From positions 248,001 through 312,000 of IMG/VR virus record IMGVR_UViG_3300005613_000002: a stretch of 64,000 nt of DNA. One strand, given 5' to 3'. Position 1 is the first letter of the stretch. Every line of letters starts with the position of its first letter. Below, piece after piece: positions 1-64,000 of this stretch. The position numbers were made by a program, and so were the translations under genes. The notes below the pieces were generated by a model that had not been told where the DNA came from, did not search any database, and saw only the letters and a list, made by a program, of their open reading frames with translations. This DNA comes from a virus.

Positions 1-21
1 GTTATAATTTCAGTTATTGAA

Positions 22-348
22 TTAATCATCGTCAAAGAGTATTGTGTTGTTACCAACAATTTTAATTGCTTTTAATATTTTCTCTTGGTTATCATATAGA
101 ATTTTCATTCTATATTCATTACTATTAAATTCAGCAAGACTTAATTGTGTTAATTGAATATTGTTAAGTTCTTCTAGTGACTTAATAGTTTTGTTTGCTT
201 CATTATCTTCCCTTTGTAATTCTTCCAATACTGTTACAGCAGCAAACATAGTCGCAAAACTACCATCTTCATGACGAATTTCAAATGGACTTTCACATTC
301 AATTATCCAACCATTTCTTTCTAATAATTTAATTTCTTTTTTATCCAT
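22..348 (-). CDS. hypothetical protein, 108 aa
   Basis: Function not recognised. It is a soluble, acidic protein with a probable helical/coiled-coil stretch at about residues 38-70 (rich in E, L, N) and an acidic tail ending in DDD. Its ATG lies 2 nt before the stop of the small membrane protein upstream, so the two are probably co-transcribed. The left window edge leaves the operon's downstream end unseen. Confidence 0.7.
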   Translation of the reverse strand: MDKKEIKLLERNGWIIECESPFEIRHEDGSFATMFAAVTVLEELQREDNEANKTIKSLEELNNIQLTQLSLAEFNSNEYRMKILYDNQEKILKAIKIVGNNTILFDDD

Positions 349-349
349 G

Positions 350-571
350 CTATTTTATTTTTTCATTTAATATCTTAATTTCATTTTCAAAAAAATCATT
401 ATCAACACCTCGTTTAACATCATTAATGTAAATATAAAGAGATATTGCTACAACCCAAATAACATTCAATTCAGTTAACCAGAATAATATAGAAAACGGA
501 AAAATTAATGAAGTTATGTGCCAAATTAAATTAAAACCTAAATGTTTTATCTTCTTTTTATTGTTTCTCAT
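350..571 (-). CDS. small membrane protein, 73 aa
   Basis: Two closely spaced hydrophobic segments (about residues 14-32 and 33-50) separated by a short polar turn suggest a helical hairpin in the inner membrane. A charged C-terminal tail with predicted helix follows. No family is recognised. Small two-segment membrane proteins are common in phage accessory regions, and nothing here identifies it as a holin. Confidence 0.65.
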   Translation of the reverse strand: MRNNKKKIKHLGFNLIWHITSLIFPFSILFWLTELNVIWVVAISLYIYINDVKRGVDNDFFENEIKILNEKIK

Positions 572-608
572 GATTTTATTATTTTAATCAAGATATGATT
601 TTACATCA

Positions 609-995
609 TTATAATTTATCTAAGTCAAATCTTTTATTTCCTTCATCATCAGTAACTTTGGTACATGCAATAAGACCACAAAGTGTATGGATTGCACGTT
701 CAATTGGTAATTCAGAATCGTTTGATAATCTTTTTTGGAAGGTAGATGAAAAAACATCTTTAATTTGTTGAAAGTTCCCACTGAAATCTTCTTTAATTTT
801 CAAATGAACATCAAGAAGTTTATAGAAAATCACTTGTAGATATTGTTGGTAGTTTTCATCAGGATTCACTCCATATACTTCAAAATACCAAGGTTTAATT
901 GTGTTTTCCCATTTACCTGTTAAAGGATATTTATCAGTTAAATGTCCTTTACAAAGTAAAATCAATTGTTTATCATATTTATCCAGTTTAATCAT
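609..995 (-). CDS. conserved phage hypothetical protein, 128 aa
   Basis: Function unknown. The N-terminal half (LLCKGH...TGKWENT.KPWY) resembles a recurrent, uncharacterised phage protein type. The gene is the first one downstream of a TTGTAACAA-N14-CGTATAAT promoter at 1013-1043, so it likely opens a transcription unit that continues into 350-571 and 22-348. Confidence 0.7.
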   Translation of the reverse strand: MIKLDKYDKQLILLCKGHLTDKYPLTGKWENTIKPWYFEVYGVNPDENYQQYLQVIFYKLLDVHLKIKEDFSGNFQQIKDVFSSTFQKRLSNDSELPIERAIHTLCGLIACTKVTDDEGNKRFDLDKL

Positions 996-1012
996 AATAT
1001 TGTTTTTTATTG

Positions 1013-1043
1013 ATTATACGTAGATTAATTATTTTTGTTACAA
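1013..1043 (-). promoter_or_regulatory. phage-type promoter TTGTAACAA-N14-CGTATAAT
   Basis: Read on the minus strand, the TTGTAACAA palindrome is followed 14 nt later by CGTATAAT. This is one of nine copies with identical spacing in the window. It sits just after the stop of 1047-1265 and about 20 nt before the ATG at 995. Confidence 0.8.
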
Positions 1044-1046
1044 TTT

Positions 1047-1265
1047 TTATCCTGTAAAGTCAGAAAATGTTTTATGTATATCATTAAAGAAATGAAAGTA
1101 ATTTAAATTCTCTTTTTCTGTCCATAATTTTTGTGCTTGTTCAATTGTTTCTGTATGGTCAACTATTTTCAATCCTTTTGTATTATCATCAGGACAATAA
1201 TCAGTGAAAAATCTAGTACCCCTATCAATATGTTCGAAAACTGTGTATTTGAATTTCTTTTCCAT
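1047..1265 (-). CDS. hypothetical protein, 72 aa
   Basis: Small soluble protein of unknown function. The C-terminal half is aromatic-rich (NYFHFFNDI...FSDF). It starts 2 nt after the stop of the gene at 1267-1887, so the two are translationally adjacent. The next gene down is separated by a promoter. Confidence 0.65.
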   Translation of the reverse strand: MEKKFKYTVFEHIDRGTRFFTDYCPDDNTKGLKIVDHTETIEQAQKLWTEKENLNYFHFFNDIHKTFSDFTG

Positions 1266-1266
1266 A

Positions 1267-1887
1267 TTATAATTTTATTGGTTCAACTATATCAAAATCT
1301 TCATATTCACAATTAATTTTATTCTTTAGTAATTTATAGGCTAATTTCCCATTATTTTCATTAATTGATTTAAGAACTAAATCATAATAATTGTTATTTT
1401 CTTTATATTCTTTTAAAGTATTAATATAATTATCCAATTCAATTCTTGCAGCTTTTTGAATTCCTGCTGGCATTTCTTTAATATCAGACTCTATGAAACC
1501 TAATTCATTAAGTTTAATATTTCGTTTTTGTATATAACCATTATCTATTCGTTGTTTTAATACATGAATAGATACTTTATATAAATCATTTAACGTAGGA
1601 ATTGAATAAATCATGTCGCCATGTTTTTCCCTAAAAATTATAATTTTATTTGTAATGACTTCATCATCAGCAATTCTTAATAAAAATTCTTCAAAGAAAT
1701 GATATGGTGAAGTTTCAAGAAGTTTTTTACCTTCCTCACATATTTCTTTAGATTTGTTTTCAATTATATTTACCTTCAAAACCCTATCAAACAAAAAATA
1801 ACCATAATCAGTTTTCTTTAAATATAATCTATCAAGAATCATTGGGTTAATTGACCCAATTCTAATTTTTTCTGTATAGTCTTCCAT
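1267..1887 (-). CDS. hypothetical protein, 206 aa
   Basis: No recognised domain. The sequence alternates hydrophobic and charged residues throughout, with a long helical region at about 95-165 and no signal peptide or membrane segment. It lies in a run of minus-strand genes spaced by 2-12 nt, consistent with one operon from 2583 down to 1047. Confidence 0.7.
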   Translation of the reverse strand: MEDYTEKIRIGSINPMILDRLYLKKTDYGYFLFDRVLKVNIIENKSKEICEEGKKLLETSPYHFFEEFLLRIADDEVITNKIIIFREKHGDMIYSIPTLNDLYKVSIHVLKQRIDNGYIQKRNIKLNELGFIESDIKEMPAGIQKAARIELDNYINTLKEYKENNNYYDLVLKSINENNGKLAYKLLKNKINCEYEDFDIVEPIKL

Positions 1888-1889
1888 GA

Positions 1890-2189
1890 TTAACTTTTGA
1901 TTAATTTTAATGAATAGTTTCTTAAATGTGATAATTTTTTATCTTTTGTTCGACTAATAACACCCTTATTTTTCTTATAGCGAAAACCATAATAAACTAT
2001 TTCAGGTATGTTGCCAATCATTTCATATCCAATATCTTTGATTTTAATAATTCCAGTAACATTACCAATAAAATTACCAATTTTGAATTCAGCATTTTCT
2101 TCAACAAAATCAGTTCTTAATTTATGAAGATTCTTTTCATATTCTAATTGAATTTCAGCTTCACGTCTTATATATACACTATTAAACAT
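1890..2189 (-). CDS. hypothetical protein, 99 aa
   Basis: Small basic protein of unknown function; the N-terminal 30 residues are probably helical (Arg/Glu-rich). Its start overlaps the last 8 nt of the upstream gene, indicating translational coupling. It carries no motif that I can tie to a family. Confidence 0.65.
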   Translation of the reverse strand: MFNSVYIRREAEIQLEYEKNLHKLRTDFVEENAEFKIGNFIGNVTGIIKIKDIGYEMIGNIPEIVYYGFRYKKNKGVISRTKDKKLSHLRNYSLKLIKS

Positions 2190-2583
2190 TAATTGGTTGA
2201 TTTATAATATTACGTTTTTCATGTTTTGAAATGTCATATAAACGATATTCCTGTTTTTTACCTCTGAATAAAATTTCACCATCTTTATCACATCTGACAT
2301 AGATTTCAAAATCTTTATTTAATGAATGTTTCTGAAATTTATTAGAGCATTTAGTTTTATCTAATTCAGATACTTTAAATATTAAAACAGTTATTGGATA
2401 TTCCTTTCTAATAACAGTTAATACTTCACGAACATCTGGTTCAATCATTACAGTTGTAAAATAATCAACTTCAACATTCCATTCTTTTTCTAATTTCTTC
2501 GCTTCTTCATGATTTAAATATGAACCAACAGTTGAATATCCACCAAATGGGTCACCTACTTTTACTTTATATTTCTTTTCCAT
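2182..2583 (-). CDS. hypothetical protein, 133 aa
   Basis: Unrecognised. The N-terminus (KYKVKVGDPFGGYSTVGSYLNHEEAKKLEKEW) looks like a short beta-sheet domain that small phage proteins often carry. Charged beta-rich sequence follows. It overlaps 1890-2189 by 8 nt. Confidence 0.65.
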   Translation of the reverse strand: MEKKYKVKVGDPFGGYSTVGSYLNHEEAKKLEKEWNVEVDYFTTVMIEPDVREVLTVIRKEYPITVLIFKVSELDKTKCSNKFQKHSLNKDFEIYVRCDKDGEILFRGKKQEYRLYDISKHEKRNIINQPINV

Positions 2584-2595
2584 AACTTAATTATA

Positions 2596-2811
2596 TTAAA
2601 ACCTACTTATATCCATTATTCCAGCATTCCAATTTTCAATTGCTTTTTGTTTAGATGAACCACTTTCACCAACCTCTCCACAATTACAGCTAATCCAACA
2701 GCCAAATGATGGGTTATGTTCAGCTATTCTATCATAATAGGGTCTAGCACCACATTTACATCGTTTAACGTATATTCCAGCTAATTCTGGGTCTTTGTGG
2801 TATTTTTCCAT
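2596..2811 (-). CDS. Lar-like zinc-finger protein (possible restriction alleviation), 71 aa
   Basis: The protein has a CxCG pair near residue 19 (KRCKCGARPYY), a second WISCNCG pair, and ends with a Ser-rich turn followed by AIENWN. That arrangement, two Cys pairs and a terminal AxxxWN, is characteristic of Lar-type restriction-alleviation small zinc proteins. Reading upstream to an ATG at 2889 would place the promoter at 2828-2858 inside the gene, so I choose the ATG at 2811, about 15 nt after the -10 box. Anti-restriction activity is an inference from family resemblance only. Confidence 0.6.
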   Translation of the reverse strand: MEKYHKDPELAGIYVKRCKCGARPYYDRIAEHNPSFGCWISCNCGEVGESGSSKQKAIENWNAGIMDISRF

Positions 2812-2827
2812 GATTCTATATTTATTA

Positions 2828-2858
2828 ATTATACGAAGATAATAAAATATTGTTACAA
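2828..2858 (-). promoter_or_regulatory. phage-type promoter TTGTAACAA-N14-CGTATAAT
   Basis: Minus-strand copy with exact palindrome TTGTAACAA and exact CGTATAAT at the standard spacing. It drives the Lar-like gene and sets its start at 2811. Confidence 0.8.
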
Positions 2859-2918
2859 AAAAAATGGAATTGTTTTCGTACAACCCCATAAACGCATTTT
2901 ACTTTTGAAAATAATAAA

Positions 2919-3013
2919 GTCAGCGTGGACTAATCACGATATGCCTACCTGATTCTACAGGTTTGTGTAGTCTTTCTTATTTCAGACAGTCAATTTCTGT
3001 CACCTACCGTGAG
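2919..3013 (-). ncRNA. putative small structured RNA
   Basis: Gene-free stretch between 3018-3260 and 2596-2811, noticeably less AT-rich than its surroundings. In the minus-strand transcript, UCACG (3012-3008) can pair with CGUGA (2938-2934) to close a domain. This domain contains a GACAG/CUGUC hairpin and two mutually exclusive hairpins around ACCUGUAG (CUACA/UGUAG versus ACCUG/CAGGU). A final AGUC/GACU hairpin is followed by a U-rich run, so it may end in a weak terminator. No known family is recognised. Confidence 0.4.
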
Positions 3014-3017
3014 TTTT

Positions 3018-3260
3018 TTATTTAATCTTTGGAATATTTCCAGAAAGAATATCTTCAAATGATATTATTTCATATGATTTAGTATCGCTATTAACAGGAA
3101 CATAATCTTCAGTTAAATCATGCCATCTAATATGATAACATAGTCTTGGAGGAAGATTATCGTCAGGTTTCACTATATTAACACCAATTATTTCAGCAGG
3201 TACACCACTTTTATTGTGGTATGGATGTATACCAAGAAAATATGCTTTATCTATATTCAT
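3018..3260 (-). CDS. hypothetical protein, 80 aa
   Basis: Unknown function. A short beta-rich protein containing a GIHPYHNKSGVPAEIIGV segment and an aromatic WHDLTEDYVPV stretch, reminiscent of a small SH3-like barrel but without a family match. Last gene of the 3994-3018 cluster, directly upstream of the putative RNA at 2919-3013. Confidence 0.6.
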   Translation of the reverse strand: MNIDKAYFLGIHPYHNKSGVPAEIIGVNIVKPDDNLPPRLCYHIRWHDLTEDYVPVNSDTKSYEIISFEDILSGNIPKIK

Positions 3261-3271
3261 ATTAATAATTT

Positions 3272-3520
3272 TTATTTATCTTCTTCGAAAACTTTTAACA
3301 TTTCAATATCAAACCATTCACAAATCTCTTTCATTTCAAAACAAAAATATCCATCTTTCATAATACAAGTTATACCATCTTCATCAGTAATATGTACACC
3401 TAAAAGTTTATTCCATTCATTAAGTAAATGATTATTTATCATTAGTATAACATCTCCATTATGCCAATGATATTCAATATTGTTTTTTGTTACAAATTTA
3501 TATAAATCTAATGTTTCCAT
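3272..3520 (-). CDS. hypothetical protein, 82 aa
   Basis: Small acidic protein of unknown function, with Cys residues at the C-terminal half (CIMKDGYFCFEMKEICEWF). Part of a closely spaced minus-strand cluster. Confidence 0.6.
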   Translation of the reverse strand: METLDLYKFVTKNNIEYHWHNGDVILMINNHLLNEWNKLLGVHITDEDGITCIMKDGYFCFEMKEICEWFDIEMLKVFEEDK

Positions 3521-3530
3521 ATCAAATGTT

Positions 3531-3809
3531 TTATAATTTCATGTTATTTACAATATCTTCAGCTAATTCCATTTTATGTTTTCTAATAATATTGGAAAAA
3601 TCATTAGGTTCACCAATATCTTTATCATTAAGTTGATTAAATTCTGAAGGTTTTAAATCATATTTAACCACTAAACTATTTTTATAGTTTGATAATTTTT
3701 GTAATAAACTAGCAGAACCACCATCAGTATGTGAACCAGAATAACCAGCACTTTCTTTTAAACGAAGTGCCTCTTTTACAACAATATCACTCAATGTAGA
3801 ATATTTCAT
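3531..3809 (-). CDS. hypothetical protein, 92 aa
   Basis: Unrecognised, mostly helical protein with a Gly/Ser-rich loop near residues 20-35. It starts 2 nt after the stop codon of 3812-3994. Confidence 0.6.
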   Translation of the reverse strand: MKYSTLSDIVVKEALRLKESAGYSGSHTDGGSASLLQKLSNYKNSLVVKYDLKPSEFNQLNDKDIGEPNDFSNIIRKHKMELAEDIVNNMKL

Positions 3810-3811
3810 AT

Positions 3812-3994
3812 TTAAGGTTTTATTAAATCAACATGGTCAATAAAGACCATTCCATTATTACTTAAATCACGATTCTTATATGCTGTAGCTATTTCAGATG
3901 ATGATAAATCAAAAACTACTGACTTTCCTTCTTTAAGTGCTTTCACTTTCTGTTCAAAACACAAATTAAACATAAACATACTTTTCCCTACCAT
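3812..3994 (-). CDS. small P-loop-like remnant, 60 aa
   Basis: The N-terminus VGKSMFMFNLC resembles the end of a Walker A loop. The end, GMVFIDHVDLI, resembles a Walker B strand, and SVVFDLSSSE between them looks like the strand that follows the P-loop helix in DnaB/RecA-type ATPases. The full GxxxxGKS loop and most of the fold are missing. It may be a shortened relic of a phage ATPase or an independent mini-protein; I am not sure which. Confidence 0.45.
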   Translation of the reverse strand: MVGKSMFMFNLCFEQKVKALKEGKSVVFDLSSSEIATAYKNRDLSNNGMVFIDHVDLIKP

Positions 3995-4011
3995 AATTTT
4001 TAATTAAAAAA

Positions 4012-4701
4012 TTAATGTAAATCGTAAACTTCTATTTTATCTTTTGGTTTTATTTGAATAGTATTAACAATTTTATCCATGTTATATAATACCATCATTC
4101 TTTCACCCCACCCAAAAGCATTATCAACAATATCATAATCAATACCATTCGACACATAGAATTCTCTTAGGTATCTAGTATTAGTTGCCTTAATTGCTTT
4201 TTCATTTAAAATTATATTATTAAAGACATATGCTTTAACCTTATCACCATCAATATACTCTTGCAATCTTTCCCAAAGCATCTTCTTCTTATTACCAATA
4301 ATATATGTGTTAATAAAATCTTTCACCTTATTAACATCAAGGGTAGCTTTATTAATATCAACACCATTTTCAACAGTAATTAGATACAATTTCCTACTTC
4401 CTCTACTATATTTTGCTGCTGTTTCATAATGTGTTGTAATATATAATCCAGCACCAAATTCATATCTTCCATTTTTTTGGGAAATTATATCATTATAGTT
4501 ATCCAGATTACCACCATGCCAGAAATTCATCGTATTTGGTATGTTTGGTGGTGTTATTGTGTCTTCATCAATAATATCATTAGTGATATCAATACTATTC
4601 AATCTATCTCCAAAACGTGGTAAACCTGCTTGAGGATATTCTGATGAACTATCATTCGTAAAAGTTTCAACTTCTTCTTTAATTATTTTTTTTATATTCA
4701 C
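4012..4701 (-). CDS. predicted ADP-ribosyltransferase, 229 aa
   Basis: The core matches the ADP-ribosyltransferase fold: NFWHGG at about residue 60 (first NAD-contacting strand), then GAGLYITTHYETAAKYSRGSRK (second strand/helix with the conserved Tyr), then a C-terminal strand ending in MMVLYN. This is most like the H-Y class. The catalytic third residue cannot be set without an alignment. The N-terminus MNIKKIIKEEVETF is a short amphipathic peptide ending in Glu, similar to that of the late gene at 39805-40425. An AGTATTTATAA-like late box lies 14 nt upstream. T4 Alt, an ART packaged in the head and injected, is the closest functional analogy, but that is inference. Confidence 0.6.
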   Translation of the reverse strand: MNIKKIIKEEVETFTNDSSSEYPQAGLPRFGDRLNSIDITNDIIDEDTITPPNIPNTMNFWHGGNLDNYNDIISQKNGRYEFGAGLYITTHYETAAKYSRGSRKLYLITVENGVDINKATLDVNKVKDFINTYIIGNKKKMLWERLQEYIDGDKVKAYVFNNIILNEKAIKATNTRYLREFYVSNGIDYDIVDNAFGWGERMMVLYNMDKIVNTIQIKPKDKIEVYDLH

Positions 4702-4713
4702 AATAATTGTTTA

Positions 4714-4725
4714 TTATAAATAGTT
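4714..4725 (-). promoter_or_regulatory. putative late promoter box (ACTATTTATAAT)
   Basis: The minus strand reads ACTATTTATAAT 14 nt before the ATG at 4701, matching the AGTATTTATAA box found before many virion genes further right. It suggests late expression of the ADP-ribosyltransferase, independent of the upstream structured RNA. Confidence 0.45.
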
Positions 4726-4740
4726 TTTAAATCTAAAATA

Positions 4741-4973
4741 AATGTAGATTGGGTAGGCTTTCATTATCATACTCATGCATTTTCAGATAATTACCTTAAT
4801 GATTAGTTTTGTCTTTTGACCAGATTACGATTACCGATCATTTTACAAAAGCAGAGCATCATATCATCACTCCCCACGGAAATTTATCCATCTTCGCTAT
4901 TTTGTTCAAAACTCAGTAGCTACATTTATTGTTTATCATAGAAAATAGCCCATCGAAGTTCCTACTACATTAT
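4741..4973 (-). ncRNA. putative large structured RNA (about 230 nt) behind its own promoter
   Basis: No reading frame occupies this interval, and its base composition is more even than the flanking genes. In the minus-strand RNA the two ends pair: AAUGUAG (4971-4965) with CUACAUU (4747-4741), extended by UAGG (4964-4961) with CCUA (4757-4754). Inside, CUUCG plus CUAUUUU (4958-4954, 4948-4942) pair with AAAAUAG plus CGAAG (4903-4892) around a 5-nt bulge. CUUUUG/CAAAAG (4851-4846/4818-4813) and AUUAUC/GAUAAU (4791-4786/4768-4763) form further stems. A promoter at 4985-5015 predicts a start just before the first stem. It is either an independent RNA or the 5' leader of the ADP-ribosyltransferase mRNA. 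Confidence 0.6.
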
Positions 4974-4984
4974 TTTAATATTTA

Positions 4985-5015
4985 AATATACGAAATTAAT
5001 TCTAATTTGTTACAA
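4985..5015 (-). promoter_or_regulatory. phage-type promoter TTGTAACAA-N14-CGTATATT
   Basis: Exact palindrome and spacing, with one change in the -10 box. The first downstream ATG is about 280 nt away, so the immediate product is the structured RNA at 4741-4973. It overlaps the end of the gene at 5017-5214 only at its upstream edge. Confidence 0.75.
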
Positions 5016-5016
5016 A

Positions 5017-5214
5017 CTATATTAACATTGTTTTAATTATTTCAAAATTATTTTCACTAATTACTTCACCAGAACTATCAGCATCGCCAAACAATTGATA
5101 TTCAACAGATTTATCTTCACCAATATATTTTCTGATAGCTACGCCAGTTTTTTCACATTTAATTTCAGTACAATCCCAATTAGTTTTACTGCATTTAAAT
5201 TCTCTAATTTCCAT
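5017..5214 (-). CDS. hypothetical protein, 65 aa
   Basis: Unknown small protein with three Cys residues in its first half (FKCSKTNWDCTEIKCEKTG), possibly metal binding, followed by a beta-rich tail. The ATG at 5214 is chosen because an earlier in-frame start would be TTG and overlap the upstream gene. Confidence 0.6.
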   Translation of the reverse strand: MEIREFKCSKTNWDCTEIKCEKTGVAIRKYIGEDKSVEYQLFGDADSSGEVISENNFEIIKTMLI

Positions 5215-5218
5215 GATA

Positions 5219-5506
5219 TTATTGTTTAAATTTCCATCTCCAAAAACCAAATACTGACATTTTTTTTATATCTAGTAATTCACTTTTTAAATTATAAATT
5301 TCATTGTTTTGTTTTAATATTTCTTCGCTGGCTTCTTTTAATTCTGTAGCCATTTTTGCTACTGCATCATCATCAGTATGACAAGTTTGTGTTGTGTTTC
5401 CACTTGCAATATAATTTACACAAATTGTATGATTTTTTGTTTGTCTTTCTGCTTCTTGTAATGCATGATACCTTACAAGGGATAATAAAACTGTATCTTT
5501 TTCCAT
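5219..5506 (-). CDS. hypothetical protein with coiled coil, 95 aa
   Basis: Function unknown. A Cys/His-containing middle (HTICVNYIASGNTTQTCHTDDDA) is followed by a helix at about residues 50-80 with coiled-coil character (ELKEASEEILKQNNEIYNLK). Co-oriented with close neighbours. Confidence 0.6.
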   Translation of the reverse strand: MEKDTVLLSLVRYHALQEAERQTKNHTICVNYIASGNTTQTCHTDDDAVAKMATELKEASEEILKQNNEIYNLKSELLDIKKMSVFGFWRWKFKQ

Positions 5507-5528
5507 ATTTTTTAATATTATTTTAGAA

Positions 5529-5984
5529 TTATGTTTTTATTAAATTAAGTGCTTCATATAGACCACTTTCCATTGCTTTTTCATATGATTTATAGTTCTT
5601 GTAAGCTGGTCCTTTCATTTGAGTTCCATCTACATCTATTATCGAAATCATTGGAAAATAACATGTTAGACTATTAATAGCTACACGTACTTCAATATTG
5701 TATTTAACTCTCAACCAATCACATAGAAAAGATTGAGTTGGTGCTGAATAATCCTCCCAATATGCATCATAATCTCCAATCTTTTCTTGATTATATGATG
5801 TGGTTATTGAATTCTTATGATTTCCAGAAACTTTAACACATTCACCTTTTTTATATTCTAATGAAGTACCATAATGATTATAATTATCTTGTTTTGCTTT
5901 TTGATAATAATCATCACACCATTCATCAAAACCTTTTTCCTTTGCTAATTTTGCAACTATTTCTCCAACAATTTCTTGTTTCAT
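5529..5984 (-). CDS. conserved phage hypothetical protein, 151 aa
   Basis: The central segment SAPTQSFLCDWLRVKYNIEV is a recognisable signature of a common phage/prophage protein family that has no assigned biochemical role. Most of the protein is soluble alpha/beta. It lies 4 nt from 5988-6371. Confidence 0.7.
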   Translation of the reverse strand: MKQEIVGEIVAKLAKEKGFDEWCDDYYQKAKQDNYNHYGTSLEYKKGECVKVSGNHKNSITTSYNQEKIGDYDAYWEDYSAPTQSFLCDWLRVKYNIEVRVAINSLTCYFPMISIIDVDGTQMKGPAYKNYKSYEKAMESGLYEALNLIKT

Positions 5985-5987
5985 AAC

Positions 5988-6371
5988 CTACTTCTTAGCA
6001 TATTTTCTAACTATTGAATTAGCTGATTCATTATTAAAATATAAAAACCAAGGCATATACAATCTGTTTTTATTATTGTTTATTTCTTCTAATACTTTTA
6101 ATGTTTCAGGATGTTGTGGAACTAAACCAGTTTTTTTACATGCATCTTTAATACAATTTCTATAATATTTTTCTGATGCAGATAACTCTGATTTTTCAGA
6201 TGATTTACTAGCATCTGCTAACATTTTACGATATTTTTTTATATCACGAATTTCTTCTTCACTTAATCCAGTTTTAGATTTAATCTTTCTTAAAAGAGTA
6301 CTTTCGTTTTTATTTGGGTAATGTTTAGTTGGGTCATTAGCTATTTTCGCTAATTTTGTGTGATTATGCAT
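5988..6371 (-). CDS. hypothetical basic protein, 127 aa
   Basis: Lys/Ser-rich, predicted mostly helical, with no recognised domain. The ATG at 6371 gives the N-terminus MHNHTKLAKI and removes a 40-nt overlap with the upstream gene that would require a TTG start. Basic composition could suggest nucleic-acid contact, but no motif supports it. Confidence 0.6.
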   Translation of the reverse strand: MHNHTKLAKIANDPTKHYPNKNESTLLRKIKSKTGLSEEEIRDIKKYRKMLADASKSSEKSELSASEKYYRNCIKDACKKTGLVPQHPETLKVLEEINNNKNRLYMPWFLYFNNESANSIVRKYAKK

Positions 6372-6372
6372 A

Positions 6373-6789
6373 TTATTTTTCTTTTTCGTTATACCAATCA
6401 ATAAACGCAACAACAGTAAGAAATGTGTTCTGCAATCTATTATTATGTGTGTTCATTCTATGAATTATTCTATTATTTTCATCACCACCACTCCAAAGGT
6501 TTTTATATGCAGTAGTACCATTACCTGTAATTTCAATAGAATAGGTATGTGTAACTCTTTCATTAGGGTCTAAATCTTCAATTATTGCAATTACTTCCCA
6601 CAACATATTCCAATCCCTATGAAAAGGTAAACCCTTATGTGGATAATTATTATATTCAGAATATGCAACACGACAAGCAGAAACATCATTTACAAACCAA
6701 GTACCTTCTTGATCTTTATCAGTAAACCAACCCAGAAACTTTGCTATTTTATCGTTTCCGCTTTTAATATTTTCTCTGAATATTTTCAT
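6373..6789 (-). CDS. conserved phage hypothetical protein, 138 aa
   Basis: No biochemical role can be given. The sequence contains FLGWFTD..., FHRDWNMLWEVI and ends FIDWYNEKEK, a pattern common to many small phage proteins in Bacteroidetes phages. It is the first gene downstream of a phage-type promoter at 6799-6829. Confidence 0.65.
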   Translation of the reverse strand: MKIFRENIKSGNDKIAKFLGWFTDKDQEGTWFVNDVSACRVAYSEYNNYPHKGLPFHRDWNMLWEVIAIIEDLDPNERVTHTYSIEITGNGTTAYKNLWSGGDENNRIIHRMNTHNNRLQNTFLTVVAFIDWYNEKEK

Positions 6790-6798
6790 TTTTATTTA

Positions 6799-6829
6799 CT
6801 TATACGATATTATTGATTTTTTGTTACAA
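6799..6829 (-). promoter_or_regulatory. phage-type promoter TTGTAACAA-N14-CGTATAAG
   Basis: Exact palindrome and spacing, with the last base of the -10 box changed. It lies between the stop of 6836-7027 and the ATG at 6789. Confidence 0.75.
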
Positions 6830-6835
6830 AACTAA

Positions 6836-7027
6836 TTACCAATTACCATAATCAGTAATATCTTTTGACTTATCACCAACACTAATAGTAGTAGTTATTC
6901 CAATTCCAGAACCCCTAGAAAATATTAAACTTACTGGCATCTTTTTATATTTATTTGATAAATTACTCATAAATTCATCACATGCCTTATTTTCATTATC
7001 GTTTAATTTAAAATGTTTACTATCCAT
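6836..7027 (-). CDS. hypothetical protein, 63 aa
   Basis: Small protein of unknown function with a Gly-rich turn (FSRGSGIGITTTISVG). The ATG at 7027 is preferred over an upstream TTG that would overlap the preceding gene. Confidence 0.55.
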   Translation of the reverse strand: MDSKHFKLNDNENKACDEFMSNLSNKYKKMPVSLIFSRGSGIGITTTISVGDKSKDITDYGNW

Positions 7028-7034
7028 TATCGAA

Positions 7035-7403
7035 CTATTTAGTTTGTTTTTCAAATAAATTTGGATTTAATCTAACAAATTCTGGATTATATGTTGCTTG
7101 TGAATAGTGTTCTTTTTTATCTTCACTATAATCATAAACCCAAACAATATCATCAACGATCATGATAAAATCACCAATTTTACAATTAGCAACCTTTTTA
7201 TGTGAATTATAAATTGGTGTTTTTAGTAATACTTTTTGTTTATAAATTTCAATATGTTGACGAGCTTCAGGATTCATTGATTTTTGAATTCTAATTTTCA
7301 AATTCTCATATATTAATTTAATACCAGTTTTTTTTGTTTTCTTTTTAATATCAGCTTTCTTTTTTACTGGTTTTTTCTGTGTATTTTTTTCTTTTTGTAT
7401 CAT
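7035..7403 (-). CDS. hypothetical protein, 122 aa
   Basis: The strongly basic N-terminus (about 30 residues, mostly Lys) suggests nucleic-acid or ribosome contact. The C-terminal half is beta-rich with a KIGDFIMIVDDIVWVYDY segment resembling a small barrel. No family assigned. Confidence 0.6.
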   Translation of the reverse strand: MIQKEKNTQKKPVKKKADIKKKTKKTGIKLIYENLKIRIQKSMNPEARQHIEIYKQKVLLKTPIYNSHKKVANCKIGDFIMIVDDIVWVYDYSEDKKEHYSQATYNPEFVRLNPNLFEKQTK

Positions 7404-7413
7404 TTTTAATGTT

Positions 7414-7599
7414 TTATAATAAATGTGAATTTATTTCATCAATTATTTCATTAATTTCATCTACAGTGTTATTAAAACCTGTTTGGTTTATTCTCCATGT
7501 AATTTCTCTTACAGAAAATCCATCAATATAATCATTATATACTAAATTAACGAATTTATCATCAAGAAATTCAATGGGTGTGAATATATGTTTTTTCAC
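7414..7599 (-). CDS. hypothetical protein, 61 aa
   Basis: Small acidic protein; the central YIDGFSVREITWRINQTGFN segment is helical and could be a helix-turn-helix-like element, but this is weak. Its stop codon shares one base with the next gene's region, in a tight operon. Confidence 0.5.
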   Translation of the reverse strand: MKKHIFTPIEFLDDKFVNLVYNDYIDGFSVREITWRINQTGFNNTVDEINEIIDEINSHLL

Positions 7600-7790
7600 T
7601 ATAAAAAAGTTTTAATATACCAATTAAGTGGTTTGTGTTTTAAACATCTAATATTTTCAGCAATTAACTGAACTAGTATGACTTCCTCACATGATGCACC
7701 AGTTTTATCATCAATATCATCTGGACTAACATGGAACAACCCACATGGAATTGTCACATCAATAAATTCATTAAATTCTTCTTGTGTCAT
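7599..7790 (-). CDS. hypothetical protein, 63 aa
   Basis: Unknown. Acidic, with three Cys residues (CGLFHVSPDD...ASCEEVI...IRCLKH). It overlaps the upstream gene by 4 nt, a coupling arrangement typical of phage operons. Confidence 0.55.
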   Translation of the reverse strand: MTQEEFNEFIDVTIPCGLFHVSPDDIDDKTGASCEEVILVQLIAENIRCLKHKPLNWYIKTFL

Positions 7791-8032
7791 TTTCCAAATG
7801 AATTATTTTTATTTTCAAAACCCTTAATAACGATTTGTGGAATTACTTCATTATTATTTCTTGTTTCAACACCAATTGATAAAATTTGAAAATCAGTATT
7901 TTCAATCTTATTAGCTAGTTGACGAAGATGTTCACAAATCCAAGTATTATCTTTCCATTTTGAATCACCAGCACCAATTAATGGTAGTTCATAAACTACC
8001 AAACTACTATCTTTATGAATTCCTAATCCCAT
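7787..8032 (-). CDS. hypothetical protein, 81 aa
   Basis: Unrecognised. N-terminus MGLGIHKDSSLVVYELPLIGAG; one short domain with a probable beta-alpha-beta pattern. It follows a 324-nt noncoding stretch. Confidence 0.55.
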   Translation of the reverse strand: MGLGIHKDSSLVVYELPLIGAGDSKWKDNTWICEHLRQLANKIENTDFQILSIGVETRNNNEVIPQIVIKGFENKNNSFGK

Positions 8033-8356
8033 AATATTTTAATTAAAAAGTTGTCTAGTAACAGGTATATATAGATAATGTCAATGTCAAAATCAAGGTC
8101 AAAGACCCTTTTCCACAGCAAAGACAAAGGCAAAAACTAAGTCTGTTTTGTAATATAATTATCAATTAAGTAACCTATATTACATCGTGGTCGTTTTATT
8201 ATAAACCCCAACAGAAACTATTGTTTTTGTAGAAAAGGCGATATATTGCTTTTTAAATTGTAAATTTATATATCATATATATTTTAAAGAACCCATTACT
8301 AAACATAAAGTGGGATGAACTCTGCTTGTGCTTTATTCACCCCACACCTAATATTT
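8033..8356 (-). other. 324-nt noncoding stretch with several inverted repeats
   Basis: No convincing gene. Minus-strand RNA could form the terminator-like stem at 8309-8345 and a perfect 9-bp stem UGUAAUAUA/UAUAUUACA (about 8150-8186). Next to it lies a purine-rich stretch of degenerate hexamers (AATGTC, AAGGTC, AAAGAC types) at about 8078-8142. It may be a long 5' leader for 7787-8032, a small RNA, or leftover spacer. Confidence 0.35.
8309..8345 (-). terminator. putative terminator of the 8357-9298 gene
   Basis: The minus strand reads GUGGGGUGAA, a 17-nt loop, then UUCAUCCCAC: ten pairs including one G-U, followed by UUUAUGUUU. It lies about 10 nt after the stop of the gene. Confidence 0.5.
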
Positions 8357-9298
8357 TTATTTTTCTTCCTTAATTTCATTAAGAAACGAATCAATGGTTT
8401 CTTGGAAACGTGAGTCAACATTAATTCGCATTGAAGCAATCTCACTCATTTTTTTCTGACGTTTTGTTTCAAACTCAGCTTGAATATCTCTAATTTTTAG
8501 ATTTCTTTTTTTAGCTTTCGTTTCATAAGCAGCTTGCAAATCGTTATTAGCTTTAGTTGCATCATTTTGTGCATCAGAATTGAGTTTGGCTATACGGGCA
8601 TTTTCATTTGTAGTCAGGTTTTTTACTTTTGCCTTAAAATAATTCACCCGTTGCTCATAATTTCTATGTAGTTTTGCAAGTTCTTCGTGAATTGCATGTA
8701 AATCTTCTGAGTTATGATGTGTGGTAATTTTAATTGGTGTTTTTTCACCATCTTTAATTGTCATCCACTCCATTGCTGGAATATTTGGTAATTCTCTCCT
8801 TAATGTATCAAGGATTGAACCATCGTGAATAAATGAACCAATATGAGCAGCAAATGATTCTGCTTCTAAATATTCAGACATTTCACCAACACTTAATTGT
8901 TCCCACCCAAATTCCTCAGTTACTTCAGAAATTTGAACTGGTGAAATATGGTCTGGTCTTTCAACAGTTGGAATTTTAGTTAAATCAGGAGAACTGGTTT
9001 TTGTTTCAGAAAGCATTGCTTCTTTAGCTTTGATGTTTTCCATCAAAAATGCTTGACAACCATGTAGTTTTGCTTTTTCTAATAGCAATTCAACTACGTT
9101 TTTTGGAATCTTATTTCCAGTAACAGTAGTATGAGTTTCAGGACTAGCTCCAATTAAAACAGTTACTGTCTTACTTGAATTATTGATTTTATTCAAACCA
9201 TTTTGAATTTCTCTTGCTCTTTGATGACACAAATTAGAAACCGATTGTGCTTGTGATAAGCTAAGACCTTTGTTTACTACTAATGAATTTTTTCTCAT
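8357..9298 (-). CDS. hypothetical protein with C-terminal coiled coil, 313 aa
   Basis: Function unknown. Residues 1-100 form an alpha/beta region (KTVTVLIGASPETHTTVTG). About 190-313 is a long charged helix/coiled coil (KLNSDAQNDATKANNDLQ). It is the only gene of this area with a host-type promoter (9333-9362) and an apparent terminator. It therefore forms a monocistronic unit and is likely expressed early and strongly. Codon use is slightly less AT-extreme than that of its neighbours. Confidence 0.75.
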   Translation of the reverse strand: MRKNSLVVNKGLSLSQAQSVSNLCHQRAREIQNGLNKINNSSKTVTVLIGASPETHTTVTGNKIPKNVVELLLEKAKLHGCQAFLMENIKAKEAMLSETKTSSPDLTKIPTVERPDHISPVQISEVTEEFGWEQLSVGEMSEYLEAESFAAHIGSFIHDGSILDTLRRELPNIPAMEWMTIKDGEKTPIKITTHHNSEDLHAIHEELAKLHRNYEQRVNYFKAKVKNLTTNENARIAKLNSDAQNDATKANNDLQAAYETKAKKRNLKIRDIQAEFETKRQKKMSEIASMRINVDSRFQETIDSFLNEIKEEK

Positions 9299-9332
9299 AA
9301 TTTCCAGTGTTTAATGTTTTTATTTTAGATTA

Positions 9333-9362
9333 CAAAGATAAATATATTTTTTTAATATACAA
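9333..9362 (-). promoter_or_regulatory. host-type promoter TTG-N19-TATCTTTG
   Basis: The minus strand has TTG, 19 nt, then TATCTTTG, matching the Bacteroidetes primary-sigma consensus (TTG about 19-21 nt before TAnnTTTG). The ATG at 9298 is about 35 nt downstream. Confidence 0.75.
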
Positions 9363-9367
9363 CATTT

Positions 9368-9676
9368 TTAATAAATATCTTCACTATACATCATATCATC
9401 ACTATATTTTAGTTCGGTAATCTGCCCACAAGCTAATGCAATCTTAGCTCCTTCAAATCTATCAACAAACCTATTTTTATTAGTTAAAAAACCTTGAATT
9501 TCTTCACCCACTTCACATTGTCTTTTACCTGTCATTGCTACCATTTGATGTAAACAATGTGGATGTCTGTGTCCAGAAAAAACTATTCCTTTATCAACAT
9601 TTGTTGGGTTAAAAACTGGTGTTGGTAATTCCTTATACCAAATAGCACTACATATGACTTTCTCTATTTCTACCAT
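9368..9676 (-). CDS. conserved phage hypothetical protein, 102 aa
   Basis: It contains GHRHPHCLHQM and GFLTNKNRFVDRFEGAKIAL...GQI, a combination that recurs in small conserved phage/prophage proteins of unknown function. The His-rich centre suggests metal binding. It lies upstream of the independently transcribed gene at 8357-9298. Confidence 0.7.
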   Translation of the reverse strand: MVEIEKVICSAIWYKELPTPVFNPTNVDKGIVFSGHRHPHCLHQMVAMTGKRQCEVGEEIQGFLTNKNRFVDRFEGAKIALACGQITELKYSDDMMYSEDIY

Positions 9677-9699
9677 TATTTATTTTTTGATTCTACACA

Positions 9700-9855
9700 T
9701 CAATTAAATGGAATTTCATTTTCATCTAATTCCACATAACCTTCTTTTGAAAGTTTATCAATTTTATCAGGTGTATCAATAACGAAAACAACAATACTAC
9801 CAGTGTGTGGGCATCTAAAATGTTTGAACGTATCTGAAAATTCTTCTTTCTTCAT
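9700..9855 (-). CDS. hypothetical protein, 51 aa
   Basis: A complete short reading frame from ATG at 9855 to TGA at 9700 fills an otherwise empty 200-nt gap in the minus-strand operon. The translation contains a single CPHTGS motif and a C-terminal acidic stretch. Function unknown. Confidence 0.5.
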   Translation of the reverse strand: MKKEEFSDTFKHFRCPHTGSIVVFVIDTPDKIDKLSKEGYVELDENEIPFN

Positions 9856-9872
9856 ATTACTTGTTTTCAATT

Positions 9873-10184
9873 TTAAATATTTTTCACATAAAAATAATTA
9901 AAATCACCATTAATACCATATAATGTATAGACTCTATTTTTCACAAATTTTTGACGATTTTCATTAATTTCAGGAATTGCAATAAACTTATCTGTATCAG
10001 TTTCAAGTAAAACTTCACCAATAATAACAAATTCTCCATCACGACTATTATATACTGGCGTAATACTTCCAACTAATTTCTCACTAATTGGAAATGTGTT
10101 ATCATCTTTAGTTCTTATTTTGAATTCTTCATACCACTTATTTGATACTAAAGTCCCATAAATTATATATTGGTTTTTTTTCAT
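9873..10184 (-). CDS. hypothetical protein, 103 aa
   Basis: Unknown, beta-rich protein, with no clear motif. Its ATG overlaps the stop of the upstream gene by 4 nt, showing translational coupling. Confidence 0.6.
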   Translation of the reverse strand: MKKNQYIIYGTLVSNKWYEEFKIRTKDDNTFPISEKLVGSITPVYNSRDGEFVIIGEVLLETDTDKFIAIPEINENRQKFVKNRVYTLYGINGDFNYFYVKNI

Positions 10185-10579
10185 TTAAATAGTTCTTTAA
10201 ATTCTACCCAAGTTGGTTTAGTGTTTTCTTCAACAAAAAATTCAATCCCTTCTTCATAAATATCATGTTGAGTATCTAAGTAATTTGGGTCTGACTTATC
10301 AATATATTTCAATGTTGGGATTTTATCGATAATATGAAGATATGCAGAATCATAAGATGCACCATCCATAAAGAAATGGTCTACACTTGATGATTGAGTG
10401 AAATGTGGTTCAGTTTTAGAAAGTTCTGTAAGCATGAATTTTCTCATATCATACCAATCTTTCACAAAATTACCACTATTAAATATTCTCTCACCTATCT
10501 TCCCATAAGAAATCTTAACTGATTCATATCCAAGATTCTCTTTATTCCCTTCATCATAATTTATACGAATTATAGCCAT
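10181..10579 (-). CDS. hypothetical protein, 132 aa
   Basis: No family recognised. A soluble protein with a probable active-site-like cluster SSVDHFFMDGASYDSAYLH, which I cannot assign. ATG at 10579 (MAIIRINYDEG) is chosen over an upstream TTG that would run into the HD-domain gene. Confidence 0.6.
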   Translation of the reverse strand: MAIIRINYDEGNKENLGYESVKISYGKIGERIFNSGNFVKDWYDMRKFMLTELSKTEPHFTQSSSVDHFFMDGASYDSAYLHIIDKIPTLKYIDKSDPNYLDTQHDIYEEGIEFFVEENTKPTWVEFKELFK

Positions 10580-10596
10580 TTTTATTTTTATTAAAT

Positions 10597-11160
10597 TTAC
10601 ATTCCAACCATATCCATAAACCAATCAAAATCATCGTTGGATTTATTTCCTGTTGCATTATCACAATAATAAAACTTAGTAAATAATTCTAAACAATCTT
10701 CAGTTAGTAATATTCCAATTAATTTAGTTGCTTTTTTATTTGCACCATCCCAATCATTACGTCTATTACCTTTAGACCAAGCATTATAACCATCATCGTG
10801 ATGTTGAAGAACAGTTAAAATATCGTTTTGAACTTTAAGATAATTTTCAAATTTTTCAGCAAATCTTCTAGCAATCATTCCATGATGATTTTCACCACTT
10901 TTTGATTTGCTTCGATCAACCTTATGTTTAAAGGTATCGTGTAATATTGCGATTATTCTGAGTTTAGACCTTTGATAATCATCCTTATAATGTTTATCAA
11001 TATTTTTTAAGACTTCTCCAATATGATAAACTACTTTACCTTCAGGATGTCCATTTCTTTTTTTACCCCAACTAGCTCCCTCAATAAATATGGGGTCATT
11101 AACAATTTCTGTTTCCAGATTGTTTTCGGGTTTTATAATATCTATAATTAATTTGTTCAT
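10597..11160 (-). CDS. HD-domain phosphohydrolase, 187 aa
   Basis: The order of metal ligands fits an HD hydrolase: His in VVYHIGEVL (about residue 45), HD in IIAILHDTFKH (about 74), His in NHHGMIARRF and HH in VLQHHDDGYNAW (about 120), with a later Asp near DCLELF. Such enzymes remove phosphates from nucleotides or signalling nucleotides. The substrate cannot be read from sequence. First gene after a promoter at 11166-11196. Confidence 0.7.
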   Translation of the reverse strand: MNKLIIDIIKPENNLETEIVNDPIFIEGASWGKKRNGHPEGKVVYHIGEVLKNIDKHYKDDYQRSKLRIIAILHDTFKHKVDRSKSKSGENHHGMIARRFAEKFENYLKVQNDILTVLQHHDDGYNAWSKGNRRNDWDGANKKATKLIGILLTEDCLELFTKFYYCDNATGNKSNDDFDWFMDMVGM

Positions 11161-11165
11161 ATTTA

Positions 11166-11196
11166 TTAATACGTAATTTTTGAAATTTTGTTACAA
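11166..11196 (-). promoter_or_regulatory. phage-type promoter TTGTAACAA-N14-CGTATTAA
   Basis: Exact palindrome and spacing with a degenerate -10 box. Flanking bases extend the dyad (ATTTT/AAAAT). The -35 part overlaps the stop codon of 11191-11349. Confidence 0.65.
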
Positions 11197-11349
11197 AATA
11201 TTAGAATTAAAACCAAGTTGTGGTCTAATTAATATTCTATGATGATTAATTTTTGCACTAACAACAAGAAAATCTGAAAAATCATGTTTTGGTTTATTAT
11301 TATATCTTTCACAATATTCATCATATAGTTTGGAGTAACTTTTTATCAT
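11191..11349 (-). CDS. hypothetical protein, 52 aa
   Basis: A complete short frame from ATG at 11349 to TAA at 11191 fills the gap between two operon genes. Basic, aromatic-rich N-terminus (SYSKLYDEYCERY). Its ATG lies 2 nt after the stop of 11352-11606, supporting translation. Function unknown. Confidence 0.5.
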   Translation of the reverse strand: MIKSYSKLYDEYCERYNNKPKHDFSDFLVVSAKINHHRILIRPQLGFNSNIL

Positions 11350-11351
11350 TA

Positions 11352-11606
11352 TTATTTTTCATTATTTAACAAGACATATTTAACTAAGTCTATTGCTAAC
11401 TGTCTTTCCTCACCATACAAAGGATGTCTTACTCTTGATGGGTGTTCACCTCTAATAATCATTAACTTATCTAATGCTTGTTCTATTATGCTCTCATGAG
11501 GTAATGAATATTGAATGCGTAAGTCAAAAAGTAAATTAGCTGTATCACCAATACAATTTTCTCCAGACTGCATCTTTAACAGTAAATCATTTATTTTCTT
11601 TTTCAT
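11352..11606 (-). CDS. hypothetical protein, 84 aa
   Basis: Small helical protein of unknown function; no motif beyond a probable helix-turn-helix-like arrangement that I do not trust. Confidence 0.6.
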   Translation of the reverse strand: MKKKINDLLLKMQSGENCIGDTANLLFDLRIQYSLPHESIIEQALDKLMIIRGEHPSRVRHPLYGEERQLAIDLVKYVLLNNEK

Positions 11607-11618
11607 AATATTAACAAT

Positions 11619-11828
11619 TTAAAAATCAATTATATTAAAATTTATATTAATATAATTGACAGGTTTTACAGGTTTAAAATAAATATCAAGAACATTATCA
11701 TTCAATTTTTCATTTATTTCACCAATAAATTCGTCTTTATGGAAACATTTATTACCATCAATTTTATAATCCTTCGCATTTTGTAAATCATTACAAAGAT
11801 ATGCTAATGTTATATTATTTGTTATCAT
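11619..11828 (-). CDS. hypothetical protein, 69 aa
   Basis: Unknown. N-terminal helix containing AYLCNDLQNAKDYK, then a beta-rich, Asn/Ile-rich C-terminus. It follows the helicase gene by 4 nt and is probably co-expressed with it. Confidence 0.55.
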   Translation of the reverse strand: MITNNITLAYLCNDLQNAKDYKIDGNKCFHKDEFIGEINEKLNDNVLDIYFKPVKPVNYININFNIIDF

Positions 11829-11831
11829 TTA

Positions 11832-13256
11832 TTAGTGATCTATTTTTGTTGTAAGTACTGTAGCATTAATGCTTGGACGAGTAAATGCCACATATTTTAT
11901 TTGATTTCTTTCTTTAATCACCCAATTTTCATTAATATCATTTTCCATAACAAAAACGTGCGAATATGTACTACCCTGACTTTTATGACCAGTAATTGCA
12001 TAACCATAATCCAAGTCCTTCACAATTATATCACCAGAACTTCTATATAACCCATTCTTATGTTTATCTATGGTCACCATTATCATATTGTCACGTCTAA
12101 ACGCATAATACTTTTTCCAGTTCCTTTTATTTGATTTACCCATATCACGGAAAAAATCATGCATTTGAGCATATAAATGTAAATTTTCATAATCATTACA
12201 ATCAACAATAAAAACATCTTGGAATTTAAATTGACCTTTAGATAAATTTTCCCTTATTTTTACACGATAACCTAAAATCCCATATTCATTTTCTTCTCTT
12301 TTTGACTTATCAGTAATTAGATAATCACCAGAATTTTCAATAATGTTTACAGTTTGTCTTTCATTACTAATTGAGCGATAACCCATTAACATATCACCTA
12401 CTTCAACAATATCAATATCACCACTAAATAATTCACTACGAATTACCTTATTAGCATCTTTAACTGTATCGTTTTTCCATGCAATAACTTTTGCAAAGTC
12501 AGTATCTTTCTTAAATTCACTTGATGAATATTTATCAAGAATTTCAGTCCTAAATTCTTTTTTCTTAACGGTGAAAAGTATACCCTCACCTAAATCGTTC
12601 ATATTGGTACGTCTATCAAAACCACCATCAATCCTATTAAGATTATTCCTAAGTGCATCATATATGAATGCTAGTGGATTTGTATCATTTTGTCTTTCGA
12701 TTTTAGTTAATTGATGATACAAATTTGTCATATTATTAAACACAGCACTTTCCTTTTCACCAACAGGTGGAATTTGAGCAGGGTCACCCATAAAGATAAC
12801 TTTAGTTCTAATGTCTTTAACCTTATCCAGAATCATTTCATATAATTCTAAATTAATCATCGATGCTTCATCAATTATCACAAAATTATAATCACCAATT
12901 CTTGGAATTGCTATTGGATTAAATTTGGGGTCATTTGGATTGAAATTATCTAAATCAACATCAGGTCTTAAACCTAGTAAACTATGTAATGTTCTACCTT
13001 CTTTACCTGTAGTGTTCATCACTACCTTTTTTGCTTTATGAGTTGGTGCTGATACTACAACACCATAACGATAATTATCAAGAATCTTTTTTATAATGGT
13101 CGATTTACCTGTACCAGCATATCCAGCTAGGGTAAATAGTGTCTCACCATTTTTTAACCAATTTCTGATTTTATTAACACCATCGAATTGTTCTTTGTTA
13201 AACGTAATAAGTTTACCATTAGGTAGTATTAATTGATTATCTTGAATTTTATTCAT
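11832..13256 (-). CDS. dda: Dda-like SF1B DNA helicase, 474 aa
   Basis: ATP-dependent 5'-3' DNA helicase of the RecD/Dda type, acting in replication fork movement or recombination. Walker A (GYAGTGKST) is at residues 45-53, motif Ia follows (VVVSAPTHKAKKV), Walker B is IIDEASM near 132, and motif III is MGDPAQIPPVG. The C-terminal UvrD_C_2-like part carries ITGHKSQGSTYSHVFV and VAFTRP. Length is close to T4 Dda (439 aa). The middle insertion (about residues 240-380) would hold the accessory domains. It lies 12 nt downstream of the PD-(D/E)XK gene, so both may be read from the host-type promoter at 13762-13791. Confidence 0.9.
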   Translation of the reverse strand: MNKIQDNQLILPNGKLITFNKEQFDGVNKIRNWLKNGETLFTLAGYAGTGKSTIIKKILDNYRYGVVVSAPTHKAKKVVMNTTGKEGRTLHSLLGLRPDVDLDNFNPNDPKFNPIAIPRIGDYNFVIIDEASMINLELYEMILDKVKDIRTKVIFMGDPAQIPPVGEKESAVFNNMTNLYHQLTKIERQNDTNPLAFIYDALRNNLNRIDGGFDRRTNMNDLGEGILFTVKKKEFRTEILDKYSSSEFKKDTDFAKVIAWKNDTVKDANKVIRSELFSGDIDIVEVGDMLMGYRSISNERQTVNIIENSGDYLITDKSKREENEYGILGYRVKIRENLSKGQFKFQDVFIVDCNDYENLHLYAQMHDFFRDMGKSNKRNWKKYYAFRRDNMIMVTIDKHKNGLYRSSGDIIVKDLDYGYAITGHKSQGSTYSHVFVMENDINENWVIKERNQIKYVAFTRPSINATVLTTKIDH

Positions 13257-13268
13257 AAATTATAATTA

Positions 13269-13757
13269 TTACTTTATTTTAGCTAACCTTTTTTTTAATG
13301 TTATTATTCTCATTACACCCAATCGTGCTAATTTAAATTGTTCTTCTTGTGTCCATTTAAAAAAATCTTTTCGAATAGGGGCATTTATTGTATAATATAC
13401 TTTATTATTTCTCACATATCCCAATCCTGCATTTTTTGGTAGATTGTTTTTTGCAAACTCATGTAATTCATATGGAACAATATAATAAAGTCTTTTAATA
13501 AACTTACTATCATGTGAGTGTTTCTTTTTAAAATCTGCCTTAAAATCACCTTTACTGATTTTAATTTCATATTCGGTAGCATAACCAGCAGGTGTAACTT
13601 TTAATATATCACATTCATGTAATTCATCATATTCTCTATGATTTTTTTTATTAAAATACCGAACAATTCCATAACTAACATTTGGAACTACAATATTTTG
13701 TCGAAAATTGCAATCTTTAATTAATGCAATTTCAATATCAATTGTTCTTAATTTCAT
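13269..13757 (-). CDS. PD-(D/E)XK nuclease-like protein (MmcB type), 162 aa
   Basis: The core reads ECDILKVTP...ATEYEIKISKGDFKADF: an Asp, then ExK, then a downstream Asp. This is the restriction-endonuclease-like fold in the arrangement of MmcB/YraN-like DNA repair proteins. The rest is alpha/beta, with a C-terminal basic helix (ITLKKRLAKIK). A role in DNA end processing or repair with the adjacent helicase is plausible. The ATG is only 4 nt after the TATATTTG promoter box, so the mRNA should be nearly leaderless. Confidence 0.65.
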   Translation of the reverse strand: MKLRTIDIEIALIKDCNFRQNIVVPNVSYGIVRYFNKKNHREYDELHECDILKVTPAGYATEYEIKISKGDFKADFKKKHSHDSKFIKRLYYIVPYELHEFAKNNLPKNAGLGYVRNNKVYYTINAPIRKDFFKWTQEEQFKLARLGVMRIITLKKRLAKIK

Positions 13758-13761
13758 TACA

Positions 13762-13791
13762 CAAATATATTAAATTATTCCATCAAAACAA
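13762..13791 (-). promoter_or_regulatory. host-type promoter TTG-N19-TATATTTG
   Basis: The minus strand has TTG, 19 nt, TATATTTG; the ATG of 13269-13757 begins 4 nt later. Predicted transcription start falls on or next to the start codon. Confidence 0.75.
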
Positions 13792-13833
13792 ACATACTAA
13801 CAATAAATACATCAAACTAATTTTTAATTGGTA

Positions 13834-13845
13834 ACTATTTATATT
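13834..13845 (+). promoter_or_regulatory. putative late promoter box (ACTATTTATATT)
   Basis: The plus strand carries ACTATTTATA 15 nt before the ATG at 13858, the same box and distance as for the minus-strand late genes. It gives the homing endonuclease its own expression signal. Confidence 0.45.
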
Positions 13846-13857
13846 AAATAAAATATT

Positions 13858-14634
13858 ATGAAAAAAATAATTGGAATATATAAAATAACTAATCAAAAAA
13901 ATCAAATTTATATTGGACAATCAACTAATATTTCTCGAAGAAAATATCAATATTCAAAAAAACAATGTAAAAGACAATATAAAATTTATAATTCAATAAA
14001 TAAATATGGTTGGGTGAATCATATATTTGAAATAATAAAAGAATGTGAAATAAATGATTTAAATAAATTTGAAGAATTATACATAAATCAATATAATACT
14101 TTTAACACACTACATGGTTTAAATTTAACAAGTGGTGGTGATTCAAAAAAACACACAAAAGAAACTATTGAAAAGTTATCGAAAAGAATGAAAGGTAATA
14201 AAATTTGGTTAGGAAAAACACATACCATAACTACAAAGCAAAAAATTTCAGAATCAAATAAAGGGAAAACATTTAGTAATGAAACAAGAAAAAAAATGAG
14301 TAATTCAGCAAAAAATAAGAAGGTATCTAATGAAACAAGAAAAAAAATGAGTTTAAATAAAATTGGTAAGAAAAAACCACAAAATGAAATTGATAAAATG
14401 TTAAAAACTAAATTAAAAAAATATGGGTCATGTACTAATAATATGAAACGTAATCCATATACTTATGAAATTTATGATAATAATAATTTATTAAAATATA
14501 AATTTACTGATAATTTTTATAAGAAAACTAAAGAACTAAACTTACCATATGATGGTTTAAAATCAACAATAAAAAATAACAACAAAATGATTAGAGGTAA
14601 ATATAAAAATTGGTATGCACGAGTTATTAAATAA
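13858..14634 (+). CDS. GIY-YIG homing endonuclease with NUMOD3 repeats, 258 aa
   Basis: The catalytic N-terminus reads GIYKITNQKNQIYIGQS, the GIY-YIG motif, followed by an Arg-rich helix (SRRKYQYSKK) and a Glu in the FEELYI helix. The middle (about 95-185) holds three to four NUMOD3-like repeats (KGNKIWLGKTHT, ISESNKGKTFS, KKMSNSAKNKK), the DNA-binding beads of phage homing enzymes. It is the only plus-strand gene in the first 26 kb, with its own late-type box and even higher AT content, which fits insertion as a mobile free-standing homing gene between 13269-13757 and 14653-14922. Confidence 0.9.
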   Translation: MKKIIGIYKITNQKNQIYIGQSTNISRRKYQYSKKQCKRQYKIYNSINKYGWVNHIFEIIKECEINDLNKFEELYINQYNTFNTLHGLNLTSGGDSKKHTKETIEKLSKRMKGNKIWLGKTHTITTKQKISESNKGKTFSNETRKKMSNSAKNKKVSNETRKKMSLNKIGKKKPQNEIDKMLKTKLKKYGSCTNNMKRNPYTYEIYDNNNLLKYKFTDNFYKKTKELNLPYDGLKSTIKNNNKMIRGKYKNWYARVIK

Positions 14635-14652
14635 ATCTTACACACCAATTTT

Positions 14653-14922
14653 TCAATGCATTTGTATTGGTAAGGAATTTAATTGTGCTTCTTTCAAAAT
14701 AATTTTTGTGTTTGCTTTAATCTTTTCTGATTTTTCTTTAAAAAATTGTTCTTCTTTATTTCGAAAATGAAAACTATTTTTTAAAGAAAAATCAGGGTGT
14801 CCTTTAAATGACAACTGAACATCATACCCATTTTCTTTTAATGTTTTTTCTATTTGTAACATTAATGTTGATTTTCCACTATTTACTTCACCTGCAATAA
14901 TTATACTCAATTCATTTCCCAT
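14653..14922 (-). CDS. small P-loop NTPase-like protein, 89 aa
   Basis: The N-terminus ELSIIIAGEVNSGKSTLMLQIEKTLKENG is a clear Walker A strand-loop-helix. The rest is too short for a whole P-loop domain: a His/Phe-rich middle and a basic helix. It may act as a nucleotide-binding module with a partner or be a truncated relative. It is convergent with the homing endonuclease. Confidence 0.65.
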   Translation of the reverse strand: MGNELSIIIAGEVNSGKSTLMLQIEKTLKENGYDVQLSFKGHPDFSLKNSFHFRNKEEQFFKEKSEKIKANTKIILKEAQLNSLPIQMH

Positions 14923-14927
14923 ATTAC

Positions 14928-15485
14928 TTATTTAAAAATAGATTTATAATGTTTTTTTAATTTACGAAGTTTTAATGTTTCAGCACTAGTATGTCTACTT
15001 AATTTGTATATTGTTTCAGCATGACAATCATTAAAAACACCAATAGCTTCCATTTTCCAATCTTTTTCTTTTTCATTTGGATTATTAAGAATTTCAGTGA
15101 GATAATTTAATGCTAATTTTAATATTTGTGCTTTTGTGACTGGTTTTGATTTAAATTTTTTCCATTCATTACCACATTTATTACAATGGTTAACTTCATG
15201 GGTATCAACAGTTGTTAAACTATTTATTTTTTTAAATCCAAATGCATGTAAATTTGTTACATTAACTTTACCTTGAACATCAGATATTTTATCTACAATA
15301 TCTTTTTCTTTGGCATGACATTTGGGACAATTGTGATTGTGGTAATTTTTTGAATCTTTTTGTTCTTTATTTTCTCGTTGTGAAATTAAGAGACAATTAT
15401 TTGTAATTATATTAATATCATTAATAATTAATAATCGCAATTTTTTATTTAATACATATATAATATACAATAATAAATTTATCAT
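14928..15485 (-). CDS. zinc-ribbon protein, 185 aa
   Basis: Two Cys pairs, CPKC (about residue 53) and CNKC (about 99), bracket a segment that could form a zinc ribbon. The C-terminal half is basic and helical. The first 40 residues are hydrophobic and low in charge, so the true start may lie downstream or the protein may have a membrane-associated N-terminus. Function unknown. Confidence 0.55.
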   Translation of the reverse strand: MINLLLYIIYVLNKKLRLLIINDINIITNNCLLISQRENKEQKDSKNYHNHNCPKCHAKEKDIVDKISDVQGKVNVTNLHAFGFKKINSLTTVDTHEVNHCNKCGNEWKKFKSKPVTKAQILKLALNYLTEILNNPNEKEKDWKMEAIGVFNDCHAETIYKLSRHTSAETLKLRKLKKHYKSIFK

Positions 15486-16076
15486 TTATGCTAACTTTTT
15501 TCCACTAATAAGTTCACGAAGAAATACATTTTTTAGTCCTCCTAATGACCTAACCCATTCTTTATAATCATTATTATAATATTCACGAATTTCATCATTA
15601 GTGCATCCCTCTAAAATTATTCTAAGTTCATCATTTTTTAATGAATTATTAATATTTTGTCTCTCAATATAAAAATCAATAAAGTCTGGATACTCTTTTT
15701 TATTAAATACTCTTTCATCTAAAATAAAACAAAGTGCAGTTAATGAATTATTTAAATCTGGTTCACGAAAAAATGAAAAATTAATTTCGTTTTCATTTAA
15801 TTTATCACCAATTTGATTTAAAGTTCCCACGGTATTTTCATTAATATCAATTTCATCATTGGTTGTACCACCATTAAGAATAATCCATGTTTTCCAATTC
15901 TTAATAAAATCTAAATATTCAGTATTATCCCAATATTTAGCAGCATATTCTAATGCAGCATGACCACACTGAATACCTTTCTGAATACCAGTTAATTGAT
16001 ATATTGTAAAGAAATACATTCTAAGTTCAAGATGTTTTTCTTCTATTACTTCATTCTGTTTGATTTTTTCTTCCAT
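15486..16076 (-). CDS. PTH2-like (peptidyl-tRNA hydrolase II fold) protein, 196 aa
   Basis: After a 19-residue charged leader, MYFFTIYQLTGIQKGIQCGHAALEYA matches the first strand and helix of the PTH2 fold. KTWIILNGG and then FREPDLNNSLTALCFI match the later strands, where PTH2 enzymes have an E-P-D/L-N signature. It could hydrolyse peptidyl-tRNA or be a fold relative with another role. The C-terminal 60 residues are an extra helical part. Its stop abuts the zinc-ribbon gene. Confidence 0.6.
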   Translation of the reverse strand: MEEKIKQNEVIEEKHLELRMYFFTIYQLTGIQKGIQCGHAALEYAAKYWDNTEYLDFIKNWKTWIILNGGTTNDEIDINENTVGTLNQIGDKLNENEINFSFFREPDLNNSLTALCFILDERVFNKKEYPDFIDFYIERQNINNSLKNDELRIILEGCTNDEIREYYNNDYKEWVRSLGGLKNVFLRELISGKKLA

Positions 16077-16089
16077 AATTTATCTTATT

Positions 16090-16872
16090 TTAATTTTTTT
16101 TCAATATATCAATAATTTCATCAATTGGGGTAGTTTTTGATATTTCTTCACATCTACTCCATTTATTAAATTCATTAAATTTATCCCAAAGAATATTTTC
16201 ACATCCATTAGAATAACCTTGAAAATCATTTTTAAATGAACTAAAACCAATTTTCTTACCATAACCATAAGCAATTGCTATTTCACCATCAATTGTGGAA
16301 TCAATAAAATTTCCTTTACCAGTTATCGCACTTGCAGTATTAACCATATCCATTAAAAATGAACTATTTTTAATAATTCTAACAATAAAACCGTTTTTCC
16401 TTAATTCATTTGTTAATTCTTTAGAATATTCACAATTACTAAAATGAGCAGAATAACTAGGTAAATTGATTTGATATTCAGGATTAAAACTATTTTCTTT
16501 TTTTACTTTAAATTTAAATGAATTATCAATATTTTTTCCTACATAATACCAACTTTTATTAAAACTAACAGTTGTTCCAATTGGGATGTTTTTACATTTA
16601 AGTGTTTTACGAATACATGCTTTTAATGAAATATCTTTAAATCTTGTCCAATATAATTTTGCACTATGGTAAAAATTTAATCCATCTTGATATCTCCCAT
16701 CAGTGTAATGACAAGGTAATGCATTATATTGTTTTTCTTTTTCAATTTCAGGATTATACACAAAATTATGTGAATCACAATAAGCAAAATCACCATTAAT
16801 TTCAATAGAATTAAATTTGTTTATTCTACATCCTTTAGGTGCTTGATGACCTAATTTATTAATATTCCTCAT
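16090..16872 (-). CDS. hypothetical protein, 260 aa
   Basis: Unrecognised. Soluble and aromatic-rich, with Cys at about 15, 33, 54, 87 and 92 but in no zinc pattern. The C-terminal third is helical (ENILWDKFNEFNKWSRCEEI). Part of the tightly packed minus-strand operon. Confidence 0.65.
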   Translation of the reverse strand: MRNINKLGHQAPKGCRINKFNSIEINGDFAYCDSHNFVYNPEIEKEKQYNALPCHYTDGRYQDGLNFYHSAKLYWTRFKDISLKACIRKTLKCKNIPIGTTVSFNKSWYYVGKNIDNSFKFKVKKENSFNPEYQINLPSYSAHFSNCEYSKELTNELRKNGFIVRIIKNSSFLMDMVNTASAITGKGNFIDSTIDGEIAIAYGYGKKIGFSSFKNDFQGYSNGCENILWDKFNEFNKWSRCEEISKTTPIDEIIDILKKN

Positions 16873-16877
16873 TTTTA

Positions 16878-17090
16878 TTATAATTTTTGAACAAATGTAT
16901 TATTATCTAATGCTTTTTGTGCAACATGTGGGTCTCTAAAATAATTACTTTCTCTTGAATATGGTTCTGATTCATAATTTGATGTCAAATATAATCTACC
17001 AATATAATATCCTGCTGCTGATTGTAACACTTTTAACTCACTAATTTTAGGATAAACCACTATTTCATCTTCTTTTAATTCAAGCTCCAT
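16878..17090 (-). CDS. conserved small phage protein, 70 aa
   Basis: The pattern AAGYYIGRLYLTSNYESEPYSRESNYF is typical of a small, widespread phage protein without assigned function. One short beta-alpha domain. Confidence 0.65.
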   Translation of the reverse strand: MELELKEDEIVVYPKISELKVLQSAAGYYIGRLYLTSNYESEPYSRESNYFRDPHVAQKALDNNTFVQKL

Positions 17091-17093
17091 ATT

Positions 17094-17288
17094 TTATTTT
17101 TTTTCATCGAATCCCAATATTTGTCTTTCTAAACAATCAATAACTTCATTGGTTTTATTTAATGTTGCTTTTCTAATTCTAACATAGTACCTATGAAACC
17201 ATAACATATTTTGAACTCTAACAATAGTAGCTGTTTCATCAAAAAGTAATTTTACTCTATCACCCTTTTTATATTTAGGTTTATTCAT
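17094..17288 (-). CDS. hypothetical protein, 64 aa
   Basis: Begins PKYKKGDRVKLLFDETATIVRV, a KOW/SH3-like beta-barrel signature found in small phage proteins. It may bind nucleic acid or protein; no specific role can be given. Confidence 0.6.
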   Translation of the reverse strand: MNKPKYKKGDRVKLLFDETATIVRVQNMLWFHRYYVRIRKATLNKTNEVIDCLERQILGFDEKK

Positions 17289-17302
17289 AACGTATCTATA
17301 TT

Positions 17303-17491
17303 TTATTTTTTTAATTTTTCAAAATTTTTACAATATTTAGAACAATTATTTTTATTTCTTGATCTAAAAATTTTGAAAAATTCTGTGAATAAAACAGCAA
17401 TAAAAACAAGACAGCCATTCAATAATATTATAAACCCAATAAAACGCCAGAAACCAGAAAATATGTATTTTAAAAATTCAATTAATTCCAT
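17303..17491 (-). CDS. single-pass membrane protein, 62 aa
   Basis: One hydrophobic helix spans about residues 16-38, followed by a basic tail with two Cys residues (RSRNKNNCSKYCKNFEKLKK). Orientation is probably C-terminus inside. Its start overlaps the end of 17478-17648. Confidence 0.55.
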   Translation of the reverse strand: MELIEFLKYIFSGFWRFIGFIILLNGCLVFIAVLFTEFFKIFRSRNKNNCSKYCKNFEKLKK

Positions 17492-17648
17492 TTCTCATTT
17501 TTTTAATTTTTTTATTTCCTTTTTGTTTGATGTTTTTACCTAGAACAACATCCTTTCCTTCATCTTCCAAACAATCCCAACAAACATCATCGGGTGCGCC
17601 ATGCATGGTTAGATTAATATTACAATCACAATATTTACATTTTTTCAT
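17478..17648 (-). CDS. small zinc-ribbon protein, 56 aa
   Basis: A complete frame from ATG at 17648 to TGA at 17478 carries CKYC...CWDC, a classic four-Cys zinc ribbon, then a Lys-rich tail. It overlaps both neighbours by 14 nt, which fits the local operon and supports that it is real. Possibly a transcription or DNA-associated factor. Confidence 0.6.
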   Translation of the reverse strand: MKKCKYCDCNINLTMHGAPDDVCWDCLEDEGKDVVLGKNIKQKGNKKIKKMRNGIN

Positions 17649-18009
17649 TTATTAATGTTTTTTCTTTTTTTGCCAACTCTAGTGCTAATTTACAACTTAA
17701 TGATTGATATTCCAATATATTTTTCCTTTTTTCCGTTCTTTTAATAAAATTAATTAATGCTTCTCCTTTTGTGGGATATGCATAACGTTTCTTTGCTGTC
17801 TTAGATACCCATCTACCTTCATCACGCAATAAACCATCATTTAGATAACCACTACCAATCCAATAACCTTTTGGTGTTTCTTTAAATAAATTATAGCTAT
17901 GACAAATTAATGAAGGGATTGGGAATCTATTCCTCAAACTATTACCATATTCACCATCAGTATCTAATGATGCATATTGAATTATTTCATATCTATAAAA
18001 TTTCATCAT
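17635..18009 (-). CDS. conserved phage hypothetical protein, 124 aa
   Basis: The segment GYWIGSGYLN...RWVSKTAKKRYAYPTKGEALINFIKRT is a common signature of small Bacteroidetes phage proteins with no known function. It overlaps 18009-18527 by one base. Confidence 0.7.
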   Translation of the reverse strand: MMKFYRYEIIQYASLDTDGEYGNSLRNRFPIPSLICHSYNLFKETPKGYWIGSGYLNDGLLRDEGRWVSKTAKKRYAYPTKGEALINFIKRTEKRKNILEYQSLSCKLALELAKKEKTLINEKM

Positions 18010-18527
18010 TAATTTTCAATTGAATATTTACATTTTAAAACTTTTGTTTTTCCATCATCATCTATAAATGTAATATTATCAGCTTTACAAATATTTTTTC
18101 TAGTTAAAGATGTTGCCTTAAAATTAAAGCAATTAATTTTATTTAATGGAGTTAATTTATCTTCCTTTCTTAAATCAGAACGCTTTAATAAAATCCTATA
18201 AAAATCACCACCAAAACGTTCAATATATTCTTCAAAAGTACCACCTTTAGCATTACCATGTCCATCATTTCTACATGACCAAGATAACCATTTATTATGT
18301 GTTTTATTTTTTTCAATATATAAATCAAGATCATTTTCATTTATAGGAAAAAAATCATAATTTATTGTGAGATTATCAAAAGTAAAATGTAACATAGCAT
18401 TTGGTCTTGTACCATCTTGATACGTTACTTTTTTTGTAGACCAAGAACGATAACAACCATTTGATTCATCTAAATCAAAAATGTGAAAATCACGTGGTCT
18501 TACTAAATATTTAGGTTTGCTTTTCAT
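18009..18527 (-). CDS. hypothetical protein, 172 aa
   Basis: Unknown. Aromatic-rich middle (LSWSCRNDGHGNAKGGTFEEYIERFGGDFYRIL). ATG at 18527 (MKSKPKYLVRP) is chosen over an upstream TTG. It overlaps the preceding gene by 17 nt. Confidence 0.6.
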   Translation of the reverse strand: MKSKPKYLVRPRDFHIFDLDESNGCYRSWSTKKVTYQDGTRPNAMLHFTFDNLTINYDFFPINENDLDLYIEKNKTHNKWLSWSCRNDGHGNAKGGTFEEYIERFGGDFYRILLKRSDLRKEDKLTPLNKINCFNFKATSLTRKNICKADNITFIDDDGKTKVLKCKYSIEN

Positions 18528-18741
18528 TATGTTCCTCAATTTCTTTCATTAAATGTTCGGTATGTTTTTCTGAATATTCCATTAACTTAGCTAATAATTC
18601 GTCTTCATCAGGAGTCCACATTTTATTTTCTCGAAAACCTAATTCACTTAATAATGTAATGAATGCCATTTCATTTAAAACTTTTATCTTAGTTTTAAGT
18701 GGGATTCTTTTCAAAAGATTATTTAAGGTATTACTTTTCAT
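18511..18741 (-). CDS. hypothetical protein, 76 aa
   Basis: Small helical acidic protein; the C-terminal half (LLAKLMEYSEKHTEHLMKEIEEH) may form a coiled coil. Function unknown. Confidence 0.55.
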   Translation of the reverse strand: MKSNTLNNLLKRIPLKTKIKVLNEMAFITLLSELGFRENKMWTPDEDELLAKLMEYSEKHTEHLMKEIEEHNEKQT

Positions 18742-18750
18742 TTAATAAAT

Positions 18751-19644
18751 TTAACCTTTTCTGATTTCACTCAATTTTTTATTACCTGTCAACCATTCAC
18801 GAATTTCTTCAACACTATACCAACCAGAATTATTATCATTATCACTATAATTAACCCAATACATTATATTATATTTAGTATTGTATTTTTTCTTCTCTGC
18901 TTCACGGTTTTCATCATCATCATAATCAATCCATTTTGGTGAACATGCCATAAAATATTTATCACCTTGATAACCGTTTTTATTTCCATGTTTTTCAATA
19001 ATTTTCTTCATTCCGATTTTTTTCTCATAATCGATACGATCAAATAATTCTTTATCAGCATCAAACATTTCTTTTCTTGCTTCTTCTGGAATACGATCAC
19101 TTATTAATATACTTAAAGAAGCTCTACTAAATGGATTATTAGGTGTTAAATTAATAAATGCAATTGTGACATTTTTATTTTCTAAAGCAACTTTAAGTTC
19201 TTTTAAATATTGAACATCTTTTTCTCCCATGAGACCAATACCAAAACCATCTTCATCCCATGCTGTTACAATATTTTCCCTATTTTTTTCATTTGGATGG
19301 TCTTTTATCCACTTGGAAGTCCACTCTAAATCACTAACATAGTTCTCTAAATCACTTGGGGTGTATTTTTCATTTTCCTCAACACTTCTCCAAGACAAAC
19401 CTGAATATAATAGTGCAAATTTATTTTTTTTATGTGTTTCTTCTTTAAAAATAAGTGGTGAGCACTTAGTTATAGTGCGAGATTTAATTCCCATATTTCT
19501 CTTTGTTGATTCAGGAATACCAAAATTTCTTTTTATCCCTTTAATACCCCACTCATGTTCTGCTGTAAAATCAAAACCTAAAGAAACACCAATGAATTTA
19601 TCATCAATAATTATTGTACCATTATTTTGACCTGCTTTTTTCAT
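18751..19644 (-). CDS. hypothetical protein, 297 aa
   Basis: No recognised domain. The N-terminus has a small internal repeat (GIKGIKRNFGI / TKRNMGIKSRTI). Two-thirds of the way in, KVALENKNVTIAFINLTPNNPF looks like an alpha/beta Rossmann-like segment. The C-terminus (VNYSDNDNNSGWYSVEEIREWLTGNKKL) suggests a small docking module. It is one of the longer unknown genes here and a candidate enzyme. Confidence 0.65.
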   Translation of the reverse strand: MKKAGQNNGTIIIDDKFIGVSLGFDFTAEHEWGIKGIKRNFGIPESTKRNMGIKSRTITKCSPLIFKEETHKKNKFALLYSGLSWRSVEENEKYTPSDLENYVSDLEWTSKWIKDHPNEKNRENIVTAWDEDGFGIGLMGEKDVQYLKELKVALENKNVTIAFINLTPNNPFSRASLSILISDRIPEEARKEMFDADKELFDRIDYEKKIGMKKIIEKHGNKNGYQGDKYFMACSPKWIDYDDDENREAEKKKYNTKYNIMYWVNYSDNDNNSGWYSVEEIREWLTGNKKLSEIRKG

Positions 19645-19645
19645 T

Positions 19646-20080
19646 TTATTTTAGTTTTAATGTTTTTATTTTATTTTCAACATTATCCAATTTAACTTTA
19701 GCATCATTAAAATGTATTCTAGCATATTCACTACCATGCCTATCAAGTTCACGTTTAGCTTTATCGTATTTTGTTTGTAATGGGTATAGGATTTTTTCTA
19801 ATTCTCTAATTTCCTTTTTTCTTAAAGCATCAGCAACTCTATCATCCTGATTTAATGGTTCACCCATTGTTGTATGTAATGGGATTACATCTGGAATTCC
19901 AAATTCAGGATAATTACCTGCCCAAAATGTGACTTGTCTATTAGCATTACCTAGTTTAGTATATACTTTAGCTTTATTTATGTTATCAACCCAATTATCA
20001 CCATAACCACTATAGCCTTTAGGACGAAAATACTTTCCTTCTTTATTTCTAATTACGTAAAATGTTAAATTTTCCATCAT
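19646..20080 (-). CDS. conserved phage hypothetical protein with coiled coil, 144 aa
   Basis: The N-terminal half (FYVIRNKEGKYFRPKGYSGYGDNWV...AKVYTKLGNA) is a recurrent small phage domain. The second half is a charged helix. First gene after the unusual hairpin-promoter at 20087-20127. Confidence 0.7.
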   Translation of the reverse strand: MMENLTFYVIRNKEGKYFRPKGYSGYGDNWVDNINKAKVYTKLGNANRQVTFWAGNYPEFGIPDVIPLHTTMGEPLNQDDRVADALRKKEIRELEKILYPLQTKYDKAKRELDRHGSEYARIHFNDAKVKLDNVENKIKTLKLK

Positions 20081-20086
20081 TTTTAT

Positions 20087-20117
20087 TTTATACGAAAACT
20101 GTCCCGAATTGTTACAA
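20087..20117 (-). promoter_or_regulatory. phage-type promoter with its palindrome in a hairpin loop
   Basis: TTGTAAC-N16-CGTATAAA at the standard spacing. The heptamer TTGTAAC is exactly the loop of a perfect 10-bp inverted repeat (20101-20110 with 20118-20127), so the -35 region and a terminator/operator-like hairpin coincide. Confidence 0.75.
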
Positions 20118-20127
20118 AATTCGGGAC
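20101..20127 (-). terminator. hairpin GTCCCGAATT/AATTCGGGAC, probable terminator or operator
   Basis: Perfect 10-bp stem with a 7-nt loop, starting 6 nt after the stop of the Thg1-like gene; in the minus-strand RNA it is followed only by AGUUUUCG. The U-run is weak, so it may serve as an operator for the overlapping promoter as well as, or instead of, a terminator. Confidence 0.5.
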
Positions 20128-20132
20128 AAATA

Positions 20133-20933
20133 TTAAATATCTTTAGGTATTCTACTTGTTAGAAAATCTCTATCTTTAGTAAATGTTGGACATTCATCTG
20201 CAACCCAAACATTTCTACTATAAGCAAATTGTGCTTTATCTTTACTAACATATGGTGTTTCCATATCAACTTTTACTTTAGAAATAAATCTACCTCGTTT
20301 TTGTGTTGCTGGATAATCATTCCAATTTTTACCTTTTTTGTGAATCATTTCCTGCTGAACACTACCATTCTTATTTTTTAATTCTTCGGTACTATACAGA
20401 CTTTGAGCAACACTTGAAATTGAGTTACGTACACAATCTTGTTGCCTCCAGATAAAATAGTTCTCAACTTCAACATCCATTGGAATTGTAAAAGTGCGTG
20501 CATCAAAATCAGCAAGTTTAATTAAATCAATAACATCAGGAGTTAAAATATTATTATTATTTATACATCTTCTACTTATCCTCAATTGATTAAATTTACT
20601 TGCAGCAAGACTTGATGAAATACTTACAATTTTCTGAATATTTCCATCAAACCAAGCATCAGTGCCAATTTTTTCGAAATCTGTAACAAGAATTGAAATC
20701 TCGTCAGATTGAACATAAGCGAATTTAGCACCCTGAATATTTTTACAAAGGTAACATGCAGTTTCATTCATATCTTCGATCAAATCATCATCAAATGGTC
20801 TTACACAACCTTTTGTGTATGTATGAAATGCTTTCCCATCTATACGAATAATTGTATATGTTCTACGAGGTAAAAGGATTCTTGTCCTATTCTCGTAATT
20901 TTTTTTCATTCTATCACCTAATTCGTCTTTCAT
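20133..20933 (-). CDS. Thg1-like 3'-5' nucleotidyltransferase, 266 aa
   Basis: The catalytic palm matches the tRNA(His) guanylyltransferase family. Metal-binding Asp is in IIRIDGKAFHTYTKG (about residue 30), RPFDDDL follows, and the Asp-Glu pair is in AYVQSDEISILV (about 78-79). The HINN motif that ties eukaryotic Thg1 to tRNA(His) is replaced (RQQDCVRNSISS), as in Thg1-like proteins that repair truncated tRNA 5' ends by templated 3'-5' addition. With an RNA ligase 1.3 kb away, RNA repair is the likely context, which is inference. The substrate is unknown, as no tRNA gene is visible here. Confidence 0.85.
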   Translation of the reverse strand: MKDELGDRMKKNYENRTRILLPRRTYTIIRIDGKAFHTYTKGCVRPFDDDLIEDMNETACYLCKNIQGAKFAYVQSDEISILVTDFEKIGTDAWFDGNIQKIVSISSSLAASKFNQLRISRRCINNNNILTPDVIDLIKLADFDARTFTIPMDVEVENYFIWRQQDCVRNSISSVAQSLYSTEELKNKNGSVQQEMIHKKGKNWNDYPATQKRGRFISKVKVDMETPYVSKDKAQFAYSRNVWVADECPTFTKDRDFLTSRIPKDI

Positions 20934-20935
20934 TT

Positions 20936-21115
20936 TTATTTTAGTAATTTATTTAATATAATACCATTTTCTGCGTAGAAATCTGATAATTCATAACCAC
21001 GTTTTTTACAACCAACTTCAATTAGTTTATCTTGAGCAGCTTCACCATCATACCAACCAGTTTTACTTTTGGCTGATCTTACAATACTTCTTCTTTCTTT
21101 ATGTGTCATTAACAT
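20936..21115 (-). CDS. hypothetical protein, 59 aa
   Basis: A complete short frame (ATG 21115, with a second ATG two codons in; TAA at 20936) lies 2 nt before the Thg1-like gene's ATG. It is basic with KSKTGWYDGEAAQDKLIEVG. Function unknown, but it fills an otherwise empty gap and fits the operon spacing. Confidence 0.5.
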   Translation of the reverse strand: MLMTHKERRSIVRSAKSKTGWYDGEAAQDKLIEVGCKKRGYELSDFYAENGIILNKLLK

Positions 21116-21161
21116 TTATTCTTTTTCATTATAATCATTATGGTAACACTCCTAAAAAATA

Positions 21162-21857
21162 TTAATTTTCCACTTTTTCTTTTTTCTTTTTATCGTCCCA
21201 AAATTTTTCACTATTTTCGAAAAATATTTCAGAGAAAATTATTAAACCATCTTTAATTGTTTTCATTGATTTATTTTTTCTTTCAAAAACTTTGGAAGCA
21301 TGAGTTAATCTGTTTTGTAGTGAAATAAATCTCTTATTCTTAGCTTCAATTTCTTGTTCTAAGTCAACAATTTTTAGTCTTAATTTATTAATTTCTTTTT
21401 TTTGTAATTCAACAATTGTTGGAGAATTATTTTCTTTTCTTAGAACAACAGTATCATTTTCAAATTCAATTGAACTTTGTGTATCAATATTACTTGATTC
21501 ATTTGCTTTTTTTTGTTTTAGTTTTTCACATGAAATACGTTTCACATTATAAACATGAGTATGTAATTCATTAGCAACTTTAAGTAATTCATTTTCATTT
21601 GATAAATCTGCACCTATCCATTTATAATATTTAACACCATCAATTACTTTTTCATGTAGTAATTCTTTTCTTAAAAATAATTTAAGAGAATAATCATCTG
21701 CAATTTTATGTTTTTTTGTTAACAAAATACCATCTGGTTTAAAAATAACATCCCTAAGAACTAAGGATTCATTTTTTGTAACATTAAAAACATCTAATAA
21801 GAATAATTCGACTTTTTTTGTCGTACTTTTACGTTTACTACTTTTAACTGTTCTCAT
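21162..21857 (-). CDS. hypothetical protein with coiled coil, 231 aa
   Basis: Basic N-terminus, then an alpha/beta region with a DGVKYYKWIGADLS segment. A strong coiled coil spans about residues 150-205 (IVELQKKEINKLRLKIVDLEQ). No family recognised. The layout, small domain plus long helix, resembles DNA-binding or scaffold-like phage proteins. Confidence 0.65.
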   Translation of the reverse strand: MRTVKSSKRKSTTKKVELFLLDVFNVTKNESLVLRDVIFKPDGILLTKKHKIADDYSLKLFLRKELLHEKVIDGVKYYKWIGADLSNENELLKVANELHTHVYNVKRISCEKLKQKKANESSNIDTQSSIEFENDTVVLRKENNSPTIVELQKKEINKLRLKIVDLEQEIEAKNKRFISLQNRLTHASKVFERKNKSMKTIKDGLIIFSEIFFENSEKFWDDKKKKEKVEN

Positions 21858-21873
21858 TTTATTTTGTTTTATG

Positions 21874-22260
21874 TTAATCTTTCCAAGTTGTTTTTGGTAA
21901 ATATTTATCGTATGATTCTTTCTTACCTATCGCACTGTTAACTGCATTCCAATCATCATCACTTAAACCTTTTTTCCAACCATCCCAGAACCGATACCAT
22001 TTCCAATAATCACCATTTTCTGAATCTTTAGCGGATTCTGGGTCAACACCAAATCGCATTAAGTTATCAACAGCAAATTGTTGAAGTTCCCTAACATTTG
22101 TAACATCAGCAGAAATTGCTTCATGTGATTCTACTGGGATTCTACCATTAGCCATATCATGAGTCATTCTCCAAATAAATGCACCACATTCATCAATTAA
22201 AAAATACGTATCAATTTCATTCGATTCAAGTATTTTAGTTTTTTCTTTTTCTTCAATCAT
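21874..22260 (-). CDS. hypothetical protein, 128 aa
   Basis: Unknown. Acidic, helical, rich in Trp (WKWYRFWDGWKKGLSDDDWNAV). Between the coiled-coil gene and the RNA ligase and probably co-transcribed with both. Confidence 0.6.
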   Translation of the reverse strand: MIEEKEKTKILESNEIDTYFLIDECGAFIWRMTHDMANGRIPVESHEAISADVTNVRELQQFAVDNLMRFGVDPESAKDSENGDYWKWYRFWDGWKKGLSDDDWNAVNSAIGKKESYDKYLPKTTWKD

Positions 22261-22271
22261 TTTAATTTATT

Positions 22272-23294
22272 TTAAAGATTATACACGTTATCATCTAAAT
22301 ATTTAAACCAGAATACTCTAGCTTTTGCTGAAATAGCTGAACCAATTTTCTTAGGGTCAATACCACTTTCAACCATAGTATCACTTTCCTCTTTAATTAC
22401 ATCATGATAAACCCATCTAAGATAATCACCAGTAGTTGTTTCATCAATTGGTTTACCTAATTCTTTCATTTTATCAACACCCTGTGACATTCTGTTCTCA
22501 GTTACAGCGTATTCAATAAATTCCTGAATATTTTTTATTGCTTCAACATCAACAGTTACTAATTTTTTTATTTTACTACTTTGATGTTTTTCACCTTTAA
22601 CCTTAAAAACATATTTAACATCATTATTGATATATTCCCAAACAATTCCTTCTCCCCTTCCTTCAATTCCAAAATATTTTGCAACTGGACATTCATTTTC
22701 AACTTGAAGCATTAATTCAATTAAATCATTTTGAATAAGTTGTGGGTTATTAAAATCAATAACCATTTCAAATGTTCCAAATTGAAGTATGTTGAAAATT
22801 CTTTCATCTTCACTAATTAATTGCGGGAATTCATCAATATTATGATAAACATCATCAATTCTAATAGCAAAAATAACAAGCATTTTAGGTAGATGTGTAA
22901 TTCCTACTTTTTTCTGAATACTACTTCCACACCATTCACCATAAATTCCACATGATTCATTAAATTCAATACCATCAAATAGCTTTTTATAATCTTTTGC
23001 TAACATTTCTTTAGCAAAATCATAATTATCATCATCAGGTAAATCATTAATATCAATAACTCTTTCCCTTGTTTGGAAATCATAACGTTCAATATTACCA
23101 TCAGAATCTTTCCAAGCTACAATCCCTGAATTAGTACCATGTAACTTTACTGTTCCTCTAAACCTAAGTGTTGGGTATGGCGTATCATGTTTAAATCTTG
23201 CCTTATTATTTTCATCCCTACCACAATAATCATGACGTTCTCTAACTGATTTAATGGTATTTCTAAATTGACCTATATCTGTATAACTTTTCAT
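22272..23294 (-). CDS. RNA ligase, T4 Rnl2 type, 340 aa
   Basis: ATP-dependent RNA end-joining enzyme. Nucleotidyltransferase motif I is K50-L-H-G-T-N, motif III is IYGEWCGSS, motif IV is GEGIVWEYI and motif V is FKVKGEKH. The N-terminal YPTLRFRGTVKLHG context is that of Rnl2-like ligases rather than DNA ligases. The C-terminal 100 residues are helical, as in Rnl2, where this domain positions nicked double-stranded RNA. Together with the Thg1-like protein it suggests repair of cleaved RNAs, possibly tRNAs cut by host nucleases. Confidence 0.85.
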   Translation of the reverse strand: MKSYTDIGQFRNTIKSVRERHDYCGRDENNKARFKHDTPYPTLRFRGTVKLHGTNSGIVAWKDSDGNIERYDFQTRERVIDINDLPDDDNYDFAKEMLAKDYKKLFDGIEFNESCGIYGEWCGSSIQKKVGITHLPKMLVIFAIRIDDVYHNIDEFPQLISEDERIFNILQFGTFEMVIDFNNPQLIQNDLIELMLQVENECPVAKYFGIEGRGEGIVWEYINNDVKYVFKVKGEKHQSSKIKKLVTVDVEAIKNIQEFIEYAVTENRMSQGVDKMKELGKPIDETTTGDYLRWVYHDVIKEESDTMVESGIDPKKIGSAISAKARVFWFKYLDDNVYNL

Positions 23295-23570
23295 TTATAA
23301 TTTTTCAAATAAATTTAATTCTTTTTTTACTGAATTTGGGTAATTCACAAATTCCTTTTCACCCATATCGTTAATTATTCTACTATAAGTTTCATCATCA
23401 CAAAAAACTAATTTTGGAGTATCATACCTCCAATAACATTCTGATGAACCACCACTAGATTTTTCAATTGGTTCTTTCATTCCTTCAACTGTTTTACCTA
23501 TCATAAAACCATCAGGTCTTTGACCAAACTCATACTCAGTGCAATAACTAATGTAAATTGGATTATTCAT
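23295..23570 (-). CDS. hypothetical protein, 91 aa
   Basis: Unrecognised small protein with a GGSSECYWRYDTPKLVF segment. It abuts the RNA ligase ATG and is first in the unit driven by the promoter at 23583-23613. Confidence 0.6.
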   Translation of the reverse strand: MNNPIYISYCTEYEFGQRPDGFMIGKTVEGMKEPIEKSSGGSSECYWRYDTPKLVFCDDETYSRIINDMGEKEFVNYPNSVKKELNLFEKL

Positions 23571-23582
23571 AACTTTTTATTT

Positions 23583-23613
23583 ATTATACGTAATTAATAA
23601 TATTTTGTTACAA
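23583..23613 (-). promoter_or_regulatory. phage-type promoter TTGTAACAA-N14-CGTATAAT
   Basis: Exact match in both boxes and spacing; an extra AATATT repeat on either side lengthens the dyad around the palindrome. It lies between 23616-23855 and the ATG at 23570. Confidence 0.8.
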
Positions 23614-23615
23614 TA

Positions 23616-23855
23616 TTAATTATTTAATTGTTTTTTATGCTTTTGTCTTTCCTTATCTTTCAATATTTTTCCGTTCCTTCCTAAATGATATTTATAACAT
23701 TTTTTACATTTATATGGAACAACTTTATGAATTACATGGTCTTTAGAATTAATGATTTTAGCAACTTCAATTGCTTCATCTTGTGTATCATAACTCTTTT
23801 TTTGTCGATATATAGGTTTCCCATCTTCATATCTCTCAACTCTACTACAATCCAT
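23616..23855 (-). CDS. small zinc-binding protein, 79 aa
   Basis: It ends with PYKCKKCYKYHLGRNGK, a Cys-X2-Cys followed by Tyr-His, resembling small phage proteins that bind zinc with the His as a ligand. A Lys-rich tail follows. Role unknown. Confidence 0.6.
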   Translation of the reverse strand: MDCSRVERYEDGKPIYRQKKSYDTQDEAIEVAKIINSKDHVIHKVVPYKCKKCYKYHLGRNGKILKDKERQKHKKQLNN

Positions 23856-23859
23856 TGGT

Positions 23860-24141
23860 TTATTTCTTTTTTAATCTAAAACTTTTATTTTGTTTCTTAG
23901 CTCTTAACTTCCAAGCTAATATAATTTCTTTACCAATTTTTTCTGCCATATGTTGAGCATTTACACAATATGGTAAACATTTATGTTCAATATCCTTCCC
24001 ATTAGCAGTTGCAGTGGCATAATAAACATTTTGACCAGCATCAATTAAACCTTCATTTTTATGGAGTTTAGCTTCTACAATCAATTCTTTAGCTTCTCTA
24101 TCGATTGTATACTTCTGTTTATATGCACCTTTAAATACCAT
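23860..24141 (-). CDS. hypothetical protein, 93 aa
   Basis: Unknown, basic C-terminus (KLRAKKQNKSFRLKKK). Its ATG shares a base with the stop of the DNA ligase gene, so translation is probably coupled to the ligase. Confidence 0.6.
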   Translation of the reverse strand: MVFKGAYKQKYTIDREAKELIVEAKLHKNEGLIDAGQNVYYATATANGKDIEHKCLPYCVNAQHMAEKIGKEIILAWKLRAKKQNKSFRLKKK

Positions 24142-25541
24142 TATGTTAATAACTTTGATGCGTTTTCAATTAGTTTAATCTGTTCAAATGTATCTGCAAC
24201 AGTCTTATCATCTCTAAGCACTTTAAATACTGGATGAAACATTGAGAACTCACCTTTTGAATTATGTGATATCCCACATGATTTAACTTCTACAATGGTA
24301 TTTAATAATGAATCTTGATTTTCTTCAATCAACTTCATAGTGTATTCATCAATTCCTGTTGGTTTTGATTTAAGTTTACCACATTCGGAAATACATGTTA
24401 ATGATGAAACCACCTCTGAGTTTTTACCAGTGCCATAATTAAAACCAATAATTTTTAAATCAACATTGATTTCAAGTTTCATTTTAATTTGCCATTTATC
24501 TTTCCCATCTTTCCATACTCCTTCAATATCTTTAAGAATTGTACCTTCAAGACCACTACTTAATGCTTCTTGGAAATGTTCAACAGCTTCACCATATGAA
24601 TAAACTAATTTACTTTCAACAATACGTATATTTTTACAACCACTATCATTGATAATTTTAATCAATAAATCACGCCTATCATCATACTTTACTGTGCTTT
24701 TAATTTTACTACCTTTTAAGAAATATTCTTCAATTTCTATCCTATCCCACACAGTATAAGCGATTCTTTTAACAAAAGATTGATAATCACCATGTTTCTT
24801 AGTAAAGTTTGCTATTTTTTTATTTGTTTCAGCTTCGGTACGTTTTTTCCTTTTTCCTTCAATATCAACAATTGAAGCTATAATGCCATTTGCTACTAAA
24901 CGACTTGGTTCACCATCAATAGTTAATTCACCATTGAATACACCATCAGATAATTGTGCTAATTCTTTAAGGAATGTAGCATCACCTACAGGTGTTTCTT
25001 CTCCTTGTCTTGTAACCAATTGAACTTGACCATTTTGTATAATTGCGTTTTGATAACGACCATCCATTTTAATATCTGAACGAACTGCTCTACCATTTTT
25101 AAATAAATTCCTAGCTAATTCTTCGGTAAATGGTTTAGCACCCATATATGGTGTCTTTTCAATTAGTTCAGGGAAAATTTTATTAATATTACTAGTACCC
25201 ATTCCAATTTTACAATCTTTTTCAATAATGCGTTCAATAATATATGCATCATCAGACTCACAACACATTAGAATCTCTCTAAGATGCTTAATTGCTTCAT
25301 GACCAGTAACTGATCTTTTAGTTAATAGTTCTAAACCATTTAACGCACCTGCTAATGGATGGGAATGTGTTTCCAATCTACTATATTCAGGAATTTGTTT
25401 TATGTAGAATTTAACTCTAGGTGAGTTGGCTAAATATAGAACACGTTTTAAAAGTTCATTATCCTTATACTTTGAAAGTATATTCATTTTTTCATTAGTG
25501 CTTGATTCAGTAGCAATTTCATCAAAAATTTGTTTTATCAT
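24141..25541 (-). CDS. ATP-dependent DNA ligase, 466 aa
   Basis: Seals nicks during phage replication and repair. The adenylylated Lys is K158 in motif I (KMDGR). GVFNGELTIDG gives motif III, GLEGTILKD motif IV, and DKWQIKMKLEINVDLKIIG motif V with the start of the OB fold. The N-terminal 140 residues form the DNA-binding domain seen in T4 gp30-type ligases, and the length is close to gp30 (487 aa). It has its own phage-type promoter at 25558-25588. Confidence 0.9.
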   Translation of the reverse strand: MIKQIFDEIATESSTNEKMNILSKYKDNELLKRVLYLANSPRVKFYIKQIPEYSRLETHSHPLAGALNGLELLTKRSVTGHEAIKHLREILMCCESDDAYIIERIIEKDCKIGMGTSNINKIFPELIEKTPYMGAKPFTEELARNLFKNGRAVRSDIKMDGRYQNAIIQNGQVQLVTRQGEETPVGDATFLKELAQLSDGVFNGELTIDGEPSRLVANGIIASIVDIEGKRKKRTEAETNKKIANFTKKHGDYQSFVKRIAYTVWDRIEIEEYFLKGSKIKSTVKYDDRRDLLIKIINDSGCKNIRIVESKLVYSYGEAVEHFQEALSSGLEGTILKDIEGVWKDGKDKWQIKMKLEINVDLKIIGFNYGTGKNSEVVSSLTCISECGKLKSKPTGIDEYTMKLIEENQDSLLNTIVEVKSCGISHNSKGEFSMFHPVFKVLRDDKTVADTFEQIKLIENASKLLT

Positions 25542-25557
25542 TATAGTTGTTTTATTT

Positions 25558-25588
25558 ATTATACGAAATTATTAAAAAAATGTTACAT
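25558..25588 (-). promoter_or_regulatory. phage-type promoter, variant palindrome ATGTAACAT
   Basis: CGTATAAT is exact and the spacing standard. The palindrome is ATGTAACAT: both outer bases differ from TTGTAACAA, but symmetrically, so the dyad is kept. Confidence 0.75.
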
Positions 25589-26337
25589 TAAATGTTTTTA
25601 ATATATGATTTAAACCAACGATAAAACATGAATGGTAAGATTCTATGGTCAGCAAAACCATAAAGACCACATGAAAAGAAGTCATGACATTCGATAACAA
25701 AATTTCTATCGTCATGAATTCCAATATCCAATGTATATGCAACTGGTGCTGATTTATATGCTTTAATCATGTTTTCAATATCTTCAACACATGGAAACAT
25801 TTTAAAATCTCCACTATAATATTGCATACCGACCAATTCACCCATATAAACGAAACAACGCCACTCGCTTTCAATGTCGATTAATTCTGATAGTTGATAG
25901 TTTCCAGCAGGTATTTTAGGTATATCACCAATAACTTTTAAATGAATTTCTTCGGTAAGTCCTTTAATTTTATCATTACTTTTAAGAAAAAATTTACCAA
26001 TTTCATTTTCCAAATCCATGTGGTTAATATTTTTTATGTCACGACAAGCATAGCTGAATAATTCTTCTGGAATATTAATGGGTTTTGGTTTAACACAATG
26101 AAATTGATTAAGAAATGCTAAAACAAATTCAACACTACCAATCGGCACATAGTTAATATGAAATTCTTTAAATTCGAAATCACCATTATAATGACAATTC
26201 AAATATTTAACACTACATTTGGAATCATTATTAACGTTTACCCAATTAAAATATTCGATTGACTTTAATAAAGTAAAACTAAAATCATGTTGGACTTTTC
26301 CATCAATTTTTTGTATTAAAAATTTCATAGTTTTCAA
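25588..26337 (-). CDS. ATP-grasp protein, R2K type, 249 aa
   Basis: The C-terminal two-thirds match the phage-associated R2K (DUF4343-like) ATP-grasp clade: SEWRCFVYMGELVGMQYYSGD, then DIENMIKAYKSAPVAYTLDIGI, then FVIECHDFFSCGLYGF. These carry the Arg, Lys and Glu-Asn/His-type ATP and metal ligands. Family members are predicted peptide or amide ligases that modify proteins with amino acids; the substrate here is unknown. A weak host-like box (TTG-N17-TATATTGA) precedes it. Confidence 0.7.
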   Translation of the reverse strand: MKTMKFLIQKIDGKVQHDFSFTLLKSIEYFNWVNVNNDSKCSVKYLNCHYNGDFEFKEFHINYVPIGSVEFVLAFLNQFHCVKPKPINIPEELFSYACRDIKNINHMDLENEIGKFFLKSNDKIKGLTEEIHLKVIGDIPKIPAGNYQLSELIDIESEWRCFVYMGELVGMQYYSGDFKMFPCVEDIENMIKAYKSAPVAYTLDIGIHDDRNFVIECHDFFSCGLYGFADHRILPFMFYRWFKSYIKNI

Positions 26338-26411
26338 TATATTAACATTAATTTATTACAAAACTAATTAAAATATTTAAAAGGTCAAATATTTCTCAAA
26401 AACAATTACTT

Positions 26412-26440
26412 GTATTTATGAATCATTAATCATATCTTTG
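26412..26440 (+). promoter_or_regulatory. host-type promoter TTG-N20-TATCTTTG
   Basis: The plus strand has TTG, 20 nt, TATCTTTG, then 23 nt to the ATG at 26464. It opens the plus-strand block 26.4-30.9 kb, which runs against both flanks. Confidence 0.75.
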
Positions 26441-26463
26441 TTTCAAATTTTAAATAAAAACAA

Positions 26464-27015
26464 ATGGAAAATAGAAATTTAGGTCATCTTATGCTAGACC
26501 TTGAAACAATGGGAAATAAGAGTAATGCTGCTATTGTTTCAATCGGTGCTGTTGAATTTGATATTAACACTGGAGAAATAGGTAAAAAGTTTTACGAAAG
26601 AGTTGATTTACAATCAGCACTCGATGTTGGTCTTAAAATTGATGCAAGCACTCTTTTATGGTGGTTACAACAAAATGAGAAAGCACGTAATGAACTCTGT
26701 AAAAGTGGTTTAAATATTTCAATAGCACTATTACGTTTAGAGAAATTCATGAAATCTCTTGGGAATTTCTTTATTTGGGGTAGAGGTGTGAGATTTGATA
26801 TTGGGTTAATTGAAAATGCTTATGTTGCCGTTGGTTCTCATGAAATGCCTTGGAATTTCAGAAATGAAAGAGATGTTCGTACTCTTGAAGCACTAGCACC
26901 TGAAATCAAAAAGAATTGTATTTTTACTGGTGTTGAACACAATCCGATTGATGATAGTGTTTATCAAATTAAATACTGTACAGCAATATGGAAAAAATTA
27001 TACAACATAAAATAG
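26464..27015 (+). CDS. dexA: DexA-like 3'-5' exonuclease, 183 aa
   Basis: DEDD-type exonuclease related to T4 DexA. Motif I is LMLDLETMG (catalytic Asp-Glu, residues 11-13), followed by AAIVSIGAVEFD. Motif II lies in FIWGRGVRFDIGLI and motif III in HNPIDDSVYQIKYC (Asp in the DDSVYQ helix). It probably degrades DNA 3' ends during host genome breakdown or recombination. First gene of the plus-strand unit, directly downstream of a host-type promoter. Confidence 0.85.
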   Translation: MENRNLGHLMLDLETMGNKSNAAIVSIGAVEFDINTGEIGKKFYERVDLQSALDVGLKIDASTLLWWLQQNEKARNELCKSGLNISIALLRLEKFMKSLGNFFIWGRGVRFDIGLIENAYVAVGSHEMPWNFRNERDVRTLEALAPEIKKNCIFTGVEHNPIDDSVYQIKYCTAIWKKLYNIK

Positions 27016-27016
27016 T

Positions 27017-27394
27017 ATGGTAAACTGGCAAGAAGAATTAAAAAAATACACAGCAAAAAACATTAAAGCCAAATTAGGTGTAGATGTTTCAACTGAACAG
27101 ATTGAAAATATTACCATTAGTATTGATGATTTAGATTTACCTAATCTTGAAAACAAAGATTTATCAATGATATATGCTTTTGCTATCATGGATGAAAATT
27201 TCGAACAAGCAAACATAATATTAAATGAGTTAAAAAATAGAAATTGTTCAGTAAGAATTGACACTAATGATGTCGAAAAGTCAGCAATTATTGCCTTATT
27301 TAAAATTTCCGAACCAAATATTGTTTTATATGACATAAAAATGAAGATTTTACTTGATGGAATGATAATTGATTTCGAAAAACAAAATTTTTAA
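27017..27394 (+). CDS. hypothetical protein, 125 aa
   Basis: Function unknown; acidic, Ile-rich, starting 1 nt after the exonuclease stop. The first half is helical and the second beta-rich. Confidence 0.6.
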   Translation: MVNWQEELKKYTAKNIKAKLGVDVSTEQIENITISIDDLDLPNLENKDLSMIYAFAIMDENFEQANIILNELKNRNCSVRIDTNDVEKSAIIALFKISEPNIVLYDIKMKILLDGMIIDFEKQNF

Positions 27395-27422
27395 AAATAA
27401 ACAATAAAATAAAAAGATAAAA

Positions 27423-27782
27423 ATGGAAAATTTAACAATAGAAAGTTTTAAAGAAAAAGTATTTGATTATAGTGATAATAAAGAGTGGAAATTTATCGGT
27501 AACAAACCAACTGTTATTGATTTTTATGCAGATTGGTGTGCGCCGTGTAAAACAATTACGCCTATTCTTGAAGAATTAGATGTGGAATTAGAAAATGTTG
27601 ATTTTTTTAAAGTCGATATTGAAGCACAAAGTGAACTAGCTCAAGTATTTCAAATTAGAAGTATTCCTTCAATACTATTTATCCCAATAGATGATAAACC
27701 ACAAATGGCAATGGGTAGTCAAACAAAAGAAACATATATTAATATAATGAAAGACACATTTAAATTGGAATTAATCGGGTAA
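27423..27782 (+). CDS. thioredoxin, 119 aa
   Basis: Classic thioredoxin fold with redox site W-C-A-P-C-K in FYADWCAPCKTITPIL (about residue 40), cis-Pro in IRSIPSILFIP, and a final helix. Phage thioredoxins usually serve ribonucleotide reductase or act as polymerase processivity partners; neither partner is in this window. Confidence 0.9.
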   Translation: MENLTIESFKEKVFDYSDNKEWKFIGNKPTVIDFYADWCAPCKTITPILEELDVELENVDFFKVDIEAQSELAQVFQIRSIPSILFIPIDDKPQMAMGSQTKETYINIMKDTFKLELIG

Positions 27783-27785
27783 ATT

Positions 27786-27816
27786 TTGTAACAATTAATT
27801 CTGGGATTCGTATAAT
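27786..27816 (+). promoter_or_regulatory. phage-type promoter TTGTAACAA-N14-CGTATAAT (plus strand)
   Basis: The only plus-strand copy, with both boxes exact and standard spacing; it lies 11 nt before the ATG of the DUF262 gene. Flanking AATT on both sides extends the dyad. Confidence 0.8.
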
Positions 27817-27827
27817 GAAATAAAAAG

Positions 27828-28634
27828 ATGGCTAAGAAAAATAAAATAACACCAGAAGAACAAGCGAATTTCCTGCTAAAAAGTAGTATTAAAGACATCG
27901 AAGAAAGAATCTCATTTGGTCAAATTTCAGACCCAACGAGATTCTTTTCTATTGGTGACCGTGTGCATTATGGTGCTCACAAAGAAGTCTATGTAGAAGA
28001 AATTCATCGTAATGGAATGTATTATACGCTACGTTGTAAAAATGTTCAACGTACTAGAGAAGTTAAACGACAGGATGAATTACAGATTGTTGCATGGCAT
28101 GACACATTTTTATATAATGCACATAAACAAACTTCCTTTAAAAAAGAAGAATTATATAGAATAACACAATCTAATTCTAGTATTGATTCTTTATTATGTA
28201 TGGTATATAATTCTGGTGTTGATTTTGATGTAGAATACCAAAGAGATCATGTTTGGGAAATTTCTGATAAAGAAAATCTTATTGATAGTATTTTTAATAA
28301 TATTGATATTGGTAAATTTGTATTTGTTCAACGTAGTTTTAGTGTAAATGAAAAACAATATGAAATTATTGATGGAAAACAAAGATTAACAGCTATTTGT
28401 GAATTCTATGAAGATAGATTCCAATATAAAGGTTATTATTTTTCAGAATTATCATTTGCTGATAAAAATAAATTTGAAGGTCATAGTATTTCTTATGGTT
28501 ATTTAACTGAACCAACCAAAACAATGATTTATGATGCATTTATTAAATTAAACACATGTGGGAAACCAATGGATATTAAACACATCAAAAAAGTAAATAA
28601 GTTATTAATGATAGAATTAAATAAAAATAAATAA
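27828..28634 (+). CDS. stand-alone DUF262 protein, 268 aa
   Basis: Residues about 125-215 carry the DUF262/ParB-Srx-like core: VEYQRDHVWEISDKENLIDSI and YEIIDGKQRLTAICEFY, the DGQQR-type motif found at the N-terminus of GmrSD/BrxU type IV restriction enzymes, where it hydrolyses NTPs. The usual HNH (DUF1524) nuclease domain is absent. Instead there is an N-terminal barrel-like domain (FSIGDRVHYGAHKEVYVEEI). It has its own phage-type promoter. Its role is unknown: it could be regulatory, anti-defence or superinfection-related. Confidence 0.75.
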   Translation: MAKKNKITPEEQANFLLKSSIKDIEERISFGQISDPTRFFSIGDRVHYGAHKEVYVEEIHRNGMYYTLRCKNVQRTREVKRQDELQIVAWHDTFLYNAHKQTSFKKEELYRITQSNSSIDSLLCMVYNSGVDFDVEYQRDHVWEISDKENLIDSIFNNIDIGKFVFVQRSFSVNEKQYEIIDGKQRLTAICEFYEDRFQYKGYYFSELSFADKNKFEGHSISYGYLTEPTKTMIYDAFIKLNTCGKPMDIKHIKKVNKLLMIELNKNK

Positions 28635-28862
28635 ATGGGAAGATACGTAAAAGAAAATTCAAGAATCAATGTACAGTTTATTGATTCTGACACCGAAGAA
28701 GTGTTATTAGAAATAAATAATAGGAATCATTTAGATGTTGGTGAAATTTTTCCATCTAGTACTGTTAATGGAATTCTACAAAGAGAATTAGAAAAGAAAG
28801 GAAAAGAATTACCAGAAAATATTATGGTAATAGCAGTAAGTGAATATAAATTAAATGATTAA
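28635..28862 (+). CDS. hypothetical protein, 75 aa
   Basis: Small acidic protein with no recognised motif; starts immediately after the DUF262 stop and overlaps the next gene by 8 nt. Confidence 0.6.
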   Translation: MGRYVKENSRINVQFIDSDTEEVLLEINNRNHLDVGEIFPSSTVNGILQRELEKKGKELPENIMVIAVSEYKLND

Positions 28863-29280
28863 GGCTGTACCATTTATTGAAACAATAGGTTGTGATAGAT
28901 TCAAGAAATTTATTTCACAACCATTTAAATTATCTATGTTATGTCAATTAGATGATACTGATAAACCAGTATTTTCACAATGGCGACATAAAAATATGGG
29001 TTCTTGGGATAAATTTACTAATGATGATAATATTGTTCTTGAATTTTATTCAAATCAATATGATATAATACTACCTAAATGTAAAATGAGTATTATGTCT
29101 ATTCCACAAACATTAGATGAATTTGTTTGTGATATGAAAAGGTACAATGTGCAACTATTTTGGGACGATATAATCGATTTAAAGTTTGAACCTAAAGAAT
29201 ACCTTCATAAGGACGAGATAAGTGCTTATTTCATTAATTTATTGGGTCAAATGGATAAATCTAAAGAATTACGATTATGA
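28855..29280 (+). CDS. hypothetical protein, 141 aa
   Basis: Unknown. Contains TIGCDRFKKFISQPFKLSMLCQLDD and a SIPQTLDEFVCDMKR helix, with four scattered Cys residues in no known zinc pattern. Overlaps neighbours by 8 and 4 nt. Confidence 0.6.
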   Translation: MIKAVPFIETIGCDRFKKFISQPFKLSMLCQLDDTDKPVFSQWRHKNMGSWDKFTNDDNIVLEFYSNQYDIILPKCKMSIMSIPQTLDEFVCDMKRYNVQLFWDDIIDLKFEPKEYLHKDEISAYFINLLGQMDKSKELRL

Positions 29281-30017
29281 ATACAGAGGATATAAAATTT
29301 TGGGATAAGATTTCAACTAAAACTACATTATATCATAAAAATTTTGATATGGTAGTTCCTAGTGATAATATTGTGAGTGAATATGATGGGAATATTTCTA
29401 AATTAAGAATAGAAGAACATAAGCGACCATTAATAATGGGAGAATTCACATTTTCGGTTTGGAATATCAATATGTCTAAGATACAAAACACTGATGTTTA
29501 TGATATGATTAAGAAATATTCAAATGAAGACACATATTTTGAATTTAATAAAATTCTTAATAATACAAATTTTGATTATACTAAATACAAAAAAATCATA
29601 TTCATTCATTCGTTAATTATTAAACCAGAATTTAGAAAATCTGGTGTTACCGAAGAATTTGTTGAATTTATATATAGAAACTTCTATGATAAAGATAACA
29701 TTATTTTCGCATTGGTTAAACCTATACAAGACAATAAACTCAACTGTGTATTTTATTCAAATGAGAAAATGATTAGATATGTTACATATGATGAAAATGG
29801 TAGAATCCAACACAAAAAAACATCTGCGTTTAAATTCTATTCATTAGATAAAGAATATGAAAAAACAGATTCTGAGATGAATGAATATAAGTTATTTTCA
29901 GTTGCAAGTAAATGTGGGTTTACTAGAATCGATGATACATTTTTATTCAAATTTGAACCAGAAAAAACAATAAAAAGACTATTTAATAAAACAAAGATAA
30001 ATAATTTAGTAATTTAA
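29277..30017 (+). CDS. GNAT-like acetyltransferase fold protein, 246 aa
   Basis: The core IIFIHSLIIKPEFRKSGVTEEFVEFIYRNF resembles the GNAT beta4 strand and the pyrophosphate-binding loop (here R-K-S-G, shorter than the usual Q/RxxGxG/A). The C-terminal 100 residues are not typical. It may acetylate a host or phage target, or be a degenerate relative. Confidence 0.5.
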   Translation: MNTEDIKFWDKISTKTTLYHKNFDMVVPSDNIVSEYDGNISKLRIEEHKRPLIMGEFTFSVWNINMSKIQNTDVYDMIKKYSNEDTYFEFNKILNNTNFDYTKYKKIIFIHSLIIKPEFRKSGVTEEFVEFIYRNFYDKDNIIFALVKPIQDNKLNCVFYSNEKMIRYVTYDENGRIQHKKTSAFKFYSLDKEYEKTDSEMNEYKLFSVASKCGFTRIDDTFLFKFEPEKTIKRLFNKTKINNLVI

Positions 30018-30026
30018 ATAATAAAT

Positions 30027-30620
30027 ATGAAAAGAATAATAACAATATTATTAATATTATTAACATCATTAAATGTTACTAGTAATAATTATGAAAACAT
30101 TATATCTAAAATTGAAGAAGAATCTGATGTTAAAATCCCTAAACACAGTAATATTGATGACATCATTTACATGTATAATACAGCAAATGAGCTTGAAATA
30201 CCTATAAGAATTGCATTTAGATTAGTCTTTCGAGAATCATCATTTATTGCTGAACATGAAAATGAACAAGGTTATATGCAAGTAATCCCAACTACATTTA
30301 ATTCTTATTATGAAAAACTTAATTTAACTAATTTAGATAGTTTAAATAGTGAACAAATTAATATATTAATTGGGATGACCTATTTAAAAGAAATGCATAA
30401 TTATTGGGAAGATAAACAATTTTATTGGAAAAATAAATATGATAAAGAAAATTTATGGGTTAGTTGGGATTCATGGAAGTTTGCTGTTGCTTCTTATAAT
30501 GGTGGAAAAAATAGGGTAATTGATTGTATAAAATTTGGTTATTTACCCGAATCAAAATTAAGAATTTATTACATTAATTTTATTATAAAAAAGAAAGAAA
30601 AAAATGCAGACAAAAATTAG
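30027..30620 (+). CDS. secreted lytic transglycosylase (SLT), 197 aa
   Basis: A 20-residue Sec signal (MKRIITILLILLTSLNVTS) is followed by a goose-lysozyme/SLT domain: catalytic Glu in VFRESSFIAE, then GYMQVIPTTF, and AVASYNGGKNRVIDC. It cleaves peptidoglycan glycan strands from the periplasmic side. It may help DNA entry or exit or superinfection exclusion rather than main lysis, since an amidase endolysin is present elsewhere. Confidence 0.85.
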   Translation: MKRIITILLILLTSLNVTSNNYENIISKIEEESDVKIPKHSNIDDIIYMYNTANELEIPIRIAFRLVFRESSFIAEHENEQGYMQVIPTTFNSYYEKLNLTNLDSLNSEQINILIGMTYLKEMHNYWEDKQFYWKNKYDKENLWVSWDSWKFAVASYNGGKNRVIDCIKFGYLPESKLRIYYINFIIKKKEKNADKN

Positions 30621-30909
30621 AACAGCACATGAAGAAGATTATAGACAAAGCGATAATAAGACTAAAACTATTGGTGTTTTAGAAAATTATTCAGTAGGTA
30701 GTGATAAATTCTGGAAAGAGAGTTTTGTTTATGTCTATAATGATGGAATGTATATCTTTTTTGATAGTATTATCAACATGTTTGATTACTTATTATATGG
30801 AAGTGATAAAATGAATAGAGCATACATGGAAGAAGTTGAATTCGATAAATATTATGATGCTGAAACAATTGATGATATTTTCAAAGAAAAGTTAGAATGG
30901 GTTAACTAA
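30604..30909 (+). CDS. hypothetical protein, 101 aa
   Basis: Unknown acidic protein, aromatic-rich (YVYNDGMYIFFDSIINMFDYLLYG). It overlaps the transglycosylase by 17 nt and closes the plus-strand block at the terminator. Confidence 0.6.
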   Translation: MQTKIRTAHEEDYRQSDNKTKTIGVLENYSVGSDKFWKESFVYVYNDGMYIFFDSIINMFDYLLYGSDKMNRAYMEEVEFDKYYDAETIDDIFKEKLEWVN

Positions 30910-30911
30910 TA

Positions 30912-30945
30912 AAAAAAGGTGTGAAAAATTTCACACCTTTTTTTA
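30912..30945. terminator. bidirectional terminator
   Basis: A-run, AAGGTGTGAAA, short loop, TTTCACACCTT, T-run: a perfect stem flanked by A and T tracts lies between the convergent genes ending at 30909 and 30943, so it can stop both. Confidence 0.9.
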
Positions 30946-31275
30946 TTTATCTTTTTCTTTTAATTCTTTAAAATATTCTTCCCATGTTATTCCACATAAA
31001 CGTTGATATTCTTTAGTTGAATCAATCAATTCATTAATTGAATAACCCGAAGCAACACAAGATTCTTGCACATAATCAAAATCAAATCTTTCACCATCAT
31101 TATTAATCCATTCACCCTCGTCTTGTTTAGTGTTTCGATTAAACCCAATTATGAGAAACATTTTCCCCTCTTTTAATGGTTTACTTATTCTAGCAGTATC
31201 ACATTTCACATAATTCATACATTCTTTAGCTAAATCACTTAAAGAATTATCTATATTTATTCTTGATATAGTCAT
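30943..31275 (-). CDS. hypothetical protein, 110 aa
   Basis: Unknown; ends in a helical, acidic tail. Converges on the terminator at 30912-30945. Confidence 0.6.
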   Translation of the reverse strand: MTISRINIDNSLSDLAKECMNYVKCDTARISKPLKEGKMFLIIGFNRNTKQDEGEWINNDGERFDFDYVQESCVASGYSINELIDSTKEYQRLCGITWEEYFKELKEKDK

Positions 31276-31279
31276 AATA

Positions 31280-32071
31280 TTAATAATGTCTTAATTCATT
31301 CATTAACTGAATCACAAAGTTAGTTTGTGTTGCTGATTGTAATGAAATATAATCTAATGTTTCTTTTTCTTTTTTATTAATATTATTCCAATAATATTGA
31401 GATAATTCATCATTAGGCAACAATTCCACAGTTCTTTTAAGTCCTAGATAATCTGATATTAACATCAATGAGGTATTATCAAAACCATTAAATTTCCAAA
31501 CATTAACGATATCAATTAAACCAGATTCCCAAGGTTTAATATCTAAACCTCTTTTTAAAATTAAAGGTAATTTATCTATTAATACAAAATTACTTCGTAA
31601 TGCTGCAAATCTTTTAATTAATAATGGAATATCATAGCTAATAATATTATGACCACATAAAGGTGGGAAGAAATGTGGTGTTGATTTAACTGCTGAACTT
31701 GATAAATAAGTTAATTCAGTCATAAATGTTTCAATAACTAATGCTTCATTCATATTAACAATCTTCTTAAATTCCCTTTTAAGTTGACCATCTTCGGTAT
31801 ATAATGTTGCATATGTTATTGCTATAATTTTACAAAATTCATGATGTTTAACAGCTTTTGTTAAATAAGTAAATTCCATTTCATCTTCACTATTTAATGT
31901 GTCCGAAGAAACATTAAATTTTCTTTTTGATATTTCCAACCATTGTTTATACATTGGTTCATCATTTGCTTTAAGGTCAGCAAGTGTTGGATGTTGTAAT
32001 ACTGCTTTCACATTAAAGAACATCATTTCATAAATGCTACCCTTATTAAAAACTTCTTCGAATAATGCCAT
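31280..32071 (-). CDS. degenerate DEDD 3'-5' exonuclease homologue (DNA_pol_B_exo2 type), 263 aa
   Basis: It aligns by eye with the predicted 3'-5' exonucleases of Bacteroidetes. FFNVKAVLQHPTLADL stands where the family has FFDIETV, LCGHNIISYDIPLLIKR is motif II (intact Asp), NVWKFNG...TSLMLISDYLG follows, and DYISLQSATQTNFVIQL stands where YCxxD is expected. Motif I Asp and Glu are thus Asn and Lys, and the motif III Asp is lost. The fold is probably kept as an inactive protein, perhaps a polymerase-associated or structural subunit. Confidence 0.65.
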   Translation of the reverse strand: MALFEEVFNKGSIYEMMFFNVKAVLQHPTLADLKANDEPMYKQWLEISKRKFNVSSDTLNSEDEMEFTYLTKAVKHHEFCKIIAITYATLYTEDGQLKREFKKIVNMNEALVIETFMTELTYLSSSAVKSTPHFFPPLCGHNIISYDIPLLIKRFAALRSNFVLIDKLPLILKRGLDIKPWESGLIDIVNVWKFNGFDNTSLMLISDYLGLKRTVELLPNDELSQYYWNNINKKEKETLDYISLQSATQTNFVIQLMNELRHY

Positions 32072-32121
32072 TATTTTTTTATTTAAATTATTAGTGTATA
32101 AATTAAAGAATTATTTTTTAT

Positions 32122-32478
32122 TTAAACAAATAATTGATAGAGAAAGTTGAAGAATCTTCCAATTAGTGATAATTTCTCAGCTTTTAATTCTTCATAGATA
32201 TTTTTTACATCCTCAAAACTATATGATTTAAGTTTATTTTCTGTATATTGTCTTGATGAATTTTTTAAAATATATTCAATATATTCGTTTTTGATTGGTT
32301 CTTTTAATCGCTTCTTTTCATCAATTTCCAATAAATATGTTTCACCCATTTCCTCAATGTCTAAATGAGTTTTATTTTTTCTTCTTTCAACATCATCATT
32401 TAAATGTTTCAAAAATTCGTCATAATTATTGTTATCATCATCACTATCAATTGATAATATGTTTTTCTTGTCTACCAA
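32122..32478 (-). CDS. hypothetical protein, 118 aa
   Basis: Unknown. Acidic N-terminus (SIDSDDDNNNYDEFLKHLNDD), then helical; it directly follows the coiled-coil/AT-hook gene with no gap. Confidence 0.6.
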   Translation of the reverse strand: MVDKKNILSIDSDDDNNNYDEFLKHLNDDVERRKNKTHLDIEEMGETYLLEIDEKKRLKEPIKNEYIEYILKNSSRQYTENKLKSYSFEDVKNIYEELKAEKLSLIGRFFNFLYQLFV

Positions 32479-32979
32479 TTATTTGTCTTTTGTTGTAGTT
32501 TTTTCTTCGTTTGTTATTGTAATAGTTTCTTTTGGTGGTAGATTATCTTGTTTTTTTGGTGGTCTACCCCTTCTTTTCTTTTCTTTATTTTCACCTAAAT
32601 CTTTGAATGAATTTTCTTTTAGTTTATCAAGTTCTTCATAAAAACTCTTTGCTTCATTTTCTAAAACATTTTTCATTTCATTCATTTTATCAGTAAACTC
32701 TTTTTCTTTTATTGCTATTTTTTCATTTGTCATAATAATTAATTCAACAAAATGAAATAATTCATCAACAATTATTTTATCGTTTTTCGGTGATATTTTA
32801 ATTATTTTTCCAGCATCGAATTCATTAAGTATTTCACACTTAATATCATCATTCTCACTAAATACCCAATTATTAGGAATTCCTACTTCAAGATCATATC
32901 TTCCATTAACTGTGTCCCTAGTCATTCTCATTACATACCCACTTGTAGGTTTTAATGCATTATCGATTATATTACTCAT
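32479..32979 (-). CDS. coiled-coil protein with AT-hook-like motif, 166 aa
   Basis: Residues 1-85 form a beta-rich domain. 90-140 is a coiled coil (TDKMNEMKNVLENEAKSFYEEL) followed by KKRRGRPPKKQ, an RGRP AT-hook core that binds the minor groove of AT-rich DNA. A DNA-associated or packaging-related role is possible. The family is unknown. Confidence 0.6.
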   Translation of the reverse strand: MSNIIDNALKPTSGYVMRMTRDTVNGRYDLEVGIPNNWVFSENDDIKCEILNEFDAGKIIKISPKNDKIIVDELFHFVELIIMTNEKIAIKEKEFTDKMNEMKNVLENEAKSFYEELDKLKENSFKDLGENKEKKRRGRPPKKQDNLPPKETITITNEEKTTTKDK

Positions 32980-33173
32980 TTTATTATATATGTTAAAAAT
33001 ATTGATAAAGAAATTATTGTTATTATTTTTTCAATATTGGTTTGTTTAAAACGATCATCAGTTTTTAATCTAATTCTACCATAAAGCTTCATTAATAAAT
33101 CACCAAATACCAACAATAAATATATTATTGATGCTATGAATAAGAATTGATATATTTCATCTATTATTACCAT
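32976..33173 (-). CDS. membrane protein, two segments, 65 aa
   Basis: Hydrophobic segments at about residues 8-26 and 48-64, with a basic loop between (KLYGRIRLKTDDRFKQ). It overlaps the coiled-coil gene by 4 nt. It could be a holin or anchor; not enough to decide. Confidence 0.55.
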   Translation of the reverse strand: MVIIDEIYQFLFIASIIYLLLVFGDLLMKLYGRIRLKTDDRFKQTNIEKIITIISLSIFLTYIIK

Positions 33174-33174
33174 A

Positions 33175-33399
33175 TTATTTTTCCTCTTTTTCTTGTTTAG
33201 GTTTTGGTTCTCTGAAATATTGTTCCAGAAGACCTAATTTAATGTTTATTAACGCAATATTAGTTAATACTACATCCATTAAATCAATTTTCTTTTTATA
33301 TTCAATGTGTGGTTCTTCCGAAAGACGAACTAGTTCAAGTTCTTCGAAATATTTATCATTGGTTAGTTTATTTACAATATCGATTTTAAGACTTCCCAT
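33175..33399 (-). CDS. hypothetical protein, 74 aa
   Basis: Small helical protein with charged C-terminus (REPKPKQEKEEK). Unknown function, tightly placed between neighbours. Confidence 0.6.
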   Translation of the reverse strand: MGSLKIDIVNKLTNDKYFEELELVRLSEEPHIEYKKKIDLMDVVLTNIALINIKLGLLEQYFREPKPKQEKEEK

Positions 33400-33451
33400 A
33401 TTTTTTTATTTAAGTAAAAATAGTTAAATCTATCAATAGTTGCAAGGTTTT

Positions 33452-33883
33452 TTACGCAATTTCTAATATATTTTTTTTCGTATTAATTGTTTTATCAAAA
33501 ATTAAATATATTTCAACCAATATTGATATAATATTCTTATTTTTCTGATTATCAACATTAAATATATTTCTCCAGAATTTTTCATGGAATTCTAGTGATG
33601 TCCCATATTTATTATTATATGATTTATAATATTGATGATAGTAATATTTATGATAATATTCTTTAAGTTCTTTATTATTTTTAAAATCAATACCTTCCTT
33701 TAAAAATTCATCACATACTTTATTATAACAAAAACTGAAATGATTATATATATCGTCATCAGTATTAATAGATTCATAATCAAGATAATAATGATCTATA
33801 TAATAAAGTAAATTAATTGAAAAATCTTTAAATGTTTCAACTCTACCCATTAATAATACATATTGTTGAGTATTACTATTCAT
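33452..33883 (-). CDS. hypothetical protein, 143 aa
   Basis: Unknown, unusually Tyr/Asn-rich (ELKEYYHKYYYHQYYKSYNNKYG). It overlaps the amidase stop by one base (TAATG), so probably reads from the late promoter upstream of the endolysin. Confidence 0.6.
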   Translation of the reverse strand: MNSNTQQYVLLMGRVETFKDFSINLLYYIDHYYLDYESINTDDDIYNHFSFCYNKVCDEFLKEGIDFKNNKELKEYYHKYYYHQYYKSYNNKYGTSLEFHEKFWRNIFNVDNQKNKNIISILVEIYLIFDKTINTKKNILEIA

Positions 33884-34635
33884 TAGGTTAATGATTTTAA
33901 CATTTCAACTAATTCTTTTTGTGGGTGTATGTCACTTTTATCTTTTCTAAATGATGTATGTGACCACACACCAGCTTTTCCAGATAATGCATCTTGTGAT
34001 AATCTAAACATATCATGATTATATTTTAATGGTATTTTATATTTTTCACCCCAAAATACTAATAATTGACGAACTGATTCAATTTGAGCATCAGTATATT
34101 TTTCATATCCATAAAAACCTCTAAATTTATTTGGGTATTCTACAACATTTTTAATTGGTTTTACTTTTGTGTTGGCTACCATCTTCCTTAAACTAGTATC
34201 CCACTTTGCTGGATACCATTTACCTTTTAACTCAACTAAACCACCCCAAGCATCAATTTCAATACCAATACTACCTTCATTTAATGCTTTACTATTTGAT
34301 GTTTTAGTTCCTAAATGATATGCCCAATATTTACTTGAAAAGCATTGGTATATTTTACCATCCCAACCAATAATAATTGCTGTTCCAACTCTTGCTTTTG
34401 TTTTTCTCCACCACGAAATATCACCATTAACACCTAGTCCACTAACTGTATGATGTAATACAATTTGTTTTTTATTTGTTTGTCGTCTAATATATTGATT
34501 TATTGGAAAATCGACAACTTTAATTTCTTTAAGATTTAATTTCTTTAAGATTACTCTCTCTTTTGTTTTTATATTATCAGCATATTTAACACTATCATTA
34601 AACAAACCCATTGAACATTTATTAGTACTAATCAT
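33883..34635 (-). CDS. N-acetylmuramoyl-L-alanine amidase (endolysin), 250 aa
   Basis: Cuts the stem peptide from peptidoglycan at lysis. The Amidase_2 domain begins with the zinc ligand His in QIVLHHTVSG (H61/H62). GTAIIIGWDGKIYQCF and YWAYHLGTK follow, then GSIGIEID, and the second zinc His with the Asp-His pair sits in WSHTSFRKDKSDIHP. About 45 extra N-terminal residues precede the domain, without a signal peptide, so a holin is needed. A late promoter box lies 14 nt upstream, behind a strong terminator. Confidence 0.9.
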   Translation of the reverse strand: MISTNKCSMGLFNDSVKYADNIKTKERVILKKLNLKEIKVVDFPINQYIRRQTNKKQIVLHHTVSGLGVNGDISWWRKTKARVGTAIIIGWDGKIYQCFSSKYWAYHLGTKTSNSKALNEGSIGIEIDAWGGLVELKGKWYPAKWDTSLRKMVANTKVKPIKNVVEYPNKFRGFYGYEKYTDAQIESVRQLLVFWGEKYKIPLKYNHDMFRLSQDALSGKAGVWSHTSFRKDKSDIHPQKELVEMLKSLT

Positions 34636-34648
34636 AACTCATTTTTTT

Positions 34649-34660
34649 TATAAATACTTA
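34649..34660 (-). promoter_or_regulatory. putative late promoter box (TAAGTATTTATA)
   Basis: The minus strand reads AAGTATTTATA 14 nt before the endolysin ATG; it comes straight after the terminator at 34666-34701, consistent with a fresh start of transcription. Confidence 0.55.
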
Positions 34661-34665
34661 GTATA

Positions 34666-34701
34666 CAAAAAATGGAATGTTATAATAACATTCCATTTTT
34701 A
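34666..34701. terminator. strong hairpin terminator
   Basis: A perfect 15-bp stem, AAAAATGGAATGTTA with its complement, has a tiny loop and ends in a T-run on both strands. It follows the stop of the membrane protein gene at 34718-35080. Confidence 0.85.
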
Positions 34702-34717
34702 ATATGTCTTTAATGAT

Positions 34718-35080
34718 TTATGATGCGTATAAAATAACTAAATTATCATATTCATCTTTATCAATATCTAATTCTCCACAAATCTTTTTTATTCTTAGAT
34801 AATTTAATATTATTATACTTAACACATATGATGATAACCCAAACAATGTTACATTATATATAATACATGGAATTACCAATATTGAATTAATTATATTAAT
34901 TAAACTACCCAACATTAATATAGCAAGAATTGCGTAAATGATATTATTCTTTATTTTCTCACTATCCGATAATATTGTTTTTGATAAACATTTAAAACCA
35001 AATTTAACCCACTTTGATTGTGGATATTTATTACTTGCATCAATAAATTGAATTTTTGTAATTCCAGTAATTTCACTCAT
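34718..35080 (-). CDS. membrane protein, holin candidate, 120 aa
   Basis: Two long hydrophobic helices, about residues 44-66 and 70-94, are flanked by a charged N-terminal domain and a charged tail. It lies next to the endolysin, which suggests a holin or lysis regulator, but the sequence alone does not prove it. Confidence 0.5.
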   Translation of the reverse strand: MSEITGITKIQFIDASNKYPQSKWVKFGFKCLSKTILSDSEKIKNNIIYAILAILMLGSLINIINSILVIPCIIYNVTLFGLSSYVLSIIILNYLRIKKICGELDIDKDEYDNLVILYAS

Positions 35081-35082
35081 AA

Positions 35083-38000
35083 TTAAAACCCTCTATTTTT
35101 TTTAATGTTATTAGTATCCACAAAATTATCTGGTTTATAACCAAGTAAATGTTTCATTTTATTAACTTCTTCATTAATAATTGGTTTTGATGTTTCTTCA
35201 TTTTCATTTAAACTTACAGTTGGATTCTTTGTTGCAAAAATAGCTTTTCCATCTGTGTAGAATTTATGTGAACCAATTGCTGCTGAAACTGTTTCATTTA
35301 CTTTAACTTTATTGTTTTCAGTTTTTCTATTATATGTATTACCTAAACCAGTAAAATCTAACTCAAACAAATCATCAGTTTTATCAATGTCAACCATTTT
35401 TACCTCATTCAATGTAAATTCAATAAGTTTTCTTTTATTTAGAATATTATGGAATCTACCAGTAATCATTGATTCACCTAATCCTTCTCTTTCATTCCAT
35501 TTTGATTCTTCTTTATTAAACTGTACTTTTTTATCACCAGTTTCCATTGGTTGTGTATCTTTATTATACATAGGTGCTTTACCCCTAAATTTTAATTTTT
35601 CTTGTCTTTGTTTATATAGTTCGTCACCCATATCAGCTTTCATTCGTTCTTCAAAACGTTCATCTGGTTTATTATCATAAACCAAATCACCTTGACCTAA
35701 ACGATACATATCAACTTCATCTTGTTCATCAGTAGTTAAATTACGTTTTGGAACTTCATCACCCTTTTCATTAGTTGAATTACCAACATTCTTTAAAGCA
35801 GTCTCTTTATTAATCTTAACAGCTTTTTTCTCAATGTCTTGACCTAATTTTTGTGGGTCTTCACCAACATCTGTTTGTTGATCTTTCCACATCAATTCTT
35901 TTTCAGTATCAATAATTTCTTTAGTACCACTATGTTTCAAATCACCTTTAAAATTGGTTTTATTTTCAGCACCTAAACGATCTTTCAATACTAAAGCTGA
36001 AGGTTTTCTATCTTCTGACATTTTTTCTAATTTTGCTTGATGAATTGAATATGCATTCAATTCGTTATTTAGTTCTTCTAACATATTTATATTTTCATTC
36101 ATATCATTTAAACCAGTTTCAACATTACCAGCACTTACTGTTCCAACTGGTGCTGCTGAATTAGACATACTTGTTGGATTATCATCAATCATTGATGATT
36201 CGGTTTCATTTATATTCATAGCTTCTCTCCATTTTTCATAATTATATACAATATCTTGTCCAAATCTATAAACACCAATATCAGTTTTTCCATCTGGATA
36301 TTTAGCATTCACAAATTGCCATTTATTACCACCTAATTCAAAAGGGTCTTCACCATTTCTATCAGATACATATTCAACAGCATCATGCACACTTAATTCA
36401 TTTAAGACTTTACCTTCTGATGAATTTTCATTCAATTCTTTTCCGTTTTCAAAACTAATGATTGTAGTATCTTCATCATACCAATCTGAAACATTAAAAT
36501 TATTATCGGAAACTTGATTAACATGTTGAGCCACACCTTCTTCCTTACTAATGCGTTGTGCTTCAAATTTTGCTTGTTCTAAACTACTTTCATTAACCTT
36601 TTCTGGTTTTCCTTTATGTTTTGTTGATGCAAAATCTTTAACATCACTTTGTGACATAGAATCAGCAGCATTAGAAACGCTATCACCAACTTCATCTGGA
36701 CTTAAATCACCTTTTTGAACAGCATGAACCATACCCATAAAACGTTGTTGTGATTTTGATTTAGCTTTTTCATTTAAATCATTAGGTAATTTACCATGTT
36801 GAACAAATAGTTCATATGCAATACTTTCAGGAACTACATAATTGTCAAATCTTTTTTTAATTAACGATTCCTGTGAAGATAAAAGATTTGTTACTTCCTC
36901 ATTACTCATTTTATAAGTGTCTTCCAATATATTCCAAATATTCGCAACAAAATCATCAAATTTAGAAAAATGATTATTTAAATTTGGATTAATTGTTCCT
37001 TCTTCAACATGCTGTCCATTAATTGTTCCTGCTTGTATGTCGTTTTTTATGATTTTCTGATTTGTTGGATTCATATTATCAACATTTCCATAGGCATCAC
37101 TATTATTCAACACAAAATCAGCATCGGTTTGTTCATTTAATTCATCAACGTATTTTTCAAATCCAGTTGATTCAGTTAAATAATCAGTTTCTTGAATTAT
37201 TTTACCACCATCCCATATAGGTTTACTCATTACTGGTGCTTTTTTTCCTTTCATTATATCACCATCTCCCCAAGCAGCAGGACCAACATACGCACCACTT
37301 GATGCTGATGTTGTTGTTTCATCAACTTGTTTATTATAACCTAATGCAGGTGCAAATGCTCCAGCACCACCACCTCCAGCACTAGTTGTTTCATTGGTAT
37401 TATTTAACACCTCTAAGTTATATCCTAGACCTTCAAGTTCGTTTTTTAAATTTTGATATTCTTCAGGTAATGCATTTCTACATTCAGCAGCATAATTTGG
37501 GTCAATAGCAGAATGTTGTCCAATATGTGCATATCCAGTTTTATATTTACCACTAATATCATGATTTTCTTCTGGAAAATAAGCAAACACATCATCATCA
37601 TTTGGATGAATTAAAAACATTACTTTAGTTATTTGCTCACTATTTTCATCGACATTTGATTTTGGTTGATTTGCCATTTTTTTAATTCCAGTTTTTTTCA
37701 ATTGATTTATACCGCTTTTATCCCTTCTTTTCTTTTCTTTCGGTATTGCCATTTTATATTTTTGTAGATACTTTGGACTATTTAAAACATAATCATTAAA
37801 TATCATATTTTGAATAGTCTCATTATAATGGTAACCATATTTTTCTTCACCATTTTCAGCCATTTCTTCATAAACAGATGATAATTTTGGGTCAGAGAAT
37901 ACTAATGACTCCATTTTAGCTAAACTAAAAATTTTCTTTTTTAATGATTGTTCTTTTTCATTTAACATACCAGCTTCATTTAAATTAAGACCATTAATAT

Positions 38001-38091
38001 TCATAGTTTTATTAAAGTCTTTATCAAACTTTTTAGCTTGGTCGCTAACTGGTTTTCTAAACGTTGGTTTCATTGTTGTATCTTCGTTCAT
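35083..38091 (-). CDS. large virion-associated/internal protein candidate, 1002 aa
   Basis: A long, hydrophilic, low-complexity protein. It has repeated short motifs of the type (L/I)-x-E (LNE, INE, LTE) spread along the chain and ends in INEEVNKMKHLLGYKPD, a KMKxLLGY tail seen in structural proteins of T4-like phages. A Gly/Ala-rich stretch lies near residues 240-270. The (L/I)xE sites resemble those cut by T4-type prohead proteases, so this could be a processed internal head protein; this is inference. Located between late-type genes. Confidence 0.55.
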   Translation of the reverse strand: MNEDTTMKPTFRKPVSDQAKKFDKDFNKTMNINGLNLNEAGMLNEKEQSLKKKIFSLAKMESLVFSDPKLSSVYEEMAENGEEKYGYHYNETIQNMIFNDYVLNSPKYLQKYKMAIPKEKKRRDKSGINQLKKTGIKKMANQPKSNVDENSEQITKVMFLIHPNDDDVFAYFPEENHDISGKYKTGYAHIGQHSAIDPNYAAECRNALPEEYQNLKNELEGLGYNLEVLNNTNETTSAGGGGAGAFAPALGYNKQVDETTTSASSGAYVGPAAWGDGDIMKGKKAPVMSKPIWDGGKIIQETDYLTESTGFEKYVDELNEQTDADFVLNNSDAYGNVDNMNPTNQKIIKNDIQAGTINGQHVEEGTINPNLNNHFSKFDDFVANIWNILEDTYKMSNEEVTNLLSSQESLIKKRFDNYVVPESIAYELFVQHGKLPNDLNEKAKSKSQQRFMGMVHAVQKGDLSPDEVGDSVSNAADSMSQSDVKDFASTKHKGKPEKVNESSLEQAKFEAQRISKEEGVAQHVNQVSDNNFNVSDWYDEDTTIISFENGKELNENSSEGKVLNELSVHDAVEYVSDRNGEDPFELGGNKWQFVNAKYPDGKTDIGVYRFGQDIVYNYEKWREAMNINETESSMIDDNPTSMSNSAAPVGTVSAGNVETGLNDMNENINMLEELNNELNAYSIHQAKLEKMSEDRKPSALVLKDRLGAENKTNFKGDLKHSGTKEIIDTEKELMWKDQQTDVGEDPQKLGQDIEKKAVKINKETALKNVGNSTNEKGDEVPKRNLTTDEQDEVDMYRLGQGDLVYDNKPDERFEERMKADMGDELYKQRQEKLKFRGKAPMYNKDTQPMETGDKKVQFNKEESKWNEREGLGESMITGRFHNILNKRKLIEFTLNEVKMVDIDKTDDLFELDFTGLGNTYNRKTENNKVKVNETVSAAIGSHKFYTDGKAIFATKNPTVSLNENEETSKPIINEEVNKMKHLLGYKPDNFVDTNNIKKNRGF

Positions 38092-38092
38092 T

Positions 38093-38299
38093 TTATTTAA
38101 TATCAGCTTTCCAGAATTCTTTCTTCATCCACAATAATTTATATACAGAATCTAAAGCATTTTTCATTGTACTAATTAGCTCACCTCTTGACTGGCTATT
38201 AGAATTATGTAAAATTTTCTTCATTTCTTTATCCAAGGAATCGTTAACTAATTTTTTTATTTCACTATTAACAATTGCTTTAACTTCGTTTTTATCCAT
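38093..38299 (-). CDS. hypothetical protein, 68 aa
   Basis: Small helical protein (MDKNEVKAIVNSEIKKLVNDSL). The ATG at 38299 is used because the late box at 38320-38331 would otherwise lie inside the gene. Probably a small virion or assembly protein. Confidence 0.6.
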   Translation of the reverse strand: MDKNEVKAIVNSEIKKLVNDSLDKEMKKILHNSNSQSRGELISTMKNALDSVYKLLWMKKEFWKADIK

Positions 38300-38319
38300 G
38301 TTAAGTACATTCTGTTGGT

Positions 38320-38331
38320 AATAAATACTTA
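38320..38331 (-). promoter_or_regulatory. putative late promoter box (AAGTATTTATTA)
   Basis: Box on the minus strand 21 nt before the ATG at 38299, and likely also driving the 1002-residue protein that follows. Confidence 0.5.
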
Positions 38332-38382
38332 GTACACTCAAAAAAATAAAAAACTATCATTATAATTTAACAACTGTTTTAT

Positions 38383-39210
38383 TTATTGTGTTAAAATGAT
38401 ATAACTTCCAATACCTAATGCACCACCAACACCAATGTAGACCAATTTTTGACTATTTCTATCAAAAAAACTTGTAAATTTTTGCCAACCAGTTGGATTC
38501 ACTAATTCCTTCTTTAAATTAGGGATTGCATAACTATCAATATTGGTTGTCTTATAAAAACCATTTGAATTAGAAACACTAAAAGAGATTGGATAACCTT
38601 TTTTCTTCTCATTATTCCAATGAAAATCAACGAATTGTTCATTTGGAAAATAAAGAGAATCAACAAATAAAGTTGGTTTGACTAATGGATTTACAGGTAA
38701 TACATTCCCTATTGTTAAACTATAATTCACATTATAATTAATATCATTAATGGTGTTTTCATATTTATCTGAAAAGACAATTAATTTAGATGTGGTATCA
38801 ACAACTGTTTCACCAACATGTGATAATGAATCAACAACTATTTTTGTTTGAAGTAATGCTGCTGCTATTACTTCTTTTTCTTTTTTTATTTTCTCCTTTT
38901 CTTTTTCAACATTAAGAACTCTTGCCATCAATTCTTTTTGTGATTTAGTAAGTTGTACCTTATCTTTTTCCAACTCACTAATTGATGTCTGTATAGTTAG
39001 TTTCTCCGAGACCCATTCATTTTTTTCGTTTTTATAGCTTGAAACACTATCGACTAATGCGTTTTTTAAATTTTCCTCACTAACTAATTTATCCTCTAAT
39101 TTATTGATTTTATTTTTTTGCAACCCAAATCCACCACCTAATACGATGAAAACAACTACACCTATTAATATAATTGTCCCTAGATTAATATTTAATTTTA
39201 TGTTTCCCAT
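38383..39210 (-). CDS. membrane-anchored coiled-coil protein (spanin-like), 275 aa
   Basis: N-terminal membrane helix (about 11-28), long coiled coil (about 31-120), a beta-rich domain (about 150-230), and a C-terminal hydrophobic helix (about 252-272). The architecture resembles i-spanin-type or trans-periplasmic phage proteins of Bacteroidetes. A late box lies 15 nt upstream. A role in disrupting the outer membrane at lysis is possible but not shown. Confidence 0.55.
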   Translation of the reverse strand: MGNIKLNINLGTIILIGVVVFIVLGGGFGLQKNKINKLEDKLVSEENLKNALVDSVSSYKNEKNEWVSEKLTIQTSISELEKDKVQLTKSQKELMARVLNVEKEKEKIKKEKEVIAAALLQTKIVVDSLSHVGETVVDTTSKLIVFSDKYENTINDINYNVNYSLTIGNVLPVNPLVKPTLFVDSLYFPNEQFVDFHWNNEKKKGYPISFSVSNSNGFYKTTNIDSYAIPNLKKELVNPTGWQKFTSFFDRNSQKLVYIGVGGALGIGSYIILTQ

Positions 39211-39224
39211 TTTTTGTATTTTTT

Positions 39225-39236
39225 TATAAATACTTA
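39225..39236 (-). promoter_or_regulatory. putative late promoter box (TAAGTATTTATA)
   Basis: One of the best matches to AGTATTTATAA, 15 nt before the ATG at 39210. Confidence 0.55.
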
Positions 39237-39275
39237 TAAAAAAGGAAACGGTTACAATTGATATTCAATTGATTA

Positions 39276-39764
39276 TTATTGTTGAACCATATTATTTCTC
39301 CAGAACTTATAGAAAATATCGTAATATTCTTCAAGTTTTTTTATAATTAAATCATTTTCTGGATTATCAGGTGAAAAATCTTCAGAATAATCAAAAACTA
39401 CATTACTAGTATCTTCATTTGGTGTAACAGTATATACAAATTTAATAATTCCATCAACAGTCCCACCCCAAAATACTAAATTATCGTAAACTTCTAATTC
39501 AACGAATTTTAAATTCACATTCATTTCCTTAAAAAAGTTTAACATTTTTTGTTCTTCTTCTGTTTGGTCAAACACCGTTTTTTTATTTTCACCAGTGTCT
39601 TCATTTAAATTACGTGTGATTTTCATCATATCACGCATATTTAAATCATTTTTTGGTGTATCAGGTGTATTAAATTCAGTAGTATCGTATGTACCTTCAC
39701 GCATTCTTTTAAGAAAAACCCTCATTTGGTTTGGTGCGTTTTTTTTATTTAAATTGTTGTTCAT
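39276..39764 (-). CDS. hypothetical protein, probable late gene, 162 aa
   Basis: Basic N-terminal tail (NNLNKKNAPNQMRVFLKRM) then an acidic soluble domain; no family. The stop is close to a short inverted repeat. A late box lies 14 nt upstream of the ATG. Confidence 0.6.
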   Translation of the reverse strand: MNNNLNKKNAPNQMRVFLKRMREGTYDTTEFNTPDTPKNDLNMRDMMKITRNLNEDTGENKKTVFDQTEEEQKMLNFFKEMNVNLKFVELEVYDNLVFWGGTVDGIIKFVYTVTPNEDTSNVVFDYSEDFSPDNPENDLIIKKLEEYYDIFYKFWRNNMVQQ

Positions 39765-39777
39765 GTTTTAGTTTAAT

Positions 39778-39789
39778 TATAAATAGTAT
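39778..39789 (-). promoter_or_regulatory. putative late promoter box (ATACTATTTATA)
   Basis: The minus strand reads ACTATTTATA 14 nt before the ATG at 39764. Confidence 0.45.
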
Positions 39790-39804
39790 TATTCACTAGA
39801 ATCA

Positions 39805-40425
39805 TTAATCTAGCATTTCATGTCGGTCTTCAACTAATTTTTCAAGTAAATCTTTAAGCCATACCCAACAATTCTTTTCATCAGCATCTGTTATTTCTGC
39901 TAGTTTTTTATCTTCCTTAGTCATATCATTATCTTGATATGCAAACCAGTCATAATCTTTTCCAGTGTAATCATCATTTTTTTTGATGATTTTATTACCA
40001 ACTTCTGCTGGTGGAATAATAACAAAATCATCATTTAATTTTGATTTTGGTTTTTTATCTAAGTCCCAAATAAATTCAGGATTATCTCTAAATCTTTTAT
40101 TACCATAAAAATAATCATGAGTAAATTCTAATCTAAAATACATTACAGGATATTCCCAATCACCTCCAGCTTTCATTAACTCAGCATTAAATTCATATTT
40201 GATTGGTTGATCTTTTCTTAGATTTTCTTTGACATAAAAAGTTTTCTTTTGACCAGAACTATCGTTATTTTCTAAATCAAAATTAATTCTTTGAAATTTT
40301 TGTGCTTCAAACACTTTGTCACGCCAAACATCATTAATTATGGTATTATAATTAAATATTTCCACATCTTTATCTTTTTTTATTGCAGAAATTTCTTCAT
40401 TAATAATTTCTATTATTCTAGTCAT
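39805..40425 (-). CDS. hypothetical protein, probable late gene, 206 aa
   Basis: Begins MTRIIEIINEEISAIKK, a short amphipathic peptide ending in INE, resembling the start of the ADP-ribosyltransferase (MNIKKIIKEEV) and the capsid-targeting leader of T4 Alt. The rest is an acidic alpha/beta protein with Trp-rich segments (WFAYQDND, CWVWLKDLLEKLV). The late box ends only 4 nt before this ATG. Role unknown, possibly packaged in the head. Confidence 0.6.
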   Translation of the reverse strand: MTRIIEIINEEISAIKKDKDVEIFNYNTIINDVWRDKVFEAQKFQRINFDLENNDSSGQKKTFYVKENLRKDQPIKYEFNAELMKAGGDWEYPVMYFRLEFTHDYFYGNKRFRDNPEFIWDLDKKPKSKLNDDFVIIPPAEVGNKIIKKNDDYTGKDYDWFAYQDNDMTKEDKKLAEITDADEKNCWVWLKDLLEKLVEDRHEMLD

Positions 40426-40428
40426 GTT

Positions 40429-40440
40429 AATAAATACTAA
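40429..40440 (-). promoter_or_regulatory. putative late promoter box (TTAGTATTTATT)
   Basis: The minus strand reads TTAGTATTTATT directly before the ATG at 40425; if used, the mRNA would be nearly leaderless. Confidence 0.4.
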
Positions 40441-40463
40441 ATAATTTCATAATTAACTAACAA

Positions 40464-40649
40464 TTAAAAGGTAACTGTCTTACACTCTGTTGAACTACTG
40501 AACCTACCTATAGTCCCATTTCTATATTTAACTGTGATTAGAATACCTTTATCTATAATTTGAACTGAATCATCATCCCATTTATTTATCCCAATACACC
40601 ATAGAACAACAAAATCATTAACATCACAATCTTCCAATTTTTTATACAT
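40464..40649 (-). CDS. hypothetical protein, 61 aa
   Basis: Small protein with beta-rich pattern (IQIIDKGILITVKYRNGTIGRF), perhaps a tiny barrel. Unknown role; next to the inactive amidase homologue. Confidence 0.55.
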   Translation of the reverse strand: MYKKLEDCDVNDFVVLWCIGINKWDDDSVQIIDKGILITVKYRNGTIGRFSSSTECKTVTF

Positions 40650-40659
40650 AAAATTTATT

Positions 40660-41262
40660 TTATAAATTTAACATTTCATTAAATTCTGTTATACTAATAT
40701 TTGGGTTAACATCGCCTGATTCCTCAAAATAATTACTTCTAAAAACAATACCTTTAAATTTTATTGTGTCCTTATGATAATTTCTAAACTCAATTAAATT
40801 TTCAGCAATCCCAAATTCTTTACAAAGTTTTTTACATAATTCAATTGTACTAGCTATTTGTTCATCAGTATATTTCTCCCAATAATTATAACCCATCCAT
40901 TTTCGTTTAAGAACATTAGCTTCATCACAACTTTCGTTAATCCAATTAGTATATTTCCCATTCGAACTTTCAATTAGATATCCCATGTTTTCCAAAACAA
41001 TTGATATGGATTGTTTATCTGATTGTTTGATACTTATAAAATCAGTATAATTTTTTGGGTCATAATGCTGGTAAACCAAACCATTTCTTGTTATAGTAAA
41101 CGTATTCCATTGTTTAGATTTACCAAAATCTTTATGTTTTAATCTTACTAAATGATTACTATCTTTTCTCAAACTAGACGCTAATATGATTTGTGTTTTA
41201 TTATGTTTAGTTTTATAATAATTCTTTGATTCAATTTGATGTGTTTTAGTATCTATCTTCAT
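40660..41262 (-). CDS. catalytically dead amidase homologue, 200 aa
   Basis: Shares the fold landmarks of the endolysin at 33883-34635. TQIILASSLR corresponds to QIVLHHTVSG, NTFTITRNGLVYQHYD to AIIIGWDGKIYQCF, QSISIVLENMGYL to GSIGIEIDAWGGL, and YWEKYTDEQIASTIELCK to GYEKYTDAQIESVRQLL. The HH zinc pair is replaced by AS (28-29), and the SHTSF His by Arg/Ser (FRSNYF). It has probably lost hydrolysis but could still bind peptidoglycan, for example as a tail or lysis-control component. This is inference. Confidence 0.65.
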   Translation of the reverse strand: MKIDTKTHQIESKNYYKTKHNKTQIILASSLRKDSNHLVRLKHKDFGKSKQWNTFTITRNGLVYQHYDPKNYTDFISIKQSDKQSISIVLENMGYLIESSNGKYTNWINESCDEANVLKRKWMGYNYWEKYTDEQIASTIELCKKLCKEFGIAENLIEFRNYHKDTIKFKGIVFRSNYFEESGDVNPNISITEFNEMLNL

Positions 41263-41270
41263 TTTTATTC

Positions 41271-41759
41271 TTATCGATTTGCTTTAAAATTCATATATAT
41301 AATTTTGACCATACCCTCAATTAATTTTTTCTTTGCAATTATATGGTCAGCAGTCCAAGCATTATCTACAGTCCAATCTGGTTCTTTGTCACAAAATATA
41401 CGTTTAATTCCAGCATTAACTATCTGACCTGCACAACGACTACATGGAAACCAATTAACATACATATCACCACCAAATGTTTTTTGTCCTTGTCTTGCTG
41501 CATTAACAATTGCGTTTTCTTCAGCATGTAAAACCCATGAATATTTTGCTGGTCTTTCATGTCTTTCTTCTAAATCATCATCACAACCCCTTGGAAATCC
41601 ATTATACCCCATTGATATTGGGTTTTTATCTGATACGATAACAGCACCAACTTTACTAGAACGATCTTTACTCCATTGTGCAACATGGTCTGCAAGTTGC
41701 ATAAATCTTAAATCCCATTTATTAGGTTCAAGTTTAAAATTTTTTACTTCTTTAGCCAT
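41271..41759 (-). CDS. dCMP deaminase, 162 aa
   Basis: Zinc-dependent deaminase making dUMP for dTMP synthesis. The metal site is HAEENAIVNAARQG (His-Ala-Glu) plus PCSRCAGQIV (PCxxC), after a VGAVIVSDKNPISMGYNGFPRGCDD substrate loop typical of the T4 Cd family. Length matches. Its presence fits a phage that controls its nucleotide pool. Confidence 0.9.
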   Translation of the reverse strand: MAKEVKNFKLEPNKWDLRFMQLADHVAQWSKDRSSKVGAVIVSDKNPISMGYNGFPRGCDDDLEERHERPAKYSWVLHAEENAIVNAARQGQKTFGGDMYVNWFPCSRCAGQIVNAGIKRIFCDKEPDWTVDNAWTADHIIAKKKLIEGMVKIIYMNFKANR

Positions 41760-41766
41760 AATTTTT

Positions 41767-41922
41767 TTATTTTAGTCTCCATAATGAATTTCTTTTTAAT
41801 TTATTAGCATTTTCAATCAGTTCCTCAATATCATCTTTATCAACATCAATATCCAAATCTGCCAATTTATCTACTAATAATAAACCTTCTTTAATTAACC
41901 TTGCTTTTTCTAATTCATACAT
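41767..41922 (-). CDS. hypothetical protein, 51 aa
   Basis: A complete short helical frame (ATG 41922, TAA 41767) fills the gap between the deaminase and the recombination nuclease gene. It has a late-type box immediately upstream. Acidic, leucine-rich. Function unknown. Confidence 0.5.
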   Translation of the reverse strand: MYELEKARLIKEGLLLVDKLADLDIDVDKDDIEELIENANKLKRNSLWRLK

Positions 41923-41926
41923 AACA

Positions 41927-41938
41927 ATAAATACTTAA
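41927..41938 (-). promoter_or_regulatory. putative late promoter box (TAAGTATTTATT)
   Basis: The minus strand reads AAGTATTTATT right after the stop of the nuclease gene and 5 nt before the ATG at 41922. Confidence 0.45.
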
Positions 41939-44900
41939 TTACTCAATAGCAACAGATGAAATTCCATCATCACTCAATTGTACATCTAAAATATAATCAG
42001 GTTCAATATTAACTCTATGTTCAATAATTAAAACCTTTTTCATGTTTGATTTAATCAACTGTAGAATTTCAATAAATTCTTCAATACTATCTTCACTTAA
42101 TTTACCCATTACTTCATCTAATAAGAATATTGATGGTTTTGACTTAACATTAATCTGATTTAATGCAAACTTTAATACAACACTTGAAAATGTTCTTTCT
42201 TTACCTGATGCACTAATACAATCAATAATTGCTGTTGGTCTATCGTGATATGCTAATTTAGGTCTTAAATCATCAACATCAAGCCAAATTTTAAATGGTG
42301 CAACACTTAATATGTTTTCAAGAGTAACATTTATTTTTGGTAGAATATAATTACTTAACATTTGTCTTGGAATACCATCTCTATGAACACATTTCTTATA
42401 AAGGTTCATTACGTTATCACGATATTCTTGTAATTTAAACTCAGCCAATAATAACTCATTATTTTTTATTTTAAGTTGTTTTTCACCTATATTAGTCTTT
42501 AAAATAAAAATATTTTCTCTTTCATCAGCTTCATTTCCTTCAAGTATTTCTAATTTCTTTTTAGCTGCCTCAATACCCTTATTAATGTTATTATTTTCTT
42601 CAATTTGTTTTAAACTATTATCATAGTTATCAATTTTTTGTTGTAATATGTCAATTTTTAATTCCTCATTCTGTATTTTAGTTGGGATTAAATTTGATTC
42701 ATCAACATATGTTTTTCTTTTCTCTACATCATTTTTATCATTATTTAATTCACCAATTTCTTTTAAAACTTCTACCATTCCTAGTGAATCCTTTTCAATA
42801 TTCTCATTAATAATATCAATTTCAGTATTTTTATTATTAATATCTTCAACTAATTTTATTTTCTCAATATTATTGATATTTTTTATAGAGTCTGCAACAC
42901 CAAACATGTTAGTTTCAATTTCACTAATTTCTTCATTTATACCAGAAATTTCTTCATCAATATGAGTTTGATGTTCTTTTGTTAATTCTTGTCCACATGT
43001 TGGACAAGTTTTACTAGTTTTTAAATCATTTATTTTAGTCTTTAATTTAACTATAGAGTCTTTATAATCAGAACCACTCTTTTTGAGAGTAAAAACTTTC
43101 CCATTTAAAATCTCAATATTATGTTCAATATCACGAATTTCTTGTTCAATTGATTTTATTTTAAGTTTTAATTCGTGTTCATTTGTCTTGTGAGTATCTT
43201 TTTTCTTTGTTAAATCGATTAATCTTTGTTCATCATACGTTTCCTTCAAATTCTCAATACTCACTGTTAAAACGCCTCTACGTGCTTCTAGTTTAAGTAT
43301 TTCATCATTATGTGATTTAATTGTTTCTTTAGTTTCTTTAATATCTAAATTATATATTTCTGGGTCTATTGTATATAATTTTTTTGTTAAATCTTCAACA
43401 TATTTTCGACCAATTGTAATTTTTTTCTGAACACCAACTAAAGTAACTGTTTCAATTTCATCCATTTCAGTTTTGGTGATACCAATTTCTTCTTTAAGTG
43501 TTTTGTTTTGTTCAGTAACCAATTCAACATTACAAGTTACTCTTGTTTTTTCACTAATTCTTTTTTGATATTTTTTAAATACATCAAGTTTAACATCAAA
43601 AATATCTAAGCCACTATCAAATAATAATGAATCAATAAATTCAGCCATATCATTAGACAAAATTTTATTCAATGTATCTGATGTGGTCATAACAATACGC
43701 ATGAAGTTATTATATGTACCAATAATCCTATTAAGTTTTTCTTGTGTTTTAGCTCGTTTATCACCATCTAATGTTTCAAATGAAGTAGTATCATCCATCA
43801 CTTCATCAGGACTAGACAATAAATAATAACTTAAAGTTGTTGGTGCACCATTAATTTCACCATCTTTAGAATATTTAATTATTGTTTTCTTTTTAATACC
43901 ATAATACTCACCATTGGCTTCAATTACTAAATATCCTTCACAAGATTTAGCACCATTTCTATTATTAACAAAACGTTTATCACCAAATTTAGTTCTACTC
44001 TCAGTTTCAATAGTTTTTCCGAATAATAAATATGATATTAATTTAATTATTGTTGTTTTTCCTGCTGTATTTATTCCAGTAATTTGAAATAAACCATCCA
44101 TATCAATCCAATTAATATCAACATCACCATAAGACATAAAATTCTTTCCACCAAACTTAACAATATTCCATTCAATATTGCTGCTTTCATCTAATTCGAT
44201 TTCATTAAAGATTTCTTCATCAAGAGCAATAACATCCTTAATAACTTCTTCATCAGTACCAATTTTACTCAAATACTCATTAAATATTTCATGTTGTACT
44301 GTTTTTTCGGTAATATTTTCTAATGTTACACTTTCATTTATATCAACATCCTCAGTTGCAAGGAATTGATTTTTATGGGAAATAACACAATTTGGATATA
44401 ATTTTTTAATGTAAGTAGATAAAGACCTTTCACTATCTTTGTTTCTTGATTGTGGTAAAGTATTCCATACAAATCTTACCTTCATATGTTTACTTGGATT
44501 ATCAATTTCAAAATCCAAATCATCAAAATCTATAAATGGAGTAATGTTCACATTTTTAAATGACCAATCATTTTTTATTGAAACTTCTTCAACTGCTTTT
44601 GTTTTGATATTCCATAATAAATATCCATGAAAATTATCATCACCTTCAGCAAAATCTTGAGCGATTAATGAACCACAATATGCTTTAGTTTTATCAGCGA
44701 AATATTGTTTTTTATGAATATCACCCAAAAAAGAAAAATCACCAATATAATCAGAAATTTTATAATATGATTTACTTTTCATATCAAACCCAGTTACTGA
44801 TTTACAACCATTAATTGGGTCATGAAACAAATCTATTAACGTACAATCATTTTCATTTCTATATGCATTTATTTTTTTTCCTTCTTTTGTTTTCCAAGGA

Positions 44901-45307
44901 TTATTTTTCGTATCACCGTGATGCCATACTACCCAAATAATATTATCATCAGTATAAAATCCTGTTTTATCGTAATACACAATATTTGAATTCTTAATCG
45001 TATTAACCATTGCTTTAATAGAATCAGTCCTTTTGATATTCTTTTTACGCATATCATGATTACCCCTTGTTATCCTAACTGGAGCAATATCAGCTAATTC
45101 ATTTAACAACATTGAAATTAATTCAATTTGTTCTGGTTGTAAATCCAGATAATCATTAACTAAATCACCAACAATAACAATCCTATCTGGTTTTTTTTGT
45201 TTTAATGATGTTATTAATTTTTTTAACACTTTGGTATATTCCTCGTTTCGAGTAGGTGTCTTACGAACATGTATATCAGCAAGATGTGCTATTTTTATTA
45301 TACTCAT
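41939..45307 (-). CDS. fused SbcD-SbcC (gp47-gp46) recombination nuclease, 1122 aa
   Basis: Mre11-like phosphodiesterase motifs come first: DIH (11-13), GDLVND, GNHD (82-85), WHHGD and GDIHKK. A Rad50-like ATPase follows in the same chain: Walker A GINTAGKTT (about 411), long coiled coil with zinc hook CPTCGQ at about 768, signature SASGKERTF, Walker B IFLLDEV and IEHR. T4 encodes the two as separate gp47 and gp46. The complex processes DNA ends for recombination-dependent replication. The ATG at 45307, not an upstream TTG, is chosen because the host-type promoter (45322-45351) lies between them. Confidence 0.9.
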   Translation of the reverse strand: MSIIKIAHLADIHVRKTPTRNEEYTKVLKKLITSLKQKKPDRIVIVGDLVNDYLDLQPEQIELISMLLNELADIAPVRITRGNHDMRKKNIKRTDSIKAMVNTIKNSNIVYYDKTGFYTDDNIIWVVWHHGDTKNNPWKTKEGKKINAYRNENDCTLIDLFHDPINGCKSVTGFDMKSKSYYKISDYIGDFSFLGDIHKKQYFADKTKAYCGSLIAQDFAEGDDNFHGYLLWNIKTKAVEEVSIKNDWSFKNVNITPFIDFDDLDFEIDNPSKHMKVRFVWNTLPQSRNKDSERSLSTYIKKLYPNCVISHKNQFLATEDVDINESVTLENITEKTVQHEIFNEYLSKIGTDEEVIKDVIALDEEIFNEIELDESSNIEWNIVKFGGKNFMSYGDVDINWIDMDGLFQITGINTAGKTTIIKLISYLLFGKTIETESRTKFGDKRFVNNRNGAKSCEGYLVIEANGEYYGIKKKTIIKYSKDGEINGAPTTLSYYLLSSPDEVMDDTTSFETLDGDKRAKTQEKLNRIIGTYNNFMRIVMTTSDTLNKILSNDMAEFIDSLLFDSGLDIFDVKLDVFKKYQKRISEKTRVTCNVELVTEQNKTLKEEIGITKTEMDEIETVTLVGVQKKITIGRKYVEDLTKKLYTIDPEIYNLDIKETKETIKSHNDEILKLEARRGVLTVSIENLKETYDEQRLIDLTKKKDTHKTNEHELKLKIKSIEQEIRDIEHNIEILNGKVFTLKKSGSDYKDSIVKLKTKINDLKTSKTCPTCGQELTKEHQTHIDEEISGINEEISEIETNMFGVADSIKNINNIEKIKLVEDINNKNTEIDIINENIEKDSLGMVEVLKEIGELNNDKNDVEKRKTYVDESNLIPTKIQNEELKIDILQQKIDNYDNSLKQIEENNNINKGIEAAKKKLEILEGNEADERENIFILKTNIGEKQLKIKNNELLLAEFKLQEYRDNVMNLYKKCVHRDGIPRQMLSNYILPKINVTLENILSVAPFKIWLDVDDLRPKLAYHDRPTAIIDCISASGKERTFSSVVLKFALNQINVKSKPSIFLLDEVMGKLSEDSIEEFIEILQLIKSNMKKVLIIEHRVNIEPDYILDVQLSDDGISSVAIE

Positions 45308-45321
45308 ATATGATTTTTTTA

Positions 45322-45351
45322 CAAATATATTAAATTTGAAACAATATATCA
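45322..45351 (-). promoter_or_regulatory. host-type promoter TTG-N20-TATATTTG
   Basis: The minus strand has TTG, 20 nt, TATATTTG; about 14 nt separate it from the ATG at 45307, leaving a leader of under 10 nt. Confidence 0.7.
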
Positions 45352-45502
45352 ATCATTTTTATTTTTTAAATGACTATTAAACTATAATGTCATAATTACA
45401 GTTAATTATTTATGTATCTGACGAAATTACATGATTTAATTAATTGGCACGAATATCGTAATATTTTAAATCTAAAAATTATAATAATAAAATTTAAAAA
45501 TT

Positions 45503-45922
45503 ATGTACAAAAATTCTAAAATTAATTTATTTGATGCCATTATGGGTGATTTAGTTACTGATGATTTTTTCACATTCACAACATTTGACATGCCTAAAAC
45601 AACTAAACCAGTTCATGACGTAATTGAAAATGATAGTGAATATATTATTGATTTCCATTTGACTGGTATAAAAAAAGATGATGTATCAATTACTGTTGAA
45701 AATAATGTTTTATCAATTAAAGCTGAACGTCATATTGATGATGAAATAAAATATACACACAAAGAATCATTTTCTGGTGTTTATGAAAAATCATTTGAAC
45801 TCCCAGATACAGTTAAAACTGATAAAATTAATGCTACGTTTATTGATGGTATTGTTAGTGTGAAAATCCCAAAAAAATCTGAAAAAAATAAGTCAGGCAT
45901 TAAAAAGATAAAAATAAATTAA
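45503..45922 (+). CDS. small heat-shock protein (Hsp20), 139 aa
   Basis: An alpha-crystallin domain at about residues 37-130: HDVIENDSEYIIDFHLTGIKKDDVSI, LSIKAERH, and GIVSVKIPKK. Short N-terminal arm. ATP-independent chaperone that would hold unfolding proteins during infection; Hsp20 genes occur in several T4-like phages. It is isolated on the plus strand between the nuclease and sigma genes, ending at its own terminator. A GG-GC-like stretch at about 45444 is not a convincing promoter. Confidence 0.9.
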   Translation: MYKNSKINLFDAIMGDLVTDDFFTFTTFDMPKTTKPVHDVIENDSEYIIDFHLTGIKKDDVSITVENNVLSIKAERHIDDEIKYTHKESFSGVYEKSFELPDTVKTDKINATFIDGIVSVKIPKKSEKNKSGIKKIKIN

Positions 45923-45948
45923 AAAAAGGGGTATTACCCCTTTTTTCT
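45920..45948. terminator. bidirectional terminator
   Basis: A-run, GGGGTA/TACCCC stem, T-run between the convergent Hsp20 gene (stop 45922) and the Cys-cluster gene ending at 45934. Confidence 0.85.
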
Positions 45949-46164
45949 TTTATCTCTTTTATTCTTACAACAATAATTTTTACATACTTCAGGTTTTATT
46001 TCATGAATATCACACAAACCATCCACTAAATGTCCACAATCATAATTATAAATGTATCTACCATGTATTATTTTTTCTTTATCAAATAAAGCAATTTCTC
46101 TAGCATCTTTTAATTTAAGTAACATCCCATTAGTACAACAATCACTACATTTTTCACATTCCAT
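45934..46164 (-). CDS. YkgJ-type Cys-cluster protein, 76 aa
   Basis: Begins CEKCSDCC and has later CDIH...CKNYCC Cys residues, the CxxCxxCC pattern of the YkgJ (UPF0153) family thought to chelate zinc or iron. Lys-rich tail. Role in the phage unknown; it follows the sigma gene by 11 nt. Confidence 0.7.
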   Translation of the reverse strand: MECEKCSDCCTNGMLLKLKDAREIALFDKEKIIHGRYIYNYDCGHLVDGLCDIHEIKPEVCKNYCCKNKRDKRKKG

Positions 46165-46175
46165 ATTTCTTTTTA

Positions 46176-46742
46176 TTAATCTTCAATTAATTCAGTATAA
46201 TTTCTTTTAAGTTTGGTTTTTATATAGTTAACCTTATTACTAACAGTACTGCTAGTTAGATTAAACTCTTGTCCAATCTCATTATAATCATACCCTTGTA
46301 AATACTTCATGTCTAATAATATGAATTCAGAAGGAGTTAATTTTGTTGATATAAAATTAATTGACTTATCATTTTCGAAATCTGTATTATTCGATGTATA
46401 ATAATCACTATTAATTGTTTGAGTATCAGACACTAATTCTTCATTAGAATATGATGTAAAGGAAACTTCATCACATCTCCATTTATCAATCATATAATTT
46501 TTAGTTATTGATAATACCCATGTTTTAAATTTAGATTTTGTTTCATCAAATTTTTTCAAATTTAAAAACACTTTAATCATTATTTCAGAAATATAATCAT
46601 CAATATCACCACAATGTGTATACTTACTCCTAATAAAATCACTTACCGTTTTTTTATATTTATTATAAATGATTTTTTGTGCTGCCTGATTTCCATTCAA
46701 AATACTTTGAATTAGAATCATATCTTTCGTTTCTTCTTTCAT
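46176..46742 (-). CDS. small sigma-70-family factor (gp55-like late sigma candidate), 188 aa
   Basis: Region 2: YISEIMIKVFLNLKKFDETKSKFKTWVLSITKNYMIDKWR, recognisably sigma2 with the -10 contact helix. Region 4: LTPSEFILLDMKYL followed by the DYNEIGQEFNLTSSTVSN helix-turn-helix. No region 1 or 3, as in ECF and gp55-like factors. Its place next to the gp46/gp47 homologue parallels T4, where gene 55 lies near 46-47, so I predict it reads the AGTATTTATAA boxes. It overlaps the primase by 80 nt; an internal ATG at 46721 is possible. Confidence 0.8.
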   Translation of the reverse strand: MKEETKDMILIQSILNGNQAAQKIIYNKYKKTVSDFIRSKYTHCGDIDDYISEIMIKVFLNLKKFDETKSKFKTWVLSITKNYMIDKWRCDEVSFTSYSNEELVSDTQTINSDYYTSNNTDFENDKSINFISTKLTPSEFILLDMKYLQGYDYNEIGQEFNLTSSTVSNKVNYIKTKLKRNYTELIED

Positions 46743-47751
46743 AATATGGTTTCTGTACCTTACTCACAAAATAATCGTCAACAACTAAACCTCTTGCACT
46801 ATATAAAGACTTAATAACAACATCAATACCTTGCTTCTTTCTTAATTCATCTAAATCATCACTGGTTGGTAATTTAACTATTTTGATTTTTTCTTCATGA
46901 CCTGCATATATTTTTTCTAAAATATAAAACAATTCAATACTATTTTTATATGCATCTGGGTCTAATAAAACAACAACATCTGGTTTTAATTCTTTTAATT
47001 TCATAAATAGTGTTGTTGAAATTGTTTTCCCTAACATTGGAATTATATTAACTGGAAATGATAACATCTCAAAAACTCCTTCAACTAAATAAACTGTAGA
47101 ATCCCAATTTATTAAACCCTCATTATAAATAATTTTATCTTTATCAGCATCAGGATTAAGATATGGTAATTTTTTCTTTATTTTTTTATCACTTCCATAG
47201 TATCTCCCAACAAAATAATTCACATCGCCATCATCATTGAATGATGGAATAATAATTCTTTTAGAATATTTTCCAGTAATACAAAAACCAAGCCGATATT
47301 TTAAAATTATTTCTCTTGATATTTTACGGTCATTTACTAAATAATTATATGCTTCAAAATGGTCAGGATTTCCAACTTCCATTTGTGAAAATAATATCAT
47401 TTCATCTGGAAGTTTGACTTCAAGTTCCTCAATTTCTTCATCTTCATTATTATACACATAATCATCTATTGAACCAACAAACGATTTATATAAAACATAA
47501 TCACTATATGAACCATATAATCTAATTAATTTCTTTAATGAACCAGAAAATCTAGGTTCATCACATTTCCAACATCTAAAAACTCTTTTTGCTGTATTAA
47601 TCTCAAGATTATATTTTCCATCAGGGTATGATAATCCATCACGTTCCATACACCTTGGACAATTAACTTGTAATTGTGAACCAGTATTTAAACCGTTAAC
47701 ATCTTCAAAAATGTTTTGAATTATACTATGGTATTCCTGACCTTTAATCAT
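46663..47751 (-). CDS. DNA primase (DnaG type), 362 aa
   Basis: N-terminal zinc finger CPRC...CWKC (about 31-55) followed by a basic region, then a TOPRIM domain: VYLVEGVFEML (catalytic Glu) and VVVLLDPDAY (Asp-x-Asp). It makes RNA primers for lagging-strand synthesis. ATG at 47751 (MIKGQEYHS) is preferred to an in-frame TTG at 47760. The host-type promoter box ends 6 nt upstream, predicting an almost leaderless mRNA. Confidence 0.85.
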   Translation of the reverse strand: MIKGQEYHSIIQNIFEDVNGLNTGSQLQVNCPRCMERDGLSYPDGKYNLEINTAKRVFRCWKCDEPRFSGSLKKLIRLYGSYSDYVLYKSFVGSIDDYVYNNEDEEIEELEVKLPDEMILFSQMEVGNPDHFEAYNYLVNDRKISREIILKYRLGFCITGKYSKRIIIPSFNDDGDVNYFVGRYYGSDKKIKKKLPYLNPDADKDKIIYNEGLINWDSTVYLVEGVFEMLSFPVNIIPMLGKTISTTLFMKLKELKPDVVVLLDPDAYKNSIELFYILEKIYAGHEEKIKIVKLPTSDDLDELRKKQGIDVVIKSLYSARGLVVDDYFVSKVQKPYYERRNERYDSNSKYFEWKSGSTKNHL

Positions 47752-47757
47752 ATATGA

Positions 47758-47788
47758 CAAATATAAAAAAAAATAGCTTCAAAAGCAA
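47758..47788 (-). promoter_or_regulatory. host-type promoter TTG-N20-TATATTTG inside a terminator
   Basis: The -33 TTG lies in the loop of the terminator hairpin at 47766-47806 and the -7 TATATTTG follows its U-run. The ATG of the primase is 6 nt after the box. Confidence 0.7.
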
Positions 47789-47806
47789 TGTGTTTTGAAG
47801 CTATTT
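47766..47806 (-). terminator. terminator of the 47824-48384 gene
   Basis: Minus-strand RNA: AAAUAGCUUCAAAA, 8-nt loop, UUUUGAAGCUAUUU (14 perfect pairs) then a U-tract. Directly downstream of the stop at 47824. Confidence 0.85.
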
Positions 47807-47823
47807 TAAAAAGTGTTGAAATT

Positions 47824-48384
47824 TTAAAACTTTTTATATTGTTCTGTAAATGGAAAGAACAATATCATCTGTTTTAACAGATAGTCAATCTTCACAATAT
47901 CATGTGGTGTTCTTTCAGGATTTCTACCAGTCATGTTATTTTGTAGTTCATTAAACATTGCTAAAACATTCTCAATTAACGTTTCATTTAATAAATCATT
48001 TGGTTTACTATTTTTATTTTGTAACTCTTGATAAATTTTAGTGTAGTCTTCTTTAGATTGACCCAATTCACTTCTGAGTAGTTCAACCTGTTCAGATAAT
48101 AATCCTACTTGTTCTTCAAGCCATTCTTTACCTTCTGTTTTTCCAGTTACAACATCAGTTTCTGTTTTTCCAGTTATCCCATCTTTATTTGGGATTAAAG
48201 AAACTCCTTCTAATAACTTTTCAACAGTTTTTTTAGCTTTAATATCTCTTTTTTCTTCAGGACTTTTAACTTTTTCTATTACCTTTTCAGGTTTTTTTCT
48301 TGTTGTGGTTTGTCTTTTGACTTTAGCTTTAGTATTACTACCTTTTCCACCCTTTGCTATATTTGCTAAATTTTTCTTTGCCAT
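47824..48384 (-). CDS. hypothetical basic protein with coiled coil, 186 aa
   Basis: Very basic N-terminal 50 residues (Lys/Thr/Arg-rich), a short repeated GKTETDVVTGKTEGKE element near residue 72, then a coiled coil at about 90-120. The C-terminal third is soluble helix. Downstream of the metallophosphatase by 2 nt. It may bind DNA or act in the replisome or as a packaging partner; no family is known. Confidence 0.6.
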   Translation of the reverse strand: MAKKNLANIAKGGKGSNTKAKVKRQTTTRKKPEKVIEKVKSPEEKRDIKAKKTVEKLLEGVSLIPNKDGITGKTETDVVTGKTEGKEWLEEQVGLLSEQVELLRSELGQSKEDYTKIYQELQNKNSKPNDLLNETLIENVLAMFNELQNNMTGRNPERTPHDIVKIDYLLKQMILFFPFTEQYKKF

Positions 48385-48386
48385 AA

Positions 48387-49880
48387 TTATTTATCTATTA
48401 TTAAATTTGAATTTAAATGCGCAATCAATCCAGTTTCATCATTCCAAATAAATGCTTCACCTGCTTTTGTTGCACCAATAAAACCTTTTTTATGATGCCA
48501 TTCTTCAGTGCCTGTAAGACTTGATAAATACCTTACTGTAACACCTAAATCTTCATCAGTCATCCTATTTTTATCTAGTGTAACATATTTCATATTTCTT
48601 TTACGATGAATATGTCCTAAATGCCATTCATGAAATAATGTTTCACTCCACAATGGTTTTGATTCAATATCGCTTGCCATTAATAATGGTAAACTACTTT
48701 CTTTTTCCTCTGAACCATGTGTTATCCCTAGTAATACTTTTCCAAATCGATAATATTTTCTTGGTGATGCACCATTATTTATATTTACCATTTGGTCATT
48801 ATTAAACCATGCACCTAAAAATTCACCCAAATAATAACTTCGTTCGAAATCATGATTCCCGGGAACTACCATAACATCAACAGGCACACCTGTTTCTTTT
48901 AACATATTAATTGCATCAACTAATAAACTACAACCAACCTGAAAAGTTTTTTGCCAACGCAAATCTTCATCTTGTGGAGTTCCTTTTGTTGTTGTGTTTA
49001 ACATAGTATCACTATTAAAGAAATCACTACCAATTGGAAAGAATATCTTTGAAAATTCAAAACCACTTGCCCTTTCAATCAATTTCTTAATTGTTTTTAA
49101 ATATCGAGTACGAGCAATTTTCGTATCATAATTTTCACCAGTTTCACCACCCCATGCAAGTTTACCAATATGTAAATCGAATAATGTGACTTCGAAAAGA
49201 TTATTTTCCTTATTATCTTTTGTTTGTTTAGGTGTATAATATGTGACAGGTGGTTTATAATTCTGAGTCATTTCTTGAAATATCTCACCAATTCCTCTTT
49301 CCCTAACTGTCTTAATATCTCGTTCTAATCTTGCTTTAACTTGCCAATTTTGGTATGTTCTAGGTATTAACTCACCACCTTCATTGACTTTCATTGTCAC
49401 ATCCCATTTATTTACCACATGAGACACTGGTTTCCATACTTCGGTATCTACATTAGTTGCTGCTAATAATTGCTCTAAAGTCCTTACATGGTCTTTAGGA
49501 TAGTTACTACCACCAACCCACTCATACTCTGCTTCATTACCATTTTTTTGATTAAAAGTCTCACGATTACCAACTTTAGGAATATCTCTTGGTTTATTCT
49601 TTTCGCCTACCATATTTGAATTAGATGTAGTTGTTGAGACTTTTTTTGTTTTTTTATGTAGATATTCTTCATATGGGATTTGAAACTTATTATAAAGATT
49701 CACATCAAGTTCACCTACGTCAAATCGCTGATGAACCATTGCTTTTATATTTTTTACATAAGTGTCGGAAAATCCAGCTTTCACAGAAGCTACTTTTACC
49801 GACACATCATTTTCTATAGCAAATCCAATAATTTTAACAGCATTATCAATTCTCTCAAAAATTGTTGTTCTTTTTGTCAT
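48387..49880 (-). CDS. metallophosphoesterase with N-terminal helix-turn-helix, 497 aa
   Basis: C-terminal half has the calcineurin-like motifs: FDLHIGK (Asp-x-His), GSDFFNSD (the GDxxD position), VVPGNHDFE (GNHD), GITHGSEE and HLGHIHRKR (GHxH). The N-terminal 60 residues read like a helix-turn-helix (VASVKAGFSDTYVKNI). Related proteins occur in large phages, role unproven; DNA phosphodiesterase or 2',3'-cyclic phosphatase activity are both possible. A late-like box lies 79 nt upstream at 49959-49970. Confidence 0.75.
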   Translation of the reverse strand: MTKRTTIFERIDNAVKIIGFAIENDVSVKVASVKAGFSDTYVKNIKAMVHQRFDVGELDVNLYNKFQIPYEEYLHKKTKKVSTTTSNSNMVGEKNKPRDIPKVGNRETFNQKNGNEAEYEWVGGSNYPKDHVRTLEQLLAATNVDTEVWKPVSHVVNKWDVTMKVNEGGELIPRTYQNWQVKARLERDIKTVRERGIGEIFQEMTQNYKPPVTYYTPKQTKDNKENNLFEVTLFDLHIGKLAWGGETGENYDTKIARTRYLKTIKKLIERASGFEFSKIFFPIGSDFFNSDTMLNTTTKGTPQDEDLRWQKTFQVGCSLLVDAINMLKETGVPVDVMVVPGNHDFERSYYLGEFLGAWFNNDQMVNINNGASPRKYYRFGKVLLGITHGSEEKESSLPLLMASDIESKPLWSETLFHEWHLGHIHRKRNMKYVTLDKNRMTDEDLGVTVRYLSSLTGTEEWHHKKGFIGATKAGEAFIWNDETGLIAHLNSNLIIDK

Positions 49881-49955
49881 TTTATATTGATTAGATTAAA
49901 TTATTTAATTCTTATTTCATCAAAAATACTACGAAATAATCAAAACCACAAGGTT

Positions 49956-50264
49956 TTATATAAATACATTACCACTTTTTTTCAATAATACTAAGTTTTC
50001 TTCAATTTTTTTACACATTTCGATAAAATTAACTTCAACATCAACAGACAAATCAAACCATTCACCCTCTTTTTTATAATGAGCAAATCTTCTTTTTAAT
50101 GTTCCCTCAATTTTATAAGCTAAATCAGTACTATACACCTCAATTAATTTTAATGGTGATGGATTACCCGTCTGATGTTCAGATAATCGTTTTTGTGGAT
50201 GTTTAGATACACCAATTTTATAATAACTGTCTTCTAATGATTGAATTAAATATACACAATTCAT
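49956..50264 (-). CDS. GIY-YIG nuclease-like protein (MUG113/T5orf172 type), 102 aa
   Basis: Begins CVYLIQSLEDSYYKIGVSKHPQKRLSEHQTG, the VYL...YKIG variant of GIY-YIG, and ends in GEWFDLS, as in MUG113-like proteins. Only the catalytic module is present, without DNA-binding repeats. Role unknown. Confidence 0.8.
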   Translation of the reverse strand: MNCVYLIQSLEDSYYKIGVSKHPQKRLSEHQTGNPSPLKLIEVYSTDLAYKIEGTLKRRFAHYKKEGEWFDLSVDVEVNFIEMCKKIEENLVLLKKSGNVFI

Positions 50265-50268
50265 AAAT

Positions 50269-50910
50269 TTATATCGATAAATATTTATTTTCCCAATATT
50301 CCTTGGATATTATCCCTAATTTAATTAAACCTGCAATACCAACAACAAAACTATCACTCATATCAAAATTCATATCTTTAGGTGTTCCGTTTCTTTTATA
50401 AAACCATTCAATTTGTGGTTCTAATTTACAAACTTTTTCCCAAATAAACAACTTCTTTTTCTTTCTATATTCAACAGGGAATGATAATGTTTCAACTTTC
50501 TCACCTTTTCTATATGATGTTTTAATTAAATCAACACAAAATTCTTTTCTGGAATCATGTACACTAATCTTCATCGAATAATAATTAAATATTTGGTATA
50601 TTATATATGAACAAATACCATTAAAACCAAATAATAAAGATGCTGTTGTTGGATTAACACTTCCACCTAATGGTTCTTCGATGATAACATGTTCAATTTC
50701 TCCATTTAATTCTTTTAATACTCGTTCTTTAAACTCTAACACATATTCCTTAAAAATTTCAGCCTTATGAATAATTCTATCTTTAATTGGTACGTCTTTA
50801 CTTAATTTCAACTCAAGATGTTTTAATTCAATTAATTTCCCATTAGAATCCCACAATGCGCTACCAATGTTTGTAGTACTTATATCAAGTGACCATATAT
50901 ATTTTTCCAT
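50269..50910 (-). CDS. RuvC-like Holliday junction resolvase, 213 aa
   Basis: RNase H fold with four acidic positions: SLDISTTNIG (first Asp), HVIIEEPLGG (Glu), and the C-terminal DMSDSFVVGIAG pair. Phage RuvC-like proteins cut branched DNA before packaging. ATG at 50910 (MEKYIWSLD) is chosen because an upstream TTG would overlap the gene before it. Confidence 0.75.
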   Translation of the reverse strand: MEKYIWSLDISTTNIGSALWDSNGKLIELKHLELKLSKDVPIKDRIIHKAEIFKEYVLEFKERVLKELNGEIEHVIIEEPLGGSVNPTTASLLFGFNGICSYIIYQIFNYYSMKISVHDSRKEFCVDLIKTSYRKGEKVETLSFPVEYRKKKKLFIWEKVCKLEPQIEWFYKRNGTPKDMNFDMSDSFVVGIAGLIKLGIISKEYWENKYLSI

Positions 50911-50911
50911 A

Positions 50912-51109
50912 TTATGAATTGTCTTTATATTCATCAATCATTTTCTGCAATTTTTTTGGACTATCTAAATATAATCCAATTAAATCTTCTATTACTCCAC
51001 CAATTTTCATACTTTTACCTTTACATAAGGTTTTAAAATCTTTATGTAGGTCACCATTAATTATAACAGATTTTGGTTTAGTTACATTAATTATCATTGA
51101 GTCTTTCAT
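50912..51109 (-). CDS. ribbon-helix-helix-like small protein, 65 aa
   Basis: SVIINGDLHKDFKTLCKGKSMKIGGVIEDLIGLYL has the strand-helix-helix pattern of small CopG/Arc-type DNA-binding proteins. It sits 1 nt before the resolvase and shares its late promoter, so it may regulate or partner it. Confidence 0.6.
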   Translation of the reverse strand: MKDSMIINVTKPKSVIINGDLHKDFKTLCKGKSMKIGGVIEDLIGLYLDSPKKLQKMIDEYKDNS

Positions 51110-51140
51110 TTATTATATTTTTTTAGTTAAAATAATTTAT

Positions 51141-51152
51141 AATAAATACTAA
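51141..51152 (-). promoter_or_regulatory. putative late promoter box (CTTAGTATTTAT)
   Basis: The minus strand reads TTAGTATTTATT 32 nt before the ATG at 51109, in an AT-only gap between two operons. Confidence 0.5.
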
Positions 51153-51187
51153 GAAATTATAAAAAAATATAAAAATTTAGATTTTAA

Positions 51188-51934
51188 TTAAAAATCAACT
51201 GCGAAGACTATTGTTCTTGAAATTGATGAATCTTTATCTATTGGATTATTTAGTTTACCAATTGCAACTAAATTTTTATTTTCATCATAAATACCGATTT
51301 CACTTATAACTACTTTATCACCATCCCAAGTCTCATTAGTGGATGAATTAAATTCATTTAATGGTAGTACTACTGATATATTTGTCGTATATGCAATTGC
51401 TTTAATTTCAGTAGATACATTTCCTAAGAAAAATTCTTCATCACCAAAAGCCATTTCATCTTCATCATTAAATGTTGGATAATCAATATAATCATGTAAG
51501 ACATACGTAGTAAATGAATCGTAATTCAATAATGGGATTTTAAATGTTTGTTGTGTTAATTCAGCAGCAGTTAATGCATTACCTTCAAATGGTTCACCAG
51601 AACCATGACCATGTATTTGTGTAGTTAAATCGTATTCTTTCCATAAAGCAGGGTCAGATTTAACTTCATCTAATGTTGTAAAACCAGAATTATTAACAAT
51701 TTGTACTAAAGCATAAATATTATGTATTGTATATCCACCAGTATTATTGTTAATGTCATCATTTAAAAATTTAAAATCATTAATATCATCAAAAGCTATT
51801 GATACCTCTTGTAAGTACGGGTCACCAGTTTCTAAATATAATGATTTAATATAATTGCAATGTATTGACTTACTTTGCCCATTATTTGGGACTAATATGT
51901 ATGTTGTATATACTGTATAACCGCTTGCTGCCAT
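51188..51934 (-). CDS. probable tail/baseplate structural protein, 248 aa
   Basis: Acidic, beta-rich protein without membrane or signal segments. The ends look like a domain of a tail or host-recognition complex: ISEIGIYDENKNLVAIGKLNNPI is a pattern shared by tail-fibre-associated and baseplate proteins. It opens the host-recognition block and has a late box 15 nt upstream. Exact role unknown. Confidence 0.55.
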   Translation of the reverse strand: MAASGYTVYTTYILVPNNGQSKSIHCNYIKSLYLETGDPYLQEVSIAFDDINDFKFLNDDINNNTGGYTIHNIYALVQIVNNSGFTTLDEVKSDPALWKEYDLTTQIHGHGSGEPFEGNALTAAELTQQTFKIPLLNYDSFTTYVLHDYIDYPTFNDEDEMAFGDEEFFLGNVSTEIKAIAYTTNISVVLPLNEFNSSTNETWDGDKVVISEIGIYDENKNLVAIGKLNNPIDKDSSISRTIVFAVDF

Positions 51935-51948
51935 TGTTTAATATTTTC

Positions 51949-51960
51949 TATAAATACTAT
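51949..51960 (-). promoter_or_regulatory. putative late promoter box (ATAGTATTTATA)
   Basis: The minus strand reads ATAGTATTTATAG 15 nt before the ATG at 51934. Confidence 0.55.
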
Positions 51961-51974
51961 CAAAATAATATTTT

Positions 51975-52775
51975 TTAATTATGCACAAATAGTATCTTTT
52001 TTATCTTCACAATTTTTTCATCAGGGAAATTTTTTATGAACTTCTTAACATATTTTGAATCAGCACTATATGATTTAGTTAAATCAATTTGTTGTGATAA
52101 ATCCCTTCTTGTTGCAAATGCTCCCATATCTATATAACCATCATTAATGCGAGTATTAAAATGTTTATAGTTATATCCATTATGAATCATATCCCAATAT
52201 ATTAGACCAACTTTTTCATTACTAATTATTTGATTTAACTCACTAATAAATGTTGGGACATAATAATTATCATCACCTGTTAAAATTATATAATCACTAC
52301 TACTTGCTTGTTTTCCAATATTTCTTGGTGTATGACCCCAATCATTATATCTTTTTCCTAAAAACATATAATGAATATTTTTCGAATCAAATTTAGAAAC
52401 AATATCTTTAACTCTATTATTTTCCACATCATCTACAACAATTGTTGCTTTCCAATTATCATCAATTTGTGCTACTAATGATGATAATATTACATATAAT
52501 TGTTTTACCCTATTATAGGTTGGAATAATAAATTCAATAGTCGATGGTTTGGTTGTGACAGTATTAGAATCAAACACTAAACCTCTTTCCTTAACAACAA
52601 TATGTTTCGTAACATTATCTTCAATATAATCAACAATTAAAACCTTGCGAATATTTTTATTAGTATCACCAAATGTATCGTTGTTTGCATGAATTTTTTT
52701 ATTAGAATTAACTAAAGTTTGTAATTTTTTACTCACATCAACACCACCATATTTTGCTTTAATAATTTTAATCAT
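51975..52775 (-). CDS. family 2-like glycosyltransferase with N-terminal DUF3395-like domain, 266 aa
   Basis: Residues about 80-266 form a GT-A fold: EFIIPTYNRVKQLYVILSSL, then ATIVVDDVE, RNIGKQASSSDYIILTGDDN (the DxD-like metal site) and DMGAFATRR. It transfers a sugar from a nucleotide sugar. The first 70 residues (IKAKYGGVDVSKKLQTL...VLIVDYI) match the start of the next gene's product and resemble the DUF3395 beta domain. Between tail genes, so the substrate may be a virion protein, which is inference. Confidence 0.75.
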   Translation of the reverse strand: MIKIIKAKYGGVDVSKKLQTLVNSNKKIHANNDTFGDTNKNIRKVLIVDYIEDNVTKHIVVKERGLVFDSNTVTTKPSTIEFIIPTYNRVKQLYVILSSLVAQIDDNWKATIVVDDVENNRVKDIVSKFDSKNIHYMFLGKRYNDWGHTPRNIGKQASSSDYIILTGDDNYYVPTFISELNQIISNEKVGLIYWDMIHNGYNYKHFNTRINDGYIDMGAFATRRDLSQQIDLTKSYSADSKYVKKFIKNFPDEKIVKIKKILFVHN

Positions 52776-52784
52776 TCTTAAATA

Positions 52785-53657
52785 TTATTTAAACAAATAC
52801 ATATAATCAGCATGATTTCCCCAATATGAATGATTTTTATAAGTATTGGTTTGTTTATATATTGAATTATGTGATGTAAAATGGACACCATGATTAATAT
52901 GAATTGCTTCATTTTTACAATTCCATTGATTTCTTTTTAATGTTTGAGTTTCAATCATACCACTATTTGTTCTTAATGCATTAGGCAATATACGTTCACA
53001 ATGTTTAATCGCATCATTAAACCTCATAGTCATTTGATGAAACGGTTCATCATTTTGTCCTCTACGTTGCCATCCATTAGTGTTTATACCACCATAATTC
53101 ATGTTAGTTAATACTTGACCATCTTCAAACTCTGGATAATCAAAATAACCTTCTGGATACATTACATCATGTTCTAAAAAAGAAACATATTCATAATTAT
53201 TCATTTCTTCTGCATTATATAAACATTGCATAATCTGAAGCAACTGATTTAAATGAGATTGTGATGTATACCAACTCTTAATTTCATGGAAAGGATTATT
53301 AGGAATATGATTCCAAACACATGATATAATATCTACTTTTTGTTCACTGGCTTTTTTTATTGTATCTAATGATTTATCAATTGCTGTATAAATTTTTGGT
53401 TTATTATTATTCGAATAAAATATACCCAAACGGTTAGTGTTTAATTTTGGAATAGTTAATAAACTACCTTCTCTAACTTTTTCATTAAATTCAACACCAT
53501 TAATTTCACCACTTATTTCAAGAAATTTAACTTGATTAACTTTAGGGTCGCCAATAATTCTATTATCTGCACGTATTACTAATCTATTATTTATTATTCT
53601 TGACCGTATGGCAGATAAACAATCCTTATTACCGTATGTTGCTTTTGTTATTTTCAT
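52785..53657 (-). CDS. glycosyltransferase-like protein with DUF3395-like domain, 290 aa
   Basis: Same N-terminal domain as 51975-52775 (ITKATYGNKDCLSAI...QVKFLEIS). The remainder contains DIISCVWNHIPNNPFHEI and YEYVSFLEHDVMYPEGYF, an acidic metal-site motif after a central strand, as in GT-A enzymes that act on proteins or glycans, then HINHGVHFTSHNS. Adjacent (9 nt) to the third transferase-like gene, so all three probably work on one glycan. Confidence 0.6.
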   Translation of the reverse strand: MKITKATYGNKDCLSAIRSRIINNRLVIRADNRIIGDPKVNQVKFLEISGEINGVEFNEKVREGSLLTIPKLNTNRLGIFYSNNNKPKIYTAIDKSLDTIKKASEQKVDIISCVWNHIPNNPFHEIKSWYTSQSHLNQLLQIMQCLYNAEEMNNYEYVSFLEHDVMYPEGYFDYPEFEDGQVLTNMNYGGINTNGWQRRGQNDEPFHQMTMRFNDAIKHCERILPNALRTNSGMIETQTLKRNQWNCKNEAIHINHGVHFTSHNSIYKQTNTYKNHSYWGNHADYMYLFK

Positions 53658-53666
53658 ATTTTAAAA

Positions 53667-54638
53667 TTATAAAAGTACTGATTTTTTCCCAACTTTTTGA
53701 ACATATTGATAATAATGCCAACTTGCTGTATTGGGTTTAATTTTCAAATTTTCATTATATGGCAATTTGTTCATATATGCAGATTTATAAAATAAACCAC
53801 TTTTTGCATTAACAACACCAGCATTATGGAATATGTTATATTTATACCATAAATTTTCACCTGATGAACCCCAACTAAATTGTAAATCATCATGACATAC
53901 AGTTTCTTTACCCATTTTCCAAGCATTCCACAAAACTGCCCACATATCTGAACACCAAATTTGTATAGTGTGATATGGTGGTTTTTTTTCTTCAGGATGT
54001 GCTTTCCTATATTCTTCGTCAGCAGCTACTTTTATTTTATTTAATTGTGTTATTTCTTTAAATAATTTTTCACTATCTTTTTCAACAGTATCCCAGAATT
54101 TCCAATCAATATCTTTTAAAATATATTGAGCACCAATAGCATTTAGTTCATTATCTTTAACTACTTGTTTATCAATATCAATAATTTCACACATTTTATC
54201 TAAAACATCAACACCTTTACCTAAAATATAGTCATGCGCAATATACCAACGAGTATCAGAACCATACCATTTATCATCATTTAAAAACTGTTCCCAATTA
54301 ATTTTATTTTTAAATATTATATCATTATCATGATAAAAAATTGCATCATTTTTTAATTCGGGTCTAGCTAACCAGTGTTGTTTTAATATATTTGGTCTGA
54401 TAGATGAAGTATAATGTTTAGTTTCTCTAGTATCATTATAGAAAAACCAACGAACATATTTATAATGATTAGCGAGTTTTCGCCATTCTGGTGGAGTAAC
54501 ACCATCTTTAATTTGACATACAATATCAATATTATTTGGAAATATTCCCATTTCCAAAAAATTATTAATCATTACTTCAACCTGCCATGTATAATATGGT
54601 GTAGCAGGTTGAGCACAAACAAATCTTAAATTTCTCAT
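53667..54638 (-). CDS. glycosyltransferase-like protein (Ser/Hyp galactosyl- or arabinosyltransferase-like), 323 aa
   Basis: FVCAQPATPYYTWQVEVMINNFLEMG, FYHDNDIIF (DxD metal site), GSDTRWYIAHDYIL and IQIWCSDMWAVLWNAWKMG give the landmarks of a GT-A enzyme resembling plant-type peptidyl-serine galactosyl/hydroxyproline arabinosyltransferases. A Lys/Glu-rich insertion is at about 200-225. It directly precedes the adhesins with Thr/Pro-rich linkers, a possible acceptor. Substrate unproven. Confidence 0.6.
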   Translation of the reverse strand: MRNLRFVCAQPATPYYTWQVEVMINNFLEMGIFPNNIDIVCQIKDGVTPPEWRKLANHYKYVRWFFYNDTRETKHYTSSIRPNILKQHWLARPELKNDAIFYHDNDIIFKNKINWEQFLNDDKWYGSDTRWYIAHDYILGKGVDVLDKMCEIIDIDKQVVKDNELNAIGAQYILKDIDWKFWDTVEKDSEKLFKEITQLNKIKVAADEEYRKAHPEEKKPPYHTIQIWCSDMWAVLWNAWKMGKETVCHDDLQFSWGSSGENLWYKYNIFHNAGVVNAKSGLFYKSAYMNKLPYNENLKIKPNTASWHYYQYVQKVGKKSVLL

Positions 54639-54688
54639 ACTAATAAAATTATACTTTTTTTTTGACTGTTCAAAGTGTTTTATAAAAT

Positions 54689-56395
54689 TTAATTCACAAA
54701 AACAGTACCTGTTGAATGTACTTCACCATCTATTTCTAATACCCATAAACGTGTAGTTGATATTATTACACCATTAACTTTTCCATCCCAAGGATTTTCA
54801 ACATAATCATTTGTTCTTTGATATAATAAACTACCATCTCTAGTAAATATTGACATTCTATGAACTGGATAACAATCTAAATTCCAAACCTCAAAATAAT
54901 CATGAATTCCATCATTTAATGTTGGTGAAAAACCTTCAGGTACAAATATAACACAATCGGATGGTTCAGGAGGTCCTTCAGTAGTTGTTGGTGTAACACA
55001 ATAACTCACATTAAATGTAATTGTTGCTGTATTACTCCAATTTGGATTATTATCTGTTCTAACTTGAAATTCAACAGTATCCACATATGAACCCGTCATT
55101 AATCCAGATGTTCTATAAAAAATACGACTATCAAATTCAAATGGATATGGTATTATTTCATTTTCAACAATTGGCACTATCGCACCTTTGCTAAATTCAC
55201 CATATTGTGGTAAAGTAGTTATTTTTATTGCATTAATTGAGTCACCATCATAATCGCTATATGGAAACCAACTAAGGTCTGGATATGATGATACTGATGA
55301 TGAACATACCGTAATCCATCTAGTAATAGTAACTGTGTTATCATATGCAACTGGTGGTTGATTAACCCCACAATCAATAATATCATTGCAACAGGTAGTA
55401 CAAATATCATCAATCCATTCTACATCAAAAAATTCAAAACCTGAAGTCCCATATTTGTATGATGGTTCAATCGTACTACAAATTTTTATTCTAATACCAT
55501 CAACATATCCACCATCATCTTCAAATTCTACCCAACTTAATGAATTAGAACCACCACCAACTAAATAATACGTAATATATAATTCATCAAACGCTTCGTC
55601 TTCTAAATCATCATATGGAATATCTAATGTGTAACAATTAGCTAAATATATTGGTGGTTCAGTTGTTGTTGGTTCTATTGTTGTAGTTGTTGTAGGTTCT
55701 AATGTAGTTGGCTCAACAGTTGTTGTTGGCTCTGCTGTAGTTGTTGGTTCAACCGTTGTAGTTGATGAACAAATAACCTCAATCATTTTAGCAACAATAT
55801 TTGTTGGATTATTAACATCTCTTACAACTGCCCAATAAATACCATCTGATATAGCTAAATATGAATATGGATTAAGACCAACATCAAATGATGTTGTGTT
55901 TAATGCTTGAGATTCTGTTAAGCTTAAATAACTTCCAACTTCATAAACACCAGAACCACCATAATAATTTTCTAATATTACCTCAGATAAAAATGGTGTA
56001 CATTCAAATCTTATATCATAGTCTATTGGTGTTTGTGGTTCTACTGTCGTTGTTGGCTCAATTGTAGTTGTAGTTGGTGGTGTTACATTTGGGTCACACT
56101 CAATTGGGTCATATTCAATATTATCATTAACTTGACTTTCATCAATTGAAATTTCTTCTATTTCATTAACATATAATATAAAAATACTCACTAAATTATT
56201 ATATGTTGTAGCTGACATATATGATAATTCATTATCATTAGGAATTGTATACTGAACACCATGATACGTAAAATATCCGTTAGCAATATCAGTTGCTGTT
56301 GGATATGTTTTAGGATATCCATCATCAATAATTCCATCAGTTCTTTTTGTTACTGAAACATATAATGACCTTTTATATCCTGAATATTCTGACAT
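54689..56395 (-). CDS. modular phage adhesin with Thr-rich linkers and CHU_C domain, 568 aa
   Basis: Residues 1-105: an anchor domain shared with the next two adhesins (SEYSGYKRSLYVSVTK). Then a Thr/Glu/Pro linker, a SprB-like repeat (NYYGGSGVYEVG...SDGIYWAVVRDVN), a second linker, a Cys-rich module, and an Ig/cadherin-like domain (QPPVAYDNTVTITR). The last 85 residues are a CHU_C-type gliding-motility C-terminal domain (VPEGFSPTLNDGIHDYFEV, MSIFTRDGSLLYQ, WDGKVNG). It likely sits on the tail tip and binds host surface structures. The box before it is AGTATTTAAAA. Confidence 0.75.
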   Translation of the reverse strand: MSEYSGYKRSLYVSVTKRTDGIIDDGYPKTYPTATDIANGYFTYHGVQYTIPNDNELSYMSATTYNNLVSIFILYVNEIEEISIDESQVNDNIEYDPIECDPNVTPPTTTTIEPTTTVEPQTPIDYDIRFECTPFLSEVILENYYGGSGVYEVGSYLSLTESQALNTTSFDVGLNPYSYLAISDGIYWAVVRDVNNPTNIVAKMIEVICSSTTTVEPTTTAEPTTTVEPTTLEPTTTTTIEPTTTEPPIYLANCYTLDIPYDDLEDEAFDELYITYYLVGGGSNSLSWVEFEDDGGYVDGIRIKICSTIEPSYKYGTSGFEFFDVEWIDDICTTCCNDIIDCGVNQPPVAYDNTVTITRWITVCSSSVSSYPDLSWFPYSDYDGDSINAIKITTLPQYGEFSKGAIVPIVENEIIPYPFEFDSRIFYRTSGLMTGSYVDTVEFQVRTDNNPNWSNTATITFNVSYCVTPTTTEGPPEPSDCVIFVPEGFSPTLNDGIHDYFEVWNLDCYPVHRMSIFTRDGSLLYQRTNDYVENPWDGKVNGVIISTTRLWVLEIDGEVHSTGTVFVN

Positions 56396-56441
56396 CTAAT
56401 TCTTTTTATTTTAAATACTTTATTTATTATTATTAAAACAA

Positions 56442-58487
56442 TTATCCACAATTTACATATGATTCATTATTATCATAAGCACAATAACCCTCAGTTGTTA
56501 GGTTCTTCCACGCAGTATTATCAGTTACTTTTGTAATTGAATCACTATTAGCATACTGAGTTTCTGCTAAATTTTCAGACATCCAAACTTGTGTACCAAT
56601 TTTAACTGTTGGATATACCCTACCATTATTTCCAGTCATTGTACCAGTATCTGTTGAATCGTCTTTAATTAACCTTAATGACAGACCATACGCATATAAC
56701 CATAATGATATATTTGATGTTCCACTAAAATTTACTAATTGTAATGCTCTCGTGAACATTCCAAATTCAGTAGTTGATGAACCAAATATTCCAAACTCAT
56801 TAAATTTTGTGAAATTTCCATTTACTGTTTCTCTATGACCACCACCAAATGCTGTGAATCCATATTCATCAGTAGCACCAGCATTAGGTGTTAACCAATG
56901 AGTTAAACCAACTTCTTTAAGTTTACCACCAGCAACGGTACTACCACTAGCATATGTTTCTAATGTTTGAAATTCTGCTTGTGTAGGTACATGCCATCCA
57001 GAAGGTGCGATATTTCTTACATCATTAATTGCATATTGATTATATAAATAACCATAACATTTTACACTACTTGGCTCAACAGTTGTAGTTGGTTCTAATG
57101 TTGTAGTTGGTTCTAATGTTGTAGTTGGTTCTAATGTTGTAGTTGGTTCTAATGTCGTGGTAGGCTCAACCGTAGTAGTTGGCTCTAATGTAGTTGTTGT
57201 AATTCCAGTTTCACCACAACCAACATTATTATAATCATTATTAAACGCACACATAGCACCAGTCGTTAAACCTGACCAAGTTTCATCATTTTCAATAATT
57301 GATATTAAATCATTATTAGCATACTGAGTTTCCGCTAAATTTTCAGATAAATATTCTTGTGTCCCAATACAAATTGTACCATAAACTTTCCCATCATTAC
57401 CAGTATATGTGCTAGTTTCACCACTACTTAATGTTGTTGAATCTTTAATTAATCTTATACCTAAACCATGATTTCTATCTACTCCAGCATACACATTTGA
57501 TTGAGTATTAGATGCATAAGAAGTAATTGTCCAATTTTGTAATGGATATCCACTTCTAACAGTTGATGTCCATAATGACCCATTTTCAAGTAAATTCACA
57601 AAATCACCAGTTGAACCATCACGTCTACCACTACCAACTAATGTCATTCCATATTCATCAGTAGCACCAGCATTAGGTGTTAACCAATGGTCTAAACCAA
57701 CTTCTTTAAGTTTACCACCAGCAACACTACCACCACCAGCAAGTGCAACTAACACTAAATATTCAGCTTGTGTAGGTACATGCCATCCAGTATTAGCTAA
57801 ATCTCTACTATCATTAATGGTATGACCATTATACAAATAACCATATTCAACACAACCAACAAATGGTTCAACTGTTGTTGTAGGTTCTAATGTAGTTGGC
57901 TCAACCGTTGTAGTTGGTTCTAATGTAGTTGGTTCAACCGTTGTAGTTGGCTCAACCGTTGTAGTTGGTTCAACCGTTGTAGTTGGTTCTAATGTAGTAC
58001 TAGGTTCAACCGTAGTGGTTGGCTCTAATGTAGTACTAGGTTCAACCGTTGTAGTTGGCTCTAATGTAGTACTAGGTTCTACTGTTGTAGTTGGCTCTAA
58101 TGTAGTAGTTACTGTGCCTGATTTTTCAATAACACAATTAAATAAATCCCATTCAGATTCAACACTAAATGTTGGTACAACACCCGAACAATTTTCAGGG
58201 TCATATTCAACATTATCATTACTGAATTCAGTACCAAATGATATATCTTCATAACTATTCACATAAGAAATAAAAACATCAACAAGATTATTATATTCGG
58301 TTTCTGACATATTTGCAAGTGTATCATCATCAGGTATTGAATATTGGATACCATTAACAATAAAGTATCCATTATACACATCAGTTGGTAGTGGGTATAT
58401 TTTAGGATACCCAACAGCAATATCATCTCCAATCATTTTAGTGATTGAAACTTTTAGCGACCTTTTATATTCTGTGTATTGACTCAT
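56442..58487 (-). CDS. modular phage adhesin with two Fib_succ_major domains, 681 aa
   Basis: Shared N-terminal anchor (1-105; SQYTEYKRSLKVSITK), then a W-D-L-F-N-C motif and a long EPTTT linker. The first Fib_succ_major (FISUMP) domain runs about 210-400 (GYLYNGHTINDSRDLANTGWHVPTQAEY, AGGKLKEVGLDHW), then another EPTTT linker. The second FISUMP domain ends in IGTQVWMSENLAETQYANSD and CAYDN. The two copies are close enough to be a recent duplication. Likely exposed on the virion for binding host or glycan ligands. Confidence 0.75.
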   Translation of the reverse strand: MSQYTEYKRSLKVSITKMIGDDIAVGYPKIYPLPTDVYNGYFIVNGIQYSIPDDDTLANMSETEYNNLVDVFISYVNSYEDISFGTEFSNDNVEYDPENCSGVVPTFSVESEWDLFNCVIEKSGTVTTTLEPTTTVEPSTTLEPTTTVEPSTTLEPTTTVEPSTTLEPTTTVEPTTTVEPTTTVEPTTLEPTTTVEPTTLEPTTTVEPFVGCVEYGYLYNGHTINDSRDLANTGWHVPTQAEYLVLVALAGGGSVAGGKLKEVGLDHWLTPNAGATDEYGMTLVGSGRRDGSTGDFVNLLENGSLWTSTVRSGYPLQNWTITSYASNTQSNVYAGVDRNHGLGIRLIKDSTTLSSGETSTYTGNDGKVYGTICIGTQEYLSENLAETQYANNDLISIIENDETWSGLTTGAMCAFNNDYNNVGCGETGITTTTLEPTTTVEPTTTLEPTTTLEPTTTLEPTTTLEPTTTVEPSSVKCYGYLYNQYAINDVRNIAPSGWHVPTQAEFQTLETYASGSTVAGGKLKEVGLTHWLTPNAGATDEYGFTAFGGGHRETVNGNFTKFNEFGIFGSSTTEFGMFTRALQLVNFSGTSNISLWLYAYGLSLRLIKDDSTDTGTMTGNNGRVYPTVKIGTQVWMSENLAETQYANSDSITKVTDNTAWKNLTTEGYCAYDNNESYVNCG
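57073..57195 (-). repeat. EPTTT-coding tandem repeat (second linker of 56442-58487)
   Basis: Near-identical 21-nt units (minus strand coding GluProThrThrThr-Leu/Val) repeated head to tail; the copies differ mostly at third positions, suggesting expansion by slippage. Confidence 0.8.
57862..58107 (-). repeat. EPTTT-coding tandem repeat (first linker of 56442-58487)
   Basis: About a dozen units of 18-21 nt coding (V/L/S)EPTTT; two higher-order repeats (V-E-P-S/T-T-T-L-E-P) can be seen. Confidence 0.8.
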
Positions 58488-58508
58488 TTATTTTATATCT
58501 TATTAATT

Positions 58509-60779
58509 TTATGCATTATTTTCAACATCATCATAAGCACATAAAGCACTTGTTGTTAATGCATCCCAAGTACTATCACCTATTGGTGTATAAACACCAC
58601 CATCATAACCATCTATCCATGAGTTATTTCTCCATTGAGTTTCTTTTAAATTATCAGCAAGCCATTCTTGTGTTCCAATACAAATAGTTCTATATAATTT
58701 ACCATCATTTCCTTGATAAGTACCTGATTCACCATGTGATAATGTCGTAGAATCTTTAACTAATCTTATACAATTACCTATTTTTTTAAATTGTGTTATA
58801 AATGATGAAACACCTAACCATACTCTAAAAACTATGGTATTATGGTATAATTCGCCAAAAAATGCTTGTGTTGTATCATATGGGTTTTCTGTTGTTGTCC
58901 ATAAATTTGAAAATTCATACTTCCCATTATATGCACCACCACTAAATCTTTGTCCACTACCCCTTGCATTAAAACCATAAGTGTTTGTAGCACCAATATT
59001 TGGGTTTTCCCAATGTGTTAACCCTGTTTCTTTTAAATGTCCACTTGCATCATTAACATCTCTAGTACCATCAGGGTCAATATATAACAATAATGTACCT
59101 AATTCATCATTAGTTGGGACATGCCATCCAGTATTTGCTATATTTCTAGCATCATCAACTGTTAACCAATTATATAGAAAACCTAAATTAACTGTTTCAA
59201 TTGGTTGGACTGTTGTTGTACCAGTAATTGGCTCTAATGTAGTTGTTGTACCAGTAATTGGCTCAATCGTTGTGGTAGTTGGCTCTAATGTAGTTGTTGG
59301 CTCAATCGTTGTGGTAGTGACACCACTATCAATAATACAAACATAATCTAACCAACTACCAAAATATGTTGTTTCACCAGTAAAACATGGCTCAACTGTG
59401 GCTTTAACACAGGTGAATGGTTCATCACATGTGTTTAATGCATAATCAATTGGACAAACATATCCATGATATCCATTAGTTGCTGAATATTCATAATGTA
59501 ATGCTGTACCAACTAAATCAATAGAATCAAATATTTTCTTATCGCCTAAATCTTCATCACTAGTTGCATTTATTAAATCATATGGAGTTGCATCATATAT
59601 ATGAATACCAACACCAGCAACATTAGTTTCATTATGACCAATAACTTCAATAAAATTTTCACCTGCTGGTAATTCAATTGGATAAATAAACCAATATCTA
59701 AAAGGTATTCTTCCAGTATCTCCACCACCAGTTGGGTCACCATTTGCTGCAAACATAGTTGCTAGTGCTGAAATATCTTGTTCAAGAATTAAACTACCAT
59801 TTAGTTTGACTTTACCTAAATTATCACAACCAAAACCTACATAATATGTTTTAGGTACTGCAATATTAAAACAAAAAGAAAAACCAATATCTTGATTATC
59901 ACGAGTCACATTACCCCAAACACATGAACGATTTAAAGGTCCTTCTAATGAAGGATATGGTGTATTTATCCAATATTGATTACTTGTTGGTATCCTCTCA
60001 TAATCACCAGTACCATCATAATTCCAATCATCGAAAATTACTGCGCCATAGAGACCATAAGAAGAATGTTCTGCTTTTCTAACTACAGTATATGTTGAAG
60101 AATAATATGTTGGGTCAATTGTCTCATAAAGCACACAATCATCACCAATTGGTGTATAACCTTCTTCACATGTTTCACACCATGATAAATTTTCAAATCT
60201 ACTACAATCAGGAATACCTAAATCAGTAAATACAATTTGATATTCATCACCTATTGGTACATCAGTAAAATAATTAGTTATAGGTGTTGTGTGTTCAAGA
60301 TTAGTCCCAATAACACCACCAGAACTACCAATTAATTCAACCATAATTGAACCAGTTCCACTTGTTAGCGTGTATGAAACAGTAACAGTACTCCCACTAA
60401 ATTCATGCGGTAATATCGTATAATTAATATTACATACTGGTGCTAATGTTGTGCTTGTAGTTGTTGGTGTTTCACCACTACAATTTATTGGGTCATATTC
60501 TACATTTACATTAATTTCATCATCAATAAATGACACATTTTCAATATCTTCAACATATGATTCAAATGCTGACACTAATTCATTATAATCAGTATCTGAC
60601 ATATATGATAATTCATTATCATCAGGAATTGGATATTCTTCATAATTATATATGAAATACCCACGAGCAATATCAGTTGCAGTTGGGTATGTTTTAGGAT
60701 ATCCAACTATAACCTCACCACCTATAGCTTTCGTAACCGAAACATATAACGACCTTTTATATCCTGAATATTCTGACAT
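58509..60779 (-). CDS. modular phage adhesin with beta-domain and Fib_succ_major domain, 756 aa
   Basis: Shared N-terminal anchor (1-105), short Thr linker, then a large Cys-containing module (about 115-480; NINYTILPHEFSG..., YYVGFGCDNLGKVKLNG, YPIELPAGENFIEVIGHNE) that also occurs in 60814-64000 and has a PA14/galactose-binding-like pattern. A Thr linker and a FISUMP domain close the protein (NWLTVDDARNIANTGWHVPTNDEL, GTQEWLADNLKETQW). Likely a receptor-binding or accessory adhesin. The box before it is AGTATTTAAAA. Confidence 0.75.
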   Translation of the reverse strand: MSEYSGYKRSLYVSVTKAIGGEVIVGYPKTYPTATDIARGYFIYNYEEYPIPDDNELSYMSDTDYNELVSAFESYVEDIENVSFIDDEINVNVEYDPINCSGETPTTTSTTLAPVCNINYTILPHEFSGSTVTVSYTLTSGTGSIMVELIGSSGGVIGTNLEHTTPITNYFTDVPIGDEYQIVFTDLGIPDCSRFENLSWCETCEEGYTPIGDDCVLYETIDPTYYSSTYTVVRKAEHSSYGLYGAVIFDDWNYDGTGDYERIPTSNQYWINTPYPSLEGPLNRSCVWGNVTRDNQDIGFSFCFNIAVPKTYYVGFGCDNLGKVKLNGSLILEQDISALATMFAANGDPTGGGDTGRIPFRYWFIYPIELPAGENFIEVIGHNETNVAGVGIHIYDATPYDLINATSDEDLGDKKIFDSIDLVGTALHYEYSATNGYHGYVCPIDYALNTCDEPFTCVKATVEPCFTGETTYFGSWLDYVCIIDSGVTTTTIEPTTTLEPTTTTIEPITGTTTTLEPITGTTTVQPIETVNLGFLYNWLTVDDARNIANTGWHVPTNDELGTLLLYIDPDGTRDVNDASGHLKETGLTHWENPNIGATNTYGFNARGSGQRFSGGAYNGKYEFSNLWTTTENPYDTTQAFFGELYHNTIVFRVWLGVSSFITQFKKIGNCIRLVKDSTTLSHGESGTYQGNDGKLYRTICIGTQEWLADNLKETQWRNNSWIDGYDGGVYTPIGDSTWDALTTSALCAYDDVENNA
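59203..59318 (-). repeat. EPTTT/EPITGTTT-coding repeat (linker of 58509-60779)
   Basis: Tandem units coding EPTTT with an EPITGTTT variant; shorter and more varied than the linkers in the neighbouring genes. Confidence 0.7.
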
Positions 60780-60813
60780 CTAATTCTTTTTATTTTAAAT
60801 ACTTTATTATTTA

Positions 60814-63800
60814 TTATATTTCTAATGTTGTTGTAGGTTCTAATGTTGTCGTAGGCTCAACAGTGGTTGTTGGCTCTACTGTTGTTGTTACCGCATCAAC
60901 AATTATACAATTATATAAATCCCATTCAATTTGCGCTTCTGTTGGAAGTGTTGTTGTAGGTTCTACTGTTGTAGTAGTTCCAGTAATTGGTTCTAATGTC
61001 GTTGTTGTCGTAGGTTCAACTGTTGTAGTTGGAACAGGACAATCCATTTTAAAATACCAACCAACACCAGTTAAATATAATTCAACCATTGCTATAGTTG
61101 TTGATGTTGATTTATAAAATTCATTAATACCAGAACTATCTGTAATTACCACAGGATAACCATCTGGTTCTAATTCTGGGTCACCAATATTCGGATAAAT
61201 GAATGTTGATGTTGGGTCTAATTTACCTGTTAATGCATTAGTAAATATATTTCTTGCTGATTCACCATAACCATACGCTGCATCACCAACAAAACCACTA
61301 TCAATTTCGGTATTATTATCATATTTCACAATAAATCTATCAGGATAACCACTCACATCATAATTAAAGACAATATTTCCAGTATCTGAACCTAAATCAA
61401 TTTCATAAATATTTTTATATCCAACTTCACCACCATCATATTCTACTAAATCACCACATAATGCATCATATATTGGTTGAACTGTAGTTGTTGGTTCAAC
61501 CGTTGTGGTAGGTTCTAATGTAGTACTAGTAATAGCACTAACAACAATACAACTATAATCAATCCATTCATAAGTCACAGTATCACCAATTGTGGTTGTA
61601 GTTGGCTCTAATGTTGTTGGCTCAATTGTAGTTGTAGGTTCAACTGTTGTAGTTGGCTCACAAGGAATTAAATCTGCTTTAACACAGGTAAATGGTTCGT
61701 CACATGTATTTAACGAATATCCACTTGGACAAACATATCCATGATATCCAAAATCATCAGAATTCTCATAATGTATAGGTGTTGTTGGGTTAGTAACTAA
61801 TTGGTCTGATGTAAATAATATTTTTTCACCCAAATCTTCATCACTAGTTGCATTTTCTAAATCATAAGGTGTTGCATCATATATCTGAATACCAACTGCT
61901 GCAACACTATATTCGTTATGACCATAAATTTCGATCACATTCTTACCAGCAGGTAGATGCATTGGATAAATAAACCAATATCTATAAGGTATTCTATCAG
62001 GGAAACCACCACCAGTTGGGTCACCATTTGCCGTAAACATAGCAGTTAATGATGGAATATCTTGCTCAAGAACCATCTCACCATTAAGTTTTATTTTTCC
62101 CCAATTATCACAACCAAAACCTACATAATATGTTTTGGCAACAGCAATATCAATACAATATGAAAAACCAATATCTTGTTTATTTCGTGTTACATTACCC
62201 CAAATAGATGTACGATTTAAAGGTCCTTGGTCACTATATGGGTTTACCCAATATGGATTACTTAAATCAAATCTACTATAATTTCCAGTACCATCATAAT
62301 TCCAACTATCAAATAATACAGCACCATAAACACCATATGATGTATCATCAGTTTTTTTAACAACATAATATGATGAAGCATAATATGTTGGGTCAATTAC
62401 ATCATAAAGAACACATTCATCATCACCAACTGGGTCATATCCTTCTTCACATGTTTTACACCATGATATAATCTCAAGAGCATTACAACTTGGGTCATTT
62501 AATTCTGTGAAAGACATCAAATAATCATCATTAAATGGTACATTAAGAAATGAATAAACACCAGTACTATATGCTATGTTAGAATAATAACTAGTACCAG
62601 TTTCACCAGATAGTTGAACAACCATTGGGAATGTACCACTAGTTATTTCATAAAATATATTAACACTATTTCCACTAAACTCATATGGTAATATTGAATA
62701 ATTTATATTACATACTGGTTCAATAGTCGTTGTTGTATCAACAACAATACAACTATAATCAATCCATTCATAGGTTACACTATCACCAACCGTTGTAGTA
62801 GGTGCTACCGTAGTTGTAGGTTCAACTGTTGTAGTTGGCTCAATTGTAGTTGTTGGCTCTAATGTAGTACTAGTAATAGCACTAACAACAATACAACTAT
62901 AATCAATCCATTCATAGGTTACACTATCACCAACTGTAGTCGTTGGCTCAACTGTTGTAGTTGGCTCTAATGTAGTACTAGGTTCAACCGTTGTAGTTGG
63001 TTCTACTGTAGTCGTTGGCTCAACTGTTGTAGTTGGCTCTAATGTAGTACTAGGTTCAACCGTTGTAGTTGGTTCAATCGTAGTACTAGGTTCAACCGTT
63101 GTAGTTGGTTCTACTGTAGTCGTTGGCTCTAATGTCGTTGGTTCAATCGTAGTACTAGGTTCAACCGTTGTCGTTGGTTCTACCGTAGTACTAGGTTCAA
63201 CCGTTGTAGTAGTAGGTTCTACCGTAGTACTAGGTTCAACCGTTGTAGTAGTAGGTTCTACCGTAGTACTAGGTTCTAATGTCGTAGTAGTAGGTTCTAC
63301 CGTAGTAGTAGGTTCTAATGTCGTAGTAGTAGGTTCTACCGTAGTAGTAGGTTCTAATGTCGTTGTTGTACTAGTAGTTGTTGGCTCTAGTGTAGTTGTT
63401 GTACTAGTAGTTGTTGGCTCTAGTGTAGTTGTTGTGGTTGTATCTCCCGGACATGGAGGACAGCATGGACATGGAATTAAACTACCAAACATAGTCATTT
63501 CATAATCAGGAATAGTCCAAGACCTATTTGACTTATATGACATAGCAAACAATAATTCTTGGTCTTCGATAATAAACATTTTTAGTGTATTAAACACTTT
63601 TCCAACAATGTTACCATCTAAATCAGCTAAATCATAATATCTAACATCTAATGATTTTACTGTGCCTGTTAATATTTTACTACTTCCTGTTGGTATTAAA
63701 GTAATACCTAATGTTCTAGTGCTTGATTTATGCCACATAATTGTTGGCATTTCAAGTTTAGGTGTTTTTAAATAAAATTCCTCACCATAAACATTTTTAT

Positions 63801-64000
63801 CCGAATCATTACTATAATGAATTACACCTAATTTTTTATAAACAGGTGCTTGATTTTGAATATATGAAACAAAACCACCATATGTTCTAGTTTCAAAATT
63901 ACCATATTTTATATCAGTAGCTTGAACACCTGCAACTTCTTCTGTATATATCACAGATAAATCCCAAAATGGAAATATTGTATTATTGGTATTATAATTA
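60814..64000 (-). CDS. large modular adhesin, N-terminus beyond the window, over 1046 aa
   Basis: The frame continues upstream past 63954 to the window edge without a stop or an ATG, so the N-terminus is missing; the first visible ~165 residues form a virion-anchoring domain (VAGVQATDIKYGNFETRTYGG). A long EPTTT linker (62932-63441), the same 330-residue Cys module as 58509-60779, and three copies of a GDSVTYEWIDYSCIVV element follow between linkers. A Cys-rich domain (NALTGKLDPTS) and a C-terminal EPTTT tail close it. Probably the longest host-binding appendage here. Confidence 0.75.
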   Translation of the reverse strand, partial: NYNTNNTIFPFWDLSVIYTEEVAGVQATDIKYGNFETRTYGGFVSYIQNQAPVYKKLGVIHYSNDSDKNVYGEEFYLKTPKLEMPTIMWHKSSTRTLGITLIPTGSSKILTGTVKSLDVRYYDLADLDGNIVGKVFNTLKMFIIEDQELLFAMSYKSNRSWTIPDYEMTMFGSLIPCPCCPPCPGDTTTTTTLEPTTTSTTTTLEPTTTSTTTTLEPTTTVEPTTTTLEPTTTVEPTTTTLEPSTTVEPTTTTVEPSTTVEPTTTTVEPSTTVEPTTTVEPSTTIEPTTLEPTTTVEPTTTVEPSTTIEPTTTVEPSTTLEPTTTVEPTTTVEPTTTVEPSTTLEPTTTVEPTTTVGDSVTYEWIDYSCIVVSAITSTTLEPTTTIEPTTTVEPTTTVAPTTTVGDSVTYEWIDYSCIVVDTTTTIEPVCNINYSILPYEFSGNSVNIFYEITSGTFPMVVQLSGETGTSYYSNIAYSTGVYSFLNVPFNDDYLMSFTELNDPSCNALEIISWCKTCEEGYDPVGDDECVLYDVIDPTYYASSYYVVKKTDDTSYGVYGAVLFDSWNYDGTGNYSRFDLSNPYWVNPYSDQGPLNRTSIWGNVTRNKQDIGFSYCIDIAVAKTYYVGFGCDNWGKIKLNGEMVLEQDIPSLTAMFTANGDPTGGGFPDRIPYRYWFIYPMHLPAGKNVIEIYGHNEYSVAAVGIQIYDATPYDLENATSDEDLGEKILFTSDQLVTNPTTPIHYENSDDFGYHGYVCPSGYSLNTCDEPFTCVKADLIPCEPTTTVEPTTTIEPTTLEPTTTTIGDTVTYEWIDYSCIVVSAITSTTLEPTTTVEPTTTVQPIYDALCGDLVEYDGGEVGYKNIYEIDLGSDTGNIVFNYDVSGYPDRFIVKYDNNTEIDSGFVGDAAYGYGESARNIFTNALTGKLDPTSTFIYPNIGDPELEPDGYPVVITDSSGINEFYKSTSTTIAMVELYLTGVGWYFKMDCPVPTTTVEPTTTTTLEPITGTTTTVEPTTTLPTEAQIEWDLYNCIIVDAVTTTVEPTTTVEPTTTLEPTTTLEI
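61535..62935 (-). repeat. three copies of a ~90-nt WIDYSCIV-coding element
   Basis: Copies at about 61535-61592, 62737-62795 and 62876-62936 share almost all bases and each precedes or follows an EPTTT linker; related W-D-x-x-C-I-V elements start linkers in the other adhesins. They look like a shuffled cassette. Confidence 0.65.
62932..63441 (-). repeat. EPTTT-coding tandem repeat array, longest in the window
   Basis: Over 500 nt of 15-24-nt units coding EPTTT, EPSTT and variants, with nested higher-order repeats; expected to be length-variable by recombination or slippage. Confidence 0.85.

Follow-up and report, generated by a model that had tools for sequence, protein, structure and literature searches.

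A putative structured RNA gene in two diverged copies in the genome of a giant phage with probable Bacteroidota hosts

A 231-nt stretch on the minus strand of a giant (jumbo) phage genome and a diverged copy of it in the same genome suggest a folded RNA that belongs to a hitherto undescribed family. Judged from the sequence, the RNA candidate probably exists, in a form somewhat different from that drawn in a preliminary description of the region, and its second copy is the main evidence for it. The two copies, their limits, the promoter family and a set of compensatory stems are supported by the sequence. With somewhat better than even confidence we read the element as an independent gene for a structured RNA that acts in trans, carried in two diverged versions by a jumbo phage of Bacteroidota. 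The window (the whole stretch of 64,000 nucleotides that was analysed) comprises bases 248,001-312,000 of a 321,624-base virus record. The best named-phage matches of the DNA ligase encoded by this record were the Cellulophaga phages phi17:2 and phi4:1 (53% identity), and a Bacteroidota phage is therefore likely; the host of this giant phage is probably a member of the Bacteroidota. About 50 tRNA matches were found in the whole record, mostly at 122-160 kb and thus distant from both RNA copies. Nearly 50 of them cluster at G000:C1:122564-159616, and a few of these contain insertions or have long variable parts, for example at 148146-148268.

The features of the locus in the window and of the second copy are the following.

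4741..4971, minus strand: structured RNA gene, 231 nt from P1 to P1, delimited by a diverged paralogue with similarity confined to the unit
4988..5015, minus strand: promoter TTGTAAC-N16-CGTAT (elements 5015-5009 and 4992-4988), an exact member of the motif
4012..4701, minus strand: downstream ORF of 229 aa with GTG start, weakly ADP-ribosyltransferase (ART)-like (Pfam DUF3990, PARP)
L003:2250-2459 (G000:C1 about 225249-225458), minus strand: paralogue, 210 nt, found by a DNA search of the phage's own genome

The paralogue lies about 27.5 kb from the window copy, and the match at G000:C1:225245-225369 was 70% identical across its best 143 nt (E 9e-13). Comparison of the two units (231 and 210 nt) gave a local score of 91, which was matched by 0 of 200 shuffles. 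The flanks were at background, with 7/200 shuffles as high for the upstream and 60/200 for the downstream side, and similarity stops at the closing helix. Within the unit the 5' domain is barely conserved between the copies (5/200 shuffles as high). A protein-coding gene was considered and rejected: both copies carry stops in all six frames and are separated by indels of 1, 2, 3 and 17 nt, leaving no open, conserved frame. The window locus itself had been described as gene-free, which is borne out on the minus strand, where it is flanked by an ORF at 5017-5250 and by the ART-like ORF at 4012-4701.

Both copies keep an intact promoter upstream. The motif TTGTAAC-N16-CGTAT has 46 exact matches in the record of 321,624 bases versus 0 for the reversed pattern, which confirms the precisely spaced phage promoter proposed earlier as one member of a genomic family and provides the window copy with the promoter of its own that an independent ncRNA gene should have. 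The span first given for the RNA (4741-5015) contains this promoter; the RNA unit proper is 4741-4971. The distance from CGTATA to P1 is 15 nt in the window copy, and an RNA 5' end near 4977-4980 would agree with this spacing. The proposal that the closing helix starts at the RNA 5' end thus suits the window copy but not the paralogue, where 40 nt separate the -10 element from P1. In the stretches read, the distance from promoter to start codon was usually 8-35 nt, and both RNA loci are among the few outliers. In G000 as a whole, most promoter sites before about 205 kb lie on the plus strand and most of those between about 208 kb and 272 kb on the minus strand; this switch suggests divergent transcription near 206 kb. 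Tandem promoter copies occur within about 215 nt at L171:8080-8295 (plus strand, G000:C1 about 202079-202294), upstream of a 774-aa ORF, and the short stretch between these promoters near 202 kb is possibly non-coding.

The position of the RNA between promoter and ORF resembles that of mRNA leaders and riboswitches, and an unlikely but real possibility is that it acts in cis as a 5' leader controlling the downstream gene(s), here the ART-like ORF, through ligand binding, RNA stability or read-through. Long structured leaders are common regulators. The ART-like ORF begins 39 nt after P1, no terminator was predicted between the RNA and this ORF, and no promoter of the TTGTAAC-N16-CGTAT type lies between them, so that the ORF is probably co-transcribed with the RNA. 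At the second locus, however, the order is promoter, RNA, a tRNA-Val(AAC)-like sequence about 11 nt past P1, and then a 95-aa ORF; an ART gene adjoins the window copy only, and the association is therefore inconsistent. Furthermore, the closed P1 ends both copies ahead of the downstream element, a conserved expression platform was not recognised, and Rfam gave no match. The preliminary description had named an independent RNA and an ART leader side by side. Since the paralogue has its own promoter and its downstream neighbours differ, the stand-alone, trans-acting RNA is favoured over the leader. The tRNA-Val(AAC)-like gene of the second locus (L003:2030-2240, minus strand, G000:C1 about 225034-225239) carries a large insertion of more than 130 nt in its anticodon loop. 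It was found by ARAGORN in intron mode and overlooked by the normal tRNA search; the insertion may represent an intron or an RNA embedded in the tRNA.

The two copies were aligned by hand, anchored on conserved motifs, with 138 of 216 columns identical. Five nested stems (P1-P5) pair in both copies, the sole exception being one P3 mismatch in the window copy. The elements of the window copy are listed in 5' to 3' order of their first strands.

4965..4971 / 4741..4747, minus strand: P1, AAUGUAG/CUACAUU; AAAGUAG/CUACUUU in the paralogue, one double change
4959..4962 / 4878..4881, minus strand: P2, GGAA/UUCC; GAAC/GUUC in the paralogue, two double changes
4916..4923, minus strand: palindrome GUAGCUAC in the 5' domain; a different palindrome in the same columns of the paralogue
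4870..4876 / 4750..4756, minus strand: P3, UGGGGAG/CUACCCA, with one G.A mismatch
4857..4861 / 4797..4801, minus strand: P4a, UGAUG/CAUUA; a G-U to G-C change
4852..4856, minus strand: internal-loop strand CUCUG, identical in both copies
4845..4850 / 4807..4812, minus strand: P4b, UUUUGU/ACAAAA; two U-A to U-G changes
4786..4790 / 4764..4768, minus strand: P5, UUAUC/GAUAA; CAUUA/UAAUG in the paralogue

In P5 both sides have changed in 4 of 5 pairs, and a helix as good arose in 2 of 400 column shuffles; its loop GAAARUGCAURAGUA is conserved. P3 is paired at 7/7 positions in the paralogue (UGGGUAG/CUACCUA), and CUCUG sits in a longer motif common to both copies, GUGGGNAGUGAURAUAUGAUGCUCUG. The best nested sum of double changes was 9, a value reached in 5 of 1000 column shuffles, and the named stems hold 7 of these 9 (P1 1, P2 2, P5 4). 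Compensatory changes, as expected of an independent ncRNA gene, are thus present in P1, P2 and P5, in a comparison of two sequences. When the partners in P4 and P5 were slid by 1 to 3 columns, pairing dropped from 100% to 34-69%. With two sequences and a hand-set alignment the covariation statistics are modest, and we regard them as good but not conclusive. Several features drawn in the preliminary description can be compared with this fold. The end pairing of AAUGUAG (4971-4965) with CUACAUU (4747-4741) is exact, and as P1 it covaries in the paralogue. The additional UAGG/CCUA pairing competes with GGAA/UUCC and UGGGGAG/CUACCCA, both of which are better fits to the two copies. Internal stems are present, but the bulged 12-bp stem, although drawable, is absent from the minimum-energy fold and has no counterpart in the paralogue. 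A possible pseudoknot, AUGCUC/GAGUAU, would have 6 bp in the window copy but only 4 in the paralogue. A home-made procedure that folded and aligned the copies simultaneously led to over-fitting of the 5' domain when structure was weighted heavily, and no claims are based on it.

In the poorly conserved 5' domain the paralogue carries an 8-nt palindrome, GUCAUGAC, at the columns of GUAGCUAC; such a pair was found in 30 of 20,000 column shuffles. The palindrome is a candidate site for dimerisation, or it may form one side of a helix within the molecule. Intramolecular alternatives appear in the predicted folds as GGCUAU/GUAGCU in the window copy and GUCGUGA/UCAUGAC in the second copy, and such pairing with an upstream strand would account for the palindromes without dimerisation. 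We consider it doubtful that the element represents a new phage RNA family with palindrome-driven self-association, that is, a small dimeric scaffold akin to the ornate RNAs, within a wider promoter-driven, tRNA-associated RNA set that would include the interrupted tRNA-Val neighbour and an RNA of about 360 nt described below.

Folding energy bears on a further reading, in which the unit is a decaying or functionless duplicate and the covariation arose by chance in two AT-rich sequences. The minus-strand fold of the window copy had a z of -0.76 (41/200 shuffles) and that of the segment 4740-4930 a z of -1.33. The minimum-energy folds are thus no better than those of shuffles, and energy alone gives no proof of a structured RNA. 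In addition, the consensus fold lies 8-11 kcal/mol above the minimum-energy fold of each copy; this cost implies that unmodelled contacts or a partner are needed, or that some stems are wrong. Taking these energies, the two-sequence sample and the 0.5% of shuffles that reach the nested score into consideration, chance would be a conceivable explanation. Conservation is patterned, however, with invariant loops and covarying stems, it is bounded by P1, and the promoter is intact in both copies, which makes decay improbable.

A duplicated DNA element, such as a site for replication, recombination or packaging or a mobile unit bounded by inverted repeats, would explain the pairing as DNA hairpins or symmetric protein sites. 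The unit is indeed duplicated, has inverted-repeat ends and keeps an 8-bp palindrome with a different sequence in each copy. Against this, both copies lie behind a genuine phage promoter, the covariation of P5 is that of an internal stem and not of a symmetric site, and several one-sided changes are G-U wobbles, which pair only in the minus-strand RNA; we consider a DNA element very improbable. On the minus strand 33/34 and 34/34 consensus pairs are formed in the two copies, compared with 32/34 and 31/34 on the other strand. The plus-strand fold has the better z (-1.9), but promoter and wobble pairs nevertheless favour the minus strand. Finally, it is extremely unlikely that the RNA serves specifically as substrate or partner for the ART-like enzyme encoded next to it, for example in the RNAylation of host proteins: such a use has a precedent in T4, for which a viral ART is reported to link RNA chains to proteins of the host (PMC10468400), and the transcript would begin in an A-rich stretch, but the similarity of the ORF to Pfam DUF3990 (E 8.6e-5) and PARP (E 4e-4) is below the curated cut-offs, searches of PDB and NCBIfam revealed no relative, and the second copy has no ART neighbour.

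Searches for relatives were made at several levels. Rfam cmscan of the whole window returned 0 matches at gathering, and targeted searches with E up to 5 gave only chance snoRNA-type matches for the window copy and two chance matches for the paralogue. The earlier remark that no known family has this shape therefore holds for Rfam. By blastn against isolate phages, nothing was found for the window copy and two chance matches for the paralogue. A covariance model (R1) applied to about 100 viral records, chosen because they carry related genes for DNA ligase or exonuclease, detected no homologue; weak matches of at most 20.5 bits did not align to the conserved motifs. No homologue was found in 297 Bacteroidota genomes with stricter filters. 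Candidates from degenerate or gapped DNA patterns (five scans of viral contigs and one of genome contigs) failed the covariance model or were plainly coding, the pattern candidates reaching no more than about 15 bits, whereas the two real copies score 155-171. As marker proteins of most related records show about 50-70% identity, and records very close to that of the window may be hidden from the scans, the absence applies beyond close relatives. Comparison of synteny with relatives was unsuccessful, as the gene neighbourhood is not conserved.

By analogy, GOLLD and ROOL are nearest in kind. GOLLD is a large ornate RNA of phages and prophages whose function is unknown, with a conserved 3' and a variable 5' region and with tRNAs nearby or in its linker (PMC12286853). 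ROOL is a phage-encoded structured RNA that is often close to tRNA islands (PMC12286853). Like GOLLD, the present RNA is a phage-encoded ncRNA with conserved 3' and variable 5' parts; one of its copies precedes a tRNA-like sequence, and the tRNA cluster at 122-160 kb is distant from both. As a phage structured RNA it also resembles ROOL, whose kissing-loop assembly offers a parallel to the palindrome as a candidate self-association site. Many GOLLD members exceed 800 nt and ROOL is about 600 nt long, whereas the RNA found here has 231 nt, with no Rfam match to GOLLD at gathering or with E up to 5 and none to the ROOL covariance model. The far greater length of both, together with the lack of a covariance match, is why we do not file it as a member of either.

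Within our preferred reading as a stand-alone RNA gene, each copy would be transcribed from the phage-specific promoter and the RNA would fold with its two ends paired through P1. P1 would lead to a junction that bears two parts, a variable 5' domain containing P2 and a core of conserved elements, namely P3, P4, whose CUCUG internal loop is invariant, and P5, whose loop is conserved. The core would probably serve as the binding surface for a protein or RNA partner of host or phage. The mature RNA would probably be trimmed out of a longer transcript that includes the downstream content; at the second copy, where the tRNA-like sequence starts about 11 nt past P1, RNase P could generate the RNA 3' end. 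We infer expression and processing, as well as the binding surface, the action in trans and a specific target.

Another RNA candidate lies outside the window at L171:6726-7090 (plus strand, G000:C1:200725-201090), where a non-coding stretch of about 360 nt follows a TTGTAAC-N16-CGTAT promoter. Its predicted fold is strong (z -2.9, 1/100 shuffles) and embeds a 59-nt tRNA-like domain with GGUAUUG/CGAUACC and a T-arm, to which the tRNA model assigned 15.5 bits. The stretch is single-copy, belongs to no Rfam family at gathering and has no phage blastn match; relatives yielded three weak matches, and both of those examined look coding. It is possibly a more striking RNA than the candidate at 4741-4971.

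Outside model hosts, descriptions of structured RNAs from giant phages are, to our knowledge, few. A short (231 nt) RNA gene with two copies and its own promoter is a concrete target for studying the roles of such RNAs during infection. With an interrupted tRNA and a large tRNA-containing RNA in the same genome, one transcriptome from this group of phages could test several new RNAs.
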